Positions 1-64,000 of a DNA stretch of 64,000 bases are shown piece after piece. The translations under genes were made by a program, and so were the position numbers. Position 1 is the first letter of the stretch; the number at the start of each line of letters is the position of its first letter. Source of the DNA: Desulfosediminicola ganghwensis (GTDB lineage Bacteria > Desulfobacterota > Desulfobulbia > Desulfobulbales > Desulfocapsaceae); contig NZ_CP050699.1 of the NCBI RefSeq assembly GCF_005116675.2, positions 3,557,001 to 3,621,000 of the forward strand, given 5' to 3'. The notes under the pieces are model-generated. The model had not been told where the DNA came from, made no database searches, and worked only from the letters and a program-made list of their open reading frames with translations.

Positions 1-1
1 A

Positions 2-1048
2 TGTAATCATGCCCGTCAAAGTGGCCTGCTTGAACGCATCGCCAGCATCATGGCAGCGCATGATCTCAATGTCATAAACTTTGATGGTGTTCAGCCCAAC
101 CCTTTGCTCAGCCACGTCCAGAAAGGGGTCGCAATTGCAAAAGATAACGAGATAGATGTAATCTGTGCAGTAGGCGGTGGTTCTGTCATTGATTCAGGTA
201 AAGCGATTGCATGCGGCGCCCTGGTTGAACACGATGTCTGGAAGTTTTTTACCGGAAAAAAAGGAATAAAAGAAACACTCCCGGTAATTGCAGTTAGCAC
301 ACTTGCAGCATCTGGATCTGAGATGAATTCCGGAATGGTACTCACCAGAGAGCGTAGCCAACAAAAATTCGGTTTTGCCCATCGGATGCTTTTTCCTAAA
401 ACGTCATTCATGGACCCGGAACTCACCTTCTCTGTCTCGGCAAGACACACTGCGTACGGAGCTGTTGATGCACTTGCCCATTTGGCCGAGTTTTATCTTA
501 CATCGTCAGGAGGTACCCCCGTCCAGGACAAATATATGGAAGGACTTGCGGCAACCATTCTTGTGTGCGGTCCTCGGGCAATAGCCAAACCAGATGATTA
601 TGAAACCAGAGCTGCCTTGATGTGGGCTGCTGCCTTATCACTCAACGGCCTCTCTGCTGCCGGGCTTGGCAAGGTTGGCTTCCCAATGCACCTGATAGAG
701 CATTCCCTCTCCGCTCTCTATAACGTGCCACATGGCGCGGGATTGAGTGTTGTGATGCCTGGCTGGTTGAAATACAATCAAGGTTCAGGCAATGAGCGAA
801 TTTCACGGTTCTTATCTGCATTATTTAACGAGCCTGGCAACCCTGATCTGCTTTTCGAGAAAGCCGGTATCGGAAACCTCATCAATTGGTTAAGGCAAAT
901 CAACACCCCGACCACACTTGGTGAGCTGGGTATCTCTGAAAGCGATATTCCAGAAATCGCCGAAAACTGCTTATCACTGGCCAAGGTCTGGCGTATGCGT
1001 GAATACGATCAGGTGCGCGTTGAGGAAATACTCCGCCTGTGTGTTTAA
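2..1048 (+). CDS. Iron-containing alcohol dehydrogenase, 5' end cut by window
   Basis: The frame is open from the first bases of the window, and the residues before the first internal ATG (position 50) read like the family, so the gene starts upstream and about 35 N-terminal residues are missing. The protein belongs to the Fe-dependent (group III, YqhD/BDH-like) alcohol dehydrogenases. It has the NAD(P)-binding AVGGGSVIDSGKAIA segment and the ASGSEMN loop. Metal-ligand residues lie in DALAHLAEFY, in HLIEHSLSA and in VPHGAGLS. The family reduces aldehydes or oxidises alcohols in the cytoplasm; the substrate here cannot be read from the sequence. It ends just before a bidirectional terminator and converges on the lipoprotein gene. 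Confidence 0.9.
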   Translation, partial: CNHARQSGLLERIASIMAAHDLNVINFDGVQPNPLLSHVQKGVAIAKDNEIDVICAVGGGSVIDSGKAIACGALVEHDVWKFFTGKKGIKETLPVIAVSTLAASGSEMNSGMVLTRERSQQKFGFAHRMLFPKTSFMDPELTFSVSARHTAYGAVDALAHLAEFYLTSSGGTPVQDKYMEGLAATILVCGPRAIAKPDDYETRAALMWAAALSLNGLSAAGLGKVGFPMHLIEHSLSALYNVPHGAGLSVVMPGWLKYNQGSGNERISRFLSALFNEPGNPDLLFEKAGIGNLINWLRQINTPTTLGELGISESDIPEIAENCLSLAKVWRMREYDQVRVEEILRLCV

Positions 1049-1081
1049 ACTACTATGGATGCGTCTTTTACAGGGTCAAGC

Positions 1082-1126
1082 AAAAAAGCCGGTTTACCCT
1101 TGAAAAAAAGATAGACCGGCTTTTTT
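1082..1126. terminator. Bidirectional rho-independent terminator
   Basis: A 12-base arm (AAAAAAGCCGGT, 1082-1093) pairs with ACCGGCTTTTTT (1115-1126). The A and T tracts allow use from both sides, which fits its place between the convergent alcohol dehydrogenase and lipoprotein genes. Confidence 0.85.
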
Positions 1127-1143
1127 GTATCGTGGACTATCTG

Positions 1144-1650
1144 TTAGTTAACCGGTTCTCCAAATGGATTGAGTTTGCCGGCTGCTGTCTTGTCAACAGT
1201 GATATAAAGAGTTGCAGTGGTGCTACCATACTTGCCGCCGAAACCTTCGGTAATCTCGATCATGCAAGTCTTATTCGGCTTCGTGAAAGCTAATAAGAAC
1301 CCTTTAGACTGAACTTCCCCCACCAACTTCCACTTGTTGTTATCCATGGAAGAAATTATGAAATTCTTCAACGAATAGAGCTCGACCCTTCCGGAGTAAC
1401 TCAGAATTCCACCATTAAAGGATTCTGTCTTAATCGCCATACTTTGGTCGCTGTTCCAGGTCATATCGATGGGCAACTCGATATCTTTGAAGTCAGCAAC
1501 GGTGGCTGAGACAGTACCATAGTCAGCCGGGGCAGCATAATCATCACCTGCGCCGGAAGAGCTTTTTCCCATACAGCCACTGAGAAAAACCATCATCATC
1601 AAACCAATCAGGGAAAATAGTGTAGTACGTATTCTGAGTGCTTTTATCAT
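1144..1650 (-). CDS. Lipoprotein of unknown function
   Basis: This is a 168-residue protein with a lipoprotein signal: basic start (MIKALRIR), hydrophobic stretch, and lipobox LSGC with the acylated Cys at about residue 26, followed by a Ser/Gly-rich linker. The rest is a compact beta-rich domain (DMTWNSDQSMAIK, YSGRVELYSLKNF, GFLLAFTKPNKTCMIEI, TATLYITVDK). I do not recognise the domain with confidence. A clear Shine-Dalgarno sequence (AGGAGG) precedes the ATG. The protein should be anchored in the inner or outer membrane facing the periplasm. It is transcribed alone towards the shared terminator at 1082-1126. Confidence 0.8.
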   Translation of the reverse strand: MIKALRIRTTLFSLIGLMMMVFLSGCMGKSSSGAGDDYAAPADYGTVSATVADFKDIELPIDMTWNSDQSMAIKTESFNGGILSYSGRVELYSLKNFIISSMDNNKWKLVGEVQSKGFLLAFTKPNKTCMIEITEGFGGKYGSTTATLYITVDKTAAGKLNPFGEPVN

Positions 1651-2214
1651 TTCCTGTCCTCCTAAGTTTATAAACTATCGTAAAGGTCTACTTTGAAATC
1701 GCACGTATTAACAGACAATTCTGTCAAAGATAGCGTATAGTGCCGAGACTCGCAAGCACACATCTTTCGAGACACTCTTATCAATAACGTTTACCGGTAG
1801 AACATTGGAGATAGCACGGATGAACTATATAGATCTCAATTTTTTTCTCCACCCTTTACATCTCTCCTCTAAATAGCAAAAGAGATCATCCCGCCAGTAG
1901 CTCCGAGAGTTCATTGCCAGCGTTGCGCTTCAAAACTCTTGTAATTAGTTTATGCTGAACTGATTGTCCAGTATTTAGTATAGAGATTCGAGTGAAGCCA
2001 TTGAACAGGATGGGAAAATGTGCTTTCTCTATATACAAACTGTTTTATATTATGTGCGAAGTAGCCGATCTGTTCGCGAGTTGGACTTGCACAAAGGTGC
2101 TGAATGTGTTTTATGTTCTGCGCTTTCCGATTGTATCTATTATTCATCAATGTCTCGCCAGAATTACTTGCAACCGAACGCAATGAGCGAGAATTAACTT
2201 AACACAATATATCT
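1651..2214. other. Intergenic region, no gene seen
   Basis: About 560 AT-rich bases lie between the divergently transcribed lipoprotein and S4-protein genes. It must hold both promoters. Short open frames exist on both strands around 1950-2186, but they overlap each other, lack ribosome sites and resemble no family. Confidence 0.5.
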
Positions 2215-2436
2215 ATGTCCAGTCTGCAAAAAATAGTTGTATCAGAACTTCCTATTCGCCTTGGTCAGTTCCTGAAGCTGGCAAATCTTGTTCAGGACGG
2301 TTTCGAAGCTAAAATTCGAATTCAGCATGGTGAGGTTTCGGTAAACGGAGTTGTGGAGACTCAAAGGGGAAAACAGCTCAATGAGGGTGACATAATCGCT
2401 TATAACGAAAAAGAGTTTGGCATCATCAGGGGATAA
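2215..2436 (+). CDS. Small S4-domain RNA-binding protein (YbcJ/YaaA type)
   Basis: This 73-residue protein is almost entirely one S4 domain: PIRLGQFLKLANLVQDGFEAKI, then GEVSVNGVVETQRGKQLNEGDII. That is the arrangement of the stand-alone YbcJ/YaaA-like proteins (RNA-binding S4 domain, COG2501). Such proteins bind structured RNA, and their exact cellular target is not established. No strong ribosome site is visible upstream of the ATG. The gene stands alone, with a gap of about 450 bases before the next gene. Confidence 0.88.
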   Translation: MSSLQKIVVSELPIRLGQFLKLANLVQDGFEAKIRIQHGEVSVNGVVETQRGKQLNEGDIIAYNEKEFGIIRG

Positions 2437-2884
2437 ATGAAATTCTGAAGACCACTATATTCTTCATCCTTCCCGTTCTCTGATCACGAAATTATTATCA
2501 GGTTACCCTTTAAGTTCATGAACAATCGGACGGTAAAAGTGATCCGGGGTGCACGAAATCACATCTTTATTTCATTAGTCAAACTATCCTGCGTAAAATC
2601 ACTCTCAGCCATTTAAGTCCAGATCAACCATACTGACAAATTTCAGATTTATCTGCCAGCTCTGACGAATCCACCACCGGCATTGACAATATAGCCAACA
2701 ATTATCAGCCTACTCTTTAGCTGACAACAGTTACTGCAACAGAGCCATAACGGTATTGAAAATATATCACAAAGCGAATAGATTTTAGCAGCCAACCAGC
2801 AACTTCCTGTTATATATCAGAGAGTAACCGCGTCATTAACGCTCTCAATAAAATCTACTTCATATTTCATACCTGGCACGAATC
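2437..2884. other. Intergenic region upstream of the selenoprotein gene
   Basis: About 450 AT-rich bases with no convincing frame, RNA gene or strong hairpin. It presumably carries the promoter of the cytochrome gene starting at 2885. Confidence 0.5.
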
Positions 2885-4261
2885 ATGTTCAGACTACTCA
2901 CCCTGATTACCCTGTTTTTTCTATCCTCGAATAGTTTCGCTGAAAATAACACCAACGATCTAAACATTTTCTATTCCAATGACCTCCTTGGAGAGCTTGA
3001 GCCCTGCGGTTGAAAGTCAAAACAACTGGGCGGTCTGTCCAGAAGAGCTTTATTGATTGAAGAACTTTCAGCCAACGTCGGCGATGTACTTCTCTTGGAT
3101 GCCGGAAATCTCCTTTTTTCCAGGGATGGAGCAAGGGAATTACTGCAACAGGATGTAGTTACTGCGAGAGGCATTTACGAAATTTATGAAGACCTTGGCT
3201 ATCACGCGATAGCTGTTGGTCCCTACGATCTCACAGCCGGCCTTAGCACAATTACCGACCTCTCGGGCTCGGTACCCTGGATTTCTTCCAATATTATAAC
3301 CCAGGGCGGAGAATACATATTTCCTCCCTGGGTTCTTGTTGAATTTGAAAAACAGAAAATCGGGATTGTGGCGCTGACAGCCACTCCACGAATAGTAAAC
3401 GATAATTACAAGATGCTGGAGTGGAGGGATGCTCTCACTGATGTGTTGACCAGGATCTCTCCTGATTGCGATGCCATCATCCTGCTTTCCTCTTTGGATA
3501 CAGCAACAAATCAACAGATAGCAGAACAATTTTCTGACATCAGCCTCATCCTGACCGCTAATAAGCGGAATGGAAATCGTCCTCCAAAACAGATAGGTGA
3601 TGCGATCACCAGTCAGGTGCAAAGCCGTGGCCGATATCTTGGAGTTCTCACCTTCCCCATGGGGCTGAAAAACCTGCTGGCAGACAATAAGAAAACGGAA
3701 AACTTCCAATACAGGTCGATAGCTCTTCAGCCCAATCTTGAAAAATCACAAGCTATTGATAACAAGGTTGCTGAAATACAACGTGATATAGCAAAAATTG
3801 GCAAGCGTGCGAAATATCAACCCCAGCAAAAAACACAATCAGATACTTCAAACAACCAGTCTGAAATATCTTCTTACAGGACGTGTGTTGATTGCCATAA
3901 GGAAACGGTCGCCAGGTGGGAAAAATCCCCTCACGGTCGGGCATATCAGACCCTGGTAGATAATAATCAGCAATACAACCTTCGTTGTTTGCCCTGCCAT
4001 GTGACTGATTCGGCAAACCAAAAGGCAACAGGGGTTCAATCCATGCAAGCTGATGACCTGAACTATAAACTGCTTCATCTCAGCTCTGAAAAGCAATCCG
4101 TCAGCTGTAGTGCCTGTCACCCAGGCTCCGGACTCCATGCCAAAAACAATGGTAATTTAAGGTATCTGCAAAAAGTTTCTCTAGAGCTATGTATCACATG
4201 CCACACAAAGGAACTGACTGCGGATTTCAACTTCAATAAAAAGAAAAAAGACGTGCACTGA
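2885..4261 (+). CDS. Predicted selenoprotein: degenerate 5'-nucleotidase-like domain plus tetrahaem cytochrome c domain
   Basis: The frame opens at ATG 2885 with a signal peptide (MFRLLTLITLFFLSSNSFA, cleavage near residue 19) and runs to TGA 4259-4261, interrupted only by an in-frame TGA at 3011-3013 (codon 43). The flanking residues, GELEPCG before and KSKQLGGLSRRA after, form one continuous family motif in which, from memory, relatives carry Cys (EPCGC). Reading TGA as selenocysteine gives 458 residues. Residues about 26-250 follow the UshA/5'-nucleotidase scaffold, but its usual metal ligands look replaced (NDLLG for NDLHG, DAGNLL for DAGDLL, VGPYDL for GNHEFD). The C-terminal part has four CXXCH haem sites with first Cys at residues 334, 368, 408 and 436, including SPHGRAY, as in the cytochrome c554-like family. 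It is probably a periplasmic redox protein of unknown substrate. Not recognising the TGA would start the protein at TTG 3053 without a signal peptide. The alternative is a nonsense-mutated pseudogene, less likely because the rest is intact. Confidence 0.82.
3011..3042 (+). promoter_or_regulatory. In-frame UGA (selenocysteine) with bacterial SECIS-like hairpin
   Basis: Directly after the TGA (3011-3013), CTGGGC (3026-3031) pairs with GTCCAG (3037-3042) to give a 6-bp stem with one G-U pair and the apical loop GGTCT. The loop G and U fall at nucleotides 23 and 24 counted from the U of UGA. This is the same place, and nearly the same loop, as in the E. coli fdhF SECIS element bound by SelB (from memory). 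That supports recoding rather than termination. Confidence 0.75.
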
Positions 4262-4448
4262 ACACTACTGAACAACAGAGAGACCGTTAGAGATAAATCA
4301 GTCCTCAAAAAAGAGCAATCCAGTTATTATTGATCCTCAACTGAAGATTTGCGAAGAGATAGGAGATAGGGGTTGGCGTGGTTCTGCTTCAGATCCGGGT
4401 ATCAAAAAGAACACTCAGAGTTCATCTCTTTGACGGACAATAAAAAAA

Positions 4449-4482
4449 AAGGGGGGTTGCACCAGTCGGTGCAACCCCCTTT
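4449..4482 (-). terminator. Strong rho-independent terminator of ppaC
   Basis: GGGGGGTTGCACC and GGTGCAACCCCC form a near-perfect stem with an AGTC loop. On the minus strand it is followed by a run of nine U (the A tract 4442-4450). It lies about 55 bases after the ppaC stop. Weaker T content on the other side could also stop plus-strand readthrough from the cytochrome gene. Confidence 0.85.
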
Positions 4483-4536
4483 CTCTTATCACTACAGGTC
4501 GAAACTACGGTTTCGACACAATTCAGTATGCTCGAA

Positions 4537-5466
4537 TTAGCAACCGAAAGCGGTCTGCAGGTTAGGAACAGTCTGCTTCTTACGGCTCATCATGCCGTCA
4601 ACCCACATGGAATTATCTTCCAGTTTGCCACCGAAAGCACCTTCTACAAGTGCGGTATCGTCAGAGAGAACTACCAGATCGGTACCCTCTTTTACAACGT
4701 CGGTAAGCATGAGCAGTACAGAATGACGTCCTTCAGCCTTGACCTCTTCCATAGCTTTCAGGAGATCGGCACGGATAGCAGCTACCTGATCAAGAGTAGC
4801 AAGCTCGAGCTGGCCTACACCAACTTTGTTGCCATTCATGTCAAAATCTTTGTAGTCACGGAACAGCAGGTCTTTCGCAGGCACACCGTCTACAGAAGAC
4901 TTCGCCTTGAGCATCCCCATGAAAAGTTCCTCGGTGTCAGCAACACCGGCAACTTCTTTCAGCTCTGCAACTGCAACTTTGTCATCTTCGGTGCAGGTAG
5001 GTGACTTGAAGTTTACGGTATCACTGAGAATTGCGGCGAGCATACCACCAGCAATGTCCTTAGGGATAGCAACACCAGCCTCTTTGAACATTTTGTTCAA
5101 AACGGTACAGGTACAGCCCACAGGCTCCGCACGGAAGAGAATAGGATTGTTGGTGGTTACATCACCAATTTTGTGATGATCAACAATGGTAACTACGGTA
5201 GCTTGATCAAGGTTAGCAGGGCCCTGAGCGATATCGCTGAAGTCAACCAAAGCGATCTCTTTACCGGCAGCGTCAGTAATTTCTTCTGGCGCGGTCAAAC
5301 CAAAACGCTCGAGAACCATGGTGGATTCCGGGTTCAAATTTCCAGCAGTGGACTGCATAACAGCCTTTGCTTCCTGTCCCTGTGCGTTCAGGAGAGCAGC
5401 CAGCGCGATTGCAGAAGTAACTGAATCTGTATCGGGATTTGAATGTCCTACAACTAAAATAGCCAT
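4537..5466 (-). CDS. ppaC: Manganese-dependent inorganic pyrophosphatase
   Basis: This 309-residue family II pyrophosphatase (DHH superfamily) hydrolyses pyrophosphate to phosphate in the cytoplasm, pulling biosynthetic and sulfate-activation reactions forward. The metal-binding residues are at the canonical places: H8, D12 and D14 in GHSNPDTDS, D75 in ALVDFSD, and the D96-H97-H98 motif. The C-terminal DHHA2 domain ends with a SRKKQ substrate-binding motif (MMSRKKQTVP). Length matches the family. A GGAGG ribosome site precedes the ATG. The gene is transcribed alone and ends at the terminator 4449-4482. Sulfate reducers release much pyrophosphate at the ATP sulfurylase step, so the role fits the inferred lineage. 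Confidence 0.97.
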   Translation of the reverse strand: MAILVVGHSNPDTDSVTSAIALAALLNAQGQEAKAVMQSTAGNLNPESTMVLERFGLTAPEEITDAAGKEIALVDFSDIAQGPANLDQATVVTIVDHHKIGDVTTNNPILFRAEPVGCTCTVLNKMFKEAGVAIPKDIAGGMLAAILSDTVNFKSPTCTEDDKVAVAELKEVAGVADTEELFMGMLKAKSSVDGVPAKDLLFRDYKDFDMNGNKVGVGQLELATLDQVAAIRADLLKAMEEVKAEGRHSVLLMLTDVVKEGTDLVVLSDDTALVEGAFGGKLEDNSMWVDGMMSRKKQTVPNLQTAFGC

Positions 5467-5697
5467 GTTCTTCCTCCGTAAATAAATTAATAATAAAATC
5501 AGACTACTATATTAATAACAAACTCGTTTATACTGAGTTTTTTCATTTGAAATTGATGGCTTAACATAGTGTCTTCAACTCATCCAGTCAAGCAGAAAAA
5601 AAAGCCTGCAATCCTTGTTGTAAACTCAATTTCTAAGTTGCCAAAATCTATGGCGCAGCCACTTAATATGCTTGCTGTTCTGCTACCGTTTTGTTTG

Positions 5698-5726
5698 GTG
5701 ACATTGCTATTCGGTTGTAATATAAT
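5698..5726 (+). promoter_or_regulatory. Near-consensus sigma-70 promoter
   Basis: GTGACA (5698-5703) and a perfect TATAAT (5721-5726) are separated by exactly 17 bases. The predicted start of transcription, near 5733, leaves a 40-base leader before ATG 5775, supporting that start for the downstream gene. Confidence 0.65.
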
Positions 5727-5774
5727 GTTTAGTTGTTCACGCCTTCACCTATCCCCTCAACACATCAGATCGCC

Positions 5775-6776
5775 ATGGAAGACCAAATAAAAGAACGAAT
5801 AGAGGTCCTGAGAAGAAAGCGTCGCAACCGCTCACTTTTTCCAGCTGCTCTAGTATCAGGTATCTTCATCGTTGTTGTTAGTGCATTCTTTTTCTACCAG
5901 AACAAAACAGATGTACAATCTCCTGATTCCAGCCAATTAACAGCAACCACACAAGCTGAACCTGCTGTTTCAGTGTCTCCGAAAGTTGTTTCCGAACAGA
6001 CTTCTGGCGCTCCGAACAAGCTGGATGCTGAAGGGGACCCTATTGGAGATATAATCTCCTCAAGTCAAATTGAAATTCCTGAAATAATACCCCAAGCACA
6101 ACCTGCTGTAGAACAAACCACGCCAAAGGTTGTCGCTGAACCGGTAATTGAACCGGATGTCTATCAGCAGGCGGCTGATAGAATCAGGCATTTTTACTCA
6201 GAGATGGATGAGAAAAGATATATTAAGGGGTATCATCTGAATGAACCAAGTGAGAGCTATTTCTCTTCACTTACCCAGAAGGCTTTGGACAATCCTCCTA
6301 TCGTCTCCGGCGAAACAGATGACCTTTTCAATGTGCTTAAAAACACCGCACATTTCTTCAGAGTCGTTGGCAAAAAAAACATTATCGTCATCAAATCCAT
6401 CCTGCATGAAGAAAAGAAGTCATACGAAGATGTGCTAGCAGATTACTATCTTCTCAGCAAGAAACCTGAATACCTAAATAAAGAATTTTCGTTACAGGTT
6501 ACCGACGATGCCTTATTGGAGTATGCCGGTTTTTTCCTGAACACCATGGGTGGGAGGCTTTACCTCTTCAGACGAGACTCCGTATCCCGTATGCTGGTCA
6601 ATTATTACGCTATATTAATAGTTGACCAGGCAAACCATGAAGCTCGCAATAGTTACGGTATAGATATCAAGCCTGCCATTACAGCCCTCATTGACGAACT
6701 CGAAACGAGCAACGCCCAACTGCAGTCAAAAGAGACATATCTCGATACCCTCTACACCTTAAAGGAAAGGTATTGA
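5775..6776 (+). CDS. Membrane-anchored protein of unknown function
   Basis: The preferred start is ATG 5775 because a strong promoter just upstream would put a TTG start at 5733 at the transcript's first base. The 333-residue product has a basic N-terminus (residues 5-20, many Arg/Lys), one membrane segment at about 22-41 (FPAALVSGIFIVVVSAFFFY), and a Pro/Gln/Thr/Val-rich linker to about residue 125. A mostly helical C-terminal domain follows, with YLNKEFSLQVTDDALLEYAGFF in the middle. Topology predicts the C-terminal domain in the periplasm. I do not recognise the family. The flanking genes ppaC (divergent) and the M18 aminopeptidase give no functional clue. Confidence 0.75.
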   Translation: MEDQIKERIEVLRRKRRNRSLFPAALVSGIFIVVVSAFFFYQNKTDVQSPDSSQLTATTQAEPAVSVSPKVVSEQTSGAPNKLDAEGDPIGDIISSSQIEIPEIIPQAQPAVEQTTPKVVAEPVIEPDVYQQAADRIRHFYSEMDEKRYIKGYHLNEPSESYFSSLTQKALDNPPIVSGETDDLFNVLKNTAHFFRVVGKKNIIVIKSILHEEKKSYEDVLADYYLLSKKPEYLNKEFSLQVTDDALLEYAGFFLNTMGGRLYLFRRDSVSRMLVNYYAILIVDQANHEARNSYGIDIKPAITALIDELETSNAQLQSKETYLDTLYTLKERY

Positions 6777-7160
6777 TCCAGAAATCGGTTAGAGGCGCTT
6801 TCAGACCGACACAGGTCTCGTGAATATGCGCGGTGCAGATACAAACTAAAGACGTGATTCTCTGAAACAGGAAGACATCCCATTGGAATTTGAACTTGAT
6901 GCCGCATTTGAAGCCAGCGCGTAATCTGCCCTTTTCGATATTTACACTAGGCATCAGTGGATAAGGAAGACGTTTCTCACAAAGGAAAATTCCACTGCAC
7001 AAATTACTGCAGTTGCCTACTCCTGTTTAAACCGTATTTTACAATCACTGGCCAGCAACAGCGTCGAGGGCACCCGGCGCTTAATAATTGTATCTGCTAT
7101 AATGAACACTGAGCAGCCCTAATCCATTCATAATATTCATAATCATACCATTGCAGCCCC
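6777..7160. other. Intergenic region, no gene seen
   Basis: About 380 bases hold no supported gene. A short plus-strand frame ending near 6930 reads as an acidic tail (PLEFELDAAFEASA), but a stop precedes it. It could be debris of an older gene and is too short to call. Confidence 0.4.
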
Positions 7161-8492
7161 ATGACTGAAACTCATCACATGAAAGAACTAACAGAAAGGT
7201 ATAATTCAGATCTTTTTCAATATCTGGACGCATCTCCCACAGCTTTTCATGCAGTCGAAGAATTAGCAAGTATGTTATCAGCCAGGGGCTTTATAGAGCT
7301 TCACGAAACTGAGCCCTGGAAGCTGCTGAAAGGCAAGAGGTATTTCGTAACCCGTGAAAATTGCTCGCTCATCAGCTTTATTTTGGGCAACGAAGATAAA
7401 CCTTCTGATGGATTCCGCATTATAGGCAGCCACGCTGACAGCCCTGGCCTGCAATTAAAGCCGAAATCCATGGTAATCAATGACCCATACCTTCAACTTG
7501 GTGTAGAAATATACGGCGGTCCCCTGCTGAACACCTGGTTCGACAGAGATCTTTCCCTGGCCGGCAGAGTGAGTTGCTCTGACGGCCAGGGAAACCTGGT
7601 GGAACACCTGATAAATTTTCAACGTCCTCTGCTTTCAATTCCAAGTCTTGCCATTCACCTGGACAGGGAAGCCAACGAGGGACGCGCCATAGATAAACAG
7701 AAAGCTCTTCCTCCTGTATTTGCTCAAACCCTGGATGTCAATATTCCTGAGTTCAACCAGATTATCATGGCCCAGATACAGCAACAAAACCCTGGCTCTG
7801 TTGCTGAGAAGGTGCTTGCTTTCGACCTGTTTTGTTACGATCCACAGAAGGCAACCTACCTTGGAATCAATGATGAATTTATTGCCAGTGGCAGATTGGA
7901 CAATCTCTTGAGCTGTCATGTTGCAGCAACAGCCATGGCGAATTGCAATGGAAAGCACAACAATTTCTTTATCTGCACAAACCATGAAGAAAACGGATCT
8001 ACCTCTACAACAGGCGCTCAGGGTTCTTTTGCTCAAGATATATTGTCACGAATAATACCTGAGCCCGAAAGTCAGCAAATTTCCATTCGCAATTCGTTTT
8101 TTATTTCAATCGATAACGCCCACGCTTCTCATCCGAACTTCAAAGAGACTGCTGAACCTGATCATTGCACAGTGTTAAATGGCGGACCGGCAATAAAGAT
8201 TAATGCCAACCAGCGTTATGCAACCAATAGCAGGTCTGCTGCCGTTTTTAAGTTATTGGCCCAAAAAGCAGATATTGAGGTGCAGGAGTTTGTAATGCCT
8301 ACCGGTAAACCGTGCGGGAGTACCATTGGCCCAATGACTGCTGCCAAACTCGGAGTGCAGACTATTGATATTGGTGTCCCCACTTTCGCCATGCACTCCA
8401 TTCGTGAGATGACAGGTGCCAGCGACCCGTACAAATTACTGCGAGTCATCCAAACCTTTGTTGACTCCCCTCATATGCAAAAGAGCAAATAA
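7161..8492 (+). CDS. apeB: M18 family zinc aminopeptidase
   Basis: This 443-residue protein matches the M18 (aspartyl aminopeptidase/Lap4/ApeB) family along its length. It removes N-terminal amino acids from peptides in the cytoplasm. Family landmarks are SPTAFHAVEE near the N-terminus, GSHADSPGLQLKP with a zinc His and Asp, the domain junction GGPLLNTWFDRDLSLAGRV, SGRLDNLLSC, NHEENGSTS with the catalytic and zinc Glu residues, DNAHASHPN, and IGVPTFAMHSIREM with the last zinc His. ATG 7179 is an alternative start; no clear ribosome site separates the two. The gene is transcribed alone. Confidence 0.95.
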   Translation: MTETHHMKELTERYNSDLFQYLDASPTAFHAVEELASMLSARGFIELHETEPWKLLKGKRYFVTRENCSLISFILGNEDKPSDGFRIIGSHADSPGLQLKPKSMVINDPYLQLGVEIYGGPLLNTWFDRDLSLAGRVSCSDGQGNLVEHLINFQRPLLSIPSLAIHLDREANEGRAIDKQKALPPVFAQTLDVNIPEFNQIIMAQIQQQNPGSVAEKVLAFDLFCYDPQKATYLGINDEFIASGRLDNLLSCHVAATAMANCNGKHNNFFICTNHEENGSTSTTGAQGSFAQDILSRIIPEPESQQISIRNSFFISIDNAHASHPNFKETAEPDHCTVLNGGPAIKINANQRYATNSRSAAVFKLLAQKADIEVQEFVMPTGKPCGSTIGPMTAAKLGVQTIDIGVPTFAMHSIREMTGASDPYKLLRVIQTFVDSPHMQKSK

Positions 8493-8550
8493 TCTTGCAA
8501 CTTCTTGAAAGCCAATTGAATTTTTTTGAAGTTCAAAAAGTGCACCAGTA

Positions 8551-9279
8551 TTCAAACGTAACAGCTATGTGCAAAAATACGCCGGCGTAAACATCACCGA
8601 ACCTGCGCTGCCGAAACTCAGTCAAGATGATGAGTTGATCGGATACATCACCTCGTTTGATTTTTTTGAAACCGGCCGAAAAGTACACAGTGATTTTTTT
8701 TCACGCTCTGATACTTGCCGAGTCCCATGCTGACCCTGATGCAGTTTCAGCCAAAGATGCGATTGGGCTTGGTCAAATTTTTTAGATACCATAAGAGAGG
8801 CTGGACACTCAGAATAAAACTTAACTATATCAATATTGACAAACTGCAACACATCGCCAGGAATGATCTCTTTGATCCTGCACTTAATATTCTTCTCACC
8901 TGCTATTTGATCAATAAATATAAATATACATTTCGATGGTCTTCTTGATCTTGTCGTTGCTGCCTGGAATGGTGGTGAAAATGTCAGTGCTTTAGTCTTT
9001 CGAAAACATCCACCTTACCAGGAAACTGAAAACCTCATAGACAGAGTAAACAGATATTATCTTACACTTTTACAAAATATTTTCGAGCCAGCACCATATC
9101 CCCTTACCTCCCCTTCCCCTGCTTCCCATTACGGCAGGCGCGACCCACAGCAATGGATCGCAATTTCTTTGCAACTACAACCACCTCGTAAGCCCAGCAA
9201 GCCCAGCCTGCACATTCGACACAGAGCTTTAAAGACACCGATTTTGTTGTCTTTAAAGGAAAATGGCAAAATTTATTGA
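8551..9279 (+). pseudogene. Decayed lytic transglycosylase (SLT domain)
   Basis: Three frames together spell a Slt/MltE-type lytic transglycosylase. From 8551, one frame reads FKRNSYVQKYAGVNITEPALPKL and continues to about 8700. A second, from about 8702, reads ALILAESHADPDAVSAKDAI then GLGQIF and stops at TAG. Its Glu sits where the catalytic Glu of the ES motif belongs. A third begins near 8865 with DLFDPALNILLTCYL and, after another shift near 8935, continues as DLVVAAWNGGENVSALV and PPYQETENLIDRVNRYY. These are the order and spacing of the SLT domain (AESxxDPxAVS, GLxQI, FDPxxNI, AAxNxG, PPYxETxxYVxRV). At least two frameshifts and two stops destroy the gene. The true 5' end is not clear, and the long 3' frame to 9279 may include non-coding sequence. 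Confidence 0.72.
9227..9258. repeat. Perfect 10-bp inverted repeat
   Basis: CTTTAAAGAC (9227-9236) and GTCTTTAAAG (9249-9258) form a hairpin with a 12-base loop at the end of the transglycosylase remnant. No T run follows, so it is a weak terminator at best or a protein-binding site. Confidence 0.4.
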
Positions 9280-9320
9280 CATGCGGAAGCTAAAGTATTT
9301 AAGTATATAGTTATTGACAT
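9273..9320 (+). repeat. Direct repeat TTATTGACAT upstream of the molybdoenzyme operon
   Basis: The ten bases TTATTGACAT occur at 9273-9282 and again at 9311-9320, each containing the -35 consensus TTGACA. They lie 210-260 bases upstream of the chaperone start. They could be promoter elements or a regulator's half-sites. Confidence 0.35.
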
Positions 9321-9431
9321 ATGTCGTATACCACTGATTTCCCGTGGATTCGCGTAACTTACGCAAAAAAAAGGATTTTATCAGGTAATGAAATTCCAGA
9401 CCTAACAAGTCAAATTGCCACAGTGTGGTAA

Positions 9432-9460
9432 TTGACAACGGTGATAGTCACAGGTAGATT
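9432..9460 (+). promoter_or_regulatory. Candidate sigma-70 promoter of the TorD-molybdoenzyme operon
   Basis: TTGACA (9432-9437) is followed after 17 bases by TAGATT (9455-9460), about 70 bases upstream of the chaperone ATG. The -35 is perfect; the -10 matches four of six bases. Confidence 0.45.
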
Positions 9461-9529
9461 TCCACCTCATTTACGAAGGTTATGTTTTATTCACCCTCGT
9501 TACAGTACGGTTGATTTGCCGCAAACCAG

Positions 9530-10126
9530 ATGGGCATTATGACAAGCACAACGACTCTACGAATTGCTACACTTTACAGGTTTTGCGCGCAAAGCCTCCA
9601 ATACCCTGACACAAACTGGCTTAACGCAGATTATTTGCAGGGATTGTATTCACTTCTCGAAAGTCTTGGAGCAGATGATGAACTTGAACAGGTCCAGACA
9701 GCTTTTGAGACTGATCCAGACATTCTTGAGACGCTACAAATTGAACACACAAGGTTATTCATAAACGGTGTTCCACACGTTGTAGCCCCACCTTATGGCT
9801 CGGTTTACGTGGATAAATCCCTGCAAGGATTACATACAGAAAAAACCCTCAATTTTTATGCAGAGTGCGGATACAGCCTGAAGCACGGGTCAGATCTGCC
9901 GGATCACATCATCCACCAACTTGAATTTCTGTCTCTGCTGGCGGAAAACAACGACGCAGAGCACGAATCAGAATTTTTGCAGACCATATTTCTTCCATGG
10001 TTCAGCAAGTTTGGCGCGAGAGTAAAGCAGGAGACTCACCACCCGTTTTATTCTGTAATTGTTCAACTCATTGATTATTTAACGAAGGAGGAAGACGAAC
10101 ATGGCATTCAACTTGACGAGGCGTAG
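9530..10126 (+). CDS. TorD/DmsD-family redox-enzyme maturation chaperone
   Basis: The 198-residue, all-helical protein has the TorD-family layout: a helical N-terminus (LYRFCAQSLQYP), the IEHTRLFINGVPHVVAPPYGSVY core motif (family pattern ExxRLF...P..P.YxS.Y), and the C-terminal PDHIIHQLEFLSLLAEN. These chaperones bind the twin-arginine signal of a partner molybdoenzyme, insert cofactor and hold back export. The partner is clearly the next gene, which starts at 10101 inside this frame (26-base overlap), so translation is coupled. ATG 9539 is an alternative start. Confidence 0.88.
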   Translation: MGIMTSTTTLRIATLYRFCAQSLQYPDTNWLNADYLQGLYSLLESLGADDELEQVQTAFETDPDILETLQIEHTRLFINGVPHVVAPPYGSVYVDKSLQGLHTEKTLNFYAECGYSLKHGSDLPDHIIHQLEFLSLLAENNDAEHESEFLQTIFLPWFSKFGARVKQETHHPFYSVIVQLIDYLTKEEDEHGIQLDEA

Positions 10127-12338
10127 ATTTTTACAATCTGCCTCTCTGGCAGCTGCTTCCATACCGCTTTCAAAAGTTGTTTCCGCAGAGACCGGGTTTG
10201 TTCAATCCCCACTTGAACCGAAAGGCTCCCTCAAGGAAGAAACCGCAACGGGTGGTATCTGTGAAATGTGCTTCTGGAGATGCCAGCTCATAGGTAAAAA
10301 ACGTGACGGCAGACTTATAAAGCTGGAAGGTAACCCGAAATCAATAGACAACGGCACTTCCATCTGCGCCAGGGGCAACGCTGGCATTAAGCTGCTTTAC
10401 GATCCTGATAGATTGAAATACCCTCTGAAAAACGTGGGCGAAAGAGGCAAACCCGTCTGGAAACGAATCAGCTGGGAAGAAGCGCTTGCGGAGTGTTCAA
10501 GCAAATTGAAGGGTGTTGTCGATAAATACGGCCCCCAGGGGATTGCAGTCTTTCCCCATGGTTCGACCGCCAAATACCCGATGCATTTCTTTGAAAGAAC
10601 CGTCGGAACGCACAATGTGAGTGAGGCCTCTTTCTTCCAGTGCCGAGGCATTCGTGATACAGCATACTGGGCGACAATCGGCAAAGCTCCAGGCGAAAAC
10701 GTCGATATGCCGAATTCCAAAGCTATTATGCTGCTCGGCTCGCATATTGGTGAAAATGTTCATGTTTCGCATGTTAAGAGCTTTATTAAAGGTCTGCAAA
10801 ACGGTTCCAAGCTCATTGTTGTTGATCCACGATATTCTGCAGCTGCGGCGAAATCCGATGTCTGGGTGAAAATCAAGCCTGGCACCGATACCGCTTTTCT
10901 GCTGGCGATTATGAACTATCTCGTTAAGACAGAAAAATATAACGTCGACTTCATTGATGAATGGGCAGATGGTTTTGATGAGTTTGCCGAAGGTATCGCT
11001 GACTGGACTTTTGAAAGAGCTGCCAAGGAGTGTAATATCCCTGTCGAGCAGATCAAAGAAGTAGCAGACATACTCGCAGAAAACGCTCCCAATGTTTCTA
11101 TCCATCCTGGTCGCCACGTAAGCTGGTATGGAAACGACTTTCAGCGACAACGCTCACTCGCCTGCCTCACCGCACTTCTTGGCGCTTATTATGTAGAAGG
11201 CGGCTGGGTACCAGGTATCAAACCCAAGGTTGGTAAAGTAAGCTGGGCCAAGCATGATCATGGTAACGAGCACAACCTCAATTACAATGAAGACGAGGAA
11301 CTTCGCCACCCATTTACACCTCCGGGAACACCTACTGAGTTGATTCGAGATGCGGCTCTGACTGGTAAACCGTATCCTATCAAAGGTTGTGTAATCTGGG
11401 GCCAGAACCCTATCCAGACCATCCCTGGCCAGGAAAAGATGAAAGATGTGCTCCGCCAGATGGATTTCGTCATGTGTGTTGACGTGATGCCAACAGACGC
11501 GACCATGTGGGCTGATATTCTTTTGCCTGAGGCAAGTTATCTCGAACGCTTTGATCTTGTGAAAACCGGTACACAGTGGGATTTCTCCGAAAAGCATCAA
11601 CAATACATCACTGCCAGGATGCCATTGGTTGAACCAATGTTTGAACGCAAGGACAACGTGTTCATTACCAACGCCATCGCCAAAGGTATGGGTCATGAAG
11701 AAGAGATTCCAGTGAAAACCGTTGAAGAAATGGTTGAAAAGAATCTCGCTGTAGCGGGGCTCAGCATAGCACAGCTCAAGAAAGAAGATGGCATTCATCT
11801 TCGCGACGGCAAGGACCCATACGGCATCCCTGAAGACTTTGAGGTTCTGCTTTATAACGAAGATATCGAAGATGCAGGATTCCCTGGTGTGCCAACCTAT
11901 ATGCCTGTCGAACCACCACCAGCCGGCTTTGCCCGGCTACTCTATGGCCGTGTGCCTGTCCATACGTTCAACAGGACCCAGAACAACGCCTGGCTCAACT
12001 TTGCCATGCCGGAAAACCCTGTCTGGATTAATGATGAGACCGCGAACAAACTGGGCCTGAAAGATGGTGACACTGTCGGTCTGGTTAACAGTGAGGGATT
12101 CAAGTCCCACACCACTACTACGGTTAAGGTAACTCCCGGCATCAGAAAAGATTCAGTCTATATGGCCCATGGTTACGGTTCCGCCAATCCACTGCTGAGT
12201 GTTGCAGTGAATGCAGGTGTCGATGACACAAGTCTTATGACCAAGATTGCGATAGATCCAGAGACTGGTGCCCATGGTATGCGGAACAACTTTGTCAAGC
12301 TGATCAAAGACGGCAAAGTGCTGGACATTCCGGCATAG
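10101..12338 (+). CDS. Tat-exported molybdopterin oxidoreductase, PsrA/PhsA-like catalytic subunit
   Basis: The 745-residue protein starts with a twin-arginine signal (TRRRFLQ at residues 6-12), so it is folded in the cytoplasm and exported to the periplasm. The first domain binds one 4Fe-4S cluster through C54, C57, C61 and C89. The bis-MGD domains follow, with C181 in SFFQCRGIRD in the usual position of the Mo/W ligand; a Cys ligand fits the polysulfide/thiosulfate reductase branch. The C-terminal molybdopterin dinucleotide-binding domain begins near residue 620 (NNAWLNFAMPENPVWIND). AGGAGG precedes the start. The FeS subunit follows. No NrfD/PsrC-type membrane anchor is encoded beside it. 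The likely role is reduction or oxidation of a sulfur or other inorganic compound; the substrate cannot be assigned from sequence. Confidence 0.92.
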   Translation: MAFNLTRRRFLQSASLAAASIPLSKVVSAETGFVQSPLEPKGSLKEETATGGICEMCFWRCQLIGKKRDGRLIKLEGNPKSIDNGTSICARGNAGIKLLYDPDRLKYPLKNVGERGKPVWKRISWEEALAECSSKLKGVVDKYGPQGIAVFPHGSTAKYPMHFFERTVGTHNVSEASFFQCRGIRDTAYWATIGKAPGENVDMPNSKAIMLLGSHIGENVHVSHVKSFIKGLQNGSKLIVVDPRYSAAAAKSDVWVKIKPGTDTAFLLAIMNYLVKTEKYNVDFIDEWADGFDEFAEGIADWTFERAAKECNIPVEQIKEVADILAENAPNVSIHPGRHVSWYGNDFQRQRSLACLTALLGAYYVEGGWVPGIKPKVGKVSWAKHDHGNEHNLNYNEDEELRHPFTPPGTPTELIRDAALTGKPYPIKGCVIWGQNPIQTIPGQEKMKDVLRQMDFVMCVDVMPTDATMWADILLPEASYLERFDLVKTGTQWDFSEKHQQYITARMPLVEPMFERKDNVFITNAIAKGMGHEEEIPVKTVEEMVEKNLAVAGLSIAQLKKEDGIHLRDGKDPYGIPEDFEVLLYNEDIEDAGFPGVPTYMPVEPPPAGFARLLYGRVPVHTFNRTQNNAWLNFAMPENPVWINDETANKLGLKDGDTVGLVNSEGFKSHTTTTVKVTPGIRKDSVYMAHGYGSANPLLSVAVNAGVDDTSLMTKIAIDPETGAHGMRNNFVKLIKDGKVLDIPA

Positions 12339-12381
12339 CTCGCATTAGCGTAAATAATTTCCCTTGAGGAGGAAAATATAA

Positions 12382-13197
12382 ATGCAATACGGAATGATAA
12401 TAGATCTCGAACGATGCGTTGGCTGTCATGCCTGCACTATTGCCTGCAAGGCAGAGTGGGAAGTTCCTGTCGAATACGGCAGAAACTGGGTACGGCGCCT
12501 GGGGCCTTCAATTGTTCAAGGCGAGATGGCGTCCACCTACTATCCCGGGTTGTGCAATCACTGCACTGAGCCACCCTGCGTAGAAGAATGTCCGGCAGAT
12601 TACGAAGAGCAAACATTTACCAACCCGAAAACAGGTGAAACTATAACTCTTGAGGTTGCAGCCACCTGGAAAGATCCTTTTGACGGTACCGTACAGATAG
12701 ACAAATCCCGCTGTCTGGGATGCGGAGCCTGTGCAGACGTATGTCCTTACAGCGCACGCTACATCAACCCTGATTTGGTTGACGACATGTCCGAGGACGG
12801 CAAGGCTGACAAGTGCACCCTCTGCAAGCCTCGGGTAGATGCCGGCTCACTGCCTGCCTGTGTGCAGACCTGTATTACTAACGCCCGAATTTTTGGCGAT
12901 CTAGATGATCCCAAGTCAGAAGTTGCCAAGTATATTAAGAAGGGTGCAAAAGGAATCGAACCTGTTGATGGAGAGCTTGGCCCGAATATCAAATATTATG
13001 GCTGTAAAAAGGATGTTGACCTGCTCTTCGGCACCTCTACGCCTGAATTGGTAGACGTTGGGCCAATTCGACGCCGGGCAATGCTGGCAGCTCTTGGCAG
13101 TGGAGCAAAAAAATCCCTGCGCAATGTCGGACTGCTGGGTATCGCGGGTGCATTTCTTGCGTCGGCAGCCTCAGATGGGGATGCCAGCGACAAATAA
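12382..13197 (+). CDS. Four-cluster ferredoxin-like electron-transfer subunit of the molybdoenzyme
   Basis: The 271-residue protein carries the DmsB/PsrB-type set of four 4Fe-4S sites: C12-C15-C18-C22, C58-C61-C66-C70, C111-C114-C117-C121 and C145-C148-C160-C164. It should pass electrons between the molybdenum subunit and a quinone or cytochrome partner. The C-terminus is unusual. After about residue 220 it adds a basic stretch (RRRAML) and a hydrophobic tail (NVGLLGIAGAFLASAAS), which might attach it to the membrane in the absence of a PsrC-type subunit. A GGAGG site precedes the ATG. The operon ends at the terminator 13231-13266. Confidence 0.92.
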   Translation: MQYGMIIDLERCVGCHACTIACKAEWEVPVEYGRNWVRRLGPSIVQGEMASTYYPGLCNHCTEPPCVEECPADYEEQTFTNPKTGETITLEVAATWKDPFDGTVQIDKSRCLGCGACADVCPYSARYINPDLVDDMSEDGKADKCTLCKPRVDAGSLPACVQTCITNARIFGDLDDPKSEVAKYIKKGAKGIEPVDGELGPNIKYYGCKKDVDLLFGTSTPELVDVGPIRRRAMLAALGSGAKKSLRNVGLLGIAGAFLASAASDGDASDK

Positions 13198-13230
13198 GCT
13201 TTACGATTCAGAATAGCAGTACATTTTACA

Positions 13231-13266
13231 GGACCATAATCTCAATTTGATTATGGTCCTTTTTTT
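13231..13266 (+). terminator. Rho-independent terminator of the molybdoenzyme operon
   Basis: GGACCATAATC (13231-13241) pairs perfectly with GATTATGGTCC (13249-13259) over a seven-base loop, followed by seven T. It lies 33 bases after the FeS-subunit stop. Confidence 0.9.
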
Positions 13267-13478
13267 ATGTATTATCGTGGCACATTTGATATACCCGCTA
13301 ATTGTGGCAGCCTTTTCATCAAATAATTATATTCATAATGAAAATATGCAGGGTCAACTGATTTTAGTGATTATTACATAGAATACCTGATAGCTTAGTA
13401 GAGGCTTTACCGGCTGCTTTTGAGCCAACACCATAATTGTCTCTCTAATAAATTGAAATAATTCCCAAAAGGAAAACC

Positions 13479-15161
13479 ATGAGCACAGACGATAAGAAGA
13501 TCATTTATTCAATGATCAAAGTATCGAAGTATTACGATAACAAACCAGTCATAAAGGATATATCTCTCTCCTATTTCTATGGCGCCAAAATTGGCGTACT
13601 CGGTCTGAACGGCTCCGGTAAAAGTACCCTGCTGAGAATTCTTGCCGGGGTGGACACAGAGTTCAACGGTAAAACAGTTCTTTCTCCCGGGTTGACTGTC
13701 GGCTACCTTGAACAGGAGCCTGATCTCGATCCGGAGAGTACTGTTCGCGCAATCGTTGAAGAAGGTGCCCAGGAGACTGTCGATCTGCTCCAGGAATTTA
13801 ATGAGATCAACGAAAAATTCGCCGAGCCCATGACCGATGACGAAATGCAGAACCTCATCGACCGTCAGGCACAGGTACAGGAAAAACTCGATCACCTCTC
13901 AGCCTGGGATCTCGATAGTCGACTTGATATGGCCATGGATGCCCTGCGCTGCCCTCCCCCCGAATCTAAGTGTGGCGTGCTCTCCGGTGGTGAAAAACGT
14001 CGTGTTGCTCTCTGCCGTATTCTATTACAAAAGCCAGATATTCTGCTTCTCGATGAGCCCACAAACCATCTCGACGCACAATCAGTAGGTTGGCTTGAAC
14101 AACATCTTCAGGAATACGAAGGAACAGTTATTGCTGTAACCCATGATCGCTATTTTCTCGACAATGTCGCAGGCTGGATTCTCGAGCTGGATCGAGGGGT
14201 AGGAATTCCCTGGAAGGGCAATTACTCCTCTTGGCTGGAGCAGAAAGAGAAACGTCTTGCCATGGAAGAAAAGAAGGAGAGCAACCGCCGCAAAACGCTC
14301 CAGCGCGAACTTGAGTGGATCAAGATGTCTCCCAAGGGACGACGTTCGAAATCCAAGGCACGTATCAGCTCTTACGAGAAACTGATGGGCCAGGAGAGTG
14401 AAAAGCTCGAAAGAGATCTCGAAATATTTATTCCACCAGGACCACGCCTCGGTAAGGTTGTTATTGATGCTGAAGGCGTGCAGAAAAGATATGGCGACCG
14501 AATTCTGGTCGACAATATGACCTTCAATCTTCCTCCCGGTGGAATTGTAGGTGTTATCGGTCCCAACGGTGCTGGTAAAACCACCCTGTTCAGGATGATT
14601 ACCGAACAGGAAACACCGGATGCCGGTTCTATCAGAAAAGGTGACACCGTTAAGCTCTCATATGTAGATCAGTCCAGGGACTCCCTTGATCCCGAAGCTA
14701 CTATCTGGGAAACCATCTCTGATGGTCAGGATACCGTCTGGCTTGGCACTCGCGAAGTAAACAGCCGAGCGTACGTCGGAAAATTCAACTTCTCAGGATC
14801 TGATCAACAAAAGAAAGTCGGCTTACTGTCAGGTGGTCAGCGTAACCGTGTTCACCTTGCCCGGATGCTTAAAGAAGGCGGCAACGTATTACTGCTTGAT
14901 GAGCCGACCAACGACCTTGATGTCAACACCTTACGAGCCTTGGAAGAGGCGTTAGAAAATTTCGGCGGCTGCGCGGTTATCATCAGCCATGATCGTTGGT
15001 TTCTCGATAGACTTGCAACCCATATTCTCGCATTTGAGGGTAATTCAGAAGTGGTATGGTTTGAAGGAAACTACTCAGACTATGAGAAAGACAGAAAAGC
15101 AAGACTTGGGGCAGAAGCTGACCAGCCCCACCGCATAAAATACAGGCAGCTGACAAGATAG
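13479..15161 (+). CDS. ettA: Energy-dependent translational throttle protein EttA (ABC-F)
   Basis: The 560-residue protein has two ABC domains and no membrane segments. The first has Walker A GLNGSGKST, signature LSGGEKRRVAL and Walker B LLDEPTNHLD. The second has GPNGAGKTT, LSGGQRNRVHLAR and LLDEPTNDLD. The linker between them (KRKTLQREL-like, then MSPKGRRSKSKARI) is the P-site tRNA interaction motif region typical of EttA. The protein binds the ribosomal E site and gates the first peptide bond according to ATP/ADP level. Length agrees with E. coli EttA. The ribosome site (AAAAGGAAAA) is modest. The gene is transcribed alone. Confidence 0.96.
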   Translation: MSTDDKKIIYSMIKVSKYYDNKPVIKDISLSYFYGAKIGVLGLNGSGKSTLLRILAGVDTEFNGKTVLSPGLTVGYLEQEPDLDPESTVRAIVEEGAQETVDLLQEFNEINEKFAEPMTDDEMQNLIDRQAQVQEKLDHLSAWDLDSRLDMAMDALRCPPPESKCGVLSGGEKRRVALCRILLQKPDILLLDEPTNHLDAQSVGWLEQHLQEYEGTVIAVTHDRYFLDNVAGWILELDRGVGIPWKGNYSSWLEQKEKRLAMEEKKESNRRKTLQRELEWIKMSPKGRRSKSKARISSYEKLMGQESEKLERDLEIFIPPGPRLGKVVIDAEGVQKRYGDRILVDNMTFNLPPGGIVGVIGPNGAGKTTLFRMITEQETPDAGSIRKGDTVKLSYVDQSRDSLDPEATIWETISDGQDTVWLGTREVNSRAYVGKFNFSGSDQQKKVGLLSGGQRNRVHLARMLKEGGNVLLLDEPTNDLDVNTLRALEEALENFGGCAVIISHDRWFLDRLATHILAFEGNSEVVWFEGNYSDYEKDRKARLGAEADQPHRIKYRQLTR

Positions 15162-15184
15162 CACAGCGGTCGACGTAGGGAGAG

Positions 15185-15213
15185 CCTCGACAACTTTTGC
15201 ACTGTCGGGGTTC
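15185..15213 (+). terminator. Possible weak terminator after ettA
   Basis: CCTCGACA (15185-15192) can pair with TGTCGGGG (15203-15210), one G-U pair, followed by TTCTTT. The T tract is poor. Confidence 0.35.
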
Positions 15214-15229
15214 TTTGGGTTGGTGAACC

Positions 15230-15400
15230 ATGATAATTCTCGTGTTTGCAGAGTGCTCAATTAAGTCTTCAGAGACACCGAGTAGTAATCTGCAGCAAGC
15301 GTTTGGCAGTAACGAGTTTGAGGTAAGCGGTCGTGGCGTTGGGTTAAAAAATGATCTGCTCTACCTGGAAAAAGCGGCAAATCCGATGTGCTTTAGCTGA
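15230..15400 (+). CDS. Small open frame of 56 residues, uncertain
   Basis: The frame from ATG 15230 to TGA 15400 reads as a plausible peptide: a short hydrophobic start (MIILVFAEC), then EFEVSGRGVGLKNDLLYLEK. There is no good ribosome site and no family I recognise. It may be a genuine small protein, a remnant of a larger gene or chance. It fills most of the gap between ettA and the HPt gene. Confidence 0.25.
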   Translation: MIILVFAECSIKSSETPSSNLQQAFGSNEFEVSGRGVGLKNDLLYLEKAANPMCFS

Positions 15401-15453
15401 TCAGGAGCTTGATATTTTAGGTAAAATTCCACAGGTAACATGACTGCCAATCG

Positions 15454-15777
15454 TTACAGTTCCTTCAGTTCCTGCTGCATCTGTTGCAGTTTTGGCAGGA
15501 GTTCCTTTGCCAGCTCAACCCTGCCGGATCTGGCATCTTGCTCAATTTGCTTAGCGAGCATGGTAACCCCTTCTATCCCCAGAGTTGCTGCGGCCCCTTT
15601 GATGGAATGTGCGGCATTTGTTACCTGAAGCGCATTGCCACAGTTGATACCCGCCTCCATCTTAGCAACGTCATTCTCAAAGCTAATTTTAAAAAGATCT
15701 AAAAGTTCCTGCAGCAAATCAATATCGCCGGCAGTCTGCTCAAGTGCAAATTCCCTGTTCCAGCCCAGTATATTCAT
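15454..15777 (-). CDS. Histidine phosphotransfer (HPt) domain protein
   Basis: The 107-residue protein is a single HPt four-helix domain. The phospho-accepting His is H57 in AAHSIKGAAATLG, matching the family pattern HxLKGxxxxxG. It would relay phosphate between a hybrid sensor kinase and a response regulator in the cytoplasm. No kinase or regulator of a phosphorelay lies next to it, so its partners are encoded elsewhere. Length is typical for a stand-alone HPt. The C-terminus is rich in Gln/Leu helical sequence. Confidence 0.9.
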   Translation of the reverse strand: MNILGWNREFALEQTAGDIDLLQELLDLFKISFENDVAKMEAGINCGNALQVTNAAHSIKGAAATLGIEGVTMLAKQIEQDARSGRVELAKELLPKLQQMQQELKEL

Positions 15778-15926
15778 TTATAAATCCCGTTTTGCAGCTC
15801 AGACCTTTTTTTTCTGCTGGCAAGCCACCGGCAATACGTTCCATATGTACGTTTTGGCATTTCATCTAAAGGATAACACGGAATACTATCTGGACAAACA
15901 GTAACGGCAAAAGGCAATGTGAATTT

Positions 15927-16565
15927 TTATCGTAATGTGGATCTCAATGGCAGACCCGGCAACCGAATTCGCCCAACTCTCTCAATGCACAAGATACCAT
16001 CAATCACATTGACTACTGTAGACCCCAGGCCTTCATCAGCCGGCCCCCCGTCTACGACGTACGCAAGCTTGTCACCGAACGCCTCATGAACCTGTTTGGC
16101 AGACCGTGCCGGCTCATGCCTTGATGGATTCGCACTGGTAGCAGTGATGGGGTTTTTGAACAGATCTATTATGCGGCAAACTGTTCTATTGGGAGTCAGC
16201 CTGATACCGATGGTTCCGGTACCGCCTGTAAGAAGATGAGAGACGCTCGGCCTGGCAGGAAAAACAAGAGTTAGTGGTCCAGGCCAGTAGTGTTCTATCA
16301 GACTTTCGTATTGCTTGGGAATAGTCTGAGCATACTTCGCCACCTGTTGAACATTTGAGACAAGCAGCAGGATAGGTTTATTTTTCGGTCTCTGTTTTAC
16401 CAGGTAGAGACGTTCTATGGCCTGATCGTTATCCGGATTAACGGCAAGTCCATAATAGGTTTCAGTTGGGACGGCTACCACGCCTCCCATCCTTATGGCT
16501 TCAACAGCCCGCCGAATGTCATCATTCGACGGGCTGATAACAGACTGTTTATTAGAGTGATTCAA
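15927..16565 (-). CDS. tsaC: Threonylcarbamoyl-AMP synthase, Sua5/YrdC family
   Basis: The 212-residue protein makes L-threonylcarbamoyl-AMP from Thr, bicarbonate and ATP, the first step of t6A37 tRNA modification. The YrdC core is complete: VAVPTETYYGLAVNP near the N-terminus, the substrate motif KQRPKNKPI, WPGPLTLVF, GIRLTPN, and the ATSANPS motif. It lacks the extra C-terminal Sua5 domain, as bacterial TsaC/YrdC proteins do. The ATG (16563-16565) lies inside the end of the purDE frame (14-base overlap), so the two are co-transcribed and probably translationally coupled. Confidence 0.93.
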   Translation of the reverse strand: MNHSNKQSVISPSNDDIRRAVEAIRMGGVVAVPTETYYGLAVNPDNDQAIERLYLVKQRPKNKPILLLVSNVQQVAKYAQTIPKQYESLIEHYWPGPLTLVFPARPSVSHLLTGGTGTIGIRLTPNRTVCRIIDLFKNPITATSANPSRHEPARSAKQVHEAFGDKLAYVVDGGPADEGLGSTVVNVIDGILCIERVGRIRLPGLPLRSTLR

Positions 16566-18327
16566 GCTTTTTGGCCTTTTCTTCTACTTCTTTGACCATA
16601 TTTTCCTTAAATTCAACCAGCTTGGCTGCAATGGCCTCATCACTCAAAGCGAGCATTTTCGCTGCAAAGACAGCACCGTTTTTGGCACCAGCTTTACCGA
16701 TCCCCATGGTGGCAACCGGGATTCCAGGAGGCATCTGAACTGTTGCCAACAGAGCATCCATACCATTTAAAGGAGAGGCATCCAATGGTATTCCAATTAC
16801 AGGGAGATCTGTATGAGATGAGATAACACCGGCCAGGTGCGCAGCCATACCGGCACCACAGATGATAACTTTGAGACCACGTTCTTTAGCAGTTTTTGCG
16901 TATGTTGCAGCTTTTTCGGGAGTTCTGTGTGCTGATGCCACGGTCATCTCAAAGCCGATACCAAACTGTTTTAATAAATCTCCTGCAGCCTTCATCACAG
17001 GATAATCGGAATCACTCCCCATGAGAATTCCAACAACCACTCCTGCATCACCTTCTGTTCTTTTCATTGCTTTTGCTCCAATATCTCTACGAAAATAACT
17101 TTCCTGCCAGCTGATACAATCAACTGCTCTGTAACACGAGTCAAGAGCATCTCCCAGCGTGTCACCTATAGCCGTAACACCAAGAACCCTGCCTCCATTT
17201 GAAACAACTTTACCGGATGCTTCTGCAGTCCCGGCATGAAAGACAACCACCCCCGGTATTTGACGGGCCTCTTCAAGGCCTGTTATAGGATAACCCTTAG
17301 TATAGCTTCCCGGGTATCCACCAGAGGCCAGTACTACACAGACAGTAGGCCTTGGGTCTACTTTCAGATCAATCTCATGTAATGTACCATCTATTGCAGC
17401 CTCAAACACATCGACAATGTCAGACTGAATCCTCATGAGCAACGGCTGTGCTTCGGGATCACCAAAACGACAGTTAAATTCGAGTACATCGACCTTGTCG
17501 CCATCAATCATGAGGCCTGCATACAGCATTCCCTTATAGGGACGACCTTCCGCAGCGAGACCTTTTACAGTAGGGATCATGACGTTTTCCATTACATAAT
17601 CACTTATCTCTTGTGTTACCACAGGTGCTGGCGAATAGGCACCCATGCCGCCAGTATTTGGCCCCTTGTCTCCTTCATAGATCGCTTTATGGTCCTGAGA
17701 GGTGGGCAACGGTAACACCGTTTTCCCATCAGTGAAGGCAATAAAGGAAGCTTCCTCACCAATCAGACATGCTTCAACCACAACAGTGTTCCCCGCAGAT
17801 CCAAAAGCTCGATCCTGCATAATAAGGTCGATGGCCTCCTTCGCTTCATCCACTGTGGCAGCGACGATAACACCCTTCCCTGCTGCAAGTCCATCTGCTT
17901 TTACAACTATTGGTGCTCCACATTTGTCGATGTAAGCCTTTGCTTCATCACTCTCGGTAAAAACACCAAATGGTGCTGTCGGAATATTGTATTTGGCCAG
18001 AAACTCCTTGGTAAAGACTTTACTTCCTTCCAGAATCGAAGCCGCTTTGTTCGGTCCAAAAACCCTCAACCCATTTTCTTCAAAACTATCTACAACTCCC
18101 TCGACCAATGCTGCTTCAGGACCAACAACAGTCAAGTCAATTTTCTGGTCCAAGGCGAATTTCAGCAGCTTATCAACCTCAGTAGCACCTATCTCAACAC
18201 ATTCAGCGATTTCGGCAATACCTGCATTACCAGGTGCACAGAAGATCTTTTCAACCTTGCTGCTCTGGTTAATTTTCCAGGCCAGTGCATGCTCTCTTCC
18301 ACCTGAACCGATGACAAGTACTTTCAT
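16552..18327 (-). CDS. purDE: PurD-PurE fusion: GAR synthetase and N5-CAIR mutase in one chain
   Basis: Two purine biosynthesis enzymes are joined in one 591-residue protein. Residues 1 to about 425 are phosphoribosylamine-glycine ligase (PurD): VIGSGGREHALAWK, an ATP-grasp core with ADGLAAGKGV, NTGGMGAYSP and EFNCRFGDPEAQ. Residues about 429-591 are a class I PurE (N5-carboxyaminoimidazole ribonucleotide mutase): GSDSDYP, the catalytic SAHRTP, and QMPPGIPVATMGIGKAGA. The linker near 420-430 is short (KAMKRTEGDAG). The two reactions are separated by other steps of the pathway, so the fusion coordinates production rather than channels a direct intermediate. GGAG precedes the start. It overlaps tsaC downstream and is divergent from the TetR gene. 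Confidence 0.95.
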   Translation of the reverse strand: MKVLVIGSGGREHALAWKINQSSKVEKIFCAPGNAGIAEIAECVEIGATEVDKLLKFALDQKIDLTVVGPEAALVEGVVDSFEENGLRVFGPNKAASILEGSKVFTKEFLAKYNIPTAPFGVFTESDEAKAYIDKCGAPIVVKADGLAAGKGVIVAATVDEAKEAIDLIMQDRAFGSAGNTVVVEACLIGEEASFIAFTDGKTVLPLPTSQDHKAIYEGDKGPNTGGMGAYSPAPVVTQEISDYVMENVMIPTVKGLAAEGRPYKGMLYAGLMIDGDKVDVLEFNCRFGDPEAQPLLMRIQSDIVDVFEAAIDGTLHEIDLKVDPRPTVCVVLASGGYPGSYTKGYPITGLEEARQIPGVVVFHAGTAEASGKVVSNGGRVLGVTAIGDTLGDALDSCYRAVDCISWQESYFRRDIGAKAMKRTEGDAGVVVGILMGSDSDYPVMKAAGDLLKQFGIGFEMTVASAHRTPEKAATYAKTAKERGLKVIICGAGMAAHLAGVISSHTDLPVIGIPLDASPLNGMDALLATVQMPPGIPVATMGIGKAGAKNGAVFAAKMLALSDEAIAAKLVEFKENMVKEVEEKAKKLESL

Positions 18328-18426
18328 GTTAGTGACTCCATGTATAATTGAATGAGAAATTCTATAAACTCTGTAACTCGATGCGAACCCAACATTTTTT
18401 TGGCAAAAATATATGTAGTTTGCGCA

Positions 18427-18455
18427 TTGACAAACGGTGTGTCAGCAAATATAAA
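18427..18455 (+). promoter_or_regulatory. Sigma-70 promoter of the TetR-family gene
   Basis: TTGACA (18427-18432) and TATAAA (18450-18455) are 17 bases apart, about 70 bases upstream of the ATG at 18525. Confidence 0.65.
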
Positions 18456-18456
18456 A

Positions 18457-18474
18457 AATGAACAGCCATTCATT
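18457..18474. promoter_or_regulatory. Candidate operator of the TetR-family regulator
   Basis: AATGAA (18457-18462) and TTCATT (18469-18474) form a perfect palindrome with a six-base centre immediately after the -10 box, where a repressor would block transcription. The half-sites resemble the TGAATGA/TCATTCA type bound by FadR-like (YsiA) TetR repressors, from memory. Confidence 0.45.
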
Positions 18475-18524
18475 ATAAAATTGCTTCAATTTGCGATTTT
18501 TGAAAATCAAAGCTTCCGAAAAGT

Positions 18525-19127
18525 ATGAAAGCAGTCAATAAACATGCAAGGATAATTACAGCGGCAACTAAAGTTTTTGCCAAAAAGGGCTTTTTCAACG
18601 CCAGAATATCCGATATTGCCAAAGAAGCCAAGGTTGCTGATGGTACTATATACCTCTACTTCAACAATAAATACGACATTCTTATTTCTGTTTTTGAGGG
18701 GGAAATAGGTAAGCTCATTGCCCAGGCTGAAAAAATTCTCGCCAAGGAAAATGATCCCCAAAAAATGTTGGAGCTCTTCGCCACCAATCACCTCAAGGCC
18801 ATGAAAAAAAATAAAAACCTTGCTGAAGTGATACAGGTAGAACTCCGCCAGACAAACAAGACAGTAAAGGACTACCGCAACACAACCTTCACCCAATACA
18901 CTGATATTATTGGTCACATCATCCGTGAAGGGCAGAAAGCAGGCATCTTCAATGATAAAATACAACCAGATCTTGCCAAAAGAGCATTTTTTGGTGCTCT
19001 GGATGAAATTTCAAGGATATGGAATATCTCACTTGAAACCCATTATACGGTAGATGAAACCGCTAGCCAGGTGCTTCACCTCTTTCTAAACGGTCTGTTA
19101 CAGCCGGTTCGAGCTGAAAATATTTGA
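18525..19127 (+). CDS. TetR/AcrR-family transcriptional regulator, FadR (YsiA)-like
   Basis: The 200-residue protein has an N-terminal TetR helix-turn-helix (residues about 8-55: IITAATKVFAKKGFFNARIS, then DIAKEAKVADGTIYLYFNNK) and a helical ligand-binding domain. The C-terminal half (NLAEVIQVELRQTN, RAFFGALDEISRIW) resembles the acyl-CoA-responsive FadR/YsiA group; this is from memory and moderate. A promoter and palindrome just upstream suggest autoregulation. The neighbours purDE (divergent) and greA (convergent) do not reveal a regulon. Confidence 0.87.
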   Translation: MKAVNKHARIITAATKVFAKKGFFNARISDIAKEAKVADGTIYLYFNNKYDILISVFEGEIGKLIAQAEKILAKENDPQKMLELFATNHLKAMKKNKNLAEVIQVELRQTNKTVKDYRNTTFTQYTDIIGHIIREGQKAGIFNDKIQPDLAKRAFFGALDEISRIWNISLETHYTVDETASQVLHLFLNGLLQPVRAENI

Positions 19128-19177
19128 TGTGAAATAGCCCTGCGTTCATCTGACAGTAAAAAACTCTGTCCTGTTTT

Positions 19178-19663
19178 TCAGGAAAAATCTGAAGACTGAA
19201 TATCCATAACCTCAAATTCTCTACTCCCACCAGGGGTGTTCACCAAGACCTCGTCCCCAATCTCTTTACCAAGAATGGAACGGCCAAGTGGTGAGAGTAC
19301 CGATATAGACCCTTTTTTCACATCTGACTCTTCAGGGCCAAGTAGCTGATAGGTAACTTCCTCGTCAGTATCGAGATCAAGCAGAGACACAACTGTACCG
19401 AAAACAGCTCTTGAAGTTGAAACTTTGGAGCAATCGATCACTTCCGCCCGGGAGAGTTTATCCTTGAGTTCCATTATACGGCCTTCGATGTGTCCCTGAC
19501 GTTCTTTTGCTGCGTGATACTCAGCATTCTCCTTCAGATCTCCATGCTCCCTGGCAACCTCAATAGACTTTACAACCTCAAGTCTATCTACTTTTTCCAG
19601 CCTGCTCAGCTCATCTCTCAAACGCTGGTTACCAGCTTTTGACATTGGAATACGTTGTACCAT
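19178..19663 (-). CDS. greA: Transcription elongation factor GreA
   Basis: The 161-residue protein has the GreA layout: N-terminal antiparallel coiled coil with the tip acidic motif in EHGDLKENAEYHAAKERQ (residues about 39-56), and the C-terminal FKBP-like domain (VTYQLLGPEESD, SPLGRSILGKEIGD). It enters the RNA polymerase secondary channel and stimulates cleavage of backtracked transcripts. Length is normal. A GGAG ribosome site precedes the ATG. A terminator for the upstream TPR gene lies directly before it, so greA is probably expressed from its own promoter or by readthrough. Confidence 0.95.
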   Translation of the reverse strand: MVQRIPMSKAGNQRLRDELSRLEKVDRLEVVKSIEVAREHGDLKENAEYHAAKERQGHIEGRIMELKDKLSRAEVIDCSKVSTSRAVFGTVVSLLDLDTDEEVTYQLLGPEESDVKKGSISVLSPLGRSILGKEIGDEVLVNTPGGSREFEVMDIQSSDFS

Positions 19664-19676
19664 CTTCTTTCTCCAT

Positions 19677-19720
19677 AAAAAAAAATTCCTGCCAGAATCA
19701 TTTTCTCCACTGGGCAGGAA
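19677..19720 (-). terminator. Rho-independent terminator of the TPR/barrel gene
   Basis: On the minus strand TTCCTGCC (complement of 19713-19720) pairs with GGCAGGAA (complement of 19686-19693), followed by nine U from the A tract 19677-19685. It begins about 30 bases after the stop at 19751. Confidence 0.75.
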
Positions 19721-19750
19721 ACATTGATATTTCTTTAGAAATACTTAATT

Positions 19751-22700
19751 TTACCAGCGATACATCAAAGACATCGCCGCCGTTTTCTCATTGTAGTTGT
19801 CACTCCGTGAATAAAGCACCTCTCCTTTTAATAAGAAATGCTCATTCATTTCAAGAAAAATATCAAAGGCACCAGTATATCTCACATTTCCATCTGCTTC
19901 ATAACCAATTGCAAAATCTAGTAAATAGAAACTTGGGGTGTTCTGAAAGGTATCAAAATCTTTTAACAGATGCCTGAAGGAGAACGACAGCTCATGTTGC
20001 CAATAGCTCCCGGGGCTCCAGTATGGTAAATCGTTGAAATTATCGACGTCGGACCCTGTATCAAAACTTCCATCTGCTGTATCGGTATCTGAAACAATAA
20101 AATTGGACTCACTACTTTTCAATAAATCGTAACTGTATTTCACACTAAGGGAAGTATAGTCACTGAAGAACGTATATGAAGACCAAAACTGCATTCCGTC
20201 CTGATCATTGCCCCCTTTGAACCACTTATGCTGGAACTCACTACCAATGCTTACTCCGGAAGCCCCATCGATTACCAGGCCTCCTATCAGAGAGCTACGG
20301 TAAATTCCCTGATTCAGCGCCTCTACAGTGTCATCAACAACATCTTTGCGAAATTGCAGATAACCCTTTAATACCGGGTCAAACTCATGGTCGAATTTGA
20401 TGGCATAAATACCCATACTGTCTGGGTCAGATTCCAGCAGATGAAAACCACCTTCCAGCCGTAAAGAAGTATTTTTGCTCAATTCAAACCGGGCTTTTCC
20501 TCCAAACTCCCTACCATCGATTGAACTTCCACCAGATTCAGGTTGGTATTTCAATTCTCCGTATTCGAATTGAAACTCTTTTCTTAGTCCTGCCAGATAT
20601 TTAAAATTCGCACCATAGTAATATTTCTCGATATCGACAGCTCCGTCTCTACCACTCCGCTCGCTGTACATTGCCTCACCGGAAAGAGTCGGCGCCCTTG
20701 CTAATCTGTTCCGCTCCATCAATTCCTGAAGCTCCGGCAAGGTTTCTCCGCGAGCCTGGAGATACGCATAAACTTCAGCCTCTTCGGTATAATTCCCCAG
20801 CCGTTCGTATACTTTGGCCAGATCCTTGAGGCCTTCTACTGATTGCTCTTCTTTCAGCCGGGCCCGGTTCTGCCGTTCAGCAATAACATAGTTTTTATCT
20901 TCGACAGCTTCCCTGATCTGATACTCGTTCTTAATTAACTTTTCCCAACGATAGCTATCATACAATTCGGCGACTATCTCTCCCAGGGGGGTCCCGGTAA
21001 TTGATAAAAAACCATCTTCCGCTCTGAGTTTATTCAATTTATCAAGTTGCCCCGGGCCCTCATGGGTGAATAACGACCAGAACATAGCCTCGCCCCCCTC
21101 CTCCCAGTCTAGGTGGAGATCTTTTTCAGCAAGCCTTTGTTTGAACTGGCTACTCACGTTTGGAGTCAGCAGTTCTCTGTACGTAACCAAGGAGCTTTTC
21201 AGCTCACCCAGGGCCCAGAGAGTCCGGGCTAAAAGCAATTTTTGCTCTACAGGCAAAGTCTCAAAATCTTTTTCAGCCAATTCCCCCAGAATAGAATCGT
21301 AATTCCCCCTGCGAAATTCAAGCAAAAGATACTCAGTCATAAAGACCCCTGAGTCACCGCCCCGCTCGTTGAGGTCACGAAATTCTTCTGCGGCATCATT
21401 GAGGCGCCCAATATTTGACAGTGCTCTGGCCAACTGAATCCTGGCTCTTCTAGATTCAGGCTCAATCTGCAATATGAACTCGGTTATTTTCACGGCGGCA
21501 TGATTTTCACCATTTCCAACAGCCTTCACCGCAGCTGAGAACAGCCCTCGAAGCCCACTATTTGGCTCTTTGAGATCTCCGTTTTCTGTATACAGTTCTT
21601 CTGGAACGAAACGCCCTTCTCCCTCAAGATACTGCTGAGACACCCATACATCGGGATCGTGCAATGTGTTTTCAGGGTATTCCCGCAGTATTGACCTGCA
21701 TTCTGCGTTTTTATCAATTACAAGATAGAGATCGCAGAGTTTCAACTCGCAGTTTCTATAGCTGGATGGTGAATCGCGGTCCTGCGCTTTGGGGGGAAAC
21801 TCTTCGAGATAATGTGTAAGATCACTAATGGCCAGATTATAACTTCCTTCTCTTTCTAGCAGATAGATGTAGGTCAAAAAAACCTCTACAAGATCTGACT
21901 CCGATGGTTCACGCCAGTTTTTTTCATCAATACCTGATACGTAAAACCAGAAAAGTGACCACCCATCGTTTAAGGAATCATTTTCAGCAACACTTTTTAT
22001 AAGTTGAATTATGGCATCCTGGTTATAAAGGTCTTCAGCGATTATTTCCCTGAGTACTCTCTGTGAATCAAACAATTTCCCCATGTCACGAAATGTTCTT
22101 GCCTTACTGAGAGTAATTTTATTCCGAGCATCTGGTTCGTTCCACTGGGCATTGAGTATCTTTGAATACAGACTTTCAGCAACACTGTATTGCCCATTCA
22201 GTCTAAGGCCTTTAGCGTAGGCCAGATACACTTCGAGTTCATCGCTGACAATGGGCCTGCTGGTGAGAGCATCACCCAACGCCTTTAGGGTATCAAGCCT
22301 GCCAATATCACCTGCAATCTCAATAGTATTTTTGAGAATTGAAAGATTATCTTTATCCCAATCGAGGGCGCAGAGATACGACTCGAGAGCCTCAACATCA
22401 AGCCCTATATTTTCTTCGAGTTTTGCTTTTGCCAAACAAAATTCCATGCTGGCCGACAATTGACCGCTAATGGTTGTCAGGTATTCGTAGGCAAGTTGCT
22501 CGTCACCTCTTCCAGCATAGAGATTTGAGAGTTTAAATTTAACATCTTCGTTGTGAAGGCTATTTTCATCGATAACCTCCAGAACTTCGATTAACTCTGT
22601 AGTTTTCTCTTCTAACTCCAGACGATTGGCCATTATCTTGAATAGAGCCATCCTGTCATCGGTAATCTTGTCCAGATCGTTCCACAATAGACGTGCGCCG

Positions 22701-23755
22701 TTATTTTCAACTATAGCAAGAAGAGCGTCGGCGATTTTTTCACGTACCTCTTCTAACTCTCGTTTCGCTTGACTGTTTTGGGGAAAAACTTTCAAATATC
22801 GTTCAAAATATCGAAGAGATTGATCTACACGATCACCTTCCCGTGCATAGATACGCGCTGTTATCAGTAATAATTCCGGATCGAAGTTTTTATCATTATC
22901 AATGAGGGCAAGAAGATGTGGCAGCGCTTCCCTGCCATTTGCACTGCTCAGATAATAGTCTGCCAGTTTTTGATGATAAGCTAAGGCTTCAGGTTTTAAC
23001 CGGACTATAGATTTCCAGAGCGGATAGGCTCTTTGGTTTTCTCCATACTCGACGAAGATATCCGCAGCCTCGGCCAGAACAGCAACATTGTCTTTTGACT
23101 CATCAGCGAGCAGTGAATAATAGTCCAGCGCCTTTTCGCGCTTGGCAAGTGCTTTACTCTTCCGGGCAAGATCGTGCAGTAAAGAAAAATCTTTGTTTTT
23201 ACGCTGTCGAAGCTGTTCGTAGAGCACAAATGCCTCTTCCAGCTTCCCCCGACCCTCAAGCGCTTCTGCAAAGTCCTGTAGTAACCGGGCCCCTTCTTCT
23301 CCTTCAGGAGTGAGGGAATAAGCCTGGCCAAGATATTGTACAGCCTTCTTGTATTCACCAAGTTCCAGGGCAACCTTGCCCGCGAGCTTTATGTATTCAA
23401 TATTATAAGGATTGTTTTCTATCAATCCTTCAACTAAAGGCGAAATCTTTTCATATTCGTCCAAGCGAAACAGAATTTTACAGTATTCCCACTTCGCCTC
23501 TTCAATTTGCGGCTTGAGCAAAACCAGCTCTTTATAATATGCAGCAGAGTCTTGATATTTCCCAAGTCGGGCAAGTTCCCGACCTCTATCCCAATGCTTT
23601 TTCCAGGTCGGAACATCAGGCGCATCTATGGGAATAATTTCGCGTTCAGGAGCTATTGCAGAGTGGAGATTGGCGGAAGGAAGTATCAGCAAAAAAGCGA
23701 GGATTGGCAAAAATACTATATGAAGCGGGAACGCATCCGGCTTTTTTGATACCAT
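19751..23755 (-). CDS. Large TPR protein with C-terminal outer-membrane beta-barrel (PelB/PgaA/BcsC-like)
   Basis: The 1334-residue protein has a signal peptide (MVSKKPDAFPLHIVFLPILA..., hydrophobic to about residue 30). A very long run of TPR-like helical repeats follows (about 50-960; for example WDRGRELARLGKYQDSAAYY and QYLGQAYSLTPEGEEGARLL). A beta-rich C-terminal region starts around residue 1010 with alternating aromatic strands and ends in the aromatic residue typical of outer-membrane barrels (MSLMYRW). This plan matches exopolysaccharide secretion porins such as PelB, PgaA and BcsC, where periplasmic TPRs guide polymer to the barrel. No polysaccharide synthase is adjacent, so the substrate is unknown. 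The aminotransferase gene upstream makes sugar-related function plausible. The sequence itself supports the architecture strongly and the function only by inference. Confidence 0.8.
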   Translation of the reverse strand: MVSKKPDAFPLHIVFLPILAFLLILPSANLHSAIAPEREIIPIDAPDVPTWKKHWDRGRELARLGKYQDSAAYYKELVLLKPQIEEAKWEYCKILFRLDEYEKISPLVEGLIENNPYNIEYIKLAGKVALELGEYKKAVQYLGQAYSLTPEGEEGARLLQDFAEALEGRGKLEEAFVLYEQLRQRKNKDFSLLHDLARKSKALAKREKALDYYSLLADESKDNVAVLAEAADIFVEYGENQRAYPLWKSIVRLKPEALAYHQKLADYYLSSANGREALPHLLALIDNDKNFDPELLLITARIYAREGDRVDQSLRYFERYLKVFPQNSQAKRELEEVREKIADALLAIVENNGARLLWNDLDKITDDRMALFKIMANRLELEEKTTELIEVLEVIDENSLHNEDVKFKLSNLYAGRGDEQLAYEYLTTISGQLSASMEFCLAKAKLEENIGLDVEALESYLCALDWDKDNLSILKNTIEIAGDIGRLDTLKALGDALTSRPIVSDELEVYLAYAKGLRLNGQYSVAESLYSKILNAQWNEPDARNKITLSKARTFRDMGKLFDSQRVLREIIAEDLYNQDAIIQLIKSVAENDSLNDGWSLFWFYVSGIDEKNWREPSESDLVEVFLTYIYLLEREGSYNLAISDLTHYLEEFPPKAQDRDSPSSYRNCELKLCDLYLVIDKNAECRSILREYPENTLHDPDVWVSQQYLEGEGRFVPEELYTENGDLKEPNSGLRGLFSAAVKAVGNGENHAAVKITEFILQIEPESRRARIQLARALSNIGRLNDAAEEFRDLNERGGDSGVFMTEYLLLEFRRGNYDSILGELAEKDFETLPVEQKLLLARTLWALGELKSSLVTYRELLTPNVSSQFKQRLAEKDLHLDWEEGGEAMFWSLFTHEGPGQLDKLNKLRAEDGFLSITGTPLGEIVAELYDSYRWEKLIKNEYQIREAVEDKNYVIAERQNRARLKEEQSVEGLKDLAKVYERLGNYTEEAEVYAYLQARGETLPELQELMERNRLARAPTLSGEAMYSERSGRDGAVDIEKYYYGANFKYLAGLRKEFQFEYGELKYQPESGGSSIDGREFGGKARFELSKNTSLRLEGGFHLLESDPDSMGIYAIKFDHEFDPVLKGYLQFRKDVVDDTVEALNQGIYRSSLIGGLVIDGASGVSIGSEFQHKWFKGGNDQDGMQFWSSYTFFSDYTSLSVKYSYDLLKSSESNFIVSDTDTADGSFDTGSDVDNFNDLPYWSPGSYWQHELSFSFRHLLKDFDTFQNTPSFYLLDFAIGYEADGNVRYTGAFDIFLEMNEHFLLKGEVLYSRSDNYNEKTAAMSLMYRW

Positions 23756-23794
23756 GATGTAGCCCTTTCAGGCGGGGAGGGTTGTAGAATTCAT

Positions 23795-23822
23795 CCCGAC
23801 AGGCCGTAACGACCTGCCGGGG
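23795..23822 (-). other. Hairpin between the aminotransferase and TPR genes
   Basis: CCCGACAGG (23795-23803) and CCTGCCGGGG (23813-23822) form a GC-rich stem with one mismatch. No T run follows on the minus strand, so it may slow or partly end transcription or protect the transcript rather than act as a full terminator. Confidence 0.4.
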
Positions 23823-23836
23823 ACAATAGCATTGCT

Positions 23837-25012
23837 CTATTGATAGTATTTTTTTATGTTTTCTACAACATATGTCTGCATTTCGTCTGTCAGCTCCGGG
23901 TAAACCGGCAGGGCAAGGGTCTCTGCTGCAGCCTTTTCAGCTTCGGGCATAGACCAGTTATCAGCATCAGAGCCAAGACATTCCTGCTTGTGCATTGGCA
24001 CCGGATAATAAATTTCGCAACCAATTTCATTTTTTAATAACCAGTCTCTCAGACCATCCCTGTCAGTGACTCTGATGATATACTGATTATAGATATGGCT
24101 TGCGGAATTTTCCTCACCAGCAACCCCCTTATAAACTGCAGCAGGAGGAACCACCTTACCGCTCTCAATCAGGCCGGATTCAGCAAAAAGGCGGTTGTAT
24201 AACTCTCCATTTGCCTTTCTGCCTTTATGCCAGGAATCCAGATAGCGAAGCTTAACCCTCAGAGCAGCCGCCTGTATGGCATCGAGCCTAAAGTTGCCGC
24301 CTACCATGGAATGGTAATATTTAGGATGTGCTCCATGATTTCGAAGTAATTCAATTTTTTTCGCAAGCTCTTCATCCTGACAGGTGACCATGCCACCGTC
24401 CCCTATTCCACCAAGATTCTTGCTTGGAAAAAAAGAAAAACACCCAGCTACCCCCATTGATCCTGCCCTTTGCCATTTCACCTCGTTTCCGTCAACAAAC
24501 GGATATTCAGCGCCAATGGCCTGAGCTGCGTCCTCAATGACCGGCAGCTTGTACTCGGCAGCAATTTTCAGAATTTCGGCCATATCCGCACACTGGCCAT
24601 ACAGATGAACCGGGATGATCGCCTTAATTTTCTTATCTTTATCAGCTTCTAATGCCTGGCGCATTTTCTGCGGGTCTATGTTGTAGCTGACAGGGTCTAT
24701 ATCGGCAAAAACAGGACGGGCACCAAGTCGAAGGATAACTCCCATGGTCGCAAAGAATGAATACGGGGTAGTTAATACCTCGTCACCCTCTTTGATATCA
24801 AGTGCCATAAGTGCAACAAGAAGCGCATCGGTTCCACTGGAGACACCGATGCCGTGGTTTGCACCACAATATTCAGCCACCTCTTTTTCCAACCCGACAA
24901 CCTCAGGGCCATTGATATACCAAGTAGAGCGAAGGACCTGGGTTACCGCACTGGTAAGTTCATCTTCAAGGTCAACAAATTGCGCCTGCAAATCAAGTAA
25001 GGGTACTTTCAT
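23837..25012 (-). CDS. DegT/DnrJ/EryC1/StrS-family sugar aminotransferase
   Basis: The start at 25012 (MKVPLLDLQAQF) is chosen because this is where the family begins; the frame is open 66 bases further upstream. The 391-residue PLP enzyme transfers an amino group to a keto-sugar nucleotide, usually for surface polysaccharide. Landmarks are SSGTDALLVAL, TPYSFFATMGVI, ADIDPVSYNID, PVHLYGQCADM, EDAAQAIGAEY with the PLP-contacting Asp, and FFPSKNLGGIGDGG with the PLP Lys. The C-terminal half has the HNQY-like SHIYNQYIIRV motif. It lies 81 bases upstream of the TPR/barrel gene on the same strand, which suggests a shared role in envelope polysaccharide. Confidence 0.93.
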   Translation of the reverse strand: MKVPLLDLQAQFVDLEDELTSAVTQVLRSTWYINGPEVVGLEKEVAEYCGANHGIGVSSGTDALLVALMALDIKEGDEVLTTPYSFFATMGVILRLGARPVFADIDPVSYNIDPQKMRQALEADKDKKIKAIIPVHLYGQCADMAEILKIAAEYKLPVIEDAAQAIGAEYPFVDGNEVKWQRAGSMGVAGCFSFFPSKNLGGIGDGGMVTCQDEELAKKIELLRNHGAHPKYYHSMVGGNFRLDAIQAAALRVKLRYLDSWHKGRKANGELYNRLFAESGLIESGKVVPPAAVYKGVAGEENSASHIYNQYIIRVTDRDGLRDWLLKNEIGCEIYYPVPMHKQECLGSDADNWSMPEAEKAAAETLALPVYPELTDEMQTYVVENIKKYYQ

Positions 25013-25082
25013 AGCGTTGTTAGTTATAGAACAGTAATGGTTTTTTAAATGGGCTGTTCGGTAGAAAAACCACGTCAAGCCT

Positions 25083-26075
25083 TTAATCCCTGGAATTGAT
25101 GACTATCTTCTCTCCATCAAAGAAATCAACTATATCCGGCATCTCTGCTTCAAGATATTTTTTCATTTTCTTTAACAGATTTACTTCTATTTGTCGCACC
25201 CTTTCACGCGATATGGCAAAGCGATCTGCGATATTCTGCAAAGTCATCGGTTCATCGGTAAGCAACCTTTCCTCAAGAATCATTTTCTCTTTGTCGTTCA
25301 GCTTATCCTTGAGCACGTCGAGCAGTTCTGTGAGTTTTAGCTTAATTTCCTTGCCGGCAACGGTTGACTCAATATTAGGGCCCTTGCTTGGAATGAAGCT
25401 TTTCTGCTCGTCATCAGAGTCAGAACGAAGGGGGCTTTCGAGAGAAACATCCCAGTTATCCATCCGCTGACTCATCTCGATAACTTCACGTTCCTTCACG
25501 TTGAGTCGCTCGGCAAGCAGTTTAGGTTCAGCCTGAAAGCCTTGAGATTCCAGCAGCTTTCTCTCTTTATTAAGACTGAAAAACAGTTTTCTCTGGGCCT
25601 GGGTAGTGCCAATTTTAACCAGGCGCCAGTTATCCATTATAAACTTCAGGACATAGGCACGAATCCAGTAGGCTGCATAGTAAGAAAACTTTACCCCCCG
25701 ATATGGATCGAACTTTTTCGTAGCTTGTACCAGACCAACATTTCCTTCCTGGATCAGATCCATGAAATTTTGCATCCAGTATTTCTGAAAATCCATTGCA
25801 ACTTTGACAACCAGACGCAAATTAGAAGAAACCAGCCGGTATGCTGCCTCTTGATCTCCATGCTCTTTGAATCGGATAGCCAGTTCGTCGGTTTCTTCTC
25901 TGCTGAGCAATTCGTACTGACTAATCTCCTGCAGATACCTGTGAAGGGCTGGATTGCTTAAAGCTGGTAAGTTGTCATCATCTGAAATTGAGACGAGTTG
26001 ATGTGCCTTTTGGTGATCAATAACTGGGATTTCTTCTTCGAACTCAACTTCCAAATCAACGTGATTTTTACTCAT
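25083..26075 (-). CDS. rpoH: RpoH-type sigma-70 family factor (sigma-32)
   Basis: The start at 26075 (MSKNHVDLEVEF) has a GGAG ribosome site; 13 codons further upstream are also open. Region 1.2 (LPALSNPALHRYLQEISQYE), region 2 (LVSSNLRLVVKVAMDF, FMDLIQEGNVGLVQATKKFD) and the RpoH box (QRKLFFSLNKE, close to the QRKLFFNLR hallmark) are followed by region 3. Region 4.2 is MTLQNIADRFAISRERVRQIE. The RpoH box identifies this as a heat-shock-type sigma factor that directs RNA polymerase to chaperone and protease promoters. It is divergent from lepA, and the 266-base gap must contain promoters for both. Confidence 0.88.
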   Translation of the reverse strand: MSKNHVDLEVEFEEEIPVIDHQKAHQLVSISDDDNLPALSNPALHRYLQEISQYELLSREETDELAIRFKEHGDQEAAYRLVSSNLRLVVKVAMDFQKYWMQNFMDLIQEGNVGLVQATKKFDPYRGVKFSYYAAYWIRAYVLKFIMDNWRLVKIGTTQAQRKLFFSLNKERKLLESQGFQAEPKLLAERLNVKEREVIEMSQRMDNWDVSLESPLRSDSDDEQKSFIPSKGPNIESTVAGKEIKLKLTELLDVLKDKLNDKEKMILEERLLTDEPMTLQNIADRFAISRERVRQIEVNLLKKMKKYLEAEMPDIVDFFDGEKIVINSRD

Positions 26076-26341
26076 ATGAATCAGTCTCCAGACTGTTGTT
26101 AAGCGATGAATCACAGAAAAAGATTACAATTTTACCTTGCATAGGTGAAAGTGCAATCATTATGTGCAAAACGCTGTGTGAAACGGTTATATATGCTAAT
26201 ATCAATCATGCAAAAGCCGTTCTCTACTTAAAGGAGAATTGTGTTTTATATTTATTGTTTTTGTGCTAAAAACAACCGTCCCGCTGCATTTATCCAACCT
26301 ACAGTATACTCTTTTGACTGTAATTTTACCAATTACACGCG

Positions 26342-28138
26342 ATGAAAAATATAAGAAACTTTAGTATCATTGCTCACATAGACCATGGCAAATCGACTCT
26401 TGCTGACCGCATGATTCAGATGTGCAATCTCATTTCCGACAGAGAGTTCAAAAACCAGCTCCTCGACAACATGGATATTGAGCGTGAACGAGGAATTACC
26501 ATCAAAAGCCAGACTGTGTGCCTCCCTTATAGAGCCAAAGACGGCCAGGATTATTCCCTCAATCTCGTAGATACCCCAGGCCACGTTGATTTCAGCTATG
26601 AGGTATCCCGTGCTCTCACGTCCTGCGAAGGTGCCCTCCTGCTGGTAGATGCTGCACAAGGCGTTGAAGCTCAGACCCTTGCCAATCTCTACCTGGCAAT
26701 GGAAAACGATCTTGAGATAATTCCTGTCATCAATAAAATCGATCTGCCCTCCGCGGAACCCGAGAAAGTTGCCTTGCAAATTGAAGAAGACCTTGGTCTC
26801 GACAGTGATCTTATCCGTTACTGCTCCGCCAAAAATGGTCAGGGTGTGGAAGAAATCCTTGAGACCATCGTTACAAGTCTGCCTGCCCCTGAAGGGGACC
26901 CCACCGCTACACTTCAGGCTCTGATATTCGATGCGAACTATGACGCTTTCCGTGGTACTATCATTTCCGTCCGCATTATCAATGGTACCCTTAAAAGCGG
27001 GGACACCATCAAGTTCATGTCCACAAACACAGAGTATCGTGTAGAGGAAGTTGGCACATACCAGGTACAGCGCAACAAAGAAAAACAACTCTCTGCTGGT
27101 ATGGTCGGCTATATTATCGCCGGAATCAAGAGCGTTCAGGATGCCAAACCTGGTGACACCATCACTCTCGCCGACAATCCTGCCAGTAAACCGCTGCCAG
27201 GATTCAAGGAAATTCAGCAGGTAGTTTTTTCCTCTATCTATCCTATTTCCACCGATGAGTATGAAGATCTTGCAGCAGCACTTGAAAAGCTGCAGCTCAA
27301 TGATGCGGCTCTCACCTTTCAAAAGGACTCTTCTGCGGCCCTCGGTTTCGGCTTCAGGTGTGGTTTTCTGGGTCTGCTTCACCTTGAAGTAGTCCAGGAG
27401 CGTCTTGAACGCGAATTCGATGTTTCCCTCATCCTCACTGTCCCGTCCGTACGATACAGTTGCTATCTGAAAGATGGCTCCATGGTTGAGGTGGATAACC
27501 CCGCCTATTACCCGGACCCGGCCAATATCGACCGTACCGAGGAACCATACATTAAGGCGACTATCCTGATGCCCGAACGCTACATGGGCGCAGTGATGAC
27601 ACTTTGCATGGAGCGTAGAGGTGAAAACACCCAGTACCACTATCCTACACCCGGCAGGATAGAGTTCACCTGTGAGATCCCACTGGCTGAGGTCATCTAT
27701 GATTTTTACGATCGATTGAAGTCCATTACCCAAGGTTACGGCTCTTTCGATTACGAAATCCTCGACTACCGCGCTTCTGACCTGGTTAAACTTGATATTC
27801 TGGTCAACGGGGAACGTGTTGATGCCCTCTCACAGCTGGTGCATCGCGATAACTCCAGAGCTCGCGGACTGCACGCCTGTGAAATGTTGAAAGAGGAGAT
27901 TCCCCGCCAGATGTTCAAGATCGCTATCCAGGCAGCGATAGGCGGAACAGTTATTGCTAGAACAACCATCGCAGCTTTGAGGAAAGACGTTACCGCTAAA
28001 TGTTACGGTGGTGATATCTCTCGAAAGAGAAAACTGCTGGAAAAACAGAAGGCGGGTAAAAAGCGAATGAAGACAGTTGGTAATGTCGATATTCCACAAA
28101 ACGCATTCCTTGCCGTTTTGAAGTCTGACCAAAAATAG
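26342..28138 (+). CDS. lepA: Elongation factor 4 (LepA)
   Basis: The 598-residue translational GTPase has G1 AHIDHGKSTLADR, G2 with RGITIKSQTV, G3 VDTPGHVDFSYEVSRAL, and G4 NKIDLPSA. It has domains II, III and V of EF-G and the LepA-specific C-terminal domain (DYRASDLVKLDILVNGERVD, RKKLL-like basic helix KRKLLEKQKAGKKRMK, ending NAFLAVLK). It acts on ribosomes during initiation or stalled elongation. Length is exact for the family. It is followed by a strong terminator. Confidence 0.98.
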   Translation: MKNIRNFSIIAHIDHGKSTLADRMIQMCNLISDREFKNQLLDNMDIERERGITIKSQTVCLPYRAKDGQDYSLNLVDTPGHVDFSYEVSRALTSCEGALLLVDAAQGVEAQTLANLYLAMENDLEIIPVINKIDLPSAEPEKVALQIEEDLGLDSDLIRYCSAKNGQGVEEILETIVTSLPAPEGDPTATLQALIFDANYDAFRGTIISVRIINGTLKSGDTIKFMSTNTEYRVEEVGTYQVQRNKEKQLSAGMVGYIIAGIKSVQDAKPGDTITLADNPASKPLPGFKEIQQVVFSSIYPISTDEYEDLAAALEKLQLNDAALTFQKDSSAALGFGFRCGFLGLLHLEVVQERLEREFDVSLILTVPSVRYSCYLKDGSMVEVDNPAYYPDPANIDRTEEPYIKATILMPERYMGAVMTLCMERRGENTQYHYPTPGRIEFTCEIPLAEVIYDFYDRLKSITQGYGSFDYEILDYRASDLVKLDILVNGERVDALSQLVHRDNSRARGLHACEMLKEEIPRQMFKIAIQAAIGGTVIARTTIAALRKDVTAKCYGGDISRKRKLLEKQKAGKKRMKTVGNVDIPQNAFLAVLKSDQK

Positions 28139-28168
28139 TCACCAACCATTCGCTTCACAACCAGTTTA

Positions 28169-28202
28169 GGCCACGTCCCATTTTTTTGGGGCGTGGCCTT
28201 CT
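28169..28202. terminator. Bidirectional terminator between lepA and the EamA transporter
   Basis: GGCCACGTCCCA (28169-28180) pairs over 12 bp with TGGGGCGTGGCC (28187-28198) around a T-rich loop, followed by TTCTTC. It serves the convergent lepA and transporter genes. Confidence 0.8.
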
Positions 28203-28261
28203 TCATTTAAACCCATGTAAATTGCTCGGCTTAGTTTTTCCTGTTTACGACTCTTTTCGAC

Positions 28262-29140
28262 TCAATTTTTTGCCCTGGTTTGAATGATAAGTCCGGCAAC
28301 AATAAAAAACAATCCGACCAAGGTGGATATCATGATTTTTTCGCCAAGGATAAAGTAGATAAATATCAGAGAGAGAAATGGTGAAACAAAGATGAGATTA
28401 GCTATTCTGGCTGTATTTTCAGTTAATTTCATTGCTGTCAACCAGAGTAGAAATGCCACTCCCATCTCAAATACACCTATATAAACCGCCCCTGCCAATC
28501 CTCTCATGTCAGGTATGCTCATTCCTTGAGTAACCAATAAATACAACGCTATCATCGGCACTGCGCAAATGAAATTCATAAGCAGCCCAACGACAGGGTC
28601 ACGTGAATCTCTGGTGTTACCGATCCAATAGAGGGCCCAGAAAATTGTCGAAAGCAACGCCAGGAAGATGCCAAATGGACTTTCCATGGAAAACGAGAAC
28701 AGATTGCCATTAGTCGAGATTACCAATACCCCAAAATAGCTGATGGTGATTGCCAACAACTGCCCTCTGGAAAGCTTATGCCCCAGAAGCGGCACAGAGA
28801 GTATGGAAAGCGTGATAGCCCAGGTATAATTCAAAGGCTGGGCTTGTTGAGCCGGCAGCAGATCATACGCTTTGAATAACACAAGATAGTAAAGTAATGG
28901 GTTGAGCATCCCCAGTTTGGCTGACAGAAACCAATCCGACCACTTCATAGTCGCAAGCAAGGGCAACTTTTTCTGTATGATAAGTACCATTAGCAATACC
29001 AGGCATGAAACAATAGAACTGAAGAATACCAGCTCTGCCGGCTTGATATAGTTGAGCGATAGTTTACAGGCAGTGGCGATAGTGGACCATAATCCCACTG
29101 TTGCCAATGCATAACAATACGCCCTGCCTTGTCTGGTCAT
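28262..29140 (-). CDS. EamA/DMT-family permease
   Basis: This 292-residue integral membrane protein has about ten hydrophobic segments arranged as two EamA repeats (first from residue 7, second from about 150). Typical features are YCYALATVGLWSTIATACKL at the start, NYTWAITLSILSVPLLGHKL in the first repeat, and the closing FVSPFLSLIFIYFILGEKIM. The drug/metabolite transporter superfamily exports or imports amino acids and other metabolites; the substrate is not predictable. It stands alone and converges on lepA. Confidence 0.93.
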   Translation of the reverse strand: MTRQGRAYCYALATVGLWSTIATACKLSLNYIKPAELVFFSSIVSCLVLLMVLIIQKKLPLLATMKWSDWFLSAKLGMLNPLLYYLVLFKAYDLLPAQQAQPLNYTWAITLSILSVPLLGHKLSRGQLLAITISYFGVLVISTNGNLFSFSMESPFGIFLALLSTIFWALYWIGNTRDSRDPVVGLLMNFICAVPMIALYLLVTQGMSIPDMRGLAGAVYIGVFEMGVAFLLWLTAMKLTENTARIANLIFVSPFLSLIFIYFILGEKIMISTLVGLFFIVAGLIIQTRAKN

Positions 29141-29294
29141 ATTTTTCTTTCCTGGTTAAAAAACTCAGAGTCATTCTGTTTCCTGATTGTACTCACGCCC
29201 ATTCCCCTCTGGTATTCCGTAATTCCCCATGAATGTTTGAATTTTTCATGCACCCGTAACTCAATTTTCGTGAGAAATTACTGCCGGAACAACA

Positions 29295-29340
29295 AACCTG
29301 CCACAAGGGGTAAATACGTCGCTCCTTGCGGCAGGTTTTA
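29295..29340. terminator. Terminator-like hairpin in the EamA-pruA gap
   Basis: AACCTGCC (29295-29302) pairs with GGCAGGTT (29330-29337), with an inner CAAGG/CCTTG extension. TTTA follows. No gene ends close to it, so it may belong to the decayed sequence nearby. Confidence 0.45.
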
Positions 29341-29466
29341 TAGACCAGCTGAACCGATAGTATACTACTGTTTTGAAAACAATAAAGAAAACTCTATGGC
29401 CCCCATATTTACATTTCCAGGGACACTTCCTGTATTTTTCGCTTAGGCGAGAAGCCCCGCAGAGCT

Positions 29467-29870
29467 TTATGAGATTACAATTTTACCAGCCTTGAGTACC
29501 TGTCCCGGATCAGCGAGTGTCAACGCATCCCTGCCGTTGTATTTAACCTGCAGAACCATCACTCCAGGCTCATCAGGAATACGTACGCCTGTCTCAGTGG
29601 CCATGGCTTATGCCATCTCAACCCAGTGCTGTATACCATACGACAGTGAACCTGACGCGGCGCTTACTCATGCTCACGTAAATTGAAGAAATCGAGCAAC
29701 TCGCCAACCCTGTTCCAGCAGTCACGCTCATCAAGACGGCAGTGAGGGGTATGACAGATGCCTTGGAACATGCCCTGGTCTTCTTTGAAAATGAAGGCCA
29801 ACCACTCTATTTTGGCCACACTCATCTCACTGAAAAGAGGAATTGTCAGGGATGCAGGGCTGAGCGGCAA
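29467..29870 (-). pseudogene. Possible remnant of an unidentified gene
   Basis: Two minus-strand frames follow each other. The first (29664-29870, any start) includes MSVAKIEWLAFIFKEDQG and WNRVGELLDFFNLREHE. The second reads ASGSLSYGIQHWVEMA, meets a TAA at about 29608, and continues as MATETGVRIPDEPGVMVLQV and DPGQVLKAGKIVIS to the stop at 29467. The sequence on both sides of the TAA is coherent, which suggests a broken gene, but I recognise no family. The 45-residue frame 29467-29604 could instead be a real small protein. Confidence 0.3.
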
Positions 29871-29929
29871 GCACCTCCATTTCCCATTTCCCAGGAGGTG
29901 TGCAGATTACACTATAAAAACAAAAGGAA

Positions 29930-31567
29930 TCAGTCCATATAGGGGTACCTGTATTGTACCGGCGGTACAAAGGTCTCTTTTACAGTTCTGGGTGAAACCC
30001 ATCGAAGAAGGTTGGTCATTGCCCCGGCCTTGTCATTGGTACCTGATGCCCTGCCTCCACCAAATGGCTGCTGACCAACCACAGCGCCTGTGGGCTTGTC
30101 GTTGATGTAAAAATTGCCGGCTGCATTCTCAAGTTTCTCAAGAGCAAAACTTGTCGCTAACCTGTCTCTTGAGAAAATTGCCCCGGTTAGGCCGTACATT
30201 GTAGAAGAATCGCAAATCTCAAGTGTTTTTTCAAATTCCTCATCCTGGTAGACAAAGACAGTTAAAACCGGGCCAAAGATCTCCTCCACCATTGTCTTGT
30301 ATTGAGGGTCGCTTGCAATAATCACAGTAGGTTCAATAAAATAACCGACACTGTCGTCACAGCCACCGCCAATAAGAATCTCTCCACCAGTGCTTTCTCT
30401 GGCATAAGCAATATAGTCCCTGATGGTTTCAAAAGCATTTCTATCAATTACTGCGCTGAGAAAATTGCTTAAATCTGTAGTCGGTCCCATCTTGATCGAT
30501 TCGATCTCCGTGAGTAACAGAGGTTTGACTTCACTCCACAAACTTGCAGGAATGTAGGCCCTACTCGCTGCGGAGCACTTTTGGCCCTGATATTCAAACG
30601 CACCTCGTACCATAGCGGTAACAAGTTCTGAGGCATCGGCAGAGGAGTGTGCAAAGATGAAATCCTTACCACCAGTCTCACCAACAATGCGAGGGTATGA
30701 TTTGTAGTTGGCAATATTATTGCCGATGGTTTTCCACATTTTCTGAAATACTGCCGTTGAACCTGTGAAATGAACACCTGCCAGATTCGGGTCGTTGAGA
30801 CAAATCTCCCCAACAGCTGAACCGCTGCCAGGCACGAAATTTATGACCCCCGGCGGCATTCCAGCCTCTTCCAGAATTTTCATGAACAGATACGGTGTAT
30901 ATACCAGTGAAGAGGCAGGTTTCCAGACAACGGTGTTCCCCATAATCGCTGGCGCTGTCGGCAGATTCGCGGCTATTGCTGTAAAGTTGAATGGGGTTAC
31001 GGCAAAAACAAATCCTTCAAGAGGTCTGTGCTGGACAAAATTCCAGACACCTGGCGAGGAATCGGGCTGAGTTGCATAGATTTTTTCAGCAAAATAGACG
31101 TTGAACCGGAGAAAATCTATGAGCTCGCAGGCTGCATCTATTTCTGCCTGAAAAACTGTTTTTCCTGCGGAAAGCATAGAACCGGCATTTATTTCATACC
31201 GATACTTGGAAGCAAGCAGATCTGCCGCTTTGAGGAATATCGCACATCGTTCTTCCCAGCGCAGTCTACGCCAGTCTTTATGTGCCTTTACGGCAGCGTC
31301 GATGGCGGCTTGCACCTCATCTGACCCTGCTTTGTGATAGGTAGCCATGACCTTTTTGTGATCATGGGGCATAACCACCTGACCGGTCTGGCCAGTTCTG
31401 TATTCCTGTCCGTTAATGATCACAGGAATATCGATTGTCTCCTTGCCCATCCGCTCAAGAGCTTTTTTCAGGAGGGTTCTTTCATTTGTACCTGGAGCGT
31501 AATTATAAATTGGTTCGTTTACAGGCGTGGGGGTTCGTATTATGGCGTTATTCAACAGATTCATCAT
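29930..31567 (-). CDS. pruA: L-glutamate gamma-semialdehyde (P5C) dehydrogenase, ALDH4 type
   Basis: The 545-residue NAD-dependent aldehyde dehydrogenase completes proline breakdown by oxidising glutamate semialdehyde to glutamate. It belongs to the stand-alone, ALDH4-like type: N-terminal NEPIYNYAPGTNER, the FTGSTAVFQKMWKTIGNN nucleotide loop, general base Glu in IVGETGGKDFIF, catalytic C331 in YQGQKCSAASR, and EEIFGPVLTVFVY. It lies 115 bases downstream of proline dehydrogenase on the same strand with a hairpin between, so the two form an operon for proline catabolism as separate proteins instead of a fused PutA. Confidence 0.96.
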   Translation of the reverse strand: MMNLLNNAIIRTPTPVNEPIYNYAPGTNERTLLKKALERMGKETIDIPVIINGQEYRTGQTGQVVMPHDHKKVMATYHKAGSDEVQAAIDAAVKAHKDWRRLRWEERCAIFLKAADLLASKYRYEINAGSMLSAGKTVFQAEIDAACELIDFLRFNVYFAEKIYATQPDSSPGVWNFVQHRPLEGFVFAVTPFNFTAIAANLPTAPAIMGNTVVWKPASSLVYTPYLFMKILEEAGMPPGVINFVPGSGSAVGEICLNDPNLAGVHFTGSTAVFQKMWKTIGNNIANYKSYPRIVGETGGKDFIFAHSSADASELVTAMVRGAFEYQGQKCSAASRAYIPASLWSEVKPLLLTEIESIKMGPTTDLSNFLSAVIDRNAFETIRDYIAYARESTGGEILIGGGCDDSVGYFIEPTVIIASDPQYKTMVEEIFGPVLTVFVYQDEEFEKTLEICDSSTMYGLTGAIFSRDRLATSFALEKLENAAGNFYINDKPTGAVVGQQPFGGGRASGTNDKAGAMTNLLRWVSPRTVKETFVPPVQYRYPYMD

Positions 31568-31635
31568 TACACCCCTTTCTTTTCAGTATTTTAGTGCCCT
31601 GCTCCACCTCTTTGTCTTTTGAATATAATCATTTG

Positions 31636-31662
31636 CACGGCCTGACCATGGGCCAGGCCGTG
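31636..31662 (-). other. Hairpin inside the proline catabolic operon
   Basis: CACGGCCTG (31636-31644) pairs perfectly with CAGGCCGTG (31654-31662), extendable by two inner GC pairs. On the minus strand no U run follows, so it is more likely an mRNA processing or stabilising element that sets the ratio of the two enzymes than a terminator. Confidence 0.5.
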
Positions 31663-31682
31663 ATTTTATCTAATTCCTGCTA

Positions 31683-32594
31683 TTATCCTTTCTTAAACAG
31701 CGCCTTGATAATTACGCCGGCCATTGCCGGGTTCTCTTTCAGGCGTCTGGTACAGTATCCAAACCACTGCTTGCCGAACGGTACATAAACTCTCATTTTA
31801 TGCCCCCCATCGACAATTGACTTACGCAGTGCAGGGGTAACGCCGTAGAGCATTTGGAATTCATACATGTCTTTTGGAACATTGTACTTTTTAATAAGCT
31901 CAAGAGAACCTTCAACAAGGGGCTTATCATGGGTTGCAATCGCAGGATACATTTTGTTCTGCATCATGTACTCAACATCCTCAAGGAAGTGCTTGTTGAT
32001 GTTCTCATACTGCTTATACGCAATTTCTGCAGGCTCGTTATAAATTCCTTTGCAAATTCGGAAATTGAGCGGGATTTCCTCGCTGTTGAGATCCTTAAGG
32101 CTCGCGATGTCATCATGGGTCCGCTTAAGATACGACTGAAAAACAAGACCTACATTTTTGGGGAACTCGGCTTTAATCCTGCGAAGCAATGCTATAGACA
32201 TGTCGGTACAAGGAGAATCTTCCATGTCAATGCGAACGAAGTTGTCATATTCTGCTGCTTTGGCGACAACTTCACGGATATGCTGATATGCAACTTCCTG
32301 GTCAATAAGCAGACCAAAGAAAGTAGGTTTAAGTGAGTAGTTGCCGTCAACGCCAGCGGCCTCGGCTTTTTCGATCACTTCAAGATATTCCTGCTTGTTC
32401 GCCTCAGCCTCTTCAAGGGTAGTAATAAACTCACCTAGAACGTCTATGGTTGTCAATATCCCCATATCATTGAGTTTCTTGGCATTTACTATCGCCTCTT
32501 CAATTGTCTCACCAGCAATGTATTCCTTAGAGAACAACCACACCAACTTTTTGGGCATAAACGGCAAAATTTGAGAAATAAGCTTGTTGATCAT
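31683..32594 (-). CDS. putB: Proline dehydrogenase (monofunctional)
   Basis: The 303-residue FAD enzyme oxidises L-proline to pyrroline-5-carboxylate and passes electrons to the quinone pool. The TIM-barrel motifs of the PRODH family are present: GNYSLKPTFFGLLID, NFVRIDMEDSPCTDMS, GLVFQSYLKRTHDDI, RICKGIYNEPAEIAYK, IATHDKP, EFQMLYGV, RVYVPFGKQWFGYCTRRLKENP. The last carries the substrate-binding Tyr and paired Arg. Length is that of the Bacillus-type monofunctional enzyme. It is the first gene of the operon with pruA. A palindromic TTGTATACAA about 195 bases upstream is a possible operator. Confidence 0.95.
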   Translation of the reverse strand: MINKLISQILPFMPKKLVWLFSKEYIAGETIEEAIVNAKKLNDMGILTTIDVLGEFITTLEEAEANKQEYLEVIEKAEAAGVDGNYSLKPTFFGLLIDQEVAYQHIREVVAKAAEYDNFVRIDMEDSPCTDMSIALLRRIKAEFPKNVGLVFQSYLKRTHDDIASLKDLNSEEIPLNFRICKGIYNEPAEIAYKQYENINKHFLEDVEYMMQNKMYPAIATHDKPLVEGSLELIKKYNVPKDMYEFQMLYGVTPALRKSIVDGGHKMRVYVPFGKQWFGYCTRRLKENPAMAGVIIKALFKKG

Positions 32595-32787
32595 AACTTT
32601 CTACCAGTTGAATTGAATTGACAGAACGGCAAACAGCCGCGACCTGGGGCAGCCCGGCAACATCTCTGGTTACCGGAACAATGCATACGTGACATTCACC
32701 GGATAACTGCCGGTGGGGGACAGAGTTACTTAGCAAAACAGTGTGACAATATTAAACACAGCATCTTTTTTCAATAGCACACTTCAT

Positions 32788-32842
32788 TTGTATACAATCT
32801 CTGCGTGCAGAATAAGTACGCTATAGGTTTGTATAATGTCAA
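32788..32842 (-). promoter_or_regulatory. Palindromic operator candidate near the proline operon promoter
   Basis: The perfect 10-base palindrome TTGTATACAA lies at 32788-32797, and a degenerate copy TTGTATAA at 32829-32836. On the minus strand TTGACA (32842-32837) could be a -35 box, though the -10 is weak. From memory, FCD-type GntR regulators commonly bind TTGTATACAA-like sites. Confidence 0.45.
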
Positions 32843-33009
32843 TATATTTTTCACTATTGCTCAGACATAGTCTTCTTTCTATCACCAAATCTAACAATCA
32901 CCAGCTTCCCCATAGCCAGAGTCAAGGCATATCCCAAGCATGAGTCCGGGTCGACCGCACTGTATCGAGACCGTATTTTCAGGCAGATAGGGTTTTGATG
33001 GAGCAGCAC

Positions 33010-33132
33010 TCACTCTTCATTATAGAGCATCATTTCGCGATACCAAACACCAGCGTAATGCTTCTTCTCTGGCAATTTTGAGCCATGGATACCTTTTGGA
33101 GCTTCAAAGTGAGCTAATTCAGCCCATGTGAA
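33010..33132 (-). pseudogene. Possible 3' remnant of an unidentified gene
   Basis: After a TAA at 33133-33135 the minus strand stays open for 40 residues with protein-like content (AELAHFEAPKGIHGSKLPEK, YAGVWYREMMLYNEE). No start codon or ribosome site is present. I do not recognise the family. It could be the end of a deleted gene. Confidence 0.28.
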
Positions 33133-33202
33133 TTACCTCATTTTCTAATCGTTTATGACTGGTCGATCCACACAGTTTCACGTTATCTGTTCGGAAAACA
33201 AG

Positions 33203-33232
33203 AAAGGGTTACTTCTTAAGAAGCAACCCTTT
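33203..33232 (-). terminator. Terminator of the ornithine cyclodeaminase-family gene
   Basis: AAAGGGTT (33203-33210) and AACCCTTT (33225-33232), with inner CTTC/GAAG pairs, form a long stem around TTAA. It lies 35 bases after the stop at 33267, with a T-rich stretch on the minus strand. Confidence 0.7.
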
Positions 33233-33266
33233 CATGAACATCAACCGAGCTACCTGAAAACGTATA

Positions 33267-34256
33267 CTACAGGTTCAATTCAAGCCCCTCACCGGTTTCC
33301 AGGGCGCTTTTCAAAAGGAGGTCAGCGGCTACCAGATCTTGAACCGCTACCCCTACAGATTTGAAAAATGTTATCTCCTGCTCACTTTGTCGAGCTGGAA
33401 GTGTTCCATTTGCGAGTTGACCGAGTTCGGCATGAATGTGGCTCTCAGCGATAAGTCCCGACATAATTGGTTGAACAATGTCGCCAGCCTCGGCAAGACA
33501 CGCGGCTCTTTGATCCACGACCACCGTTGCCCTGGCAACGGTGGCAGGGGGGATTTCGATCATATCAGTTTTATACGCACCAACTGCATTGATATGGGTT
33601 CCAGGCCTGATATGCTTATCATCAAAAAGAGGCGTTGAAGACGGCGTAGCGGTGCAAACAATGTCAGAGGCTTCAAGATATTCCATCGAATCCGCAACCA
33701 GCACACTGATGTTAAGCGTTTCTGCCATTTTCCTGGCAAAGTCCTCAGACTTTTTTTGATTCCTGCCAAACACATATGCTTGCTCTATCGACCTAACAGC
33801 GCATACAGCCTCAAGCTGAGCTTCTCCCTGGGCCCCGGGGCCGAATATAGAAACCACTTTAGCATCTTTTCGTGCAAGATAACTGGTCGCCAATCCAGAA
33901 CCGGCACCGGTTCTCAAAGCGGTTAAAGCTTCTCCATCCATAATTGCCAGTGGCTCACCATTGCTTGAATCAAATAGCATCATCATGGCATGAACAATAG
34001 GTAAGCCTTTAGTGCTGTTTTCTTTGTGATTCGTGACTGTTTTAAGGCCAACTCTATGCAAACCCGGCATGTAGGATGGCATAAATAGCGCATTGCCGTT
34101 ATCAGCCTCAAGTTCCAGCCTTGAGCGAACCGGCACAACCGCCTGATCACTGCTGAGTGCACTGAAGGCGATCTTCATTGCCTCAATACACTTTTCCATG
34201 CTCAGGATTTGCCTGATATCTTTGCCCGAAAAATAGCGTATGGTATTACCTTGCAT
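33267..34256 (-). CDS. Ornithine cyclodeaminase / mu-crystallin family protein
   Basis: The 329-residue protein has the OCD family fold: N-terminal substrate half (KTVTNHKENSTKGLPIVHAM, DGEALTALRTGAGSGLATSY) and a Rossmann domain with VSIFGPGAQGEAQLEAV and VCTATPSSTPLF. Family members are ornithine cyclodeaminases (ornithine to proline) or NAD(P)H-dependent reductases of cyclic imino acids such as pyrroline-2-carboxylate. Either activity would yield proline and feed the proline dehydrogenase/P5C dehydrogenase pair encoded just downstream. It is followed by its own terminator and lies downstream of the TRAP genes, so imported substrate may pass through this enzyme. The exact substrate is not readable. 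Confidence 0.9.
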   Translation of the reverse strand: MQGNTIRYFSGKDIRQILSMEKCIEAMKIAFSALSSDQAVVPVRSRLELEADNGNALFMPSYMPGLHRVGLKTVTNHKENSTKGLPIVHAMMMLFDSSNGEPLAIMDGEALTALRTGAGSGLATSYLARKDAKVVSIFGPGAQGEAQLEAVCAVRSIEQAYVFGRNQKKSEDFARKMAETLNISVLVADSMEYLEASDIVCTATPSSTPLFDDKHIRPGTHINAVGAYKTDMIEIPPATVARATVVVDQRAACLAEAGDIVQPIMSGLIAESHIHAELGQLANGTLPARQSEQEITFFKSVGVAVQDLVAADLLLKSALETGEGLELNL

Positions 34257-34460
34257 GATTAAACCTAGTTAAATTTTTTTAAATTGAAGGGTGACTAAAC
34301 TACTTTTTCAGAAAATATGCATTCATGGACCACTTCTATATCAATCCAATTCCTTTGTTGCTCCATTGCCGACAGGTAACTGTTAAATCAGAGCTAAACT
34401 CTATGGCAGCTTAGAACTTATGCCGGATAAGATAAGGGAAAACTTGTTTTGTACGAAAGC

Positions 34461-34501
34461 AAATAATCTCCTCCCTGGTTTTAGCAGAGAGAAGATTATT
34501 T
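34461..34501 (-). terminator. Hairpin downstream of the TRAP operon
   Basis: AAATAATCT (34461-34469) pairs with AGATTATTT (34493-34501). It lies about 60 bases past the stop of the small membrane protein gene, on the side where the TRAP transcript should end. Confidence 0.45.
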
Positions 34502-34558
34502 ACAAATGAGGACTGTCTGGTGCGGAAATATTTTGATCAGAGGATCTGATGCAACACC

Positions 34559-34711
34559 TTAAAACGGGTCAGGCCATCCTCTTTTCTCTGCAGTGCGTGA
34601 CAAAATTGCAAACAACATAGCAACCAGATACGCCCAGGGTGCTCCGGTGGTTATTGCTGCCAGGAAAAAGGCAAAGCACAGTATTGCAAAGAGATTCCTA
34701 TAAAAATTCAT
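34559..34711 (-). CDS. Small membrane protein of 50 residues linked to the TRAP operon
   Basis: The frame starts at ATG 34711, eight bases after the dctM stop, and ends at TAA 34559. The product has an aromatic, basic start (MNFYRN), one or two hydrophobic helices (LFAILCFAFFLAAI and PWAYLVAMLFAIL), and a polar tail SRTAEKRGWPDPF. The tight spacing implies translational coupling to dctM. The protein is below the usual size cut-off and could be an accessory subunit of the transporter. I know no defined function. A hairpin follows at 34461-34501. Confidence 0.65.
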   Translation of the reverse strand: MNFYRNLFAILCFAFFLAAITTGAPWAYLVAMLFAILSRTAEKRGWPDPF

Positions 34712-34719
34712 ACGTAATA

Positions 34720-36042
34720 CTACCACGGTACGCCCATGATGAAATGGGGCAGGAACAGAGAGATTTTAGGGAAAAATACCGTTACGAAAAGTACCGGGAC
34801 CCAACACAATACAATAAACCATAAGCATGGTCTCATCATCTCGTCGATTGGTGCACCACCTAATCGTCCAGAGAGATAAAGAACTGGTGCCGCAGGTGGA
34901 GTAATGCAACCGAGACCGGTATTAACACCGACAATCGCAGCATAGTGAATGGGGTTAAAGCCCAACTCAATAATGATTGGCATCAGAATAGGAGTTGTAA
35001 GTACAACAACACTGATGTCATCCATCAACATGCCCATGATTACCAGAAAGATATTAATCATGAACATAATCATCAGCGGATCACTTGAAACAGCATAAAA
35101 CACCCCAAGCAATACACCCGGCAAATCTTCAAGGATATACAACCGGCTCAGCATGGCAACAGAATAGAGCATTACCATAATAACGCCTGTGGTCACTGCG
35201 GTTTCTACGATAATCTTATAGGTACCTTTCAGTGTAAGCCCTTTATAGACAAACATGCCGACTGGGATTGCGTAGAGAACTGCCATCGCCGACGCCTCGG
35301 TGGTCGTCATAATACCGCCGTAAATACCGCCGAGCACGATAAACGGCAGCATGAGTGCCGGCAATGCCTGCTTTCCTCTGGTTTGGAAAAGTCGAACTTT
35401 GTCTGCGGTAGTTCTGTCTGTTTTAGCTGCAGCCAATACTTCAGTATTTTTTCGCAGCAACCAGCGATTCGCTGAACAGATCAGAATGATAGTAATAAAT
35501 CCAGGAATTACTGTTGCCAGGAAACAGGCCAGAACTGATTGGCCACTGATCCAGGCAAAGATAATAAGGGTAGCGTTCGGCGGTATGAGTAAACCCAGGA
35601 GGGAGGCGTTGGCCAACAGAGCGGCAACAAGACCTCTCGGGTATCCTTCTGCCTCAAAACGCGGAATCATGATGGAGCCGACACAGGAAAGGGTCGCACA
35701 TGCAGCGCCACAGATTGAGCCAACAATTGCACAGGAGATTGTAGCTACTATTCCCAGTCCACCCTTTAGGTGACCTACAAAAACATCGACAAAATCAATA
35801 AGTTTCTCACCAATCTTGCCTCGTTCCATAATGCCGCCTGCGGCGATAAAAAGAGCGATAGCAAGGAGTGAAACGGAATTCATCTGAGCATAACCGTAGG
35901 GTAGCAGCTGCGAGGCGGCATACCCTTCTCCACCTGGACCGCCGAAGAAAATCAACCAGGCCGCAGAGGCCATAAAGCTTACTGGCACAGGTACACCAAT
36001 AATCAGACAAAATACGAGGATTATCAGGGCTATAAAAATCAT
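34720..36042 (-). CDS. dctM: TRAP transporter large permease, DctM family
   Basis: The 440-residue protein is the main channel-forming subunit of a tripartite ATP-independent periplasmic transporter, with about 12 hydrophobic segments. Family motifs are ALFIAAGGIMERGKIGEKL, GGLGIVATISCAIVGSICGA, GYPRGLVAALLANASLLGLLIPPN, GIYGGIMTTTEASAMAVLYA, GMLMDDISVVVLTTPILMPI, and GCITPPAAPVLYLSGRLGGA. It drives uptake with a Na+ or H+ gradient. The ATG follows the dctQ stop directly, so the two are translationally coupled. Substrate: unknown carboxylate, possibly an amino or imino acid given the surrounding enzymes. Confidence 0.96.
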   Translation of the reverse strand: MIFIALIILVFCLIIGVPVPVSFMASAAWLIFFGGPGGEGYAASQLLPYGYAQMNSVSLLAIALFIAAGGIMERGKIGEKLIDFVDVFVGHLKGGLGIVATISCAIVGSICGAACATLSCVGSIMIPRFEAEGYPRGLVAALLANASLLGLLIPPNATLIIFAWISGQSVLACFLATVIPGFITIILICSANRWLLRKNTEVLAAAKTDRTTADKVRLFQTRGKQALPALMLPFIVLGGIYGGIMTTTEASAMAVLYAIPVGMFVYKGLTLKGTYKIIVETAVTTGVIMVMLYSVAMLSRLYILEDLPGVLLGVFYAVSSDPLMIMFMINIFLVIMGMLMDDISVVVLTTPILMPIIIELGFNPIHYAAIVGVNTGLGCITPPAAPVLYLSGRLGGAPIDEMMRPCLWFIVLCWVPVLFVTVFFPKISLFLPHFIMGVPW

Positions 36043-36621
36043 TTATCTTGCCCTCCTGAAAAGTGCACGGGCGCTTTGAATAAGATCTCTCATGAAGTAG
36101 TAAGCCATAAAAGCAAGCCCCAGGAAGACGGAAAGATAGCCAACCCAGAAAGGTATCCTCCATACGGTGGTTTTAGGAATAGCAATTCCAGTTCCGAGCG
36201 GACCAGCGTAACCAAACATGAAGAATTCCCAGCCGTACCAGACAAAAAGGAGGCAAACGCTGACAGTTATCAAGTTCCTCAGGAATATCAATGAGTTTTT
36301 AAGTGTTCCGTATGACAGGTACGCATTTACAAGATCTGCTGAAACGTGAGTGCGATTATAGGCGCCGATGGCTGCACCGAGAAAATAGAGCCAGAAAGCC
36401 AGAATTTTAACCCATTCCTCATATCCGTACAGGTCACCTTGCACGACATAGCGGAAAAAGGTCGCGGCACAAATAATCAAGGTCAGAGCTGCAGTGGCCG
36501 CGAAGCAAATAGCGGAGAATGAACCAATAGCTATCCGGTCAAAAAGATTTCTTGGGGCATTAAAAAGATTTATGCAATCAGAAGTGTTAGTGCATTGAGT
36601 TTCTATTTTGTTATCTGACAC
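36043..36621 (-). CDS. dctQ: TRAP transporter small permease, DctQ family
   Basis: The 192-residue protein has four hydrophobic segments and the DctQ signatures YEEWVKILAFWLYFLGAAIGAYNRTHVSADLV and WRIPFWVGYLSVFLGLAFMA, quoted here only in part as landmarks. It forms the small membrane subunit that docks the binding protein to DctM. It starts with GTG at 36621 behind a strong GAGGGAG ribosome site and ends directly at dctM. An inverted repeat separates it from dctP. Confidence 0.93.
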   Translation of the reverse strand: MSDNKIETQCTNTSDCINLFNAPRNLFDRIAIGSFSAICFAATAALTLIICAATFFRYVVQGDLYGYEEWVKILAFWLYFLGAAIGAYNRTHVSADLVNAYLSYGTLKNSLIFLRNLITVSVCLLFVWYGWEFFMFGYAGPLGTGIAIPKTTVWRIPFWVGYLSVFLGLAFMAYYFMRDLIQSARALFRRAR

Positions 36622-36644
36622 AAACTAGCTCCCTCTCAAGCATC

Positions 36645-36682
36645 ATGAGGCCCAGAGAGCGTACTCTGCCTCTGGGCCTCAT
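36645..36682 (-). other. Long hairpin between dctP and dctQ
   Basis: ATGAGGCCCAGAG (36645-36657) pairs perfectly over 13 bp with CTCTGGGCCTCAT (36670-36682). No U run follows on the minus strand, so it probably protects the 3' end of a dctP-only message or partly terminates. This would give more binding protein than permease, as is common in such operons. Confidence 0.6.
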
Positions 36683-36718
36683 TTTATTGGTAAAAACAAA
36701 TGCAGATGAACTATCGGA

Positions 36719-37729
36719 TTACTTAGGAGCGAGCTCGGTTCTGAATTCGTCCATGAGTTCCTTGGTCATGTTTTTCTCAAGCTTTGGCCAAGTCTCAGCA
36801 ACAGCCTTCATCATTGGAGCGAGCTCTTCCTTGCTGTAAGTAACAACCTCAATGCCTTTCTCTTTCATGAGGTTCATGTAATGCTCATCAACGCTCTTAG
36901 CGTTTTCAATACTACTGATGGTAGCACGGGAGAGGATATCCTGAATTACTGCCTGATCTGCAGCACTGATCTTCGCCCAGGTCTGGCCGCTGATCATGAA
37001 ATTGAGGATCTCCATGGAATAGTTGGTTGCATACCAGTGCTTGATTACATCGCCAAGAGCGGTGTAAGCAGCTGCGGTCGGATAACCATTAACGCCATCA
37101 ACAACGCCAGTCTGGATCGCCTGGTAAACGTCAGAATACGGCACGGTTACAGTTCTGTAACCCATTGCCTCTGCAGCCAGTTTGTAAACATCCATGTTAG
37201 GCACACGAACGAGAACGCCCTGATCAGCAGCAGGATTCAAAGGATCTTTTGCAGGCTTGGTGGTACCGGTACCAATCATACCCTCAACGAAGAAGCCGAG
37301 AAGCTTGACGCCAAGTCTCTCGTTGAACTCATTCATTTTACCGAAGAGCCATCCGTCCTGCGCGAGAACGTTCTTCACGTCATCGTAGTCACCAACAAAA
37401 CCGTTGATGTAAATCAGTTCCATGCGTGGATCGAACTGGCTAGGAACAGAGATACATGACATATCGATGGTGCCACGAATCTGCTCTTCATATACCAGGC
37501 TGTAATCACCAAGCTGGTTAGCAGGGTATACTTTTACCTCGATGCGGCCGTCGGTCTTCTCCGCAATCTCTTTCGCAACATCTTCCATCATCTTACTGGC
37601 TGGATGATCAGAAGCATTCTGTCCGGCAAACTTGAGTACCATCTCCGGCTTAGCGAAAGCTGAACCACCAAATGCAAGCAGTGTACTTGCCAGGGCGATA
37701 CAAACAACAGACTTGAATTTAGAACTCAT
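36719..37729 (-). CDS. dctP: TRAP transporter solute-binding protein, DctP family
   Basis: The 336-residue periplasmic protein has a signal peptide (basic MSSKFK, hydrophobic core, cleavage after SAFA near residue 26). The DctP fold follows: LKFAGQNASDHPASKMMEDV, YPANQLGDYSLVYEEQIRGT, VRVPNMDVYKLAAEAMGYRT with the carboxylate-binding Arg region, PYSDVYQAIQTGVVDG, and EILNFMISGQTWAKI. It captures the solute for DctQM. An AGGAGAG ribosome site precedes the ATG. A 17-bp motif at 38090-38106 may regulate its promoter. Confidence 0.95.
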   Translation of the reverse strand: MSSKFKSVVCIALASTLLAFGGSAFAKPEMVLKFAGQNASDHPASKMMEDVAKEIAEKTDGRIEVKVYPANQLGDYSLVYEEQIRGTIDMSCISVPSQFDPRMELIYINGFVGDYDDVKNVLAQDGWLFGKMNEFNERLGVKLLGFFVEGMIGTGTTKPAKDPLNPAADQGVLVRVPNMDVYKLAAEAMGYRTVTVPYSDVYQAIQTGVVDGVNGYPTAAAYTALGDVIKHWYATNYSMEILNFMISGQTWAKISAADQAVIQDILSRATISSIENAKSVDEHYMNLMKEKGIEVVTYSKEELAPMMKAVAETWPKLEKNMTKELMDEFRTELAPK

Positions 37730-38089
37730 TCACTTCTCTCCTTTGTTTTGCTCTATAAAAACGGATTATGTCTAATACATAACCCACACCTACCCACTAT
37801 AACATTGATACAGTGCAGAAATCTCAGTTTAAACATCGCACATATTGCCACGAACAAGCAATTGCTTCAATCATCATCTCCCCACCCTAATAAAGGAAAC
37901 TGGTGTCGGTGCCTGTATTTCCCCGGAGCATTCAGATTCAAACATCTCGATGCGTTGTCAGTGCTCATTACAGCCTCCATCGCAAGACGTATTTCTACAC
38001 CCGACAATGGAAAAAATCGCCTAAGATTTCAAAAAGTGTACCAATTAATCGATTCCCCCTGACATTCTAACATTTTGAGGTAGTCAGGA

Positions 38090-38106
38090 TACATCATGTC
38101 GACACG
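38090..38106 (-). promoter_or_regulatory. Operator candidate, copy 1 (dctP side)
   Basis: On the minus strand this reads CGTGTCGACATGATGTA, the same motif as 38526-38542 on the plus strand. It lies about 360 bases upstream of the dctP ATG. Confidence 0.55.
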
Positions 38107-38182
38107 TGCACTTTAAACTTGCTGAATCGCTACAGTCAAGATTTTTCATTGTTTTATTAAGAAGTTGGGTAGTCGACAATTG

Positions 38183-38192
38183 TTGTATACCA
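38183..38192. promoter_or_regulatory. TTGTATACCA site in the dctP-gntR gap
   Basis: The sequence differs at one base from the palindrome TTGTATACAA found upstream of the proline operon at 32788-32797. This is a possible second binding site of the same GntR-type regulator. Confidence 0.35.
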
Positions 38193-38518
38193 TTTTAACT
38201 ACTTGATAATTCAGCAATGTTTCACCCAAAAAAAAAATGCAAAAATTCATCATGCTGGGTAACCATTTTCTAAATATTGGTATTTTTATCGACTCACCCC
38301 CCTGTAAATTGCTCCTGTTAAATCCGACAACAACCTTCTGTGGATCTGTCGGATCACAGAAGAACAACATCTTACCAGTTCGACTCAAGACTTCTGAACT
38401 GAATTCAACTTGAAGTCAGTCACTAATTTTGCCGTAATCACTTGCTATTAGAATCGTCCCCTCAACCCCCAACATTATTGTTGCCAACATCCCTGCCTGT
38501 ACTCCCCGCCGTTTTGTG

Positions 38519-38546
38519 TTGACACCGTGTCGACATGCTGTACATT
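38519..38546 (+). promoter_or_regulatory. Candidate gntR promoter overlapped by operator copy 2
   Basis: TTGACA (38519-38524) and TACATT (38541-38546) are 16 bases apart. The spacer contains CGTGTCGACATG (38526-38537) followed by TGTA (38539-38542), the motif also found at 38090-38106. A repressor bound here would block this promoter, which suggests autoregulation. Confidence 0.5.
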
Positions 38547-38645
38547 GATCCGCTTTTGCAGCTATAAGTCGTTAAATCAACCTATGAACCAGACAGATTT
38601 CAAAACACTTTGTGCGCTTGAGTGAACAGAAAGAACAGAAATGTG

Positions 38646-39365
38646 ATGACAGAATCAGCTCCCCAAAATGGAAATCAGCCAGAAAAACGTGTTCGAGGAG
38701 AAAGAGGTCTTCAAATTTATCAGAACCTCAGGAGAGAGATACTCACTCTAGCTCTAAGGCCCGGCAAACCACTGGACGAGACGAAACTTGCATCCAAATA
38801 CAACACCTCCAGATCACCTGTTCGAGAGGCCTTGATCAGGCTTTCAGGAGAAGGTTTGGTTTTGACCCTCCCAAATCGTTCAACTCTGGTTGCACCATTT
38901 GATCTGCTCCTTATCCCCAAATACCTCGATGCCCTGAGTCTGCTTCAACGCACCACGCACTATCTGGCTGCGATTCAGAGAAATACGGGACAACTGGAAG
39001 AGATAAAAAAGGCGCAATCGCATTTTCTCGAAACTTTAGGCCAAAACGATACCTCTACCATTGAAGCCAACATGGAGTTTCATCTTTCCATCAGTGTGGC
39101 GTCCTGCAATCCATATTTCACCACTGCCTATAAGCGCCTATTAAACGAAGGAATGCGGATGCACCACATGCACTTGGAATATATAGGGTGGGAATTGGAG
39201 GAGAAGGAAATTTCTGAACATCAGGAACTTATCGACGCAATTGAAGGCAAAGACGCTCTTCGGGCTGAAAAACTTGCACAAAGCCATGCCGAAAAGTTTG
39301 ATCACCGTTTTATTCGCTTTCTTTCCCAAAAGCTTTCTGAGCATATTCAGATAAATACCCATTAA
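38646..39365 (+). CDS. GntR-family regulator, FadR subgroup with FCD domain
   Basis: ATG 38646 is preferred to a GTG eight codons earlier. The protein of about 239 residues has an N-terminal winged helix (LQIYQNLRREILTLALRPGK, then DETKLASKYNTSRSPVREAL with the recognition helix) and a C-terminal all-helical FCD ligand domain (NMEFHLSISVASCNPYF, EHQELIDAIEGKD, AEKLAQSHAEKF). Its conserved Asp/His residues usually bind a metal that holds a carboxylic acid. It is divergent from dctP, so it most likely controls the TRAP operon in response to the imported acid, and perhaps the serine dehydratase next to it. Candidate operators lie in the gap. Confidence 0.9.
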   Translation: MTESAPQNGNQPEKRVRGERGLQIYQNLRREILTLALRPGKPLDETKLASKYNTSRSPVREALIRLSGEGLVLTLPNRSTLVAPFDLLLIPKYLDALSLLQRTTHYLAAIQRNTGQLEEIKKAQSHFLETLGQNDTSTIEANMEFHLSISVASCNPYFTTAYKRLLNEGMRMHHMHLEYIGWELEEKEISEHQELIDAIEGKDALRAEKLAQSHAEKFDHRFIRFLSQKLSEHIQINTH

Positions 39366-39583
39366 TCCGCTGTTACATGCTCGTTTAGCGTTGGTTTCTT
39401 CAGATAGTAAGATCGCCTTACTGGGGCACTGGTTGTGCTCTTGCCCTTCTTTCCATAAGGATTCAACCCTGTGGAACTTAGCCAACGCGGTGGTTGTTGA
39501 ATAATATTCTATTACCTGATTACTATAGATAGATTACTGATTAATTTTCCTGATCATCAATTGCAATGAGGAGTATCCAGAGA

Positions 39584-41131
39584 ATGCATATCCCAAGCAT
39601 ACTGAACGATGTCATAGGACCTGTTATGCGTGGCCCTTCGAGTTCACACAGTGCTGCGGCAGTGCGCATTGGCCAAATTGGCAAAGAGCTGATGGGCGGA
39701 GAACTCGACAAAGTGACTGTTCGTTTTGACCTGTCCGGCTCTCTACCAACTACTTACATTTCACAAGGTTCTGACATGGGGCTCTGTGGCGGTTTATTAG
39801 GTTTTACAGCCGATGATGCTCGCCTTGTCAATTATAAAGAAGAGTTACAAAAATCAGGATTGACCATCACATATATCAACGACAACTTCGGCGATCCGCA
39901 TCCCAACACTTACAACCTCAGCCTTCGAAATGGGAAGGAACAGCACCACATGGTGGCGATATCTCTAGGTGGAGGGATGATTGAATTAATAGCTATCGAC
40001 GACGTGCCGATATCCTTTTACGGCGATAGCCACGCTATCGTTATCTGGACCGATTCAGCTGATTCAGAATTGCTGGAATTGTTAAACGACGCCAATATAG
40101 AGCACATTACCGGCAATAACAGTGATGAGACTATCTGCTTTGCCCGACAGGAAACACCTTTTGACGGTGTATTCCTCGAAAAACTTTCCAGTTTGAGCAG
40201 TGTCTCAAAGGTCAGGCCACTTTCTCCGGTTCTGCCTATTCTCACCTCCACGAAAACGTCTGTACCTTTTGCCAACGCTCTTGAACTTTCAGGTTATGCG
40301 GATAAACATGGAATAACCGATCTTGCCGACCTGGCACTTCATTATGAATCGCAACGCGGCAACGTCAGTCAGGAAGACGTTCTTGCCCAAATGACTGATA
40401 TTGTCGAAATACTCGAAAAATCAATTCAAAGCGGTTTGCAGGGTACCGATTATGAAGACAGAATACTTGGCTACCAATCAGGCATGTATCTCAAATGTGA
40501 AGCTGCAGGCACCTTGCTGGATCTCGGAGTGCTCAACCGGGTCATACCGTATGTTACAGCTTTAATGGAAGTTAAAAGTTCACTCGGAGTTATAGTCGCT
40601 GCACCCACTGCCGGCTCCTGCGGTGGGCTGCCAGGAACAGTTATAGCTGCTGCAGACTCTATGAATCTGGACAGACATGCAAAAGTCAGGGCACTCCTTG
40701 CTGCTGGTGCCATAGGAGTACTTGTTGCAACCAAGAGCACATTCTCTGCCGAAATTTGTGGCTGCCAGGCTGAGTGCGGCGTCTCCTCCGGCATGATCGC
40801 TGCAGCAATGGTGTCAATGATGGGGGGGAACTACAACACCTCCCTCGCCGCTGCCTCCATTGCCCTGCAAAACAGTTTTGGCATGGTCTGCGATCCTGTT
40901 GCCAACCGTGTGGAAGTTCCATGCCTTGGCAAAAATATACTTGCGGCCAGCAATGGGCTTTCTGCAGCCAACATAGCCCTGGCAGGATTTGACCATGTCG
41001 TTGATTTTGATGATGTCGTACAAACAATGGATGCTGTTGGCCGGGCAATCCCTCATGAATTGCGCTGTACAGGATTAGGAGGGCTGTCGCTCACCCCAGT
41101 ATCCCAAAAACTCGATCAGAGGTTAAACTGA
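39584..41131 (+). CDS. L-serine dehydratase, iron-sulfur type, beta and alpha domains in one chain
   Basis: ATG 39584 is preferred because GAGGAG stands about ten bases before it and relatives begin at IPSILNDVIGPV; a frame start at 39566 is possible. The protein of about 515 residues has the beta domain first (GPVMRGPSSSHSAAAVRIG, ISLGGGMIEL) and the alpha domain second (AAPTAGSCGGLPGTVIA, ICGCQAECGVSSGMIAAAM, CDPVANRVEVPCLGKNIL). The Cys residues of the latter two motifs bind an oxygen-labile 4Fe-4S cluster. The enzyme deaminates L-serine to pyruvate and ammonia. It follows the gntR gene by about 220 bases and may belong to the same amino acid catabolic locus. Related substrates cannot be excluded. 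Confidence 0.9.
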   Translation: MHIPSILNDVIGPVMRGPSSSHSAAAVRIGQIGKELMGGELDKVTVRFDLSGSLPTTYISQGSDMGLCGGLLGFTADDARLVNYKEELQKSGLTITYINDNFGDPHPNTYNLSLRNGKEQHHMVAISLGGGMIELIAIDDVPISFYGDSHAIVIWTDSADSELLELLNDANIEHITGNNSDETICFARQETPFDGVFLEKLSSLSSVSKVRPLSPVLPILTSTKTSVPFANALELSGYADKHGITDLADLALHYESQRGNVSQEDVLAQMTDIVEILEKSIQSGLQGTDYEDRILGYQSGMYLKCEAAGTLLDLGVLNRVIPYVTALMEVKSSLGVIVAAPTAGSCGGLPGTVIAAADSMNLDRHAKVRALLAAGAIGVLVATKSTFSAEICGCQAECGVSSGMIAAAMVSMMGGNYNTSLAAASIALQNSFGMVCDPVANRVEVPCLGKNILAASNGLSAANIALAGFDHVVDFDDVVQTMDAVGRAIPHELRCTGLGGLSLTPVSQKLDQRLN

Positions 41132-41186
41132 TAACATCAGTGAGAAATGTACCTTCCTGCTAATGGATTAGGTCTTTTTCAAAAAA

Positions 41187-41218
41187 AAAGAGGCCATCCT
41201 TTCAAGGATGGCCTCTTT
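41187..41218. terminator. Bidirectional terminator after the serine dehydratase gene
   Basis: AAAGAGGCCATCC (41187-41199) pairs perfectly with GGATGGCCTCTTT (41206-41218) around TTTCAA. A and T tracts flank it, and it serves the two convergent genes. Confidence 0.88.
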
Positions 41219-41295
41219 ACCCCAGGTGACCGTTAAGTCAAAATGCGCATGCGGAACCTACCGCACCCGCAAATAGAGTTTACCGCTCAAGCGGT

Positions 41296-41634
41296 TCACT
41301 CTTGTACTTCTGCTTTTGCTACATAAATAATCCGTTCCTCCTCATTTTTCTTAACCACACCGGTTAGATTAACCTTTTTTCCTACTATCTCGTCCAGACT
41401 GAGACCTCTGATGCGAAATGCACCTTCTGCGGTCTCCAGGAATAGTGAATCACCAATTTTGCCAACCACACCAGTCAAAGTTTTCTGAATTCGCTGAAGA
41501 CTGGATTCAAAGACCACCACAGAGTTTTCAGTCATACTCCGCACCGACTGAGCATGTAGTGGCGCGGCAGTCAGGATGACTGCAGTGCAGAGAAACAATG
41601 CCTTTACTACTGCTTGTATTTGAATATTTTCCAC
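41296..41634 (-). CDS. Small exported protein with a probable OB-fold domain
   Basis: The 112-residue protein has a signal peptide ending in PLHAQ (cleavage near residue 29). The mature domain of about 80 residues has a five-strand pattern, TLTGVVGKIGDSLFLETAEG, FRIRGLSLDEIVGKKVNLTG and RIIYVAKAEV, which resembles small periplasmic OB folds. A GGAG ribosome site precedes the ATG. I do not recognise a named family. It converges on the serine dehydratase gene. Confidence 0.75.
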   Translation of the reverse strand: MENIQIQAVVKALFLCTAVILTAAPLHAQSVRSMTENSVVVFESSLQRIQKTLTGVVGKIGDSLFLETAEGAFRIRGLSLDEIVGKKVNLTGVVKKNEEERIIYVAKAEVQE

Positions 41635-42057
41635 TATCTCCGCTCCGACTTTTTGCTGGCTATTTCACTATAATTCCCGGTTATCTTTATGCCCTTTTGC
41701 AAATTACATTCACAGGCTTTGCAATCTCATAACCTTGTAGCAAATTGCATGCCATCATCTCATGTTTAGAAATTTCAATAGTTTGGCCAACGGACACCAT
41801 TCACTGACTGCAGATAACGTGCAAATCTCACCCCCTGGTGTGCAATTTCAAGTATCTGTGGCAGGACCTTATTCAATGAATTATTCAATTGAAGACTGCA
41901 TAACTGTAAAACAACTTCAGTGATGTTGTTTTACAGATGCTCTTTGCTCGCTTTCAACTCCCGTACCTGTTAAATTCCTCATCTACTATCGCCAAAACAC
42001 CTGCATATTGCGTATCAAGATATCAGCACTGTTTTATTTCTGTCATATGAGGTCCAC
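41635..42057. other. Intergenic region upstream of the sensor kinase gene
   Basis: About 420 bases between divergent genes. It includes TTATTCAAT repeated at 41872 and 41881 and the 12-bp inverted repeat at 41904-41936. I saw no clear sigma-54 promoter. Confidence 0.5.
41904..41936. repeat. Perfect 12-bp inverted repeat upstream of the kinase operon
   Basis: CTGTAAAACAAC (41904-41915) and GTTGTTTTACAG (41925-41936) enclose a nine-base loop, about 120 bases before the kinase start. No T run follows, so it is more like an operator or leader hairpin than a terminator. Confidence 0.5.
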
Positions 42058-43506
42058 TTGAAAACCGTATTGCCAAGAATCCCTATCACAGCCAGGCTTG
42101 CCATTCTATTGCTGATTTTCGTACTGATTTTCTACGGCACCATTGTCCATGTTTTTCTACATATCCGACATATGGCAACCCTCTCGGAGGAAATAGTACG
42201 CATCAACAATGTGGTATCCATCCAGTCTAAAATTCTGATTGAGGACTTGCTTGAAATGGATTCCAACGCCAAAAAGTTCAACCTGCTAAGTCGCGAAATG
42301 TACAGGGAATACTTTGAATCCGCCCGTACCACATTCGACAGCAGCCTGCTCACCATCAGTCAACTTTCTTCGCTTGGCTACAAAGCCCCAGCTCCTTTTG
42401 TCGACTTTCTCGAGGAGTATGCGGAGCACGTCAATGTCATGGGTTTTGCCAGCCTTGAACATCCTGAGACTATCGCCTGGATAGATGAAGACACCCTGAA
42501 TGGCTGGTTATCACTCTTAGTGCAGCTCCGTGATCTGAATCAGGATCATATTTCAGAGTCAATGACCGTAATTCACGATCGTACTCTCCAGGCCACAAGA
42601 AACGGAATGATATGTTTTGGAATAGCTGTTATTACAGCTTTTTTTGCTGTAATATTTCTTTCTAAATCAATTCTTATCCCTCTGGGACAGCTGACTGAAG
42701 GATTGAAAACACTTTCAAAGGGAGATTTCTCAAAGCGGCTTAAGGTTACCTCGAAAGATGAATTTCAAGATCTCGCTACTGCCTACAATGAAATGAGTCT
42801 CGAACTCCACGAACAGGAAAGTCTTCGCTCCGATTTTATTGCTACACTCAGCCATGAAATTCGCACACCTCTCTCCACTATACAAGAGTCTGTGAGTATG
42901 ATGCATGATGAGATACTTGGGAAAATCAATGAAAAGCAGAGGAAGTTTCTGGCTATTGCGGAATCTGAACTTATTCGAATTACAGAACTTCTACACCATC
43001 TTATGGATGTCTCCAGGCTTGATGCCCTTCATGGCCAAGGCAACAAGGAGGAGATAGACCTCATGCCTCTCGTTGCAAAATGTGCCGCCAGCGTTACCTC
43101 TGCCGCCGACAAGAATGGAATCACCATTGATCATGATTTTACCAGCAAGTCAGATATCATTTTGGCAAATCGAAAAGAGCTGCAACAAGTTTTTATTAAT
43201 ATTATTAGCAATGCTGTTAAATTTTCCCCTCAGGGTGGTCATATTCGCATTGCTATTCTCAAAAAGTCAAAATCAGGGTATGTTCACGTGGGCGTATCAG
43301 ATGAAGGCCCCGGTATCGCAGAAGAAGAAATCCCATTGATATTCAACAGATACTATCGAAGTAAGATTGTTCGCAAGCACATGGACGGTATGGGTCTTGG
43401 TCTCTACATATCTAAAAAGATTATCGATGCGCTCGGGGGGACAATTGTCGTAACCAACAATTCCGGCAATGGCTGCACTTTCTCAGTTACCCTGCCAGTG
43501 CAATAA
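42058..43506 (+). CDS. glrK: Membrane sensor histidine kinase, GlrK/QseE-like
   Basis: The start is TTG 42058 with a GAGG ribosome site seven bases before it. The 482-residue protein has a first membrane segment at about 12-34, a periplasmic sensor region, a second segment at about 183-203, a HAMP linker (ILIPLGQLTEGLKTLSKGDF), a HisKA domain with phospho-His H266 in SHEIRTPL, and a HATPase domain with N box NIISNAVKFS, G1 DEGPGI and G2 GMGLGL. The order kinase, small lipoprotein, sigma-54 regulator is the same as E. coli glrK-qseG-glrR, which supports the name. The signal sensed is unknown. Confidence 0.88.
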   Translation: MKTVLPRIPITARLAILLLIFVLIFYGTIVHVFLHIRHMATLSEEIVRINNVVSIQSKILIEDLLEMDSNAKKFNLLSREMYREYFESARTTFDSSLLTISQLSSLGYKAPAPFVDFLEEYAEHVNVMGFASLEHPETIAWIDEDTLNGWLSLLVQLRDLNQDHISESMTVIHDRTLQATRNGMICFGIAVITAFFAVIFLSKSILIPLGQLTEGLKTLSKGDFSKRLKVTSKDEFQDLATAYNEMSLELHEQESLRSDFIATLSHEIRTPLSTIQESVSMMHDEILGKINEKQRKFLAIAESELIRITELLHHLMDVSRLDALHGQGNKEEIDLMPLVAKCAASVTSAADKNGITIDHDFTSKSDIILANRKELQQVFINIISNAVKFSPQGGHIRIAILKKSKSGYVHVGVSDEGPGIAEEEIPLIFNRYYRSKIVRKHMDGMGLGLYISKKIIDALGGTIVVTNNSGNGCTFSVTLPVQ

Positions 43507-43598
43507 TTGAACAACTGAGCCTTAATCATACTGTCAGCATGGTATTGTCAGAAATTAGAGCCACATATACAAAACTTATCAATTTTCACGAGCGGACT

Positions 43599-44126
43599 AT
43601 GAGATTATATACTTATATTTTTTTCGTCATATTGCTGCCTCTCATCCTCTCAGGTTGCGGCTCCGTGCCCTTAATGCATCACCTGAACCCTGATTCTCAT
43701 CAGATCAAATTAGGTGAGAAGGCCTTTGCAGCAGGAAAGTACCAGGAAGCGGAAAAAATATTTTCCGAGGTCTATGACGGTAATAGCACCAAAGAGGCAA
43801 AGAACACCGCGCTCTACTATCTCGCCAGTACCCGGATCATTACTGCTCAAAACACCAGTCAATTCATGTCGGCGGTAGGGCTTCTCGAAGAATGGAAAAC
43901 CAGTTATCCCAAACTCATGTACGGTGAAGACCCAGATGTTTTGAAAAAAGCCCTGGAAGTTGGCTCCAAAAATATGGCCGGCCAGCAACAGTCACTGCGG
44001 CGGATTGTCGCAAATCAGAAAATGCAGATCGGTGAGTTACAGGAAGACGTTAAAACCCTGCAGCATCAGATTTCACAGCTTGAAGCCATCGACCAGCAAA
44101 TCCAGGAAAAGAGAAAACCACTATGA
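43599..44126 (+). CDS. QseG-like lipoprotein between sensor kinase and regulator
   Basis: ATG 43599 gives a lipoprotein signal peptide (MRLYTYIFFVILLPLILSGC, Cys near residue 20); an upstream ATG at 43539 would bury it. The mature protein of about 155 residues is helical with a TPR-like pair (LGEKAFAAGKYQEAEKIFSE) and a C-terminal coiled coil (QIGELQEDVKTLQHQISQLE). Its place between kinase and regulator matches E. coli QseG (YfhG), an outer-membrane lipoprotein that contacts and activates the kinase. Sequence resemblance is weak, so the role rests mainly on position. Its stop overlaps the next start (ATGA). Confidence 0.78.
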   Translation: MRLYTYIFFVILLPLILSGCGSVPLMHHLNPDSHQIKLGEKAFAAGKYQEAEKIFSEVYDGNSTKEAKNTALYYLASTRIITAQNTSQFMSAVGLLEEWKTSYPKLMYGEDPDVLKKALEVGSKNMAGQQQSLRRIVANQKMQIGELQEDVKTLQHQISQLEAIDQQIQEKRKPL

Positions 44127-45496
44127 GCAGTACCAAATACACCCTGCTACTTGTCGATGACGACACCAATATCCTCGAAGTACTCGATGCACGATTCAGT
44201 GCTGCGGGTTTTCGTACCCATAAGGCCACAAATGGCCAGACAGCCCTGGCATTACTGACCAGCGAACAGATCGATCTCGTTATATCCGACGTAAAAATGC
44301 CGAGCATGAGCGGTATAGAACTATATGCAGAGATGCAGCAAAAGTCCCCGGGATTACCGGTGATTTTTCTCACTGCCTTCGGAAATATCCCTGAAGCAGT
44401 GACCGCTGTTCAATCCGGCGCCCTGGATTATCTTACCAAACCTTTTGACGGCAAAACTCTGGTTCAAAAAGTAAAAGATTTCTTCGCAGCAGGAAAAACT
44501 GTCCCATCACAAACCGGTACTAATGATGTGGAGGAAGGCAGTGCTGGCTTTATCTGGGGTTCCAGTAAGCCTATGGTCGCAATCAAAGAAATGGTTTCCC
44601 GCGTAGCGTCCAGCGATGTCAATACACTGATATTAGGTGAGAGCGGTGTTGGCAAGGAGTGCATAGCAAAGGCTATTCATGACGCCAGCCCCAGAAGAAA
44701 CGGCCCACTCATTGTCGTGGACTGTGGCTCAACCCCACCTGGCATTCTTGAAAGTGAACTCTTTGGCCATACCAAAGGTGCCTTCACTAACGCTATACAG
44801 GACAAAACCGGCCTCATTGAAGCGGCTGAGGGTGGCACCCTTTTTCTTGATGAGATCGGCAATATCTCTTCTGAAATGCAGCATAGACTACTCAGATTTC
44901 TCGAAGACAGGAAAATTCGCAGGGTTGGCGCGATTGACGAAAAGCAGATTGACTGCAGAGTTCTGGCTGCAACAAATGCGGATTTAACTGCTGATATCGA
45001 AGAGGGCAAATTCAGGCAGGATCTCTATTACAGATTAAGGGTAGTAACACTCAATCTGCCCCCCCTGCGAGAACGTCGACAGGATATTCCCAGGCTTGCC
45101 AAAATGTTCGTTCAACGCCACTGCAACACTTATAACATACCTGTAGTCCATATCCCTGATTCAACCATGGACTGGCTTGAGCAACTCGATTGGCCGGGCA
45201 ATGTGCGCGAACTGAAAAACGCGCTTGAAGCCGGTGTAGTGCTCTGTCGAAACAATACTCTTCTGCCTGAAGATTTCCAGCTCGAGCAACCGACGTCAAA
45301 ATCGCGCAAAGAGGATTCGGCACCTGATCAGGGCAGTGAATTCTCACTGGAAAACAGTGAGCGGGAAGCTATAATCAGGGCCCTGCGTCAAACCAACGGG
45401 GTACAAAAAAGTGCAGCAGAACTTTTGGATATCAGCAGGAGATCTATCCATTACAAGCTTAAAAAATACGACATCCAGCCCTCAGATTATAAATAG
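44123..45496 (+). CDS. glrR: Sigma-54-dependent response regulator, GlrR-like, with GAFTNA variant
   Basis: The 457-residue protein has a receiver domain with phospho-acceptor D56 (VISDVKMPS), an AAA+ domain (Walker A GESGVGKE, Walker B GGTLFLDEIG, RLRVVTLNLPPLRERRQDIP, WPGNVRELKNALE), and a Fis-type helix-turn-helix (VQKSAAELLDISRRSIHYKL). It should activate sigma-54 promoters when phosphorylated by the adjacent kinase. The sigma-54-contact loop, normally GAFTGA, reads GAFTNA at residues 219-224 (44777-44794). The Gly to Asn change may alter or weaken contact with sigma-54. It overlaps the lipoprotein gene by four bases. Confidence 0.93.
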   Translation: MSSTKYTLLLVDDDTNILEVLDARFSAAGFRTHKATNGQTALALLTSEQIDLVISDVKMPSMSGIELYAEMQQKSPGLPVIFLTAFGNIPEAVTAVQSGALDYLTKPFDGKTLVQKVKDFFAAGKTVPSQTGTNDVEEGSAGFIWGSSKPMVAIKEMVSRVASSDVNTLILGESGVGKECIAKAIHDASPRRNGPLIVVDCGSTPPGILESELFGHTKGAFTNAIQDKTGLIEAAEGGTLFLDEIGNISSEMQHRLLRFLEDRKIRRVGAIDEKQIDCRVLAATNADLTADIEEGKFRQDLYYRLRVVTLNLPPLRERRQDIPRLAKMFVQRHCNTYNIPVVHIPDSTMDWLEQLDWPGNVRELKNALEAGVVLCRNNTLLPEDFQLEQPTSKSRKEDSAPDQGSEFSLENSEREAIIRALRQTNGVQKSAAELLDISRRSIHYKLKKYDIQPSDYK

Positions 45497-45535
45497 CAGA
45501 GGGCTGGGTACGCTGATGCAAAAGGGCTCAACAGG

Positions 45536-45754
45536 TTATTGTTGATCTTCCTGCTTATTTTCCAGCTGCTTTTTCACCCAGCCAGCCCTTATGTAATATT
45601 GCTGTCCCGCTGTTAACCAGCTGGCACAGACATCCTCATGCCCCATGATCGGATAATCAGGCGACAATGTTTTATCAATACGACAAATCCCCTCTACAGT
45701 ATCTTGGGGACGAAAATGACGACAAGTGAGGCAACGTTTCACCAAATGCTTCAT
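45536..45754 (-). CDS. Small Cys-rich protein, possible FeS or zinc site
   Basis: The 72-residue protein has four Cys in the pattern C8-X2-C11, C24 and C43 (CLTCRHF, GICRID, DVCASW) plus many charged residues. The spacing resembles the small HiPIP-like cluster-binding subunits associated with some glycyl-radical enzymes, and also simple zinc-binding proteins. No such enzyme is nearby. It lies directly upstream of nothing it clearly belongs to and about 35 bases downstream of the bioD end on the same strand, so it may sit at the far end of the biotin transcript. I do not recognise its function. Confidence 0.65.
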   Translation of the reverse strand: MKHLVKRCLTCRHFRPQDTVEGICRIDKTLSPDYPIMGHEDVCASWLTAGQQYYIRAGWVKKQLENKQEDQQ

Positions 45755-45790
45755 ACTCTCTTACTATCCTAATATTGAAAAATTATCGTA

Positions 45791-46495
45791 TCACCCGGCC
45801 AGACAGAGTGTCGAAAATGGCAGACAGGCACCTGGTGCCTCATAGTTTTCAACCCCGTACATCTCAATAAGTGGGCAGTTAAAACCATATTTCCGCAAAT
45901 TACTTGAGATCATGTCCAGGGAATCCTCTGCGATCCGTAAATCTCTGTCATCGTGGCGGTTATAAACCACACCGGACAATGACATGCTCCTGTTATGCAA
46001 AGCCTCCAGAGAAGCAAGTGTATGATTGAGAGAGCCAAGCCGTGAACTGCTTACCAGAATCACAGGTACCTTTTCTTCGAAAAAATAATCAATCAAGGTG
46101 ACCTCTTCTGTCAGCGGAACAAATAAGCCTCCAGCTCCCTCAAGCAAAACAAACTTATAATGCATAGATAGCTCCCTCGCGTCACGAGTTATCTTCTTCG
46201 GGTCAATGCTCTTTTTGGCAAGCCGTGCAGCAAGATGCGGTGAACATGGAACAGGAAATAGGTAGGAGCATGTCTTCCCGTCAAGGTCCACTTGCTGCCT
46301 GGGAATACCCATTATGTTTCGATGTGCCACGATATCCTCACTCACATCGTCACAGCCTGTTTGTACAGCCTTGTGGGTTATAACTGATCTCCCGGCCTCC
46401 AATAAACCTCTGCCAATCAGACCAGTTGCTATTGTCTTGCCTATATCAGTGTCTATACCTGTGATTGCTATAATTTTGCCTGGTTCTTTTGTCAT
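45791..46495 (-). CDS. bioD: Dethiobiotin synthetase
   Basis: The 234-residue ATP-dependent enzyme closes the ureido ring of biotin, converting diaminopelargonic acid and CO2 to dethiobiotin. The P-loop is GIDTDIGKT with K20; HKAVQTGC, LLEGAGGLFVPL and VILVSSSRLGSLNHT are family motifs. It is the last enzyme gene of the bioB-A-F-G-C-D operon and overlaps bioC by four bases (ATGA). Length is normal. Confidence 0.95.
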   Translation of the reverse strand: MTKEPGKIIAITGIDTDIGKTIATGLIGRGLLEAGRSVITHKAVQTGCDDVSEDIVAHRNIMGIPRQQVDLDGKTCSYLFPVPCSPHLAARLAKKSIDPKKITRDARELSMHYKFVLLEGAGGLFVPLTEEVTLIDYFFEEKVPVILVSSSRLGSLNHTLASLEALHNRSMSLSGVVYNRHDDRDLRIAEDSLDMISSNLRKYGFNCPLIEMYGVENYEAPGACLPFSTLCLAG

Positions 46496-47283
46496 GAAAG
46501 CTTTCTCGCGATTACCGTGATGGCTGCGTAATCCACCGGTACTCCATTATCAGCGCCAAAACGGGAACAGTACTCGGTTTCAAATGCCCTGAGTTTAGAA
46601 GGAGTCCAGCGAAAACCACAGACTCCTCCAACCCCGGTATTCTTTATATGGCGCAGTACTTCCCGCGGTGAATCCAGATATATACGGTGATGAGACGTGT
46701 CAATGAGTTCTATAGTGAACAGTCGACTGACAATAGCATGGATGCTATTCTCATCCGGGTAGTTCAACCCGACCCCGGTGAGTTGCTGTACCTGGCTCAT
46801 TGTACCGGGACCAAACATGCAGAAGGCAAAAAAACCACCTTCTGCCAACGTCGCTTCAAGCCTGGTAAAACAGGCAGCCAGATCTTTCAACCACTGATAT
46901 GTTGATGAAGAAATTACCAGGTCAAGAGATTGTGGGAGCGGCACTGACTCGATATCACCGGGCAAGGCTATGGCTTCTTCCACCTGTACGCATATTCTCT
47001 CGGCGGTCATAGAGCAACACTCTTCAACCAGGTCATTCACCCAGATTTTTCTGATATCGAAGGAATCGCAAAGCATAGCGGTAGTGGAACCGGTACAACA
47101 ACCGACTTCCAGAACACGATTCTGTCTGAGATCACTGCAAGAGGTGAGTTGATCAACCAGGTTCTGTCCCACGACCTGCTGAACAGAGGCATTTTTTTCA
47201 TAGCTTGGAATACTTCGTTTGAAATAGCTGCAGATTCGCTCTGCATTTCCAACCCCAGCTCCTGTTTCTACATCAGCACGCAT
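46492..47283 (-). CDS. bioC: Malonyl-ACP O-methyltransferase
   Basis: The 263-residue SAM-dependent methyltransferase has the BioC N-terminus (ICSYFKRSIPSYEKNASVQQ), the SAM loop VLEVGCCTGSTT at 57-68, and LVISSSTYQWLKDLAACFTR. It masks the free carboxyl of malonyl-ACP so that fatty acid synthesis can build pimeloyl-ACP methyl ester, the start of biotin. Its partner esterase BioG is encoded next to it. It overlaps bioD downstream. Confidence 0.93.
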   Translation of the reverse strand: MRADVETGAGVGNAERICSYFKRSIPSYEKNASVQQVVGQNLVDQLTSCSDLRQNRVLEVGCCTGSTTAMLCDSFDIRKIWVNDLVEECCSMTAERICVQVEEAIALPGDIESVPLPQSLDLVISSSTYQWLKDLAACFTRLEATLAEGGFFAFCMFGPGTMSQVQQLTGVGLNYPDENSIHAIVSRLFTIELIDTSHHRIYLDSPREVLRHIKNTGVGGVCGFRWTPSKLRAFETEYCSRFGADNGVPVDYAAITVIARKLS

Positions 47284-47309
47284 AGAAATCCATCACGACC
47301 TTACCGTTC

Positions 47310-47993
47310 TCATTTATTTGGTAATTCAAGTAATTCAGACCAGCTTTGTTTCTGGTAAAAGGGAAAATGGCCACCATCGAGCAGCTGCACATCACTTCCC
47401 CAGAAATTCAGTTGGTTTTCGGTAATCATTATTTTATCTTTTTTAGACACCCACGCTTCATCAAAAAAACTCTCTTCTGCCAAACTACAGCTGACGCTAT
47501 CCAGATACCAATCCAACTCCTGTCGTTGATCTTCAACAGAACGCGCAGGCTCATTTGCGGTGAATCGGTCTGTCAGCTGTTTTTCACCACACATGCGGCG
47601 GTAAAACTTTTTTCTGGCCGGGTCTGACCAGTTCAAGGCAGTAGCAGAGAATATTTTTCGGGAAATTCCATAACTATCGTGGATTGGGCAGAGCGTGCCA
47701 TTGACAGCGATTTTTCTCTGAAAAATAGTAGAATAGCCGTTAAACAAAGTATGTGCGGCCCAGACCCCCATAGACCAGGCGAGCAACACACGCTCCCGGT
47801 AATGCTCTACCGGGCCCATCTCCAATAAAATGTCCCTTCTGTCCTGGCCGGAAACTTTTGTGAAATCTGAAAGAACGAGTACATCAATACCTTCTGCGAG
47901 CAAAGGAGCAAAAGGCCGCTCATCCATACCCCAACCATTCCAGAAGACCAGCAGTCGATCCGCCCCCTGCCTGGCCAGCCAGTTCCATTTCAT
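47310..47993 (-). CDS. bioG: Pimeloyl-ACP methyl ester esterase, BioG type
   Basis: The 227-residue alpha/beta-hydrolase belongs to the BioG (DUF452) family. It has FWNGWGMDERPF near the N-terminus, nucleophile S74 in LAWSMGVWAA, and a C-terminal His in LLDGGHFPFY. It cleaves the methyl ester and ends the pimeloyl chain-building stage, replacing the unrelated BioH of E. coli. It overlaps bioF by four bases and precedes bioC by 26. Confidence 0.92.
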   Translation of the reverse strand: MKWNWLARQGADRLLVFWNGWGMDERPFAPLLAEGIDVLVLSDFTKVSGQDRRDILLEMGPVEHYRERVLLAWSMGVWAAHTLFNGYSTIFQRKIAVNGTLCPIHDSYGISRKIFSATALNWSDPARKKFYRRMCGEKQLTDRFTANEPARSVEDQRQELDWYLDSVSCSLAEESFFDEAWVSKKDKIMITENQLNFWGSDVQLLDGGHFPFYQKQSWSELLELPNK

Positions 47994-49192
47994 CTTTCGG
48001 CACCAGCCCGGTGCAAGGGGCCAACGGCTTTCGCTATCCTGGCTGCCAATGGGGCAAGATCAGTCCATTGCATATCTGCAGTCAACGAAAGCCTGAAACG
48101 CGCCGTTCCTTCGGGAACAGTTGGAGGCCGGACCGGAAATATCAGATAGCCGTCCTCCTGCAAGCTATTCGCTGCGGAAACGGTGGCTTTGTTCTCACCT
48201 ATTACTACCGGTACGATATTGGTGCTCCCGGCTGTGCGCAGCCCGTACTCCAGCAGGCTTTCCCGGAGTTGGACACTCAACTCAATCAAATGCTTACGCT
48301 CATTGCCCATTTGCTGAATCAGTCTGAATACGTAAAGGTTCCAGCTGGCGATAACCGGTGGCAGTGCCGTTGTGAAAATTAACGACCTGCTGGTATTTAC
48401 AAGATAATCGTGGATTTCAGCATTCGAGAGTACAAAAGCACCCATGGAGGCACAGGCTTTACCAAAAGGCCCGACAAGCAGATCAATTTTATCAAGAACG
48501 CCAAATTCCTGAGCTTTCCCCAGCCCTGTCTGCCCCCAGACTCCCACTGCATGAGCCTCATCCAGATAGAGCAGACAATCATACTTTTCCTTAATTCGTA
48601 CCAGCTCTGAGAGATCTGCAACATCTCCATCCATGCTGAATACGGACTCTGTAATAATGACAACCCGCTGATAGGTGTCACGATGCTGCTGAATCAACTT
48701 CTCAAGGTGAGCGTAGTCACAGTGCCTGTATCGCTTGTAAGTGGCCCTGCACAGGCGAATACCATCATGGATGGAGGCATGATTGAGCTTATCGGTGAGG
48801 ATAAGGTCATGTTTACCCAATAGAGCGGGAAGAATGCCGATATTAGCATGGTAACCGGAGTTGAAGAAGAGCGCTGCCTCGAAACCGTAAGCCTCTGCAA
48901 GCTCCTTTTCCAGTAGATGCATTTGCTCACAGTCACCGCTTAAAAGCCTCGATGAGGTAGAACCCAGACGGAAACTTTCAAGGGAATTTTCCCGGTTAAG
49001 GCCACTGTAAAAGAATTCGACATGCTCTCTGTTGCCCGCAATTCCCAGATAGTCGTTGGAAGAGAGGTTCAACAAAGCGCGATCAGCTGTTACATTCAAC
49101 CGGCAACCGTCTCTGCCGGAAAGAGGTTTAAGCTGCCTGAACCTGCCTGACGCTCTCAACCCATCAAGTATGTCTGAATAGCCGAGATCCAT
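47990..49192 (-). CDS. bioF: 8-amino-7-oxononanoate synthase
   Basis: The 400-residue PLP enzyme condenses pimeloyl-ACP with L-alanine. Landmarks are LNLSSNDYLGIA, GSTSSRLLSGDCEQMHLLEKE, FNSGYHANIGIL, DKLNHASIHDGIRL, ESVFSMDGDVADL, YLDEAHAVGVWG, and a PLP Lys in GPFGKACASMGAFVLSN. The Lys segment is less typical than the usual TLGKAXG form but keeps the Lys. It abuts bioA and overlaps bioG. Confidence 0.94.
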   Translation of the reverse strand: MDLGYSDILDGLRASGRFRQLKPLSGRDGCRLNVTADRALLNLSSNDYLGIAGNREHVEFFYSGLNRENSLESFRLGSTSSRLLSGDCEQMHLLEKELAEAYGFEAALFFNSGYHANIGILPALLGKHDLILTDKLNHASIHDGIRLCRATYKRYRHCDYAHLEKLIQQHRDTYQRVVIITESVFSMDGDVADLSELVRIKEKYDCLLYLDEAHAVGVWGQTGLGKAQEFGVLDKIDLLVGPFGKACASMGAFVLSNAEIHDYLVNTSRSLIFTTALPPVIASWNLYVFRLIQQMGNERKHLIELSVQLRESLLEYGLRTAGSTNIVPVVIGENKATVSAANSLQEDGYLIFPVRPPTVPEGTARFRLSLTADMQWTDLAPLAARIAKAVGPLHRAGAER

Positions 49193-50482
49193 CTATTCAT
49201 TCCCCAGTGCAACAACATCACAAATCGTTTCAGTCAGTTCAGCCAGGTCGGTATCAGAAATTATATATGGCGGCATCACATAGACCAGTTTTCCAAAAGG
49301 ACGAACCCATACACCTCTGTCGGTAAATTCTACCTGAATTCTGGCCATATCCACCGGCTCTTTCAGTTCAACCACGCCAATTGCACCAAGAACCCTGACA
49401 TCCTCTACCTGAGAGTAATCCGCACATGGAGCCAATCCACGTGTCAGGCCAGTGGCTATTCGCTCAATATTTTTCCGCCAGTCTGAATTCAGCAGCAGCT
49501 GCAGAGAAGTAACTGCAACACTGCAGGCAAGTGGATTGCCCATAAAGGTTGGCCCGTGCATAAAAACACCAGGCGCAGCTTCGGATATGGTCACCCCGAT
49601 ACGTTCCGTGGCCAGTACCGCCGCCAACGTCATATAACCGCCGGTCAATGCTTTGCCAAGACACATGATATCCGGGCTGATTCCTGCATGATCACAACCA
49701 AAAAGCTCTCCGGTTCGACCAAACCCCGTGGCGATTTCGTCGGCGATCAGCAGTACATCATACTTGTCGCAAAGGGTACGCACAGCTCGCAGATATTCGG
49801 GGTGATAAAAGTACATGCCCCCAGCACCCTGTACGATAGGCTCAAGAATTACCGCACCAAGTTGATCACAGTTATCGGCTATCAGTTCTGCAAAGGGTTG
49901 TATATCTTCAGGATGCCAATCCTGCCCGAATCTGCAGGCAGGCCGCTCGGCAAACAAATATTCAGGCAGCACACCTGAATAGATATTATGCATTCCGGTT
50001 ACCGGGTCACAGACGGACATGGCATGGAAGGTATCACCATGATACCCTCCCCTGATCGTGAGAAATCTGTTTTTATTTTTCCTGCCCCGGGCATACTGAT
50101 ATTGCATGGCCATTTTCATGGCCACCTCAACAGCGACAGAGCCGGAATCGCATAAGAACACCTTCTCAAGCCCAGCCGGAGAATGCTCTACGAGCAATCG
50201 GCAGAGATCTACCGCAGGTTTATGGGTAAGCCCACCAAACATCACATGGGAAAACTTTGCAGCCTGCTCCTGAATCGTTCTGGTCAGCTCAGGGTGGGCG
50301 TAACCATGAATCACGCACCACCACGAGGCCATGCCGTCAATCAGTTCTCTGCCGTCAGCCAGGTGGAGGCGGACGCCGAACGCCGACTCAACCGCATACA
50401 CCGGAAGAGGATCTGTTATGGAAGTATAAGGATGCCAGAGATGTTTTCGATCGAACTCAAGGAGTTGCTGCAAATCTTTCAC
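49193..50482 (-). CDS. bioA: Adenosylmethionine-8-amino-7-oxononanoate aminotransferase
   Basis: The 429-residue class III aminotransferase makes diaminopelargonic acid using SAM as amino donor. Landmarks are the SAM and substrate region HLWHPYTSITDP, GMASWWCVIHGYAHPEL, FLCDSGSVAVEVAMKMA, GGYHGDTFHAMSV, LIADEIATGFGRTGELF and the PLP Lys in CLGKALTGGYMT. It overlaps bioB by four bases and abuts bioF. Confidence 0.96.
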   Translation of the reverse strand: MKDLQQLLEFDRKHLWHPYTSITDPLPVYAVESAFGVRLHLADGRELIDGMASWWCVIHGYAHPELTRTIQEQAAKFSHVMFGGLTHKPAVDLCRLLVEHSPAGLEKVFLCDSGSVAVEVAMKMAMQYQYARGRKNKNRFLTIRGGYHGDTFHAMSVCDPVTGMHNIYSGVLPEYLFAERPACRFGQDWHPEDIQPFAELIADNCDQLGAVILEPIVQGAGGMYFYHPEYLRAVRTLCDKYDVLLIADEIATGFGRTGELFGCDHAGISPDIMCLGKALTGGYMTLAAVLATERIGVTISEAAPGVFMHGPTFMGNPLACSVAVTSLQLLLNSDWRKNIERIATGLTRGLAPCADYSQVEDVRVLGAIGVVELKEPVDMARIQVEFTDRGVWVRPFGKLVYVMPPYIISDTDLAELTETICDVVALGNE

Positions 50483-51468
50483 AATCTCCTCTCCTGTTCC
50501 CTGTTTTCGGGCAACTCAACGTTAAAGCCAAGCGAGGTGAACATTGCGATATCTTCGGCAAGACTGTTGCCTGCCGTGGTGAGGTAATTGCCTACTATTG
50601 CACCATTGGCCCCTGCCAGAAAACTCTCTCTCTGGCTATTCCCCATAAGCACTCTGCCACCGGCAAGCCTGATGACCGCCTTGGGATTTATGAATCGAAA
50701 CATGGCAAGACAGGTCAATATTTCAGGGATTTCCAGCGGCGCGACATCAGCCAGTGGAGTATTGGGGATCGGGTTCAGAATATTAATTGGTATTGAAAGG
50801 ATTCCAAGCTCACGCAGCTCAAATGCCAATTCCAATCGCTGCTCAAAAGTCTCACCCATGCCAATGATGCCACCTGAGCAAACTTCCATCCCAGCCTGCT
50901 GCGCAATTGTTATGGTCTCAACCTTTTCATCATAGGTGTGGGTGCTACAGACCTCTGGAAAATAGCTGCGGCATGCCTCAAGATTGCAATGATATCTGCT
51001 GACCCCAAAAGATATGAGTTTTTCAGCTTTTGCCTGGGTAAGAAAACCCATTGATGCGCAGAGGGAGTGGTTGGTAGCCTCGGCAATTCGACTGAACAAA
51101 TTACCAAAACCAGCCAATTGCCCGTCAGTCAGGCTCCTGCCTGCAGTTACAAGAGAAAACCGCTTTACACCATATTCCTCGTTCTCTCTCGCCATTGACA
51201 GCGCAAGTTCGTCGCTGACAGAATCATAGGATTCAATAGCGACATCATGCCATGAAGACTGTGCACAGAATTTACAGTTTTCACTACACTTACCTGACTT
51301 GGCATTGACGATGGAGCAGAGATCGATGTTGTCTTTGTGAAACTCTCTACGTAACCGGTCAGCGGCTTCGAATAAATGCTCAGGCTGTGTATCCCGGGCC
51401 AACGCCACCGCCTGCTCGAAATTAATAGAACCTCCACCCCGAACAAGATGCATACACTGCTTTAGCAT
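50479..51468 (-). CDS. bioB: Biotin synthase
   Basis: The 329-residue radical SAM enzyme inserts sulfur into dethiobiotin. The radical SAM cluster site is C61-X3-C65-X2-C68 (GKCSENCKFCAQS). Other landmarks are MGFLTQAKAEKLISFGVSRY, HNLE (YHCNLEACRSYFPEVC), GGIIGMGETFEQRLELAFEL, and NILNPIPNTPLAD. It is the first gene of the biotin operon. AGGT lies about eight bases before the ATG. Upstream is a 15-bp inverted repeat at 51507-51551. Confidence 0.96.
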   Translation of the reverse strand: MLKQCMHLVRGGGSINFEQAVALARDTQPEHLFEAADRLRREFHKDNIDLCSIVNAKSGKCSENCKFCAQSSWHDVAIESYDSVSDELALSMARENEEYGVKRFSLVTAGRSLTDGQLAGFGNLFSRIAEATNHSLCASMGFLTQAKAEKLISFGVSRYHCNLEACRSYFPEVCSTHTYDEKVETITIAQQAGMEVCSGGIIGMGETFEQRLELAFELRELGILSIPINILNPIPNTPLADVAPLEIPEILTCLAMFRFINPKAVIRLAGGRVLMGNSQRESFLAGANGAIVGNYLTTAGNSLAEDIAMFTSLGFNVELPENREQERRL

Positions 51469-51506
51469 AAGACGTACCTGACTGACAGCAATTCAAAATC
51501 GGATAT

Positions 51507-51551
51507 CTGTAAGGGATTGTGCTATTCAATTGCAAACACAATCCCTTACAG
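51507..51551. promoter_or_regulatory. Perfect 15-bp inverted repeat between fabD and bioB
   Basis: CTGTAAGGGATTGTG (51507-51521) and CACAATCCCTTACAG (51537-51551) are separated by 15 bases. It could end the ileS-lspA-fabD transcript or control bioB. It lies 40 bases upstream of the bioB ATG and does not match the usual BirA operator (GTTTAC/GTAAAC arms). No long U run follows. Confidence 0.6.
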
Positions 51552-51590
51552 AAACGGTTTTTGGATGAATGTACTAAGGACTTTCAATCA

Positions 51591-52532
51591 TTAAGACAGC
51601 TTGGCGAGACAAGCCGAAAGGGACTCTGGAGTATCACACTGAAGCGTGGTCAGCTTGACACCCTTGGGTTTGATCTTCCGCAACATGCCCTTGAGTACGG
51701 TCTTTGGTCCGACCTCGATAAAGGTATCGACGCCATCCTCAATCATCTGGGTAATAATCTCGCACCAACGAACCCGCGAGGCAATTTGTCGCCCCATCAT
51801 CTTTTTGATATTTATCGGGTCTGCGGAAGTTTCGGCAGAGACGTTAAAATATACAGGGGTCTGAGGCTCCTTAAATTCAACTTCAGTAAGAAAATCTTCA
51901 AAATCCGGTACCGCATCCGCCACCAGCGGGCTATGATTTGCTACACTGACATTGAGCGGAATTACCTTGGCGCCTTTTTCTTCTGCCATTACACTGATGT
52001 CGTCAAGACCTTGCATATCTCCGGAGATAATAACCTGTTCCGGCGTGTTGTGATTTGCTGTCGTTACAACACCCTCACCCTGGTACTTACTGATAAGCTG
52101 GTCAACTTCATCTATTGTCAAACCAACCACAGCCCGCATACCACCAGGATTCTGACGGCCTTCACGCTCCATGAGCGAACCACGCTTAGCCACCAGCCGA
52201 ATAGTATCTTCAACGCTAAGTACCCCGGCCGCACACAGTGCGGAGTATTCGCCAAGGCTGTGACCTGCAAAGTAACTTACCTTTTGCTCACCGAGTTCTT
52301 TCTCCATCGCTTTCCAGCAGATGAGATTGGTCGCGGTAATCGCCGGTTGCAGATTGGCGTTCATGGTAAGTTCTTCCATCGGGCCGTTGTTTATGAGTTT
52401 TTCCAACGGCAAATCACTAATCTCTTCGGCAAGTTTCAGCAAATTGTTGCTTTCAACACTTTCCTGTACGAAATCGCTGCCCATACCAAGATATTGTGAA
52501 CCCTGACCTGGAAATATAACTGCTATTTTCAT
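51591..52532 (-). CDS. fabD: Malonyl-CoA:ACP transacylase
   Basis: The start at 52532 ([18 protein letters not shown]) has a GGGGAA ribosome site and matches the family; the frame is open 24 codons further. The protein of about 313 residues transfers malonyl from CoA to ACP for fatty acid synthesis. The nucleophile is S92 in GHSLGEY, with [12 protein letters not shown] and the catalytic His in VANHSPLV. The ATG overlaps the lspA stop (ATGA). Its product also feeds the neighbouring biotin pathway through malonyl-ACP. Confidence 0.96.
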
Positions 52533-53014
52533 TGAACGTTCCCCTTCTGACCTTTTCTTGATTCCAAGAGAGAGATCAGGATAAATACACCGGCACCAAC
52601 ACATATGGCTGAATCCGCAACATTAAATGCCGGCCAGTGGTAGTTTCCTACATATACGTCTAAAAAATCGACCACTGAACCAAAGCGAACCCTGTCAACA
52701 AGGTTACCGGCTGCTCCTCCCGCAATACTGGCAAAAGCAAAGCAATACCACGGGCTCTCTTTTCTCATTACAAAATAGCCGATGGTCAAGCCAACCATGG
52801 CGACAAGTCCCACTCCTAAAAAGAAGTAGTGGCGCCATGGAGAATCCACATCAGCTAAAAAACTAAATGCTGCACCCGAATTCGTCACGAAGACGAGATT
52901 GAAGAATCCAGGGATAACTTCCCTGGATTCATACAGGTGAAACGAATTAACTATCACATGCTTCGTGTATTGGTCCGCGATAAAGACTATCACGGCAATT
53001 ATAAAATATGGCAC
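52529..53014 (-). CDS. lspA: Lipoprotein signal peptidase
   Basis: The 161-residue inner-membrane aspartyl protease has four membrane segments and removes signal peptides from diacylated prolipoproteins. The catalytic Asp residues are D107 ([10 protein letters not shown]) and D134 (FNVADSAI), with the conserved N in FVTNSGAAF. It follows ileS by two bases, the common ileS-lspA pairing in bacteria, and overlaps fabD. The lipoproteins predicted in this window would be its substrates. Confidence 0.96.
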
Positions 53015-53016
53015 GT

Positions 53017-55839
53017 CTACTCTTCAGCTGGCAAGTCCATTTCTGCAACAACACCTGCACAGCGCTCGCAGATTAACGGATGATTGCTGTCCATACCTAC
53101 TGTGGTAGAGCGTGTCCAGCAACGTTCACATTTAGCACCCGGTGCGGGCCGAACCGCAACCTTCACTCCGGGCAACTCCTCACTTGCTATAACGTTCTCT
53201 ACAACACCGGATGCTGTTTCGAGATCGTTGAGCTCGGAGACGATTGAAATCTCTTTGATGGTCTGCCATTCCTGTTTGACAAACTCAGCGAGTTCTCCTT
53301 CAACAGAAAGCAATACCTCTGCTTCCAGTGGATGTCCAATCACTTTCTCCCGCCGTGCGTGCTCAAGAGCACCGGTAATTTCGGAGCGAATTTTAATCAG
53401 CCTGGTCCAACGTGCCTCTCGCTCGGCATCAATACCTGTCTCGGCAGGCGCTGGGAAATCCGAGAAGAACACGCTCTCATTCAGAGCTGTCTTCTGGTCA
53501 TGCCCGTGCAGAGACTCCCAGGCTTCCTGAGCGGTAAAACTCAACACAGGGCTCATCAGTCTGAGCAAACCATCAAGGATATCATAGAGCACAGTCTGCG
53601 CTGCCCTGCGTGATTCAGAATCTGTTCCCGCAGTGTAGAGACGATCCTTTATGATATCAAGGTAGAAAGCACTCATGGTTGTACCACAAAAATAGTTCAG
53701 ACCATGATAGATCGAATGAAATTCATACTTTTCGTATGAAGTGTAAACCCTGGATTTCAATTCTTCAAATTTTGCCAGTGCCCAGCGATCGAGTTCCGGA
53801 AGATTCTCAATTGCGACCTGGTGAACTGCGGGATCGTAATCGCTCAGATTACCAAGCATATACCTGATGGTGTTTCTGATCTTTCGATAGGCATCAGAGA
53901 CCTGGCGCAGGATCTCGTCGGAGACCTTTACGTCGTCCTTGTAATCTTCACTGCTGACCCAGAGACGCAGGATCTCAGCACCGTACTTTTCAATGACCTC
54001 GCCCGGAGCTACGACATTGCCAACAGACTTGGACATCTTTTTACCGGCGCCATCAACAACATAACCATGGGTAAGAACGCCATGAAACGGTGCACAACCA
54101 CGAGTTCCCACAGAGGTCAGTAAAGAACTCTGAAACCAGCCGCGATGCTGATCGCTACCTTCGAGGTACAAATCCGCAGGTGCTCTCAACTCGTCACGGA
54201 TTTCACACACTGCGGCATGGCTGACTCCTGAATCAAACCATACATCGAGGATATCCTCTTCTTTAGTGAAATCAGTAGATCCACATGAACAGCTATGACC
54301 TTCCACAAGGAATTCCCCGACGTCATGTCTAAACCACGCATCGGCACCCTCTTTGAGAAACAGCTCATCGATTTTGTTTACCACTTCTTCGCTGCGCACA
54401 ATCTCACCACAGGAAGAACAGCTGATTACGGTAATCGGTACACCCCATGATCTCTGGCGCGACAAACACCAGTCAGGACGCCCCTCAACCATAGATTGGA
54501 TACGCTGCATGCCCCAGGAAGGAGTCCATTCAACCTTTTCGATCTCACTCAGAGCCTTGTTGCGAAGCTCATTTTTCTCCATTGAGATAAACCACTGCGG
54601 AGTAGCACGATACATAACCGGCTTTTTGCATCTCCAGCAGTGCGGGTAGCTGTGATGGATCTTGTTCTGGTGAATCAGTACTCCTGCTTCGAGCATATCA
54701 CTGATAATGCGCTGGTTGACCTCAGGCACTTTTTCGCCGGCGTATGGCCCTGCCTCTTCAGTGTAGGTTCCATCGTTATTCAAAGGAGAGAGAATCTCAA
54801 GCCCGTAACGCAGACCTGTCTGGTAATCGTCGGTTCCGTGACCCGGTGCGGTATGAACACAGCCGGTACCGGCATCGGTGGTTACATAATCAGCCAGAAC
54901 CAGCAGCGAATCCCTGTCGAGGAAAGGGTGACGGCAATTCTTGCGCTCAAGGCCAACCGCTGAAAAAGTTGAAACGATCGAATAATCTTCAATCCCAGCC
55001 TCGCTCATGACTGTTTCAACCAGCTCTTTTGCGATTACCCAGGTCTCTTCACCAACCTTGACCGCAGCATATTCAAAATCAGGATGCAGAGCTATCGCCA
55101 GGTTCGCAGGCAGGGTCCATGGCGTGGTTGTCCAGATAACTACGAACACCTTTTCTCCTGCAAGTGCTGAATCGACATCAGAAATGTCGTCTTTTACAGG
55201 GAATTTCACATATACCGATGGTGAGGTGTGGTCGTGGTACTCCACTTCCGCCTCAGCTAGAGCCGTGGTACAGGTTGAACACCAGTAAACTGGCTTCTTA
55301 TTACGTATTACAGACTCTGAGAGCAGGAAGCGGTTGAACTCACGGGCAATGGCAGCCTCATACTCATAGGTCATGGTAAGATATGGCGCATCCCAGTCGC
55401 CCAGCACACCCAGCCTCTTGAATTCGGCTTTCTGGGTTTTAATCCACTTTTCAGCGTATTTGCGACAGGCACCACGCTTGGAAAGCTTCGGGATTACTTT
55501 TTTCTTCTCGCCAAGCTCTTTGTCTACATTATGCTCAATAGGCAGCCCGTGACAGTCCCAGCCCGGAATGTATGGCGCATTGAATCCAGCCATACGGCGT
55601 GACTTGAGAATGATATCCTTGAGAATCTTGTTGAAGGCGGTACCAAGGTGAATATGACCGTTCGCATATGGCGGGCCGTCATGCAGTACAAACAGAGGTT
55701 TTTCTGCAGAGTGCTCCTGGAGCATTTTATACAGTCCCTCTTTTTCCCAGCGTTTAAGGTATTCCGGCTCTCTTTGTGCAAGATTCGCCTTCATTTTGAA
55801 CTTGGTCTGGGGCAGATTGAGAGTTGCCCTATAGTCCAT
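53017..55839 (-). CDS. ileS: Isoleucyl-tRNA synthetase
   Basis: The 940-residue class I synthetase has the HIGH motif as GHIH (61-64, [10 protein letters not shown]), a CP1 editing domain ([17 protein letters not shown]), the [10 protein letters not shown] signature, KMSKS (KKMSKSVGN, around residue 605), and a C-terminal zinc finger pair (CERCWTRS and CERCAGVV). This is the zinc-finger bacterial type of normal length. It heads the ileS-lspA-fabD operon. I saw no T-box or similar leader upstream. Confidence 0.98.
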
Positions 55840-56395
55840 GATATTCTCCTTTCATGTAAATCACTTCAACCAGAGACAAAGTCATAGTTGTCAAGTGTTA
55901 ACGAATGTTTTGTTTGGGTGTTCAAGAGCCGTTGGCTAGTATCACATAAAACGAATAAAAATAACAACTGCGCTTGAACTTGCAAGGTTTAAAAAAAATG
56001 CATGGAACCAAGCCGCTTATCTTTGCGATGTGTTCGACAACGTTAATCTGAATAACCCGGTTTGTTTTGGGTAAATACTAATTTCCCAGTCAGTCAGTTA
56101 CACCTTTGTTTGTGCTTACGGTGAATTCACCACTATCCGGAACGATACCTATTCTGATTTTTCTCATAAAATTGAGATCATTTTGACTACTACCTTCATA
56201 ATATCAGGTTAAAACGACTATTTTCGTATATGACGTCAGCCCTTAATTGTGGTATAAATTCTGCCGAGGACTATTTACTTTGCAGTTTCCTTAGGTTATA
56301 CCCTTATTTAAAGTAAAACCCTTAAATTATCAGGCCCTCCAAGCCGCGAAAGTAATATCGATCATTTTCGATCAATAGCATTGATTTTAGATTCC
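55840..56395. other. Divergent intergenic region between ileS and ftsE
   Basis: About 555 bases without a supported gene. It should contain the ileS promoter on the minus strand and, at its right end, the candidate ftsE promoter at 56230-56258. Confidence 0.5.
56230..56258 (+). promoter_or_regulatory. Candidate promoter of the ftsEX operon
   Basis: ATGACG (56230-56235) and TATAAA (56253-56258) are 17 bases apart, about 140 bases before the first ATG of ftsE. Confidence 0.4.
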
Positions 56396-57103
56396 ATGAC
56401 AAACAGCGCCAAAAGTCAAGACATCCCGATGGTAGAACTGATCAAGGTTTTCAAGCGATATCCACCTGATGTCGCTGCTCTGACAAACATTTCCCTATCA
56501 ATCGGACGCGGCGAAAAGTTTTTTATCATCGGTCGCTCCGGAGCTGGCAAAACAACTCTTTTAAAGCTTGTTTCGAGTATGGAGCCTCCCTCAAACGGGC
56601 TTATAGAGGTTTCAGGCAAATCGATTCACAAAATACGAGGAGCAAAACTGGCTCGTCTTCGCCAAAAGATAGGGGTGGCCTACCAGGACTTCAAGTTACT
56701 CCTCGATCGAACTGCTGCTGAAAATATCGCAATCTCCATGGAGGTCTCATATAAAAAACCGCAGATCATACGCAATCGTGTTCGATCGCTACTTGAACAG
56801 CTAGATCTCTCCGATAAACATAATACCATAACGGCTGAACTCTCACGTGGAGAACAGCAGCGGGTTGCCCTTGCCAGGGCCGTCGCCAATTCTCCAACCA
56901 TGGTACTGGTGGATGAGCCTACAGGCAATCTCGACGCCGATACCACAGAGCGTGTCGTGAAATTACTTAATAACAGTCATAAATCAGGCGCGACTGTGAT
57001 TATAGCTACCCATGATGAGTCTATTTATACAGATAGTTCCAGTCGCATTATGGAACTGAGGGGTGGCATGATTCACTCTCTCACAGGAGGTACAGCTGTA
57101 TGA
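56396..57103 (+). CDS. ftsE: Cell division ATP-binding protein FtsE
   Basis: ATG 56396 is taken as the start; a TTG at 56381 and an ATG at 56429 are alternatives, and no clear ribosome site decides. The ABC ATPase of about 235 residues has Walker A GRSGAGKTT, Q-loop YQDFKLL (the FtsE-specific form), Walker B VLVDEPTGNLD and the H-loop ATHDE. The signature reads LSRGEQQR where FtsE normally has LSGGEQQR, a small deviation. With FtsX it drives periplasmic amidase activation during division. It overlaps ftsX by four bases. Confidence 0.94.
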   Translation: MTNSAKSQDIPMVELIKVFKRYPPDVAALTNISLSIGRGEKFFIIGRSGAGKTTLLKLVSSMEPPSNGLIEVSGKSIHKIRGAKLARLRQKIGVAYQDFKLLLDRTAAENIAISMEVSYKKPQIIRNRVRSLLEQLDLSDKHNTITAELSRGEQQRVALARAVANSPTMVLVDEPTGNLDADTTERVVKLLNNSHKSGATVIIATHDESIYTDSSSRIMELRGGMIHSLTGGTAV

Positions 57104-57987
57104 GTTTCTGGTTTACGGTAATACGACAGGTGGGGCGGAACCTCAGACAGACCTGGATGTCGCAGATCATGACTTTGCTCACGGTCAGTCTTTCGGTGCT
57201 TATTTTTACTCTGTTTTATCTCATCTATATGAACATGCTCAATGTCAGTGACCAATTGAGCGACGACCTGCGACTGATCGTATACCTTGAGGAAGAGCCG
57301 GTCCCCGAGATGAAGGAACAATTGAGAAACAAAATTCTCGCTTTCGATGATGTAGAGAGTATCAAATTTGTTTCGAGCGAAGATGCTTTTACACAATTTT
57401 CCGAGCAACTCGGCAATGACCGCGATGTGTTGGAAGATATGCCCAGGGATTTCCTTCCCGCCTCTATCGAAGTCACCCCACTGAAAACATTGAGGAGCCT
57501 CAACCAGATTCAGCTCTTCTCCGGCTATCTGGCTAAATTGCCCGGTACCATGAAGGTACAGTATGGAAAAGACTGGATTGAACGTTTTTTCCATTTCACC
57601 AGGTTGCTCTCTATCGTTGTCCTGCTCAGTGGCAGCCTACTGATTTTAACGACTGTTTTCATGGTTGCCTATACCATTCGTCTTACTATTATGGGACGGC
57701 AGGATGAACTTGAGTTGTTGAAGCTTGTCGGAGCCACCAATAATTACATACGCACACCATTTCTACTCGAAGGTTTTTTACAGGGAGCACTTGGTTCGAC
57801 AGTCGGTCTTGCTTCCCTCTACCTCCTCTTTCAATGGATCACCATTCGCTTTACCGGCCAGGGATTTCTCAACCTGATTGATTTTGCCTTCTTCCCGCCT
57901 GCCACGGTAATAGCGATCATTGGTATATCGATTCTGCTCTGCGCAGTTGGCAGTCACACTTCAATGCGACGGTACCTGCGTATATGA
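57100..57987 (+). CDS. ftsX: Cell division protein FtsX
   Basis: The 295-residue protein has the FtsX topology. A first membrane segment (about 22-45) is followed by an extracytoplasmic domain (DLRLIVYLEEEPVPEMKEQL, VKFVSSEDAF-like), and then three membrane segments near 168-190, 220-245 and 265-290. The motif QDELELLKLVGATNNYIRTPF is the FtsX coupling helix that contacts FtsE. The periplasmic loop should recruit the EnvC-like protein encoded next. It overlaps both neighbours by four bases. Confidence 0.95.
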   Translation: MSFWFTVIRQVGRNLRQTWMSQIMTLLTVSLSVLIFTLFYLIYMNMLNVSDQLSDDLRLIVYLEEEPVPEMKEQLRNKILAFDDVESIKFVSSEDAFTQFSEQLGNDRDVLEDMPRDFLPASIEVTPLKTLRSLNQIQLFSGYLAKLPGTMKVQYGKDWIERFFHFTRLLSIVVLLSGSLLILTTVFMVAYTIRLTIMGRQDELELLKLVGATNNYIRTPFLLEGFLQGALGSTVGLASLYLLFQWITIRFTGQGFLNLIDFAFFPPATVIAIIGISILLCAVGSHTSMRRYLRI

Positions 57988-59336
57988 TTGATATTATCAT
58001 GACATCAACCCGATCGCATGACAGTCAAGGCTACCGGCTACCCGCACGGAGTAAACGCAAATGGTCCAGTGCGCCTCAAAAATCCCGGGCCGGATATAAG
58101 AGTGTTGTGTTTTATCTTTTATGCTCGGCTTTTATTTTGAGCCCGCCGATACTCGCAGCATCAACAGATGTCGACGCCTTTACCAGAAAAGAAATTCGCA
58201 AAAATATTGAAAGCCACAGGATCAACATCCAAAGACTTCAGCTTGGTATTCATAACCAGCAGGATCTATCTCGCAAATCCGTTCAAAAAGAAAAAAACGT
58301 TCTACACGAGCTTGAAGAGATAAACCAGAAGCTTCAGAAACAACTGGTAAAAGTTTCAAAACTCGAACAGCAGACACAACTTCAGCAGGAACTCATAGCT
58401 ACCAAAGAGCAGGAAATTTCCCAGCTACAGACAGATAAGAAAAGGGTCCTGCACCATTTCACAAAACGTGGCAGCGCCTATTATAAAATGGGTAAAATAG
58501 GCTTCCTGAACGTTACCTTCTCTTCCCGGTCACTTCCTGAACTGCTGAGATTTCAGGAAGCGTTCCAGACAATGATAGAATATGATCAGAATGTAATACG
58601 CAAATATCGCGCCAAAATCCATGATCTGGAACGTGCAAGGGACGCATACGCCTTGGAGAAAGGGGTTCTGCAGGAGTTTATAGCAAATACCAGGGCCGAA
58701 AATGAAGAGACAGCCAAGATCCGGGCCAAGAAGGAACAGCTTCTTACTCACATTCGTACCCAGAAACATTTACATGACCAGGCGGTTCTGGAAATGGAGG
58801 CCTCTGCTGCCCAACTCTCCGCAAACATCATTCAGCTCAAAAGCCAGGAAGAAGACCTCAAACATGTCTTCTCTCGCTCAAAGGGCAAATTGCCCGTGCC
58901 TCTTTCAGGAGAAGTCATCACCTTTTTCAACCAAGAGAAAACCAATAATCTCGGAGTACTGCGAAAGTCAACAGGTATAGCTATTGACGCACCGGAGGGT
59001 TCTCGTGTTCAGGCCATTGCTGACGGAACTATAATATTTTCTGGATATTTGAGAGGATACGGGAATACAATTATCATACACCACGGATACCAGTATTACT
59101 CTATTACCTCAAGAATCGACAAGATAGCTGCCCAAAAAGGTGACAATGTCAAATCAGGCAGTTATCTCGGCCTCTTGAGCGAGACTGGCACCCTCCTTGA
59201 TGAAGGATTGTATTTTGAAATTCGTCATGGAAAAGAATCTCAGGATCCGTTGCAGTGGATTGATACCAGTAAGCTGGATATCCAGGAAGCTGAACTTGAA
59301 TTCAGCGATCTCAATTCCTCTCTCAAGCAAGGGTGA
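57984..59336 (+). CDS. envC: EnvC-like murein hydrolase activator, coiled coil plus degenerate LytM domain
   Basis: The 450-residue exported protein has a basic N-terminal extension, a membrane or signal segment at about 40-58 (VVFYLLCSAFILSPPILAAS), a long coiled coil (about 65-285) and a C-terminal M23/LytM fold (about 310-425). In active M23 peptidases the first metal motif is HxGIDI. Here it is STGIAIDAP, so the zinc ligands are lost, as in E. coli EnvC, which activates amidases instead of cutting. The overlap with ftsX supports the FtsEX-EnvC complex. Start codon choice is uncertain because the N-terminus is long; an ATG at 57999 is also possible. Confidence 0.9.
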   Translation: MIDIIMTSTRSHDSQGYRLPARSKRKWSSAPQKSRAGYKSVVFYLLCSAFILSPPILAASTDVDAFTRKEIRKNIESHRINIQRLQLGIHNQQDLSRKSVQKEKNVLHELEEINQKLQKQLVKVSKLEQQTQLQQELIATKEQEISQLQTDKKRVLHHFTKRGSAYYKMGKIGFLNVTFSSRSLPELLRFQEAFQTMIEYDQNVIRKYRAKIHDLERARDAYALEKGVLQEFIANTRAENEETAKIRAKKEQLLTHIRTQKHLHDQAVLEMEASAAQLSANIIQLKSQEEDLKHVFSRSKGKLPVPLSGEVITFFNQEKTNNLGVLRKSTGIAIDAPEGSRVQAIADGTIIFSGYLRGYGNTIIIHHGYQYYSITSRIDKIAAQKGDNVKSGSYLGLLSETGTLLDEGLYFEIRHGKESQDPLQWIDTSKLDIQEAELEFSDLNSSLKQG

Positions 59337-59369
59337 TCCGGAAAGGATCACCTTGGTCGGAGCCCCAAC

Positions 59370-60701
59370 ATGAGAAGCATAGCGCTCGTTTGCCGTCTTA
59401 CCTTTCTTTTTCTGACTTTCCTTCTTGTCTCATCGACACTCTCCCATTCCGAATCGGCTGAAAAAGCCAAGCAGAGACAGGAGACCTACCAGCAGCTGGA
59501 AGTATTTGCCAACGTGCTGAGTATCTTGCAAGATAACTACGTCGAAGAAATCGATACGCCTGAAACGATTAACGGCGCTATAAGAGGTCTCCTCTACTCG
59601 CTCGATCCGCATTCCGCCTATCTGGACTCTGAAGGATTCAGCGAACTTCAGGAAGAGACACAAGGCCAGTTCTCAGGTATCGGCATAGAAGTCACTATCA
59701 AGGATGACATTCTGACTGTTATCAGCCCAATAGAGGGCACACCGGCAGACCAAGCCGGGCTTAAAGCAAAAGATGTAATCGTAGAAATTGATGGCGAAAA
59801 AACTAAGGAGATGGGTGCAGTTGAAGCTGTTAAAAGATTACGAGGCCCCAAAGGAAGTAGTGTTAAAATAACAGTATTCAGAGAAGGCTGGAGCGAGTTT
59901 AAGGAATTCAATCTTACCCGTGACATTATCCCCCTCCAGTCCGTACGATCTTTCATGCTTGCACCTAACATTATCTACTCCCGTATAACAAACTTTCAGA
60001 GTCACACCACCGAAGACTTCAAGGAAGCGATAGCCCGGCTTTCTGCAGATACAGAGATCAAAGGCCTTATCCTTGATCTTCGTAACAATCCCGGCGGCCT
60101 GTTGAATCAGGCTGTAAGCATTACGGATTTGTTCGTTGACGAGGGTCTCATTGTATACACCAAAGGCAGAACCGAGAACCAGAACATGTCGTTTAAAGCC
60201 AAAACTTCGCCTCAGGATTACCAGTTTCAGCTTGTTGTACTGGTCAACGAGGGTTCGGCCAGTGCTTCTGAAATTGTGGCCGGAGCCTTACAGGATCACC
60301 AGCGCGCGATAATTGTCGGCACCAGGACTTTCGGCAAAGGTTCCGTCCAGACTATCATACCTCTTCCCGGTGGCGCAGGATTACGTGTTACCACAGCACG
60401 TTATTTTACCCCCAACGGAAAATCCATACAGGCCACTGGTATTTTACCTGATGTTGAGGTACCTTTTGTGCCATGTAACGGCCAGGTCGAAGAGAGTGAC
60501 GAGGATGAAGAGAAATTTCGTGAATCTGATCTGAAAAATCACATCCCCGGCACTGAGAAAGCTAAAGATACCAAAACCGAGTCAGAGCAAAATCAGGCTA
60601 AACAGAGGCTGGCTGAAGATAATCAGCTGCGCTCAGCCTTGAATATACTGAAAAGCCTTAATCTCTACTCACGATTTTGTGAAAAGGACAACGAGACCTA
60701 A
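59370..60701 (+). CDS. ctpA: Carboxyl-terminal processing protease, S41 family
   Basis: The 443-residue exported protease has a signal peptide (cleavage near residue 28), an S41 N-terminal helical region (VFANVLSILQDNYVEEIDTP, YSLDPHSAYLD), a PDZ domain (FSGIGIEVTIKDDILTVISP, GTPADQAGLKAKDVIVEIDG) and the catalytic core with Ser in NEGSASASEIVAGAL (296-298) and K323 in TFGKGSVQTI. It trims periplasmic proteins, including peptidoglycan hydrolases in other species. The polar, acidic C-terminal tail after about residue 370 is unusual in being very charged. It lies 33 bases after envC and overlaps the next gene by one base (TAATG). Confidence 0.95.
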   Translation: MRSIALVCRLTFLFLTFLLVSSTLSHSESAEKAKQRQETYQQLEVFANVLSILQDNYVEEIDTPETINGAIRGLLYSLDPHSAYLDSEGFSELQEETQGQFSGIGIEVTIKDDILTVISPIEGTPADQAGLKAKDVIVEIDGEKTKEMGAVEAVKRLRGPKGSSVKITVFREGWSEFKEFNLTRDIIPLQSVRSFMLAPNIIYSRITNFQSHTTEDFKEAIARLSADTEIKGLILDLRNNPGGLLNQAVSITDLFVDEGLIVYTKGRTENQNMSFKAKTSPQDYQFQLVVLVNEGSASASEIVAGALQDHQRAIIVGTRTFGKGSVQTIIPLPGGAGLRVTTARYFTPNGKSIQATGILPDVEVPFVPCNGQVEESDEDEEKFRESDLKNHIPGTEKAKDTKTESEQNQAKQRLAEDNQLRSALNILKSLNLYSRFCEKDNET

Positions 60702-61090
60702 TGGATTGCCTCACCTTTATTGCCGAACAAAAGATCGCTCAAGCCATTGAAAATGGCGAATTAAAAACATCTGGCTGGAAAAACAAACCACTCAAGCTCG
60801 AAGATGACCATATGGTTCCCGATGACCTGAAAATGGCATATAAACTGCTTAAAAATGCTGGCTACATTCCACCAGAGATTGAGCAGAGAAAAGAGATAAC
60901 CAGACTCGAAGAACTTATCGCGAAAACGGAAGACGAGCATGAACGTTTGCAGCAGATGCGAAAACTCAGCGTTTTATTAATGAAGGTCGATGCTAACCGT
61001 ATCACACCAGCCAACATCTCCCACGATGATGAGTATTATCGTAAGCTAGTTGAGAAAACTTCCGTTCATTCCACAAAGAAAGATAAATAA
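60701..61090 (+). CDS. DnaJ-homologue subfamily C member 28-like protein (DUF1992)
   Basis: The 129-residue protein matches DUF1992: AEQKIAQAIENGELKTSGWK, KPLKLEDDHMVPDDLKMAYK, LLKNAGYIPPEIEQRKEI, then a helical tail. Despite the name, it has no J domain. Its function is unknown; in this operon it follows ctp with a one-base overlap (TAATG), so it is made together with the division and cell-wall proteins. It is probably cytoplasmic, with no signal peptide. Confidence 0.9.
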   Translation: MDCLTFIAEQKIAQAIENGELKTSGWKNKPLKLEDDHMVPDDLKMAYKLLKNAGYIPPEIEQRKEITRLEELIAKTEDEHERLQQMRKLSVLLMKVDANRITPANISHDDEYYRKLVEKTSVHSTKKDK

Positions 61091-61113
61091 CTTCGAAAAT
61101 CCACCCAGGCACA

Positions 61114-61160
61114 AAAAAAAAAGCTGAAACCGTTCTGAGTGAACGATTTCAGCTTTTTTA
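61114..61160. terminator. Bidirectional terminator between DUF1992 and the serine hydrolase gene
   Basis: The A-tract and AAGCTGAAAC...CGTTC arm pairs with GAACG...TTTCAGCTTTTTT around TGAGT. It serves both convergent genes. Confidence 0.88.
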
Positions 61161-61184
61161 ATGTTCTATACAATGAACCTATGA

Positions 61185-62951
61185 CTACATGAAGTTATGC
61201 TTCTCCTTCATGTCCTGGTAAACGATCGTCGAGACCTTCCTGATAACGTTGCCCCGGGTGAGCATCCAGTTTCCATAATTTGCGGGCCTGGAACTTCCCT
61301 CGATAACCCCGATAATTGCGTATGGATAGCGCTTTCCCTGGCGGGTTTTGGCGACGATAATCCCCATATCCCCACAAAGGTGGGCTGTTGAACCTGTCTT
61401 ATTATAGACCAGTGTTCCTCGTGGAATCGGAGTTCCATAATAGAGGCGGTCACGTTTGGGCAGGGCCATAATTCTTCGGATTTCTTTACTGTATGGCAAT
61501 TCCACATTCCATAACGCTCTTAGGAAACGTATGTAATCTGACGGCGGTGCCGAGTTTTTATAGGTTCTGCCACTGGCTGGAATATATTCAGTGATAACAA
61601 TATTGCGAAATATCGATCCGTAGTGATTTCTCAGCAAACGCTCTGTTGCCGCAGGCCCTCCCACCTGGCGAATTGCCCAGTTTGTAGCAGTGTTACTGCT
61701 ACGCTGAATCATCGCCTCAAGCATCCGCCTACTCTTTGGTCCATATTGTATTTTGCCGTTCTTTACCTGATGAAAGAAGGCCAGGGCAACAAACGGTTTA
61801 ATCATACTGGCAGCCTGAAATTGCTGATCGCCATTGATATTGACCAGACTGCGATCATTTTCGAGATCATAAACCATCCAGCCGGTACGCTCGTCACCTC
61901 GAATTTGTCCCTTTCTCCGCAACTCCTTGATATATTGATTAATATTCGATTCAACCAGTGTTCCGCTCGAAACTGCGTACACTTTTTTAGTCTTCGTTTG
62001 AGTGATGGCTACGATTTTTTCAGGTTTGTTAACCTTTGCAGGAGACTGGGGCTGTACTTCTTTTTCAGGAGATTCCAGAACGATCGTCTCTGACGGTTGG
62101 CTCTCCCCGGACTTCTGATCTCGGCTTGCAATAATTTTATTAGAAAGTTCACTGACAATCCGGTTTACGGCTGCCTCGACCTCCTCCGGCTTGATTGGCG
62201 ATTCAGGTACTTCTTTTTCAGTCGCACCCTCACCTGCGTCCGTTACCTGCGTATCATCTCCTTTCTCGGCCACCTCTTCTGGTGAAGAATTGCTAGTATC
62301 ATCAAGAAGGCTTGACTCACCATAGACTATCGGATTGTTATTTTCCGGGGTAATTGAGGTCTTTATATGACGACTTTTCAGCATTCTGGCGTGACTCTTC
62401 GCCACATTCATGGTGGACCGTCTATCACCCTGCCGTCTGTAAATAAGAATGTAATTGTTTGAATTGGTCTTCTCAATGAAGAGATCTTTACCGACCTGTT
62501 CCCCAAGGATCACATACACTCTAGTATAGAGTTTTTTCAGAGAGTCCAGATGCGGACCGAGACCATAACTGACATTGTAAAGCCGGTCATAGCCCTTTTC
62601 CTTGATAGCCCAGGCCTCATCCAAACCTGCCTTACGGAGCAACTCACCCTGCCTGGCAATGCTTAAAATGACATTTCTGGGGGAATCGTTGGCATCGTAG
62701 ATCACCCCATACTCTTTGTCTTTGGTAACAACCTTCAGACCCCGGGAGATGTCTTCATCGAGCAACTCCTGAAGTTGCTCCTTGTAATCGAGAACCCTTT
62801 CCAGATCTGAATCCCAGATATACATGATGTCATAGGTATCTTCCTCGGCACGGACACCTTGAGCGGCGAACAGCATGGAAAATACCCACAGCAATATGAG
62901 AAAAGAAGATAAGAAGACAGGAGAAATGAATGTATTCTTCAACAAGTGCAT
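61185..62951 (-). CDS. Exported beta-lactamase-fold serine hydrolase with extra N-terminal domain
   Basis: The 588-residue protein has a signal peptide (MHLLKNTFISPVFLSSFLIL, cleavage near AQGVRA, residue about 35). A region of about 35-190 (YDIMYIWDSDLERVLDYKEQ, LGPHLDSLKKLYTRVYVILG) looks like a regulatory or SPOR-like domain. A low-complexity Glu/Pro/Ser linker (about 215-320) follows, then a class A beta-lactamase/PBP-type domain. The active-site motifs are S382-M-I-K385, SNTATN (SxN) and K518-T-G. Without the conserved Glu166-type omega loop clearly visible, a D,D-peptidase or transpeptidase-like role fits better than antibiotic resistance. It converges on the ftsEX operon. Confidence 0.85.
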   Translation of the reverse strand: MHLLKNTFISPVFLSSFLILLWVFSMLFAAQGVRAEEDTYDIMYIWDSDLERVLDYKEQLQELLDEDISRGLKVVTKDKEYGVIYDANDSPRNVILSIARQGELLRKAGLDEAWAIKEKGYDRLYNVSYGLGPHLDSLKKLYTRVYVILGEQVGKDLFIEKTNSNNYILIYRRQGDRRSTMNVAKSHARMLKSRHIKTSITPENNNPIVYGESSLLDDTSNSSPEEVAEKGDDTQVTDAGEGATEKEVPESPIKPEEVEAAVNRIVSELSNKIIASRDQKSGESQPSETIVLESPEKEVQPQSPAKVNKPEKIVAITQTKTKKVYAVSSGTLVESNINQYIKELRRKGQIRGDERTGWMVYDLENDRSLVNINGDQQFQAASMIKPFVALAFFHQVKNGKIQYGPKSRRMLEAMIQRSSNTATNWAIRQVGGPAATERLLRNHYGSIFRNIVITEYIPASGRTYKNSAPPSDYIRFLRALWNVELPYSKEIRRIMALPKRDRLYYGTPIPRGTLVYNKTGSTAHLCGDMGIIVAKTRQGKRYPYAIIGVIEGSSRPANYGNWMLTRGNVIRKVSTIVYQDMKEKHNFM

Positions 62952-63096
62952 TATACCGCTCTATCCTGGATGCAAGAACCTGATATATTTACCGAAATAA
63001 ATCCGGAGAAATGATTTACGAAACGCAGAAGACAGAGCATCGTAACACGTGCTTTTCGGGCTCTTCAACCCAAATTATCAAGATTTTCCAGAATAT

Positions 63097-64000
63097 TTAA
63101 AATCCCAGCTCTTTAAGAAATCTTTCGTCCTCGGACCATTTCTTCTTAATTTTCACCCAAAGCTTGAGCAGAACCTTTTCACCGATTAACTTTTCTATGT
63201 CAATTCTTGCAGCGGTGCCTATTGATTTGAGCTTTTTACCACCCTTGCCTATCACAATGCCTTTCTGGGAGTTCCGTTCAAGAACAATGGTAGCATGAAT
63301 AGTGACCAGTTTCTTCTCCGAATCTTCCTTAAACGACTCAATGGTCACCGCGGTTGAATAAGGGATCTCCTGGCCAGTCTGCAGGAAAACCTTCTCACGA
63401 ATAATCTCCGCGACCAAAAATCGTTCAGTGGCATTAGTTGGTATATCTTCAGGGAAATAACGCGGCCCCATGGGCAGCAAATCGAGAATCTCATTCAAAA
63501 GGATATCTGTACCATCTCCTCGCAGAGCAGAAAGAGGGATAACCGCCTTAAAAGGGAAAAGTGAGGAATAGGTTTCAAGCATAGGCAGCAATCGTTCCTT
63601 TTCCAGCAGATCAACTTTGTTCAGCACCATGATAGCCGGGCACTTGACCTGCTTCATAACCTCTGCGAATTCTTTCTCCTTCTCCTTTCTCAGCTTTTCC
63701 GGCATTGGCAGGGATATATCAATAAGAAAGAGAACAACATCGACATCGCTCAGGGAATCCATGGCAATCTTCACCATCTCCTGATTAAGCGGCACCCGTG
63801 ACTTATGCAGGCCTGGAGTATCAAGAAGTACAACCTGATAATCATCCTCGTTGACCACACCAAGAATTCTGTTACGGGTGGTTTGTGGCTTCGGCGTTAC
63901 AATGGAAATCTTCTGCCCCAGCAGATTGTTCATAAGCGTGGATTTGCCCGCGTTAGGTGGGCCGACGATAGCAACCATTCCGGATTTAACCGGTTTTCCA
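63097..64000 (-). CDS. era: GTPase Era, 5' end cut by window
   Basis: The frame is open to the window edge and the residues before the internal Met (GKPVKSG, then MVAIVGPPNAGKSTL) belong to Era, so the start lies beyond 64000. G1 GPPNAGKST, G3 LLDTPGLHKSR and G4 LNKVDLLEKE mark the GTPase domain. A KH domain follows at the C-terminus (IHATIVLERNSQKGIVIGKG, GGKKLKSIGTAARIDIEKLI). Era binds the 3' end of 16S rRNA and helps assemble the small ribosomal subunit. About 300 residues are visible, so only a few are missing. Confidence 0.97.
   Translation of the reverse strand, partial: GKPVKSGMVAIVGPPNAGKSTLMNNLLGQKISIVTPKPQTTRNRILGVVNEDDYQVVLLDTPGLHKSRVPLNQEMVKIAMDSLSDVDVVLFLIDISLPMPEKLRKEKEKEFAEVMKQVKCPAIMVLNKVDLLEKERLLPMLETYSSLFPFKAVIPLSALRGDGTDILLNEILDLLPMGPRYFPEDIPTNATERFLVAEIIREKVFLQTGQEIPYSTAVTIESFKEDSEKKLVTIHATIVLERNSQKGIVIGKGGKKLKSIGTAARIDIEKLIGEKVLLKLWVKIKKKWSEDERFLKELGF

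Follow-up and report, generated by a model that had tools for sequence, protein, structure and literature searches.

A probable selenocysteine-containing UshA-like tetrahaem protein in Desulfosediminicola ganghwensis and its possible role in periplasmic sulfur redox chemistry

In a 64,000-nucleotide stretch of the Desulfosediminicola ganghwensis genome (hereafter the window), the gene at 2885–4261 on the plus strand almost certainly encodes a selenocysteine (Sec)-decoded member of the NCBIfam family NF041198, as judged from its sequence and those of its relatives. The explanation that we favour as a whole, and consider likely, is that of an exported Sec-decoded NF041198 protein with haem-coupled sulfur or thiol redox chemistry.

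The UshA-like selenoprotein gene starts with ATG and consists of 458 codons followed by a TGA stop codon. Its frame is open except for a single TGA at 3011–3013, giving a translation of 458 residues with Sec at position 43. A sequence-only reading of the window had described one in-frame TGA in an otherwise intact gene with four haem sites, and its coordinates were confirmed. By sequence inspection, residues 1–19 (2885–2941, plus strand) form a probable signal peptide with a hydrophobic stretch and then SFA, and the product is probably exported. A 5'-nucleotidase/SoxB-like domain of approximately residues 22–308 (2948–3808, plus strand) includes the CxU motif Cys41-Gly42-Sec43, encoded by TGC GGT TGA at 3005–3013 on the plus strand, in which Cys41 is invariant. 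A tetrahaem cytochrome domain of the c554/c7-like kind was assigned by Pfam at 3881–4207 (plus strand), with CxxCH sites at 3884–3898, 3986–4000, 4106–4120 and 4190–4204 on the same strand. Without readthrough, the longest open reading frame has 402 residues and starts from TTG at 3053 (codon 57). The expectation that gene callers would miss the first 56 codons therefore holds for translation without readthrough, but NCBI annotation has a dedicated model for the family, so that some pipelines may find the true start.

The assignment of Sec to the internal TGA was evaluated by comparison with orthologues. Of the 49 aligned orthologues from the window's order, 46 have TGA at codon 43 and 3 have TGC. 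The identity of the window protein was 35–37% to the proteins of its own genus and ∼28–34% to the others, and such low identity among orthologues sharing the TGA indicates that the TGA is old and that the frame is under selection. Downstream of the TGA, a predicted bSECIS apical hairpin (CTGGGC-GGTCT-GTCCAG; 3026–3042, plus strand) pairs 3026–3031 with 3037–3042 around the loop GGTCT at 3032–3036; numbering from the U of UGA, position 23 is G and position 24 is U. In this numbering, columns 16–21 pair with columns 27–32 in the TGA genes of the order, and the loop is GGUCU, GGGCU or GGACU, the commonest being GGUCU, which we take to match the E. coli fdhF SECIS. All 46 TGA genes retained five or more of the six pairs, against 9.7 genes expected when synonymous codons are shuffled, and 33 of the 46 retained all six, against 1.4 expected under the same shuffling, while the three Cys genes kept 2, 2 and 3 pairs. 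In an 18-sequence set, 98% of the cells paired, the closing pair swapped between C-G and U-A, and sliding the hairpin partner destroyed the pairing pattern. Taken alone, the hairpin of the window gene does not stand out from synonymous shuffles (p = 0.07), and the argument therefore depends on the comparison across genes. No Rfam match in the window reached the gathering threshold, and the other TGA-interrupted frames of the window showed no comparable motif on inspection. The sequence-only reading had proposed a selenoprotein with an fdhF-like SECIS and with homologues that have Cys in place of the TGA; the hairpin in all TGA genes and its loss in the three Cys genes, the TGC orthologues together with Cys in other relatives, and the selB, selC and selD genes described below bear it out on each point. 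In sum, the TGA at 3011–3013 very probably encodes selenocysteine.

In the window's genome, we found tRNA-Sec (75.4 bits, also detected by ARAGORN), SelB and two SelD genes (L019:1501–2424 and L020:1501–2430), each with one in-frame TGA. One of the two selD genes adjoins a gene for 202 residues that starts with MAKEIDACGLTCPAPVLLV and is TusA/YedF-like by inspection. The selA models gave no match in this genome, and selA was likewise unseen in genomes G003, G008 and G025, while among 70 genomes of the order 58 had a selA match above the cut-off. In G001, a sister genome, the gene immediately after selA encodes a protein of 722 residues, and the best homologues of this protein in the window's genome (G000), G003 and G008 each abut 5,000–7,500 N. 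Synteny with G001 places the expected selA position in these blocks, at L134:5502–13001 (G000:C1:3922501–3930000), L135:5002–12501 and L136:5502–10501. Because the homologues of the neighbour of selA abut the N blocks, selA is probably inside the block, and the selA of the window's genome most likely lies within its 7,500-N block. The idea that selA is truly missing, as a peculiarity of the biology, was thus rejected, its expected place being N-masked in G000, G003 and G008. An archaeal-type SepSecS replacement was not found in the five genomes searched. A check for selA, selB, selC and selD had been suggested beforehand; it was positive for the last three, and selA was unseen with N at its expected place.

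The window protein matched NF041198 (UshA_like_PCGU, 'UshA-like (seleno)protein') with 377.6 bits against a curated cut-off of 275. It has the same domain order as this family, EPCGU at residues 39–43 corresponds to the PCGU/PCGC (CxU) motif, and the C-terminal multihaem part matches profile positions 343–518 with all four CxxCH present; the interdomain linker is shorter, skipping profile positions ∼267–342, and there was otherwise no difference. Of 117 genomes of the window's order, 85 had an NF041198 match above the cut-off, and these matches nearly always contain a TGA. The related selenoprotein family NF049981 (UshA-like (seleno)protein family 2) gave a weak match of 43.4 bits, below its cut-off of 140, and its motif is CxxU (PMC13188914), as opposed to the CxU of the window protein. 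A 'UshA-like, COG0737, CxU' selenoprotein family with 76 marine metagenome sequences was reported in 2008 (PMC2398784), and the UshA-like CxU family is also catalogued as a selenoprotein in PMC9312934 and PMC13188914. Since NF041198 is curated and the family appears in three papers, the statement of the sequence-only reading that no selenoprotein had been described in this family was wrong. The window gene adds a member to an already catalogued selenoprotein family that entered the literature in 2008 or before; we found no function assigned to the UshA-like CxU selenoprotein family.

Alignment-based pattern scanning of named genomes yielded 60 relatives with Cys at position 43, where the scan sought the letters PCGC and hence finds Cys forms only and is silent on Sec forms outside the order. 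When the window protein alone served as the query, no match was obtained in named genomes. The Cys relatives belonged to the Desulfobulbaceae including Candidatus Electronema, the Gammaproteobacteria, the Myxococcota, the Bdellovibrionota and others, and were mostly four-haem proteins where complete, with the same architecture in other phyla. In a tree of 95 proteins, all Sec forms came from the window's order, within which two Cys groups are nested, and the named Desulfobulbaceae fell inside the group of that order, which places the window in this part of the Desulfobacterota. The outer groups were Cys forms, in a biased sampling with an outside scan that finds Cys forms only; the same bias applies to the 3 Sec/Cys changes on this tree as compared with 32 for shuffled labels. 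The homologue in L177, a record titled as a Klebsiella pneumoniae metagenome-assembled genome, groups with Myxococcota-type sequences, and the record name is probably wrong.

The convergent neighbour of the window gene, at 4537–5466 on the minus strand, was named by sequence inspection as a DHH-type (probably manganese-dependent) inorganic pyrophosphatase. Of the 59 loci compared, 41 contain a homologue of this pyrophosphatase, as a rule adjacent to the UshA-like gene, and RarA (name by inspection) was also a conserved neighbour. This synteny is conserved but uninformative on function; a functional clue from the window's neighbourhood was accordingly rejected, and we claim no functional link. 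Further along the window, translation inspection identified a TorD-like chaperone gene at 9530–10126, followed by a Tat-type molybdopterin oxidoreductase of the Psr/Phs kind at 10101–12338. In five Desulfobulbaceae loci with the Cys form, from cable bacteria and relatives (L138:180–4550, L140, L139, L143 and L144), the UshA-like gene is followed by one for a membrane protein that carries several c-haem domains, and the preceding gene is DsbC-like in two of the five (L138 and L140), which are closely related. These neighbours favour thiol chemistry connected to respiratory cytochromes, as suggested by adjacency in few genomes.

Each of the 44 aligned members matched Pfam Cytochrome_C554, and 43 of the 44 matched c7. 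The four CxxCH motifs were invariant in the aligned members, as were two further histidines at 350 and 418, which are candidate distal haem ligands. The haem domain is shared with the cytochrome c554 and c7 families, which differ from the window protein in that it joins this domain to a UshA-like domain bearing Sec. The order also contains members that lack haems, and in some of these CGU is replaced by CGGU or CGSU; not every family member therefore requires the haem domain. Haemless Cys-x-x-Sec members of the same locus were located at L113:5475–6671, L119:5404–6678 and L121 (minus strand, ∼5.9–7.2 kb). Alternatively, the Cys-x-Sec domain might have a binding role, for a ligand or for a metal, such as that of a sensor, carrier or chaperone in the periplasm, with the haems only keeping it reduced. 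The family is poorly characterized and has no known substrate, which would accommodate such a role, but a four-haem fusion would be costly for a sensor and Sec is usually retained for catalytic redox chemistry, so that we consider a binding function unlikely and favour haem-coupled redox chemistry.

A structure model built from 44 sequences (mean pLDDT 83.9) matched UshA, CD73 and SoxB at Z ∼30 over roughly residues 20–308, including the SoxB structure 2wdc at Z 29.7. Together with the Pfam matches, this agrees with the 5'-nucleotidase-like fold and multihaem domain read from the sequence beforehand. In a profile alignment to the nucleotidase 3ivd, P-C-G-U falls directly after the first metal-binding motif. 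The ligands of the UshA two-metal site, which we take to be D, H, D, N, H, H and H, are in variable columns in the 44 aligned members, and the site is not conserved: the D41 column is N or D, the H43 column is Q, L, R or H, the D84 column is mostly N, A or G, the N116 column is P, R, A or G, and the GHxH histidines are gone. Cys41, Gly42, residue 43 (Sec or Cys), GGL and Asp72 are invariant in the family alignment. Compared with E. coli UshA and CD73, the window family thus shares the fold but lacks conserved metal ligands and has gained Cys-x-Sec, and the window protein has a tetrahaem domain and no nucleotide-binding C-terminal domain. Given the fold and weak SoxB and UshA profile matches, the selenoprotein could still be a metal-dependent hydrolase, either a nucleotidase or a SoxB-like thiosulfohydrolase, with Sec or Cys as an unusual metal ligand or nucleophile. 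This is improbable, as the known metal-ligand columns are not conserved and the score against the SoxB model TIGR04486 was 44.4 bits, far below its cut-off of 550. That the gene is a pseudogene or contains a sequencing error, with TGA as an ordinary stop, would fit the one in-frame TGA and the unseen selA, but is refuted in practice by the relatives, in which the same-codon TGA, the frame and the hairpin are conserved in dozens of species, by Cys in other homologues and by the presence of selB, selC and selD, leaving it a very small probability, in line with the otherwise intact gene of the sequence-only reading.

For the favoured haem-coupled redox chemistry, we propose the following mechanism. 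The UGA at 3011–3013 would be decoded as Sec by SelB and tRNA-Sec with the downstream bSECIS hairpin. Because the metal ligands are not conserved and Cys41-Gly-Sec43 is invariant, the N-terminal domain may no longer hydrolyse phosphate or sulfate esters and may have gained thiol/selenol redox activity. The Cys-x-Sec motif would react via a selenenylsulfide with a periplasmic disulfide, persulfide or similar oxidized sulfur compound, and would exchange electrons, in one direction or the other, with the fused tetrahaem domain and from there with the cytochrome pool. We give this redox mechanism about even chances of being right. From the family comparison, we infer that the protein is a thiol/sulfur oxidoreductase of the periplasm that is wired to its haems. 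The uncharacterized periplasmic reductase suggested by the sequence-only reading is likewise a proposal. More tentatively, and with slightly more doubt than confidence, it may represent a class not yet described biochemically, in which a metallophosphatase fold has turned into a Sec-dependent thiol/sulfur oxidoreductase that has lost its metal site and is electrically connected to a fused tetrahaem cytochrome.

The function of the family becomes testable through its anatomy, namely the lost metal site, the invariant Cys-x-Sec, the four haems and the existence of Sec and Cys forms, and through the cable-bacterial loci in which the Cys form neighbours genes for a membrane cytochrome and a DsbC-like protein. 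If true, the proposed chemistry would put the 5'-nucleotidase/SoxB fold to redox use and would directly link Sec chemistry to multihaem electron transfer in sulfur-cycling bacteria.

Follow-up and report, generated by a model that had tools for sequence, protein, structure and literature searches.

In Desulfosediminicola ganghwensis, the gene cluster of a TRAP transporter closes with a frame of 50 codons, here called S50, which by its pattern of sequence change is a protein-coding gene under purifying selection. We think it reasonably probable, from gene order and sequence comparisons, that S50 is a genuine small protein, encoded as the fourth member of a dctPQM-S50 cluster, and would act as an accessory membrane subunit of that one DctQM permease. 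TRAP transporters have been described as three-part systems (PMC9971032, in excerpt), and the best reading of our comparisons is that S50 would be a lineage-specific protein, comparable to CydX or KdpF, and not a general fourth TRAP component. The window referred to below is the 64,000-nucleotide stretch of this genome that was analysed, and coordinates are positions in it unless another locus is named.

The S50 gene and its cluster

S50 lies on the minus strand at 34711-34559, with its ATG at 34711-34709 and a TAA stop at 34561-34559, and encodes a predicted two-helix membrane protein of 50 residues. Translation of this strand gives MNFYRNLFAILCFAFFLAAITTGAPWAYLVAMLFAILSRTAEKRGWPDPF followed by the stop, while the plus-strand reading of 34559-34711 is interrupted by a stop codon. 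The earlier note on this DNA had described a frame of 50 residues ending in GWPDPF, without naming a strand, and the minus-strand translation bears this out. The gene is the last of a cluster that runs, all on the minus strand, in the order dctP (36719..37729; TRAP substrate-binding protein, 336 aa), dctQ (36043..36621; small permease, 192 aa), dctM (34720..36042; large permease, 440 aa) and S50. The identity of the cluster is clear from family matches: DctM matched PF06808 with 276.3 bits (cut-off 23.8; E 5.2e-82) and TIGR00786 with 305 (cut-off 268.45), DctQ matched PF04290 with 62.8 bits (cut-off 28.3; E 4e-17), and the DctP-type binding protein matched PF03480 with 150.2 bits (cut-off 23.4; E 1e-43) and exceeded the cut-off of NF037995. 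The dctM stop codon occupies 34722-34720 and the ATG of S50 follows after a gap of 8 nt (34712..34719), just the eight bases that had been noticed before. The next gene downstream, of the ornithine cyclodeaminase/mu-crystallin family (33267..34256, minus; PF02423), lies outside the proposed complex.

An alternative GTG start at 34726 would yield a 55-aa form overlapping dctM. In the alignment of relatives, however, the conserved part begins at the ATG, which is kept in 13 of 13 copies, and this counts against the longer form. On inspection, the 8-nt gap before the window copy holds no clear Shine-Dalgarno sequence; AGGAG is present in the corresponding gap of other loci, for instance L040 and L047. 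Promoter-like sites around the cluster were no more frequent than expected by chance (6 found, 8.3 expected). The frame had also been thought too short for most gene callers, which is doubtful, given that a 52-aa hypothetical protein stands in a RefSeq record (locus 4111-4269).

The coding evidence comes from comparison of the 13 copies. Pairwise differences at the first, second and third codon positions numbered 656, 479 and 1935, respectively. The S50 frame is open in all 13 loci; the other two frames of its strand are open in 0 and 5 of them, and the three of the opposite strand in 4, 0 and 1. Nucleotide identities from this comparison were set aside, as one record contains dctM in part, gap lengths vary and stretches that do not align had been forced together. 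The ratio dN/dS had a median of 0.098 and a maximum of 0.215 (median dN 0.149, dS 1.73), values that rest on the 36 of 78 pairs with finite dS, since dS was not computable in the other 42. The earlier note had held that a frame not conserved in orthologous loci, or an excess of non-synonymous change, would speak against it; we found the frame kept in 13 of 13 such loci, under purifying selection and free of any such excess. It is scarcely credible, then, that the frame is no gene, whether a chance opening or a remnant of dctM. Its shortness and the want of a clear Shine-Dalgarno sequence in the window copy would fit that explanation, but the third-position pattern, a dN/dS of about 0.1, the conserved start and the frame open in every locus do not, nor does the lack of profile similarity to DctM or DctQ. 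Derivation of S50 from helices of DctQ or DctM was rejected as a candidate origin (profile comparison probabilities of 2.5 and 1.5 on a per-cent scale).

Behind the gene, 55 nt past its stop codon, lies the hairpin that had been reported to follow the frame, at 34503-34459 (minus); its 19-bp stem is perfect and its loop has 7 nt. Its stem score was reached by none of 200 mononucleotide shuffles, and the fold of the region has z = -5.0, with 0 of 200 shuffles as good. The hairpin may, at a guess, mark the end of the transcript; a terminator role is no firmer than that because the consensus scan for intrinsic terminators does not list 34503-34459. Among the relatives, one (L042) has a strong hairpin and then a T run behind S50 (0/200 shuffles) and another (L048) a hairpin matched by 10 of 200 shuffles; two have none, and in the others the hairpin was matched by 22 to 157 of 200.

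Distribution and linkage to one TRAP transporter

A profile built from 11 members found S50 in 13 of the 93 genomes of the family Desulfocapsaceae and in 13 of the 257 genomes of the order, the carriers belonging to five genera, all of one family. No further convincing S50 appeared in a phylum sample of 395 genomes, the own genome included; two partial matches there (E 0.002 and 0.004), in frames of 333 and 162 residues, were weak and unconvincing. In a first BLAST search, 31 of 58 genomes gave matches at E <=1, of which 9 were convincing (E 1.3e-16 or better) and 22 were not accepted as too weak (E 0.004 or worse). The own genome has one convincing copy, a second match at E 1.88 not being accepted. 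Named carriers, from a scan of GTDB genome contigs, are Desulforhopalus singaporensis DSM 12130, a species of the Desulfocapsaceae, and the metagenome-assembled genome Desulfobulbaceae bacterium BRH_c16a. Outside the phylum, the search covered plasmid records, viral contigs, protein-family and PDB libraries, and the GTDB contig scan, which reached close relatives only. Plasmid records gave no match up to E 10 and viral contigs no S50; spread via plasmids or viruses was rejected on these grounds. When viral contigs were used to deepen the alignment for folding, they gave two distant DctM pieces only, which were left aside. S50 (P0001) matched no Pfam or NCBIfam family, its profile had no match among PDB sequences up to E 10, and the 11 members gave weak, scattered Pfam matches only, shared by at most two members each (best E 0.025).

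The 13 of the 257 order genomes that carry S50 are also the ones whose dctM is 79% or more identical to that of the window, and the order search found no dctM of at least 79% identity without S50. The next-best dctM reached 44% identity among the order genomes and 49% among those of the phylum sample, with the best few candidates per genome scored. S50 starts 6-13 nt after dctM in all 13 loci, and it remains in place as the surrounding genes vary; even in G091, where dctM is split over two contig ends, S50 stands behind the fragment on one of them. The coupling to dctM claimed earlier thus holds as strict synteny and near-adjacency, and in 13 of 13 loci S50 has the mark of an accessory subunit, namely a small hydrophobic protein co-encoded and co-inherited with its partner. 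The linkage could partly reflect shared descent of one cluster because the 13 genomes come from one family and five genera. With G091 excluded, pairwise identity over the other 12 genomes averages 75.6% for S50, which is higher than the 69.4% of DctQ, 76.6% for DctP and 83.0% for DctM. The identities of S50 correlate less well with those of DctP, DctQ and DctM (rho 0.50-0.59) than the latter do among themselves (0.73-0.81), a point against the subunit reading, although the 50 residues of S50 give noisy values.

Such constancy also bears on whether S50 might be a small hydrophobic toxin or a leader peptide that sits in the cluster by chance. This is very improbable: nothing beyond size and hydrophobicity speaks for it, whereas the position is constant in 13 of 13 loci, behind dctM and not ahead of the cluster, the own genome holds one convincing copy, and none occurs on plasmids or viral contigs. 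An accessory subunit of the permease is the reading we keep.

The S50-bearing transporters differ from their homologues in other respects too. In an alignment of 12 S50-bearing DctMs, 26 invariant columns carry a residue absent from all 13 S50-less homologues, among them DctM residues 156, 247 and 251, with PPN for PPS and TTTEAS for TPTEAA, positions that we take to be at the substrate/ion site. Around DctM residues 35-39, 4-5 residues are absent in 12 S50-less DctMs covering the site. The N-terminal tail of DctQ seems longer in S50-bearing systems than in most S50-less homologues, with start codons set mechanically. Given that the S50 carriers form one clade, these clade-specific features of DctM and DctQ are not assignable to S50.

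Other TRAP systems were searched for a similar frame. DctM is matched 27 times in the own genome, twice within one frame, and no S50-like frame was found behind the others. From the family, 40 further dctM 3' ends were taken, the best-scoring among the matches listed, of which 39 were long enough, and small frames of 28-110 aa were sought with a start at -15 to +60 of the candidate stop and a mean hydrophobicity over 15 residues of at least 2.3 (S50, 2.71). None of these 39 ends was followed by a similarly hydrophobic small frame; when the limit was lowered to 1.8, two frames appeared among the 40 ends (L119 and L122), both at 1.81 compared with 2.71 for S50. Among the loci of the own genome, L082 and L106 have nothing S50-like behind dctM, and L089 has a hydrophobic frame of 137 aa with a TTG start at +55, unlike S50. 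At 25 loci (23 distinct places) with DctM homologues no more than 51% identical, none has an S50-like frame, and 3 have some small hydrophobic frame within 400 nt, so DctM homologues about 50% identical manage without S50. A small ORF annotated behind the dctM of Leisingera was set aside as polar and not S50-like. Since no S50-like frame was found behind other TRAP systems, S50 does not behave as a general fourth component of these transporters. The suggestion in the earlier note of a fourth TRAP component is therefore plausible for one orthologous transporter, but it does not extend to the other TRAP systems of the genome and family, which have no similar frame.

Neighbouring genes and candidate substrate

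Genes near the transporter give hints of its substrate. In neighbourhood stretches of up to 20 kb each, proline dehydrogenase (ProDH), P5C dehydrogenase (P5CDH) or a glycyl radical enzyme of the hydroxyproline-dehydratase type occurs at 9 of 13 loci. Counted singly over the 13 loci, window included, ornithine-cyclodeaminase-family genes occur at 7, serine-dehydratase-like genes at 7, ProDH at 6, P5CDH at 5 and hydroxyproline-dehydratase-type genes at 4; a relative of the ornithine cyclodeaminase family is thus near the transporter at 6 of the 12 other loci. Of the four dehydratases, the one that was scanned exceeds the cut-off of the NCBIfam model for trans-4-hydroxy-L-proline dehydratase (1200.8 bits, cut-off 1100); its activase falls below its own NCBIfam cut-off (344 against 425). 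Outside the window, the own genome has two trans-4-hydroxyproline dehydratases over cut-off, and together with these genes its 27 DctM matches mark it as rich in TRAP systems. Among more distant homologues, that of Leisingera (DctM 51% identical) has neighbours annotated as proline racemase family, RidA and D-amino acid dehydrogenase, the racemase-like protein being below the family cut-offs. That of Paracoccus (49%) is without such neighbours, and the window's pathway genes are not near the homologues in G349 (51%) and G233 (43%). No solved DctP relative was found at E 1e-20 or better, so there is no substrate clue from that side. On the basis of the neighbour genes, we infer with moderate confidence that this transporter takes up proline, hydroxyproline or another imino acid of that kind.

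Three further genes deserve mention. The window encodes a fused serine-dehydratase-like protein, with beta and alpha parts, at 39566-41131 (plus), which has relatives at 7 of 13 loci, two of them about 31% identical. The ornithine-cyclodeaminase-family protein at 33267-34256 (minus) has relatives at 7 of 13 loci including the window, two of them 47-48% identical. Both enzymes, alongside the proline genes, might at a guess act on a hydroxylated imino acid in a dehydratase-reductase route. Two genomes of the genus encode a PrdR-like sigma-54 regulator (L043:3566-5341 and the corresponding cluster of L044), located two genes ahead of dctP; compared with PrdR, the L043 protein scores 399 bits, below the cut-off of 795.

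The frequency of proline, hydroxyproline and ornithine-cyclodeaminase-family genes among the neighbours is what one would expect if S50 served this pathway instead of the permease, say by anchoring a nearby catabolic enzyme in the membrane. No pathway gene, however, is found in all 13 stretches (up to 20 kb), whereas dctM is, and we regard such a role as distinctly improbable next to that of a permease subunit.

Predicted topology, proposed role and known systems

From three sequences, AlphaFold2 predicted two helices in S50, at residues 3-22 and 25-44, with a break just ahead of a conserved proline, in line with the one or two hydrophobic helices noticed before. The model is shallow (mean pLDDT 74.5, pTM 0.41), and the packing of the helices is not visible in its output. 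Residues 1-7 carry a net charge of 0 to +2 and the tail one of +1 to +6, and the turn is neutral in 12 of 13 copies. This pattern suggests a membrane hairpin with both termini in the cytoplasm. S50 would thus insert as a hairpin, may pack, at a guess from precedent, beside the scaffold of DctQ and DctM, and could there stabilise or tune the permease. In the solved SiaQM, both termini of M lie outside, in the periplasm, those of Q lie inside, and Q is believed to enlarge the scaffold (PMC9971032, in excerpt). With M ending in the periplasm, S50 would not be simply fusable to its end, which would fit its being a separate gene.

The same synteny would be predicted if S50 were a regulator made with the transporter, turning it down or up or reporting its state, as SgrT and AcrZ do for other transporters, and not needed for assembly. 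Small proteins that modulate transporters, such as AcrZ, KdpF and SgrT, are known (PMC7267776, in excerpt). We nevertheless hold this to be rather unlikely, as presence in 13 of 13 orthologous clusters and a conservation above that of DctQ fit a constant part of the permease somewhat better. In its boldest form, which we put forward tentatively, this constant part would make one TRAP clade, probably one for proline or hydroxyproline, a four-part machine: the S50 hairpin would be an indispensable third subunit in the membrane and would add to the scaffold along which the elevator domain moves.

In the literature we found no small, fourth or accessory TRAP component linked to DctM, and no work on TRAP transporters of Desulfocapsaceae, which is weak evidence of novelty, since subscription journals were poorly covered. 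In one review, the passages on additional features include a helix linking fused Q and M, and the terms TeaD, DUF1850 and auxiliary are absent from it (PMC5812351). With a conserved small membrane protein bound to one of their clades through gene order, TRAP transporters would join those with small accessory subunits. S50 would offer direct access to the question of what stabilises the fixed scaffold in an elevator transporter, and DctQM purified from such clades may miss a natural part.

Among amino-acid transporters, MetS is a small subunit of about 60 aa of the methionine transporter MetP, encoded beside this secondary transporter; S50, in contrast, has no Pfam match to such a family. Compared with TRAP systems of the DctP/DctQ/DctM type, such as SiaPQM, all three classical parts are encoded here too, as judged by family matches. 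However, the solved SiaQM consists of one Q and one M (PMC9971032, in excerpt), whereas the orthologous clusters found here, 13 of 13, encode a fourth, small protein as well. KdpF of the Kdp potassium transporter and AcrZ of AcrB are small proteins acting on a transporter (PMC7267776, in excerpt), and S50 is putatively alike, although it matches no Pfam family and would have a TRAP secondary transporter as its partner. CydX and its analogues CydY and CydZ are small transmembrane proteins tied to particular CydA clades (PMC4325964, in excerpt). As described in such excerpts, CydX of E. coli has 37 aa and is counted among the single-helix small proteins (PMC6005532), with another partner and a function that has been shown, whereas S50 has 50 aa, two predicted helices and a role assigned by inference. 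Nevertheless, CydX, CydY and CydZ are the nearest precedent, being encoded behind the large subunits and tied to a clade of the main subunit, as S50 is (PMC4325964, in excerpt).
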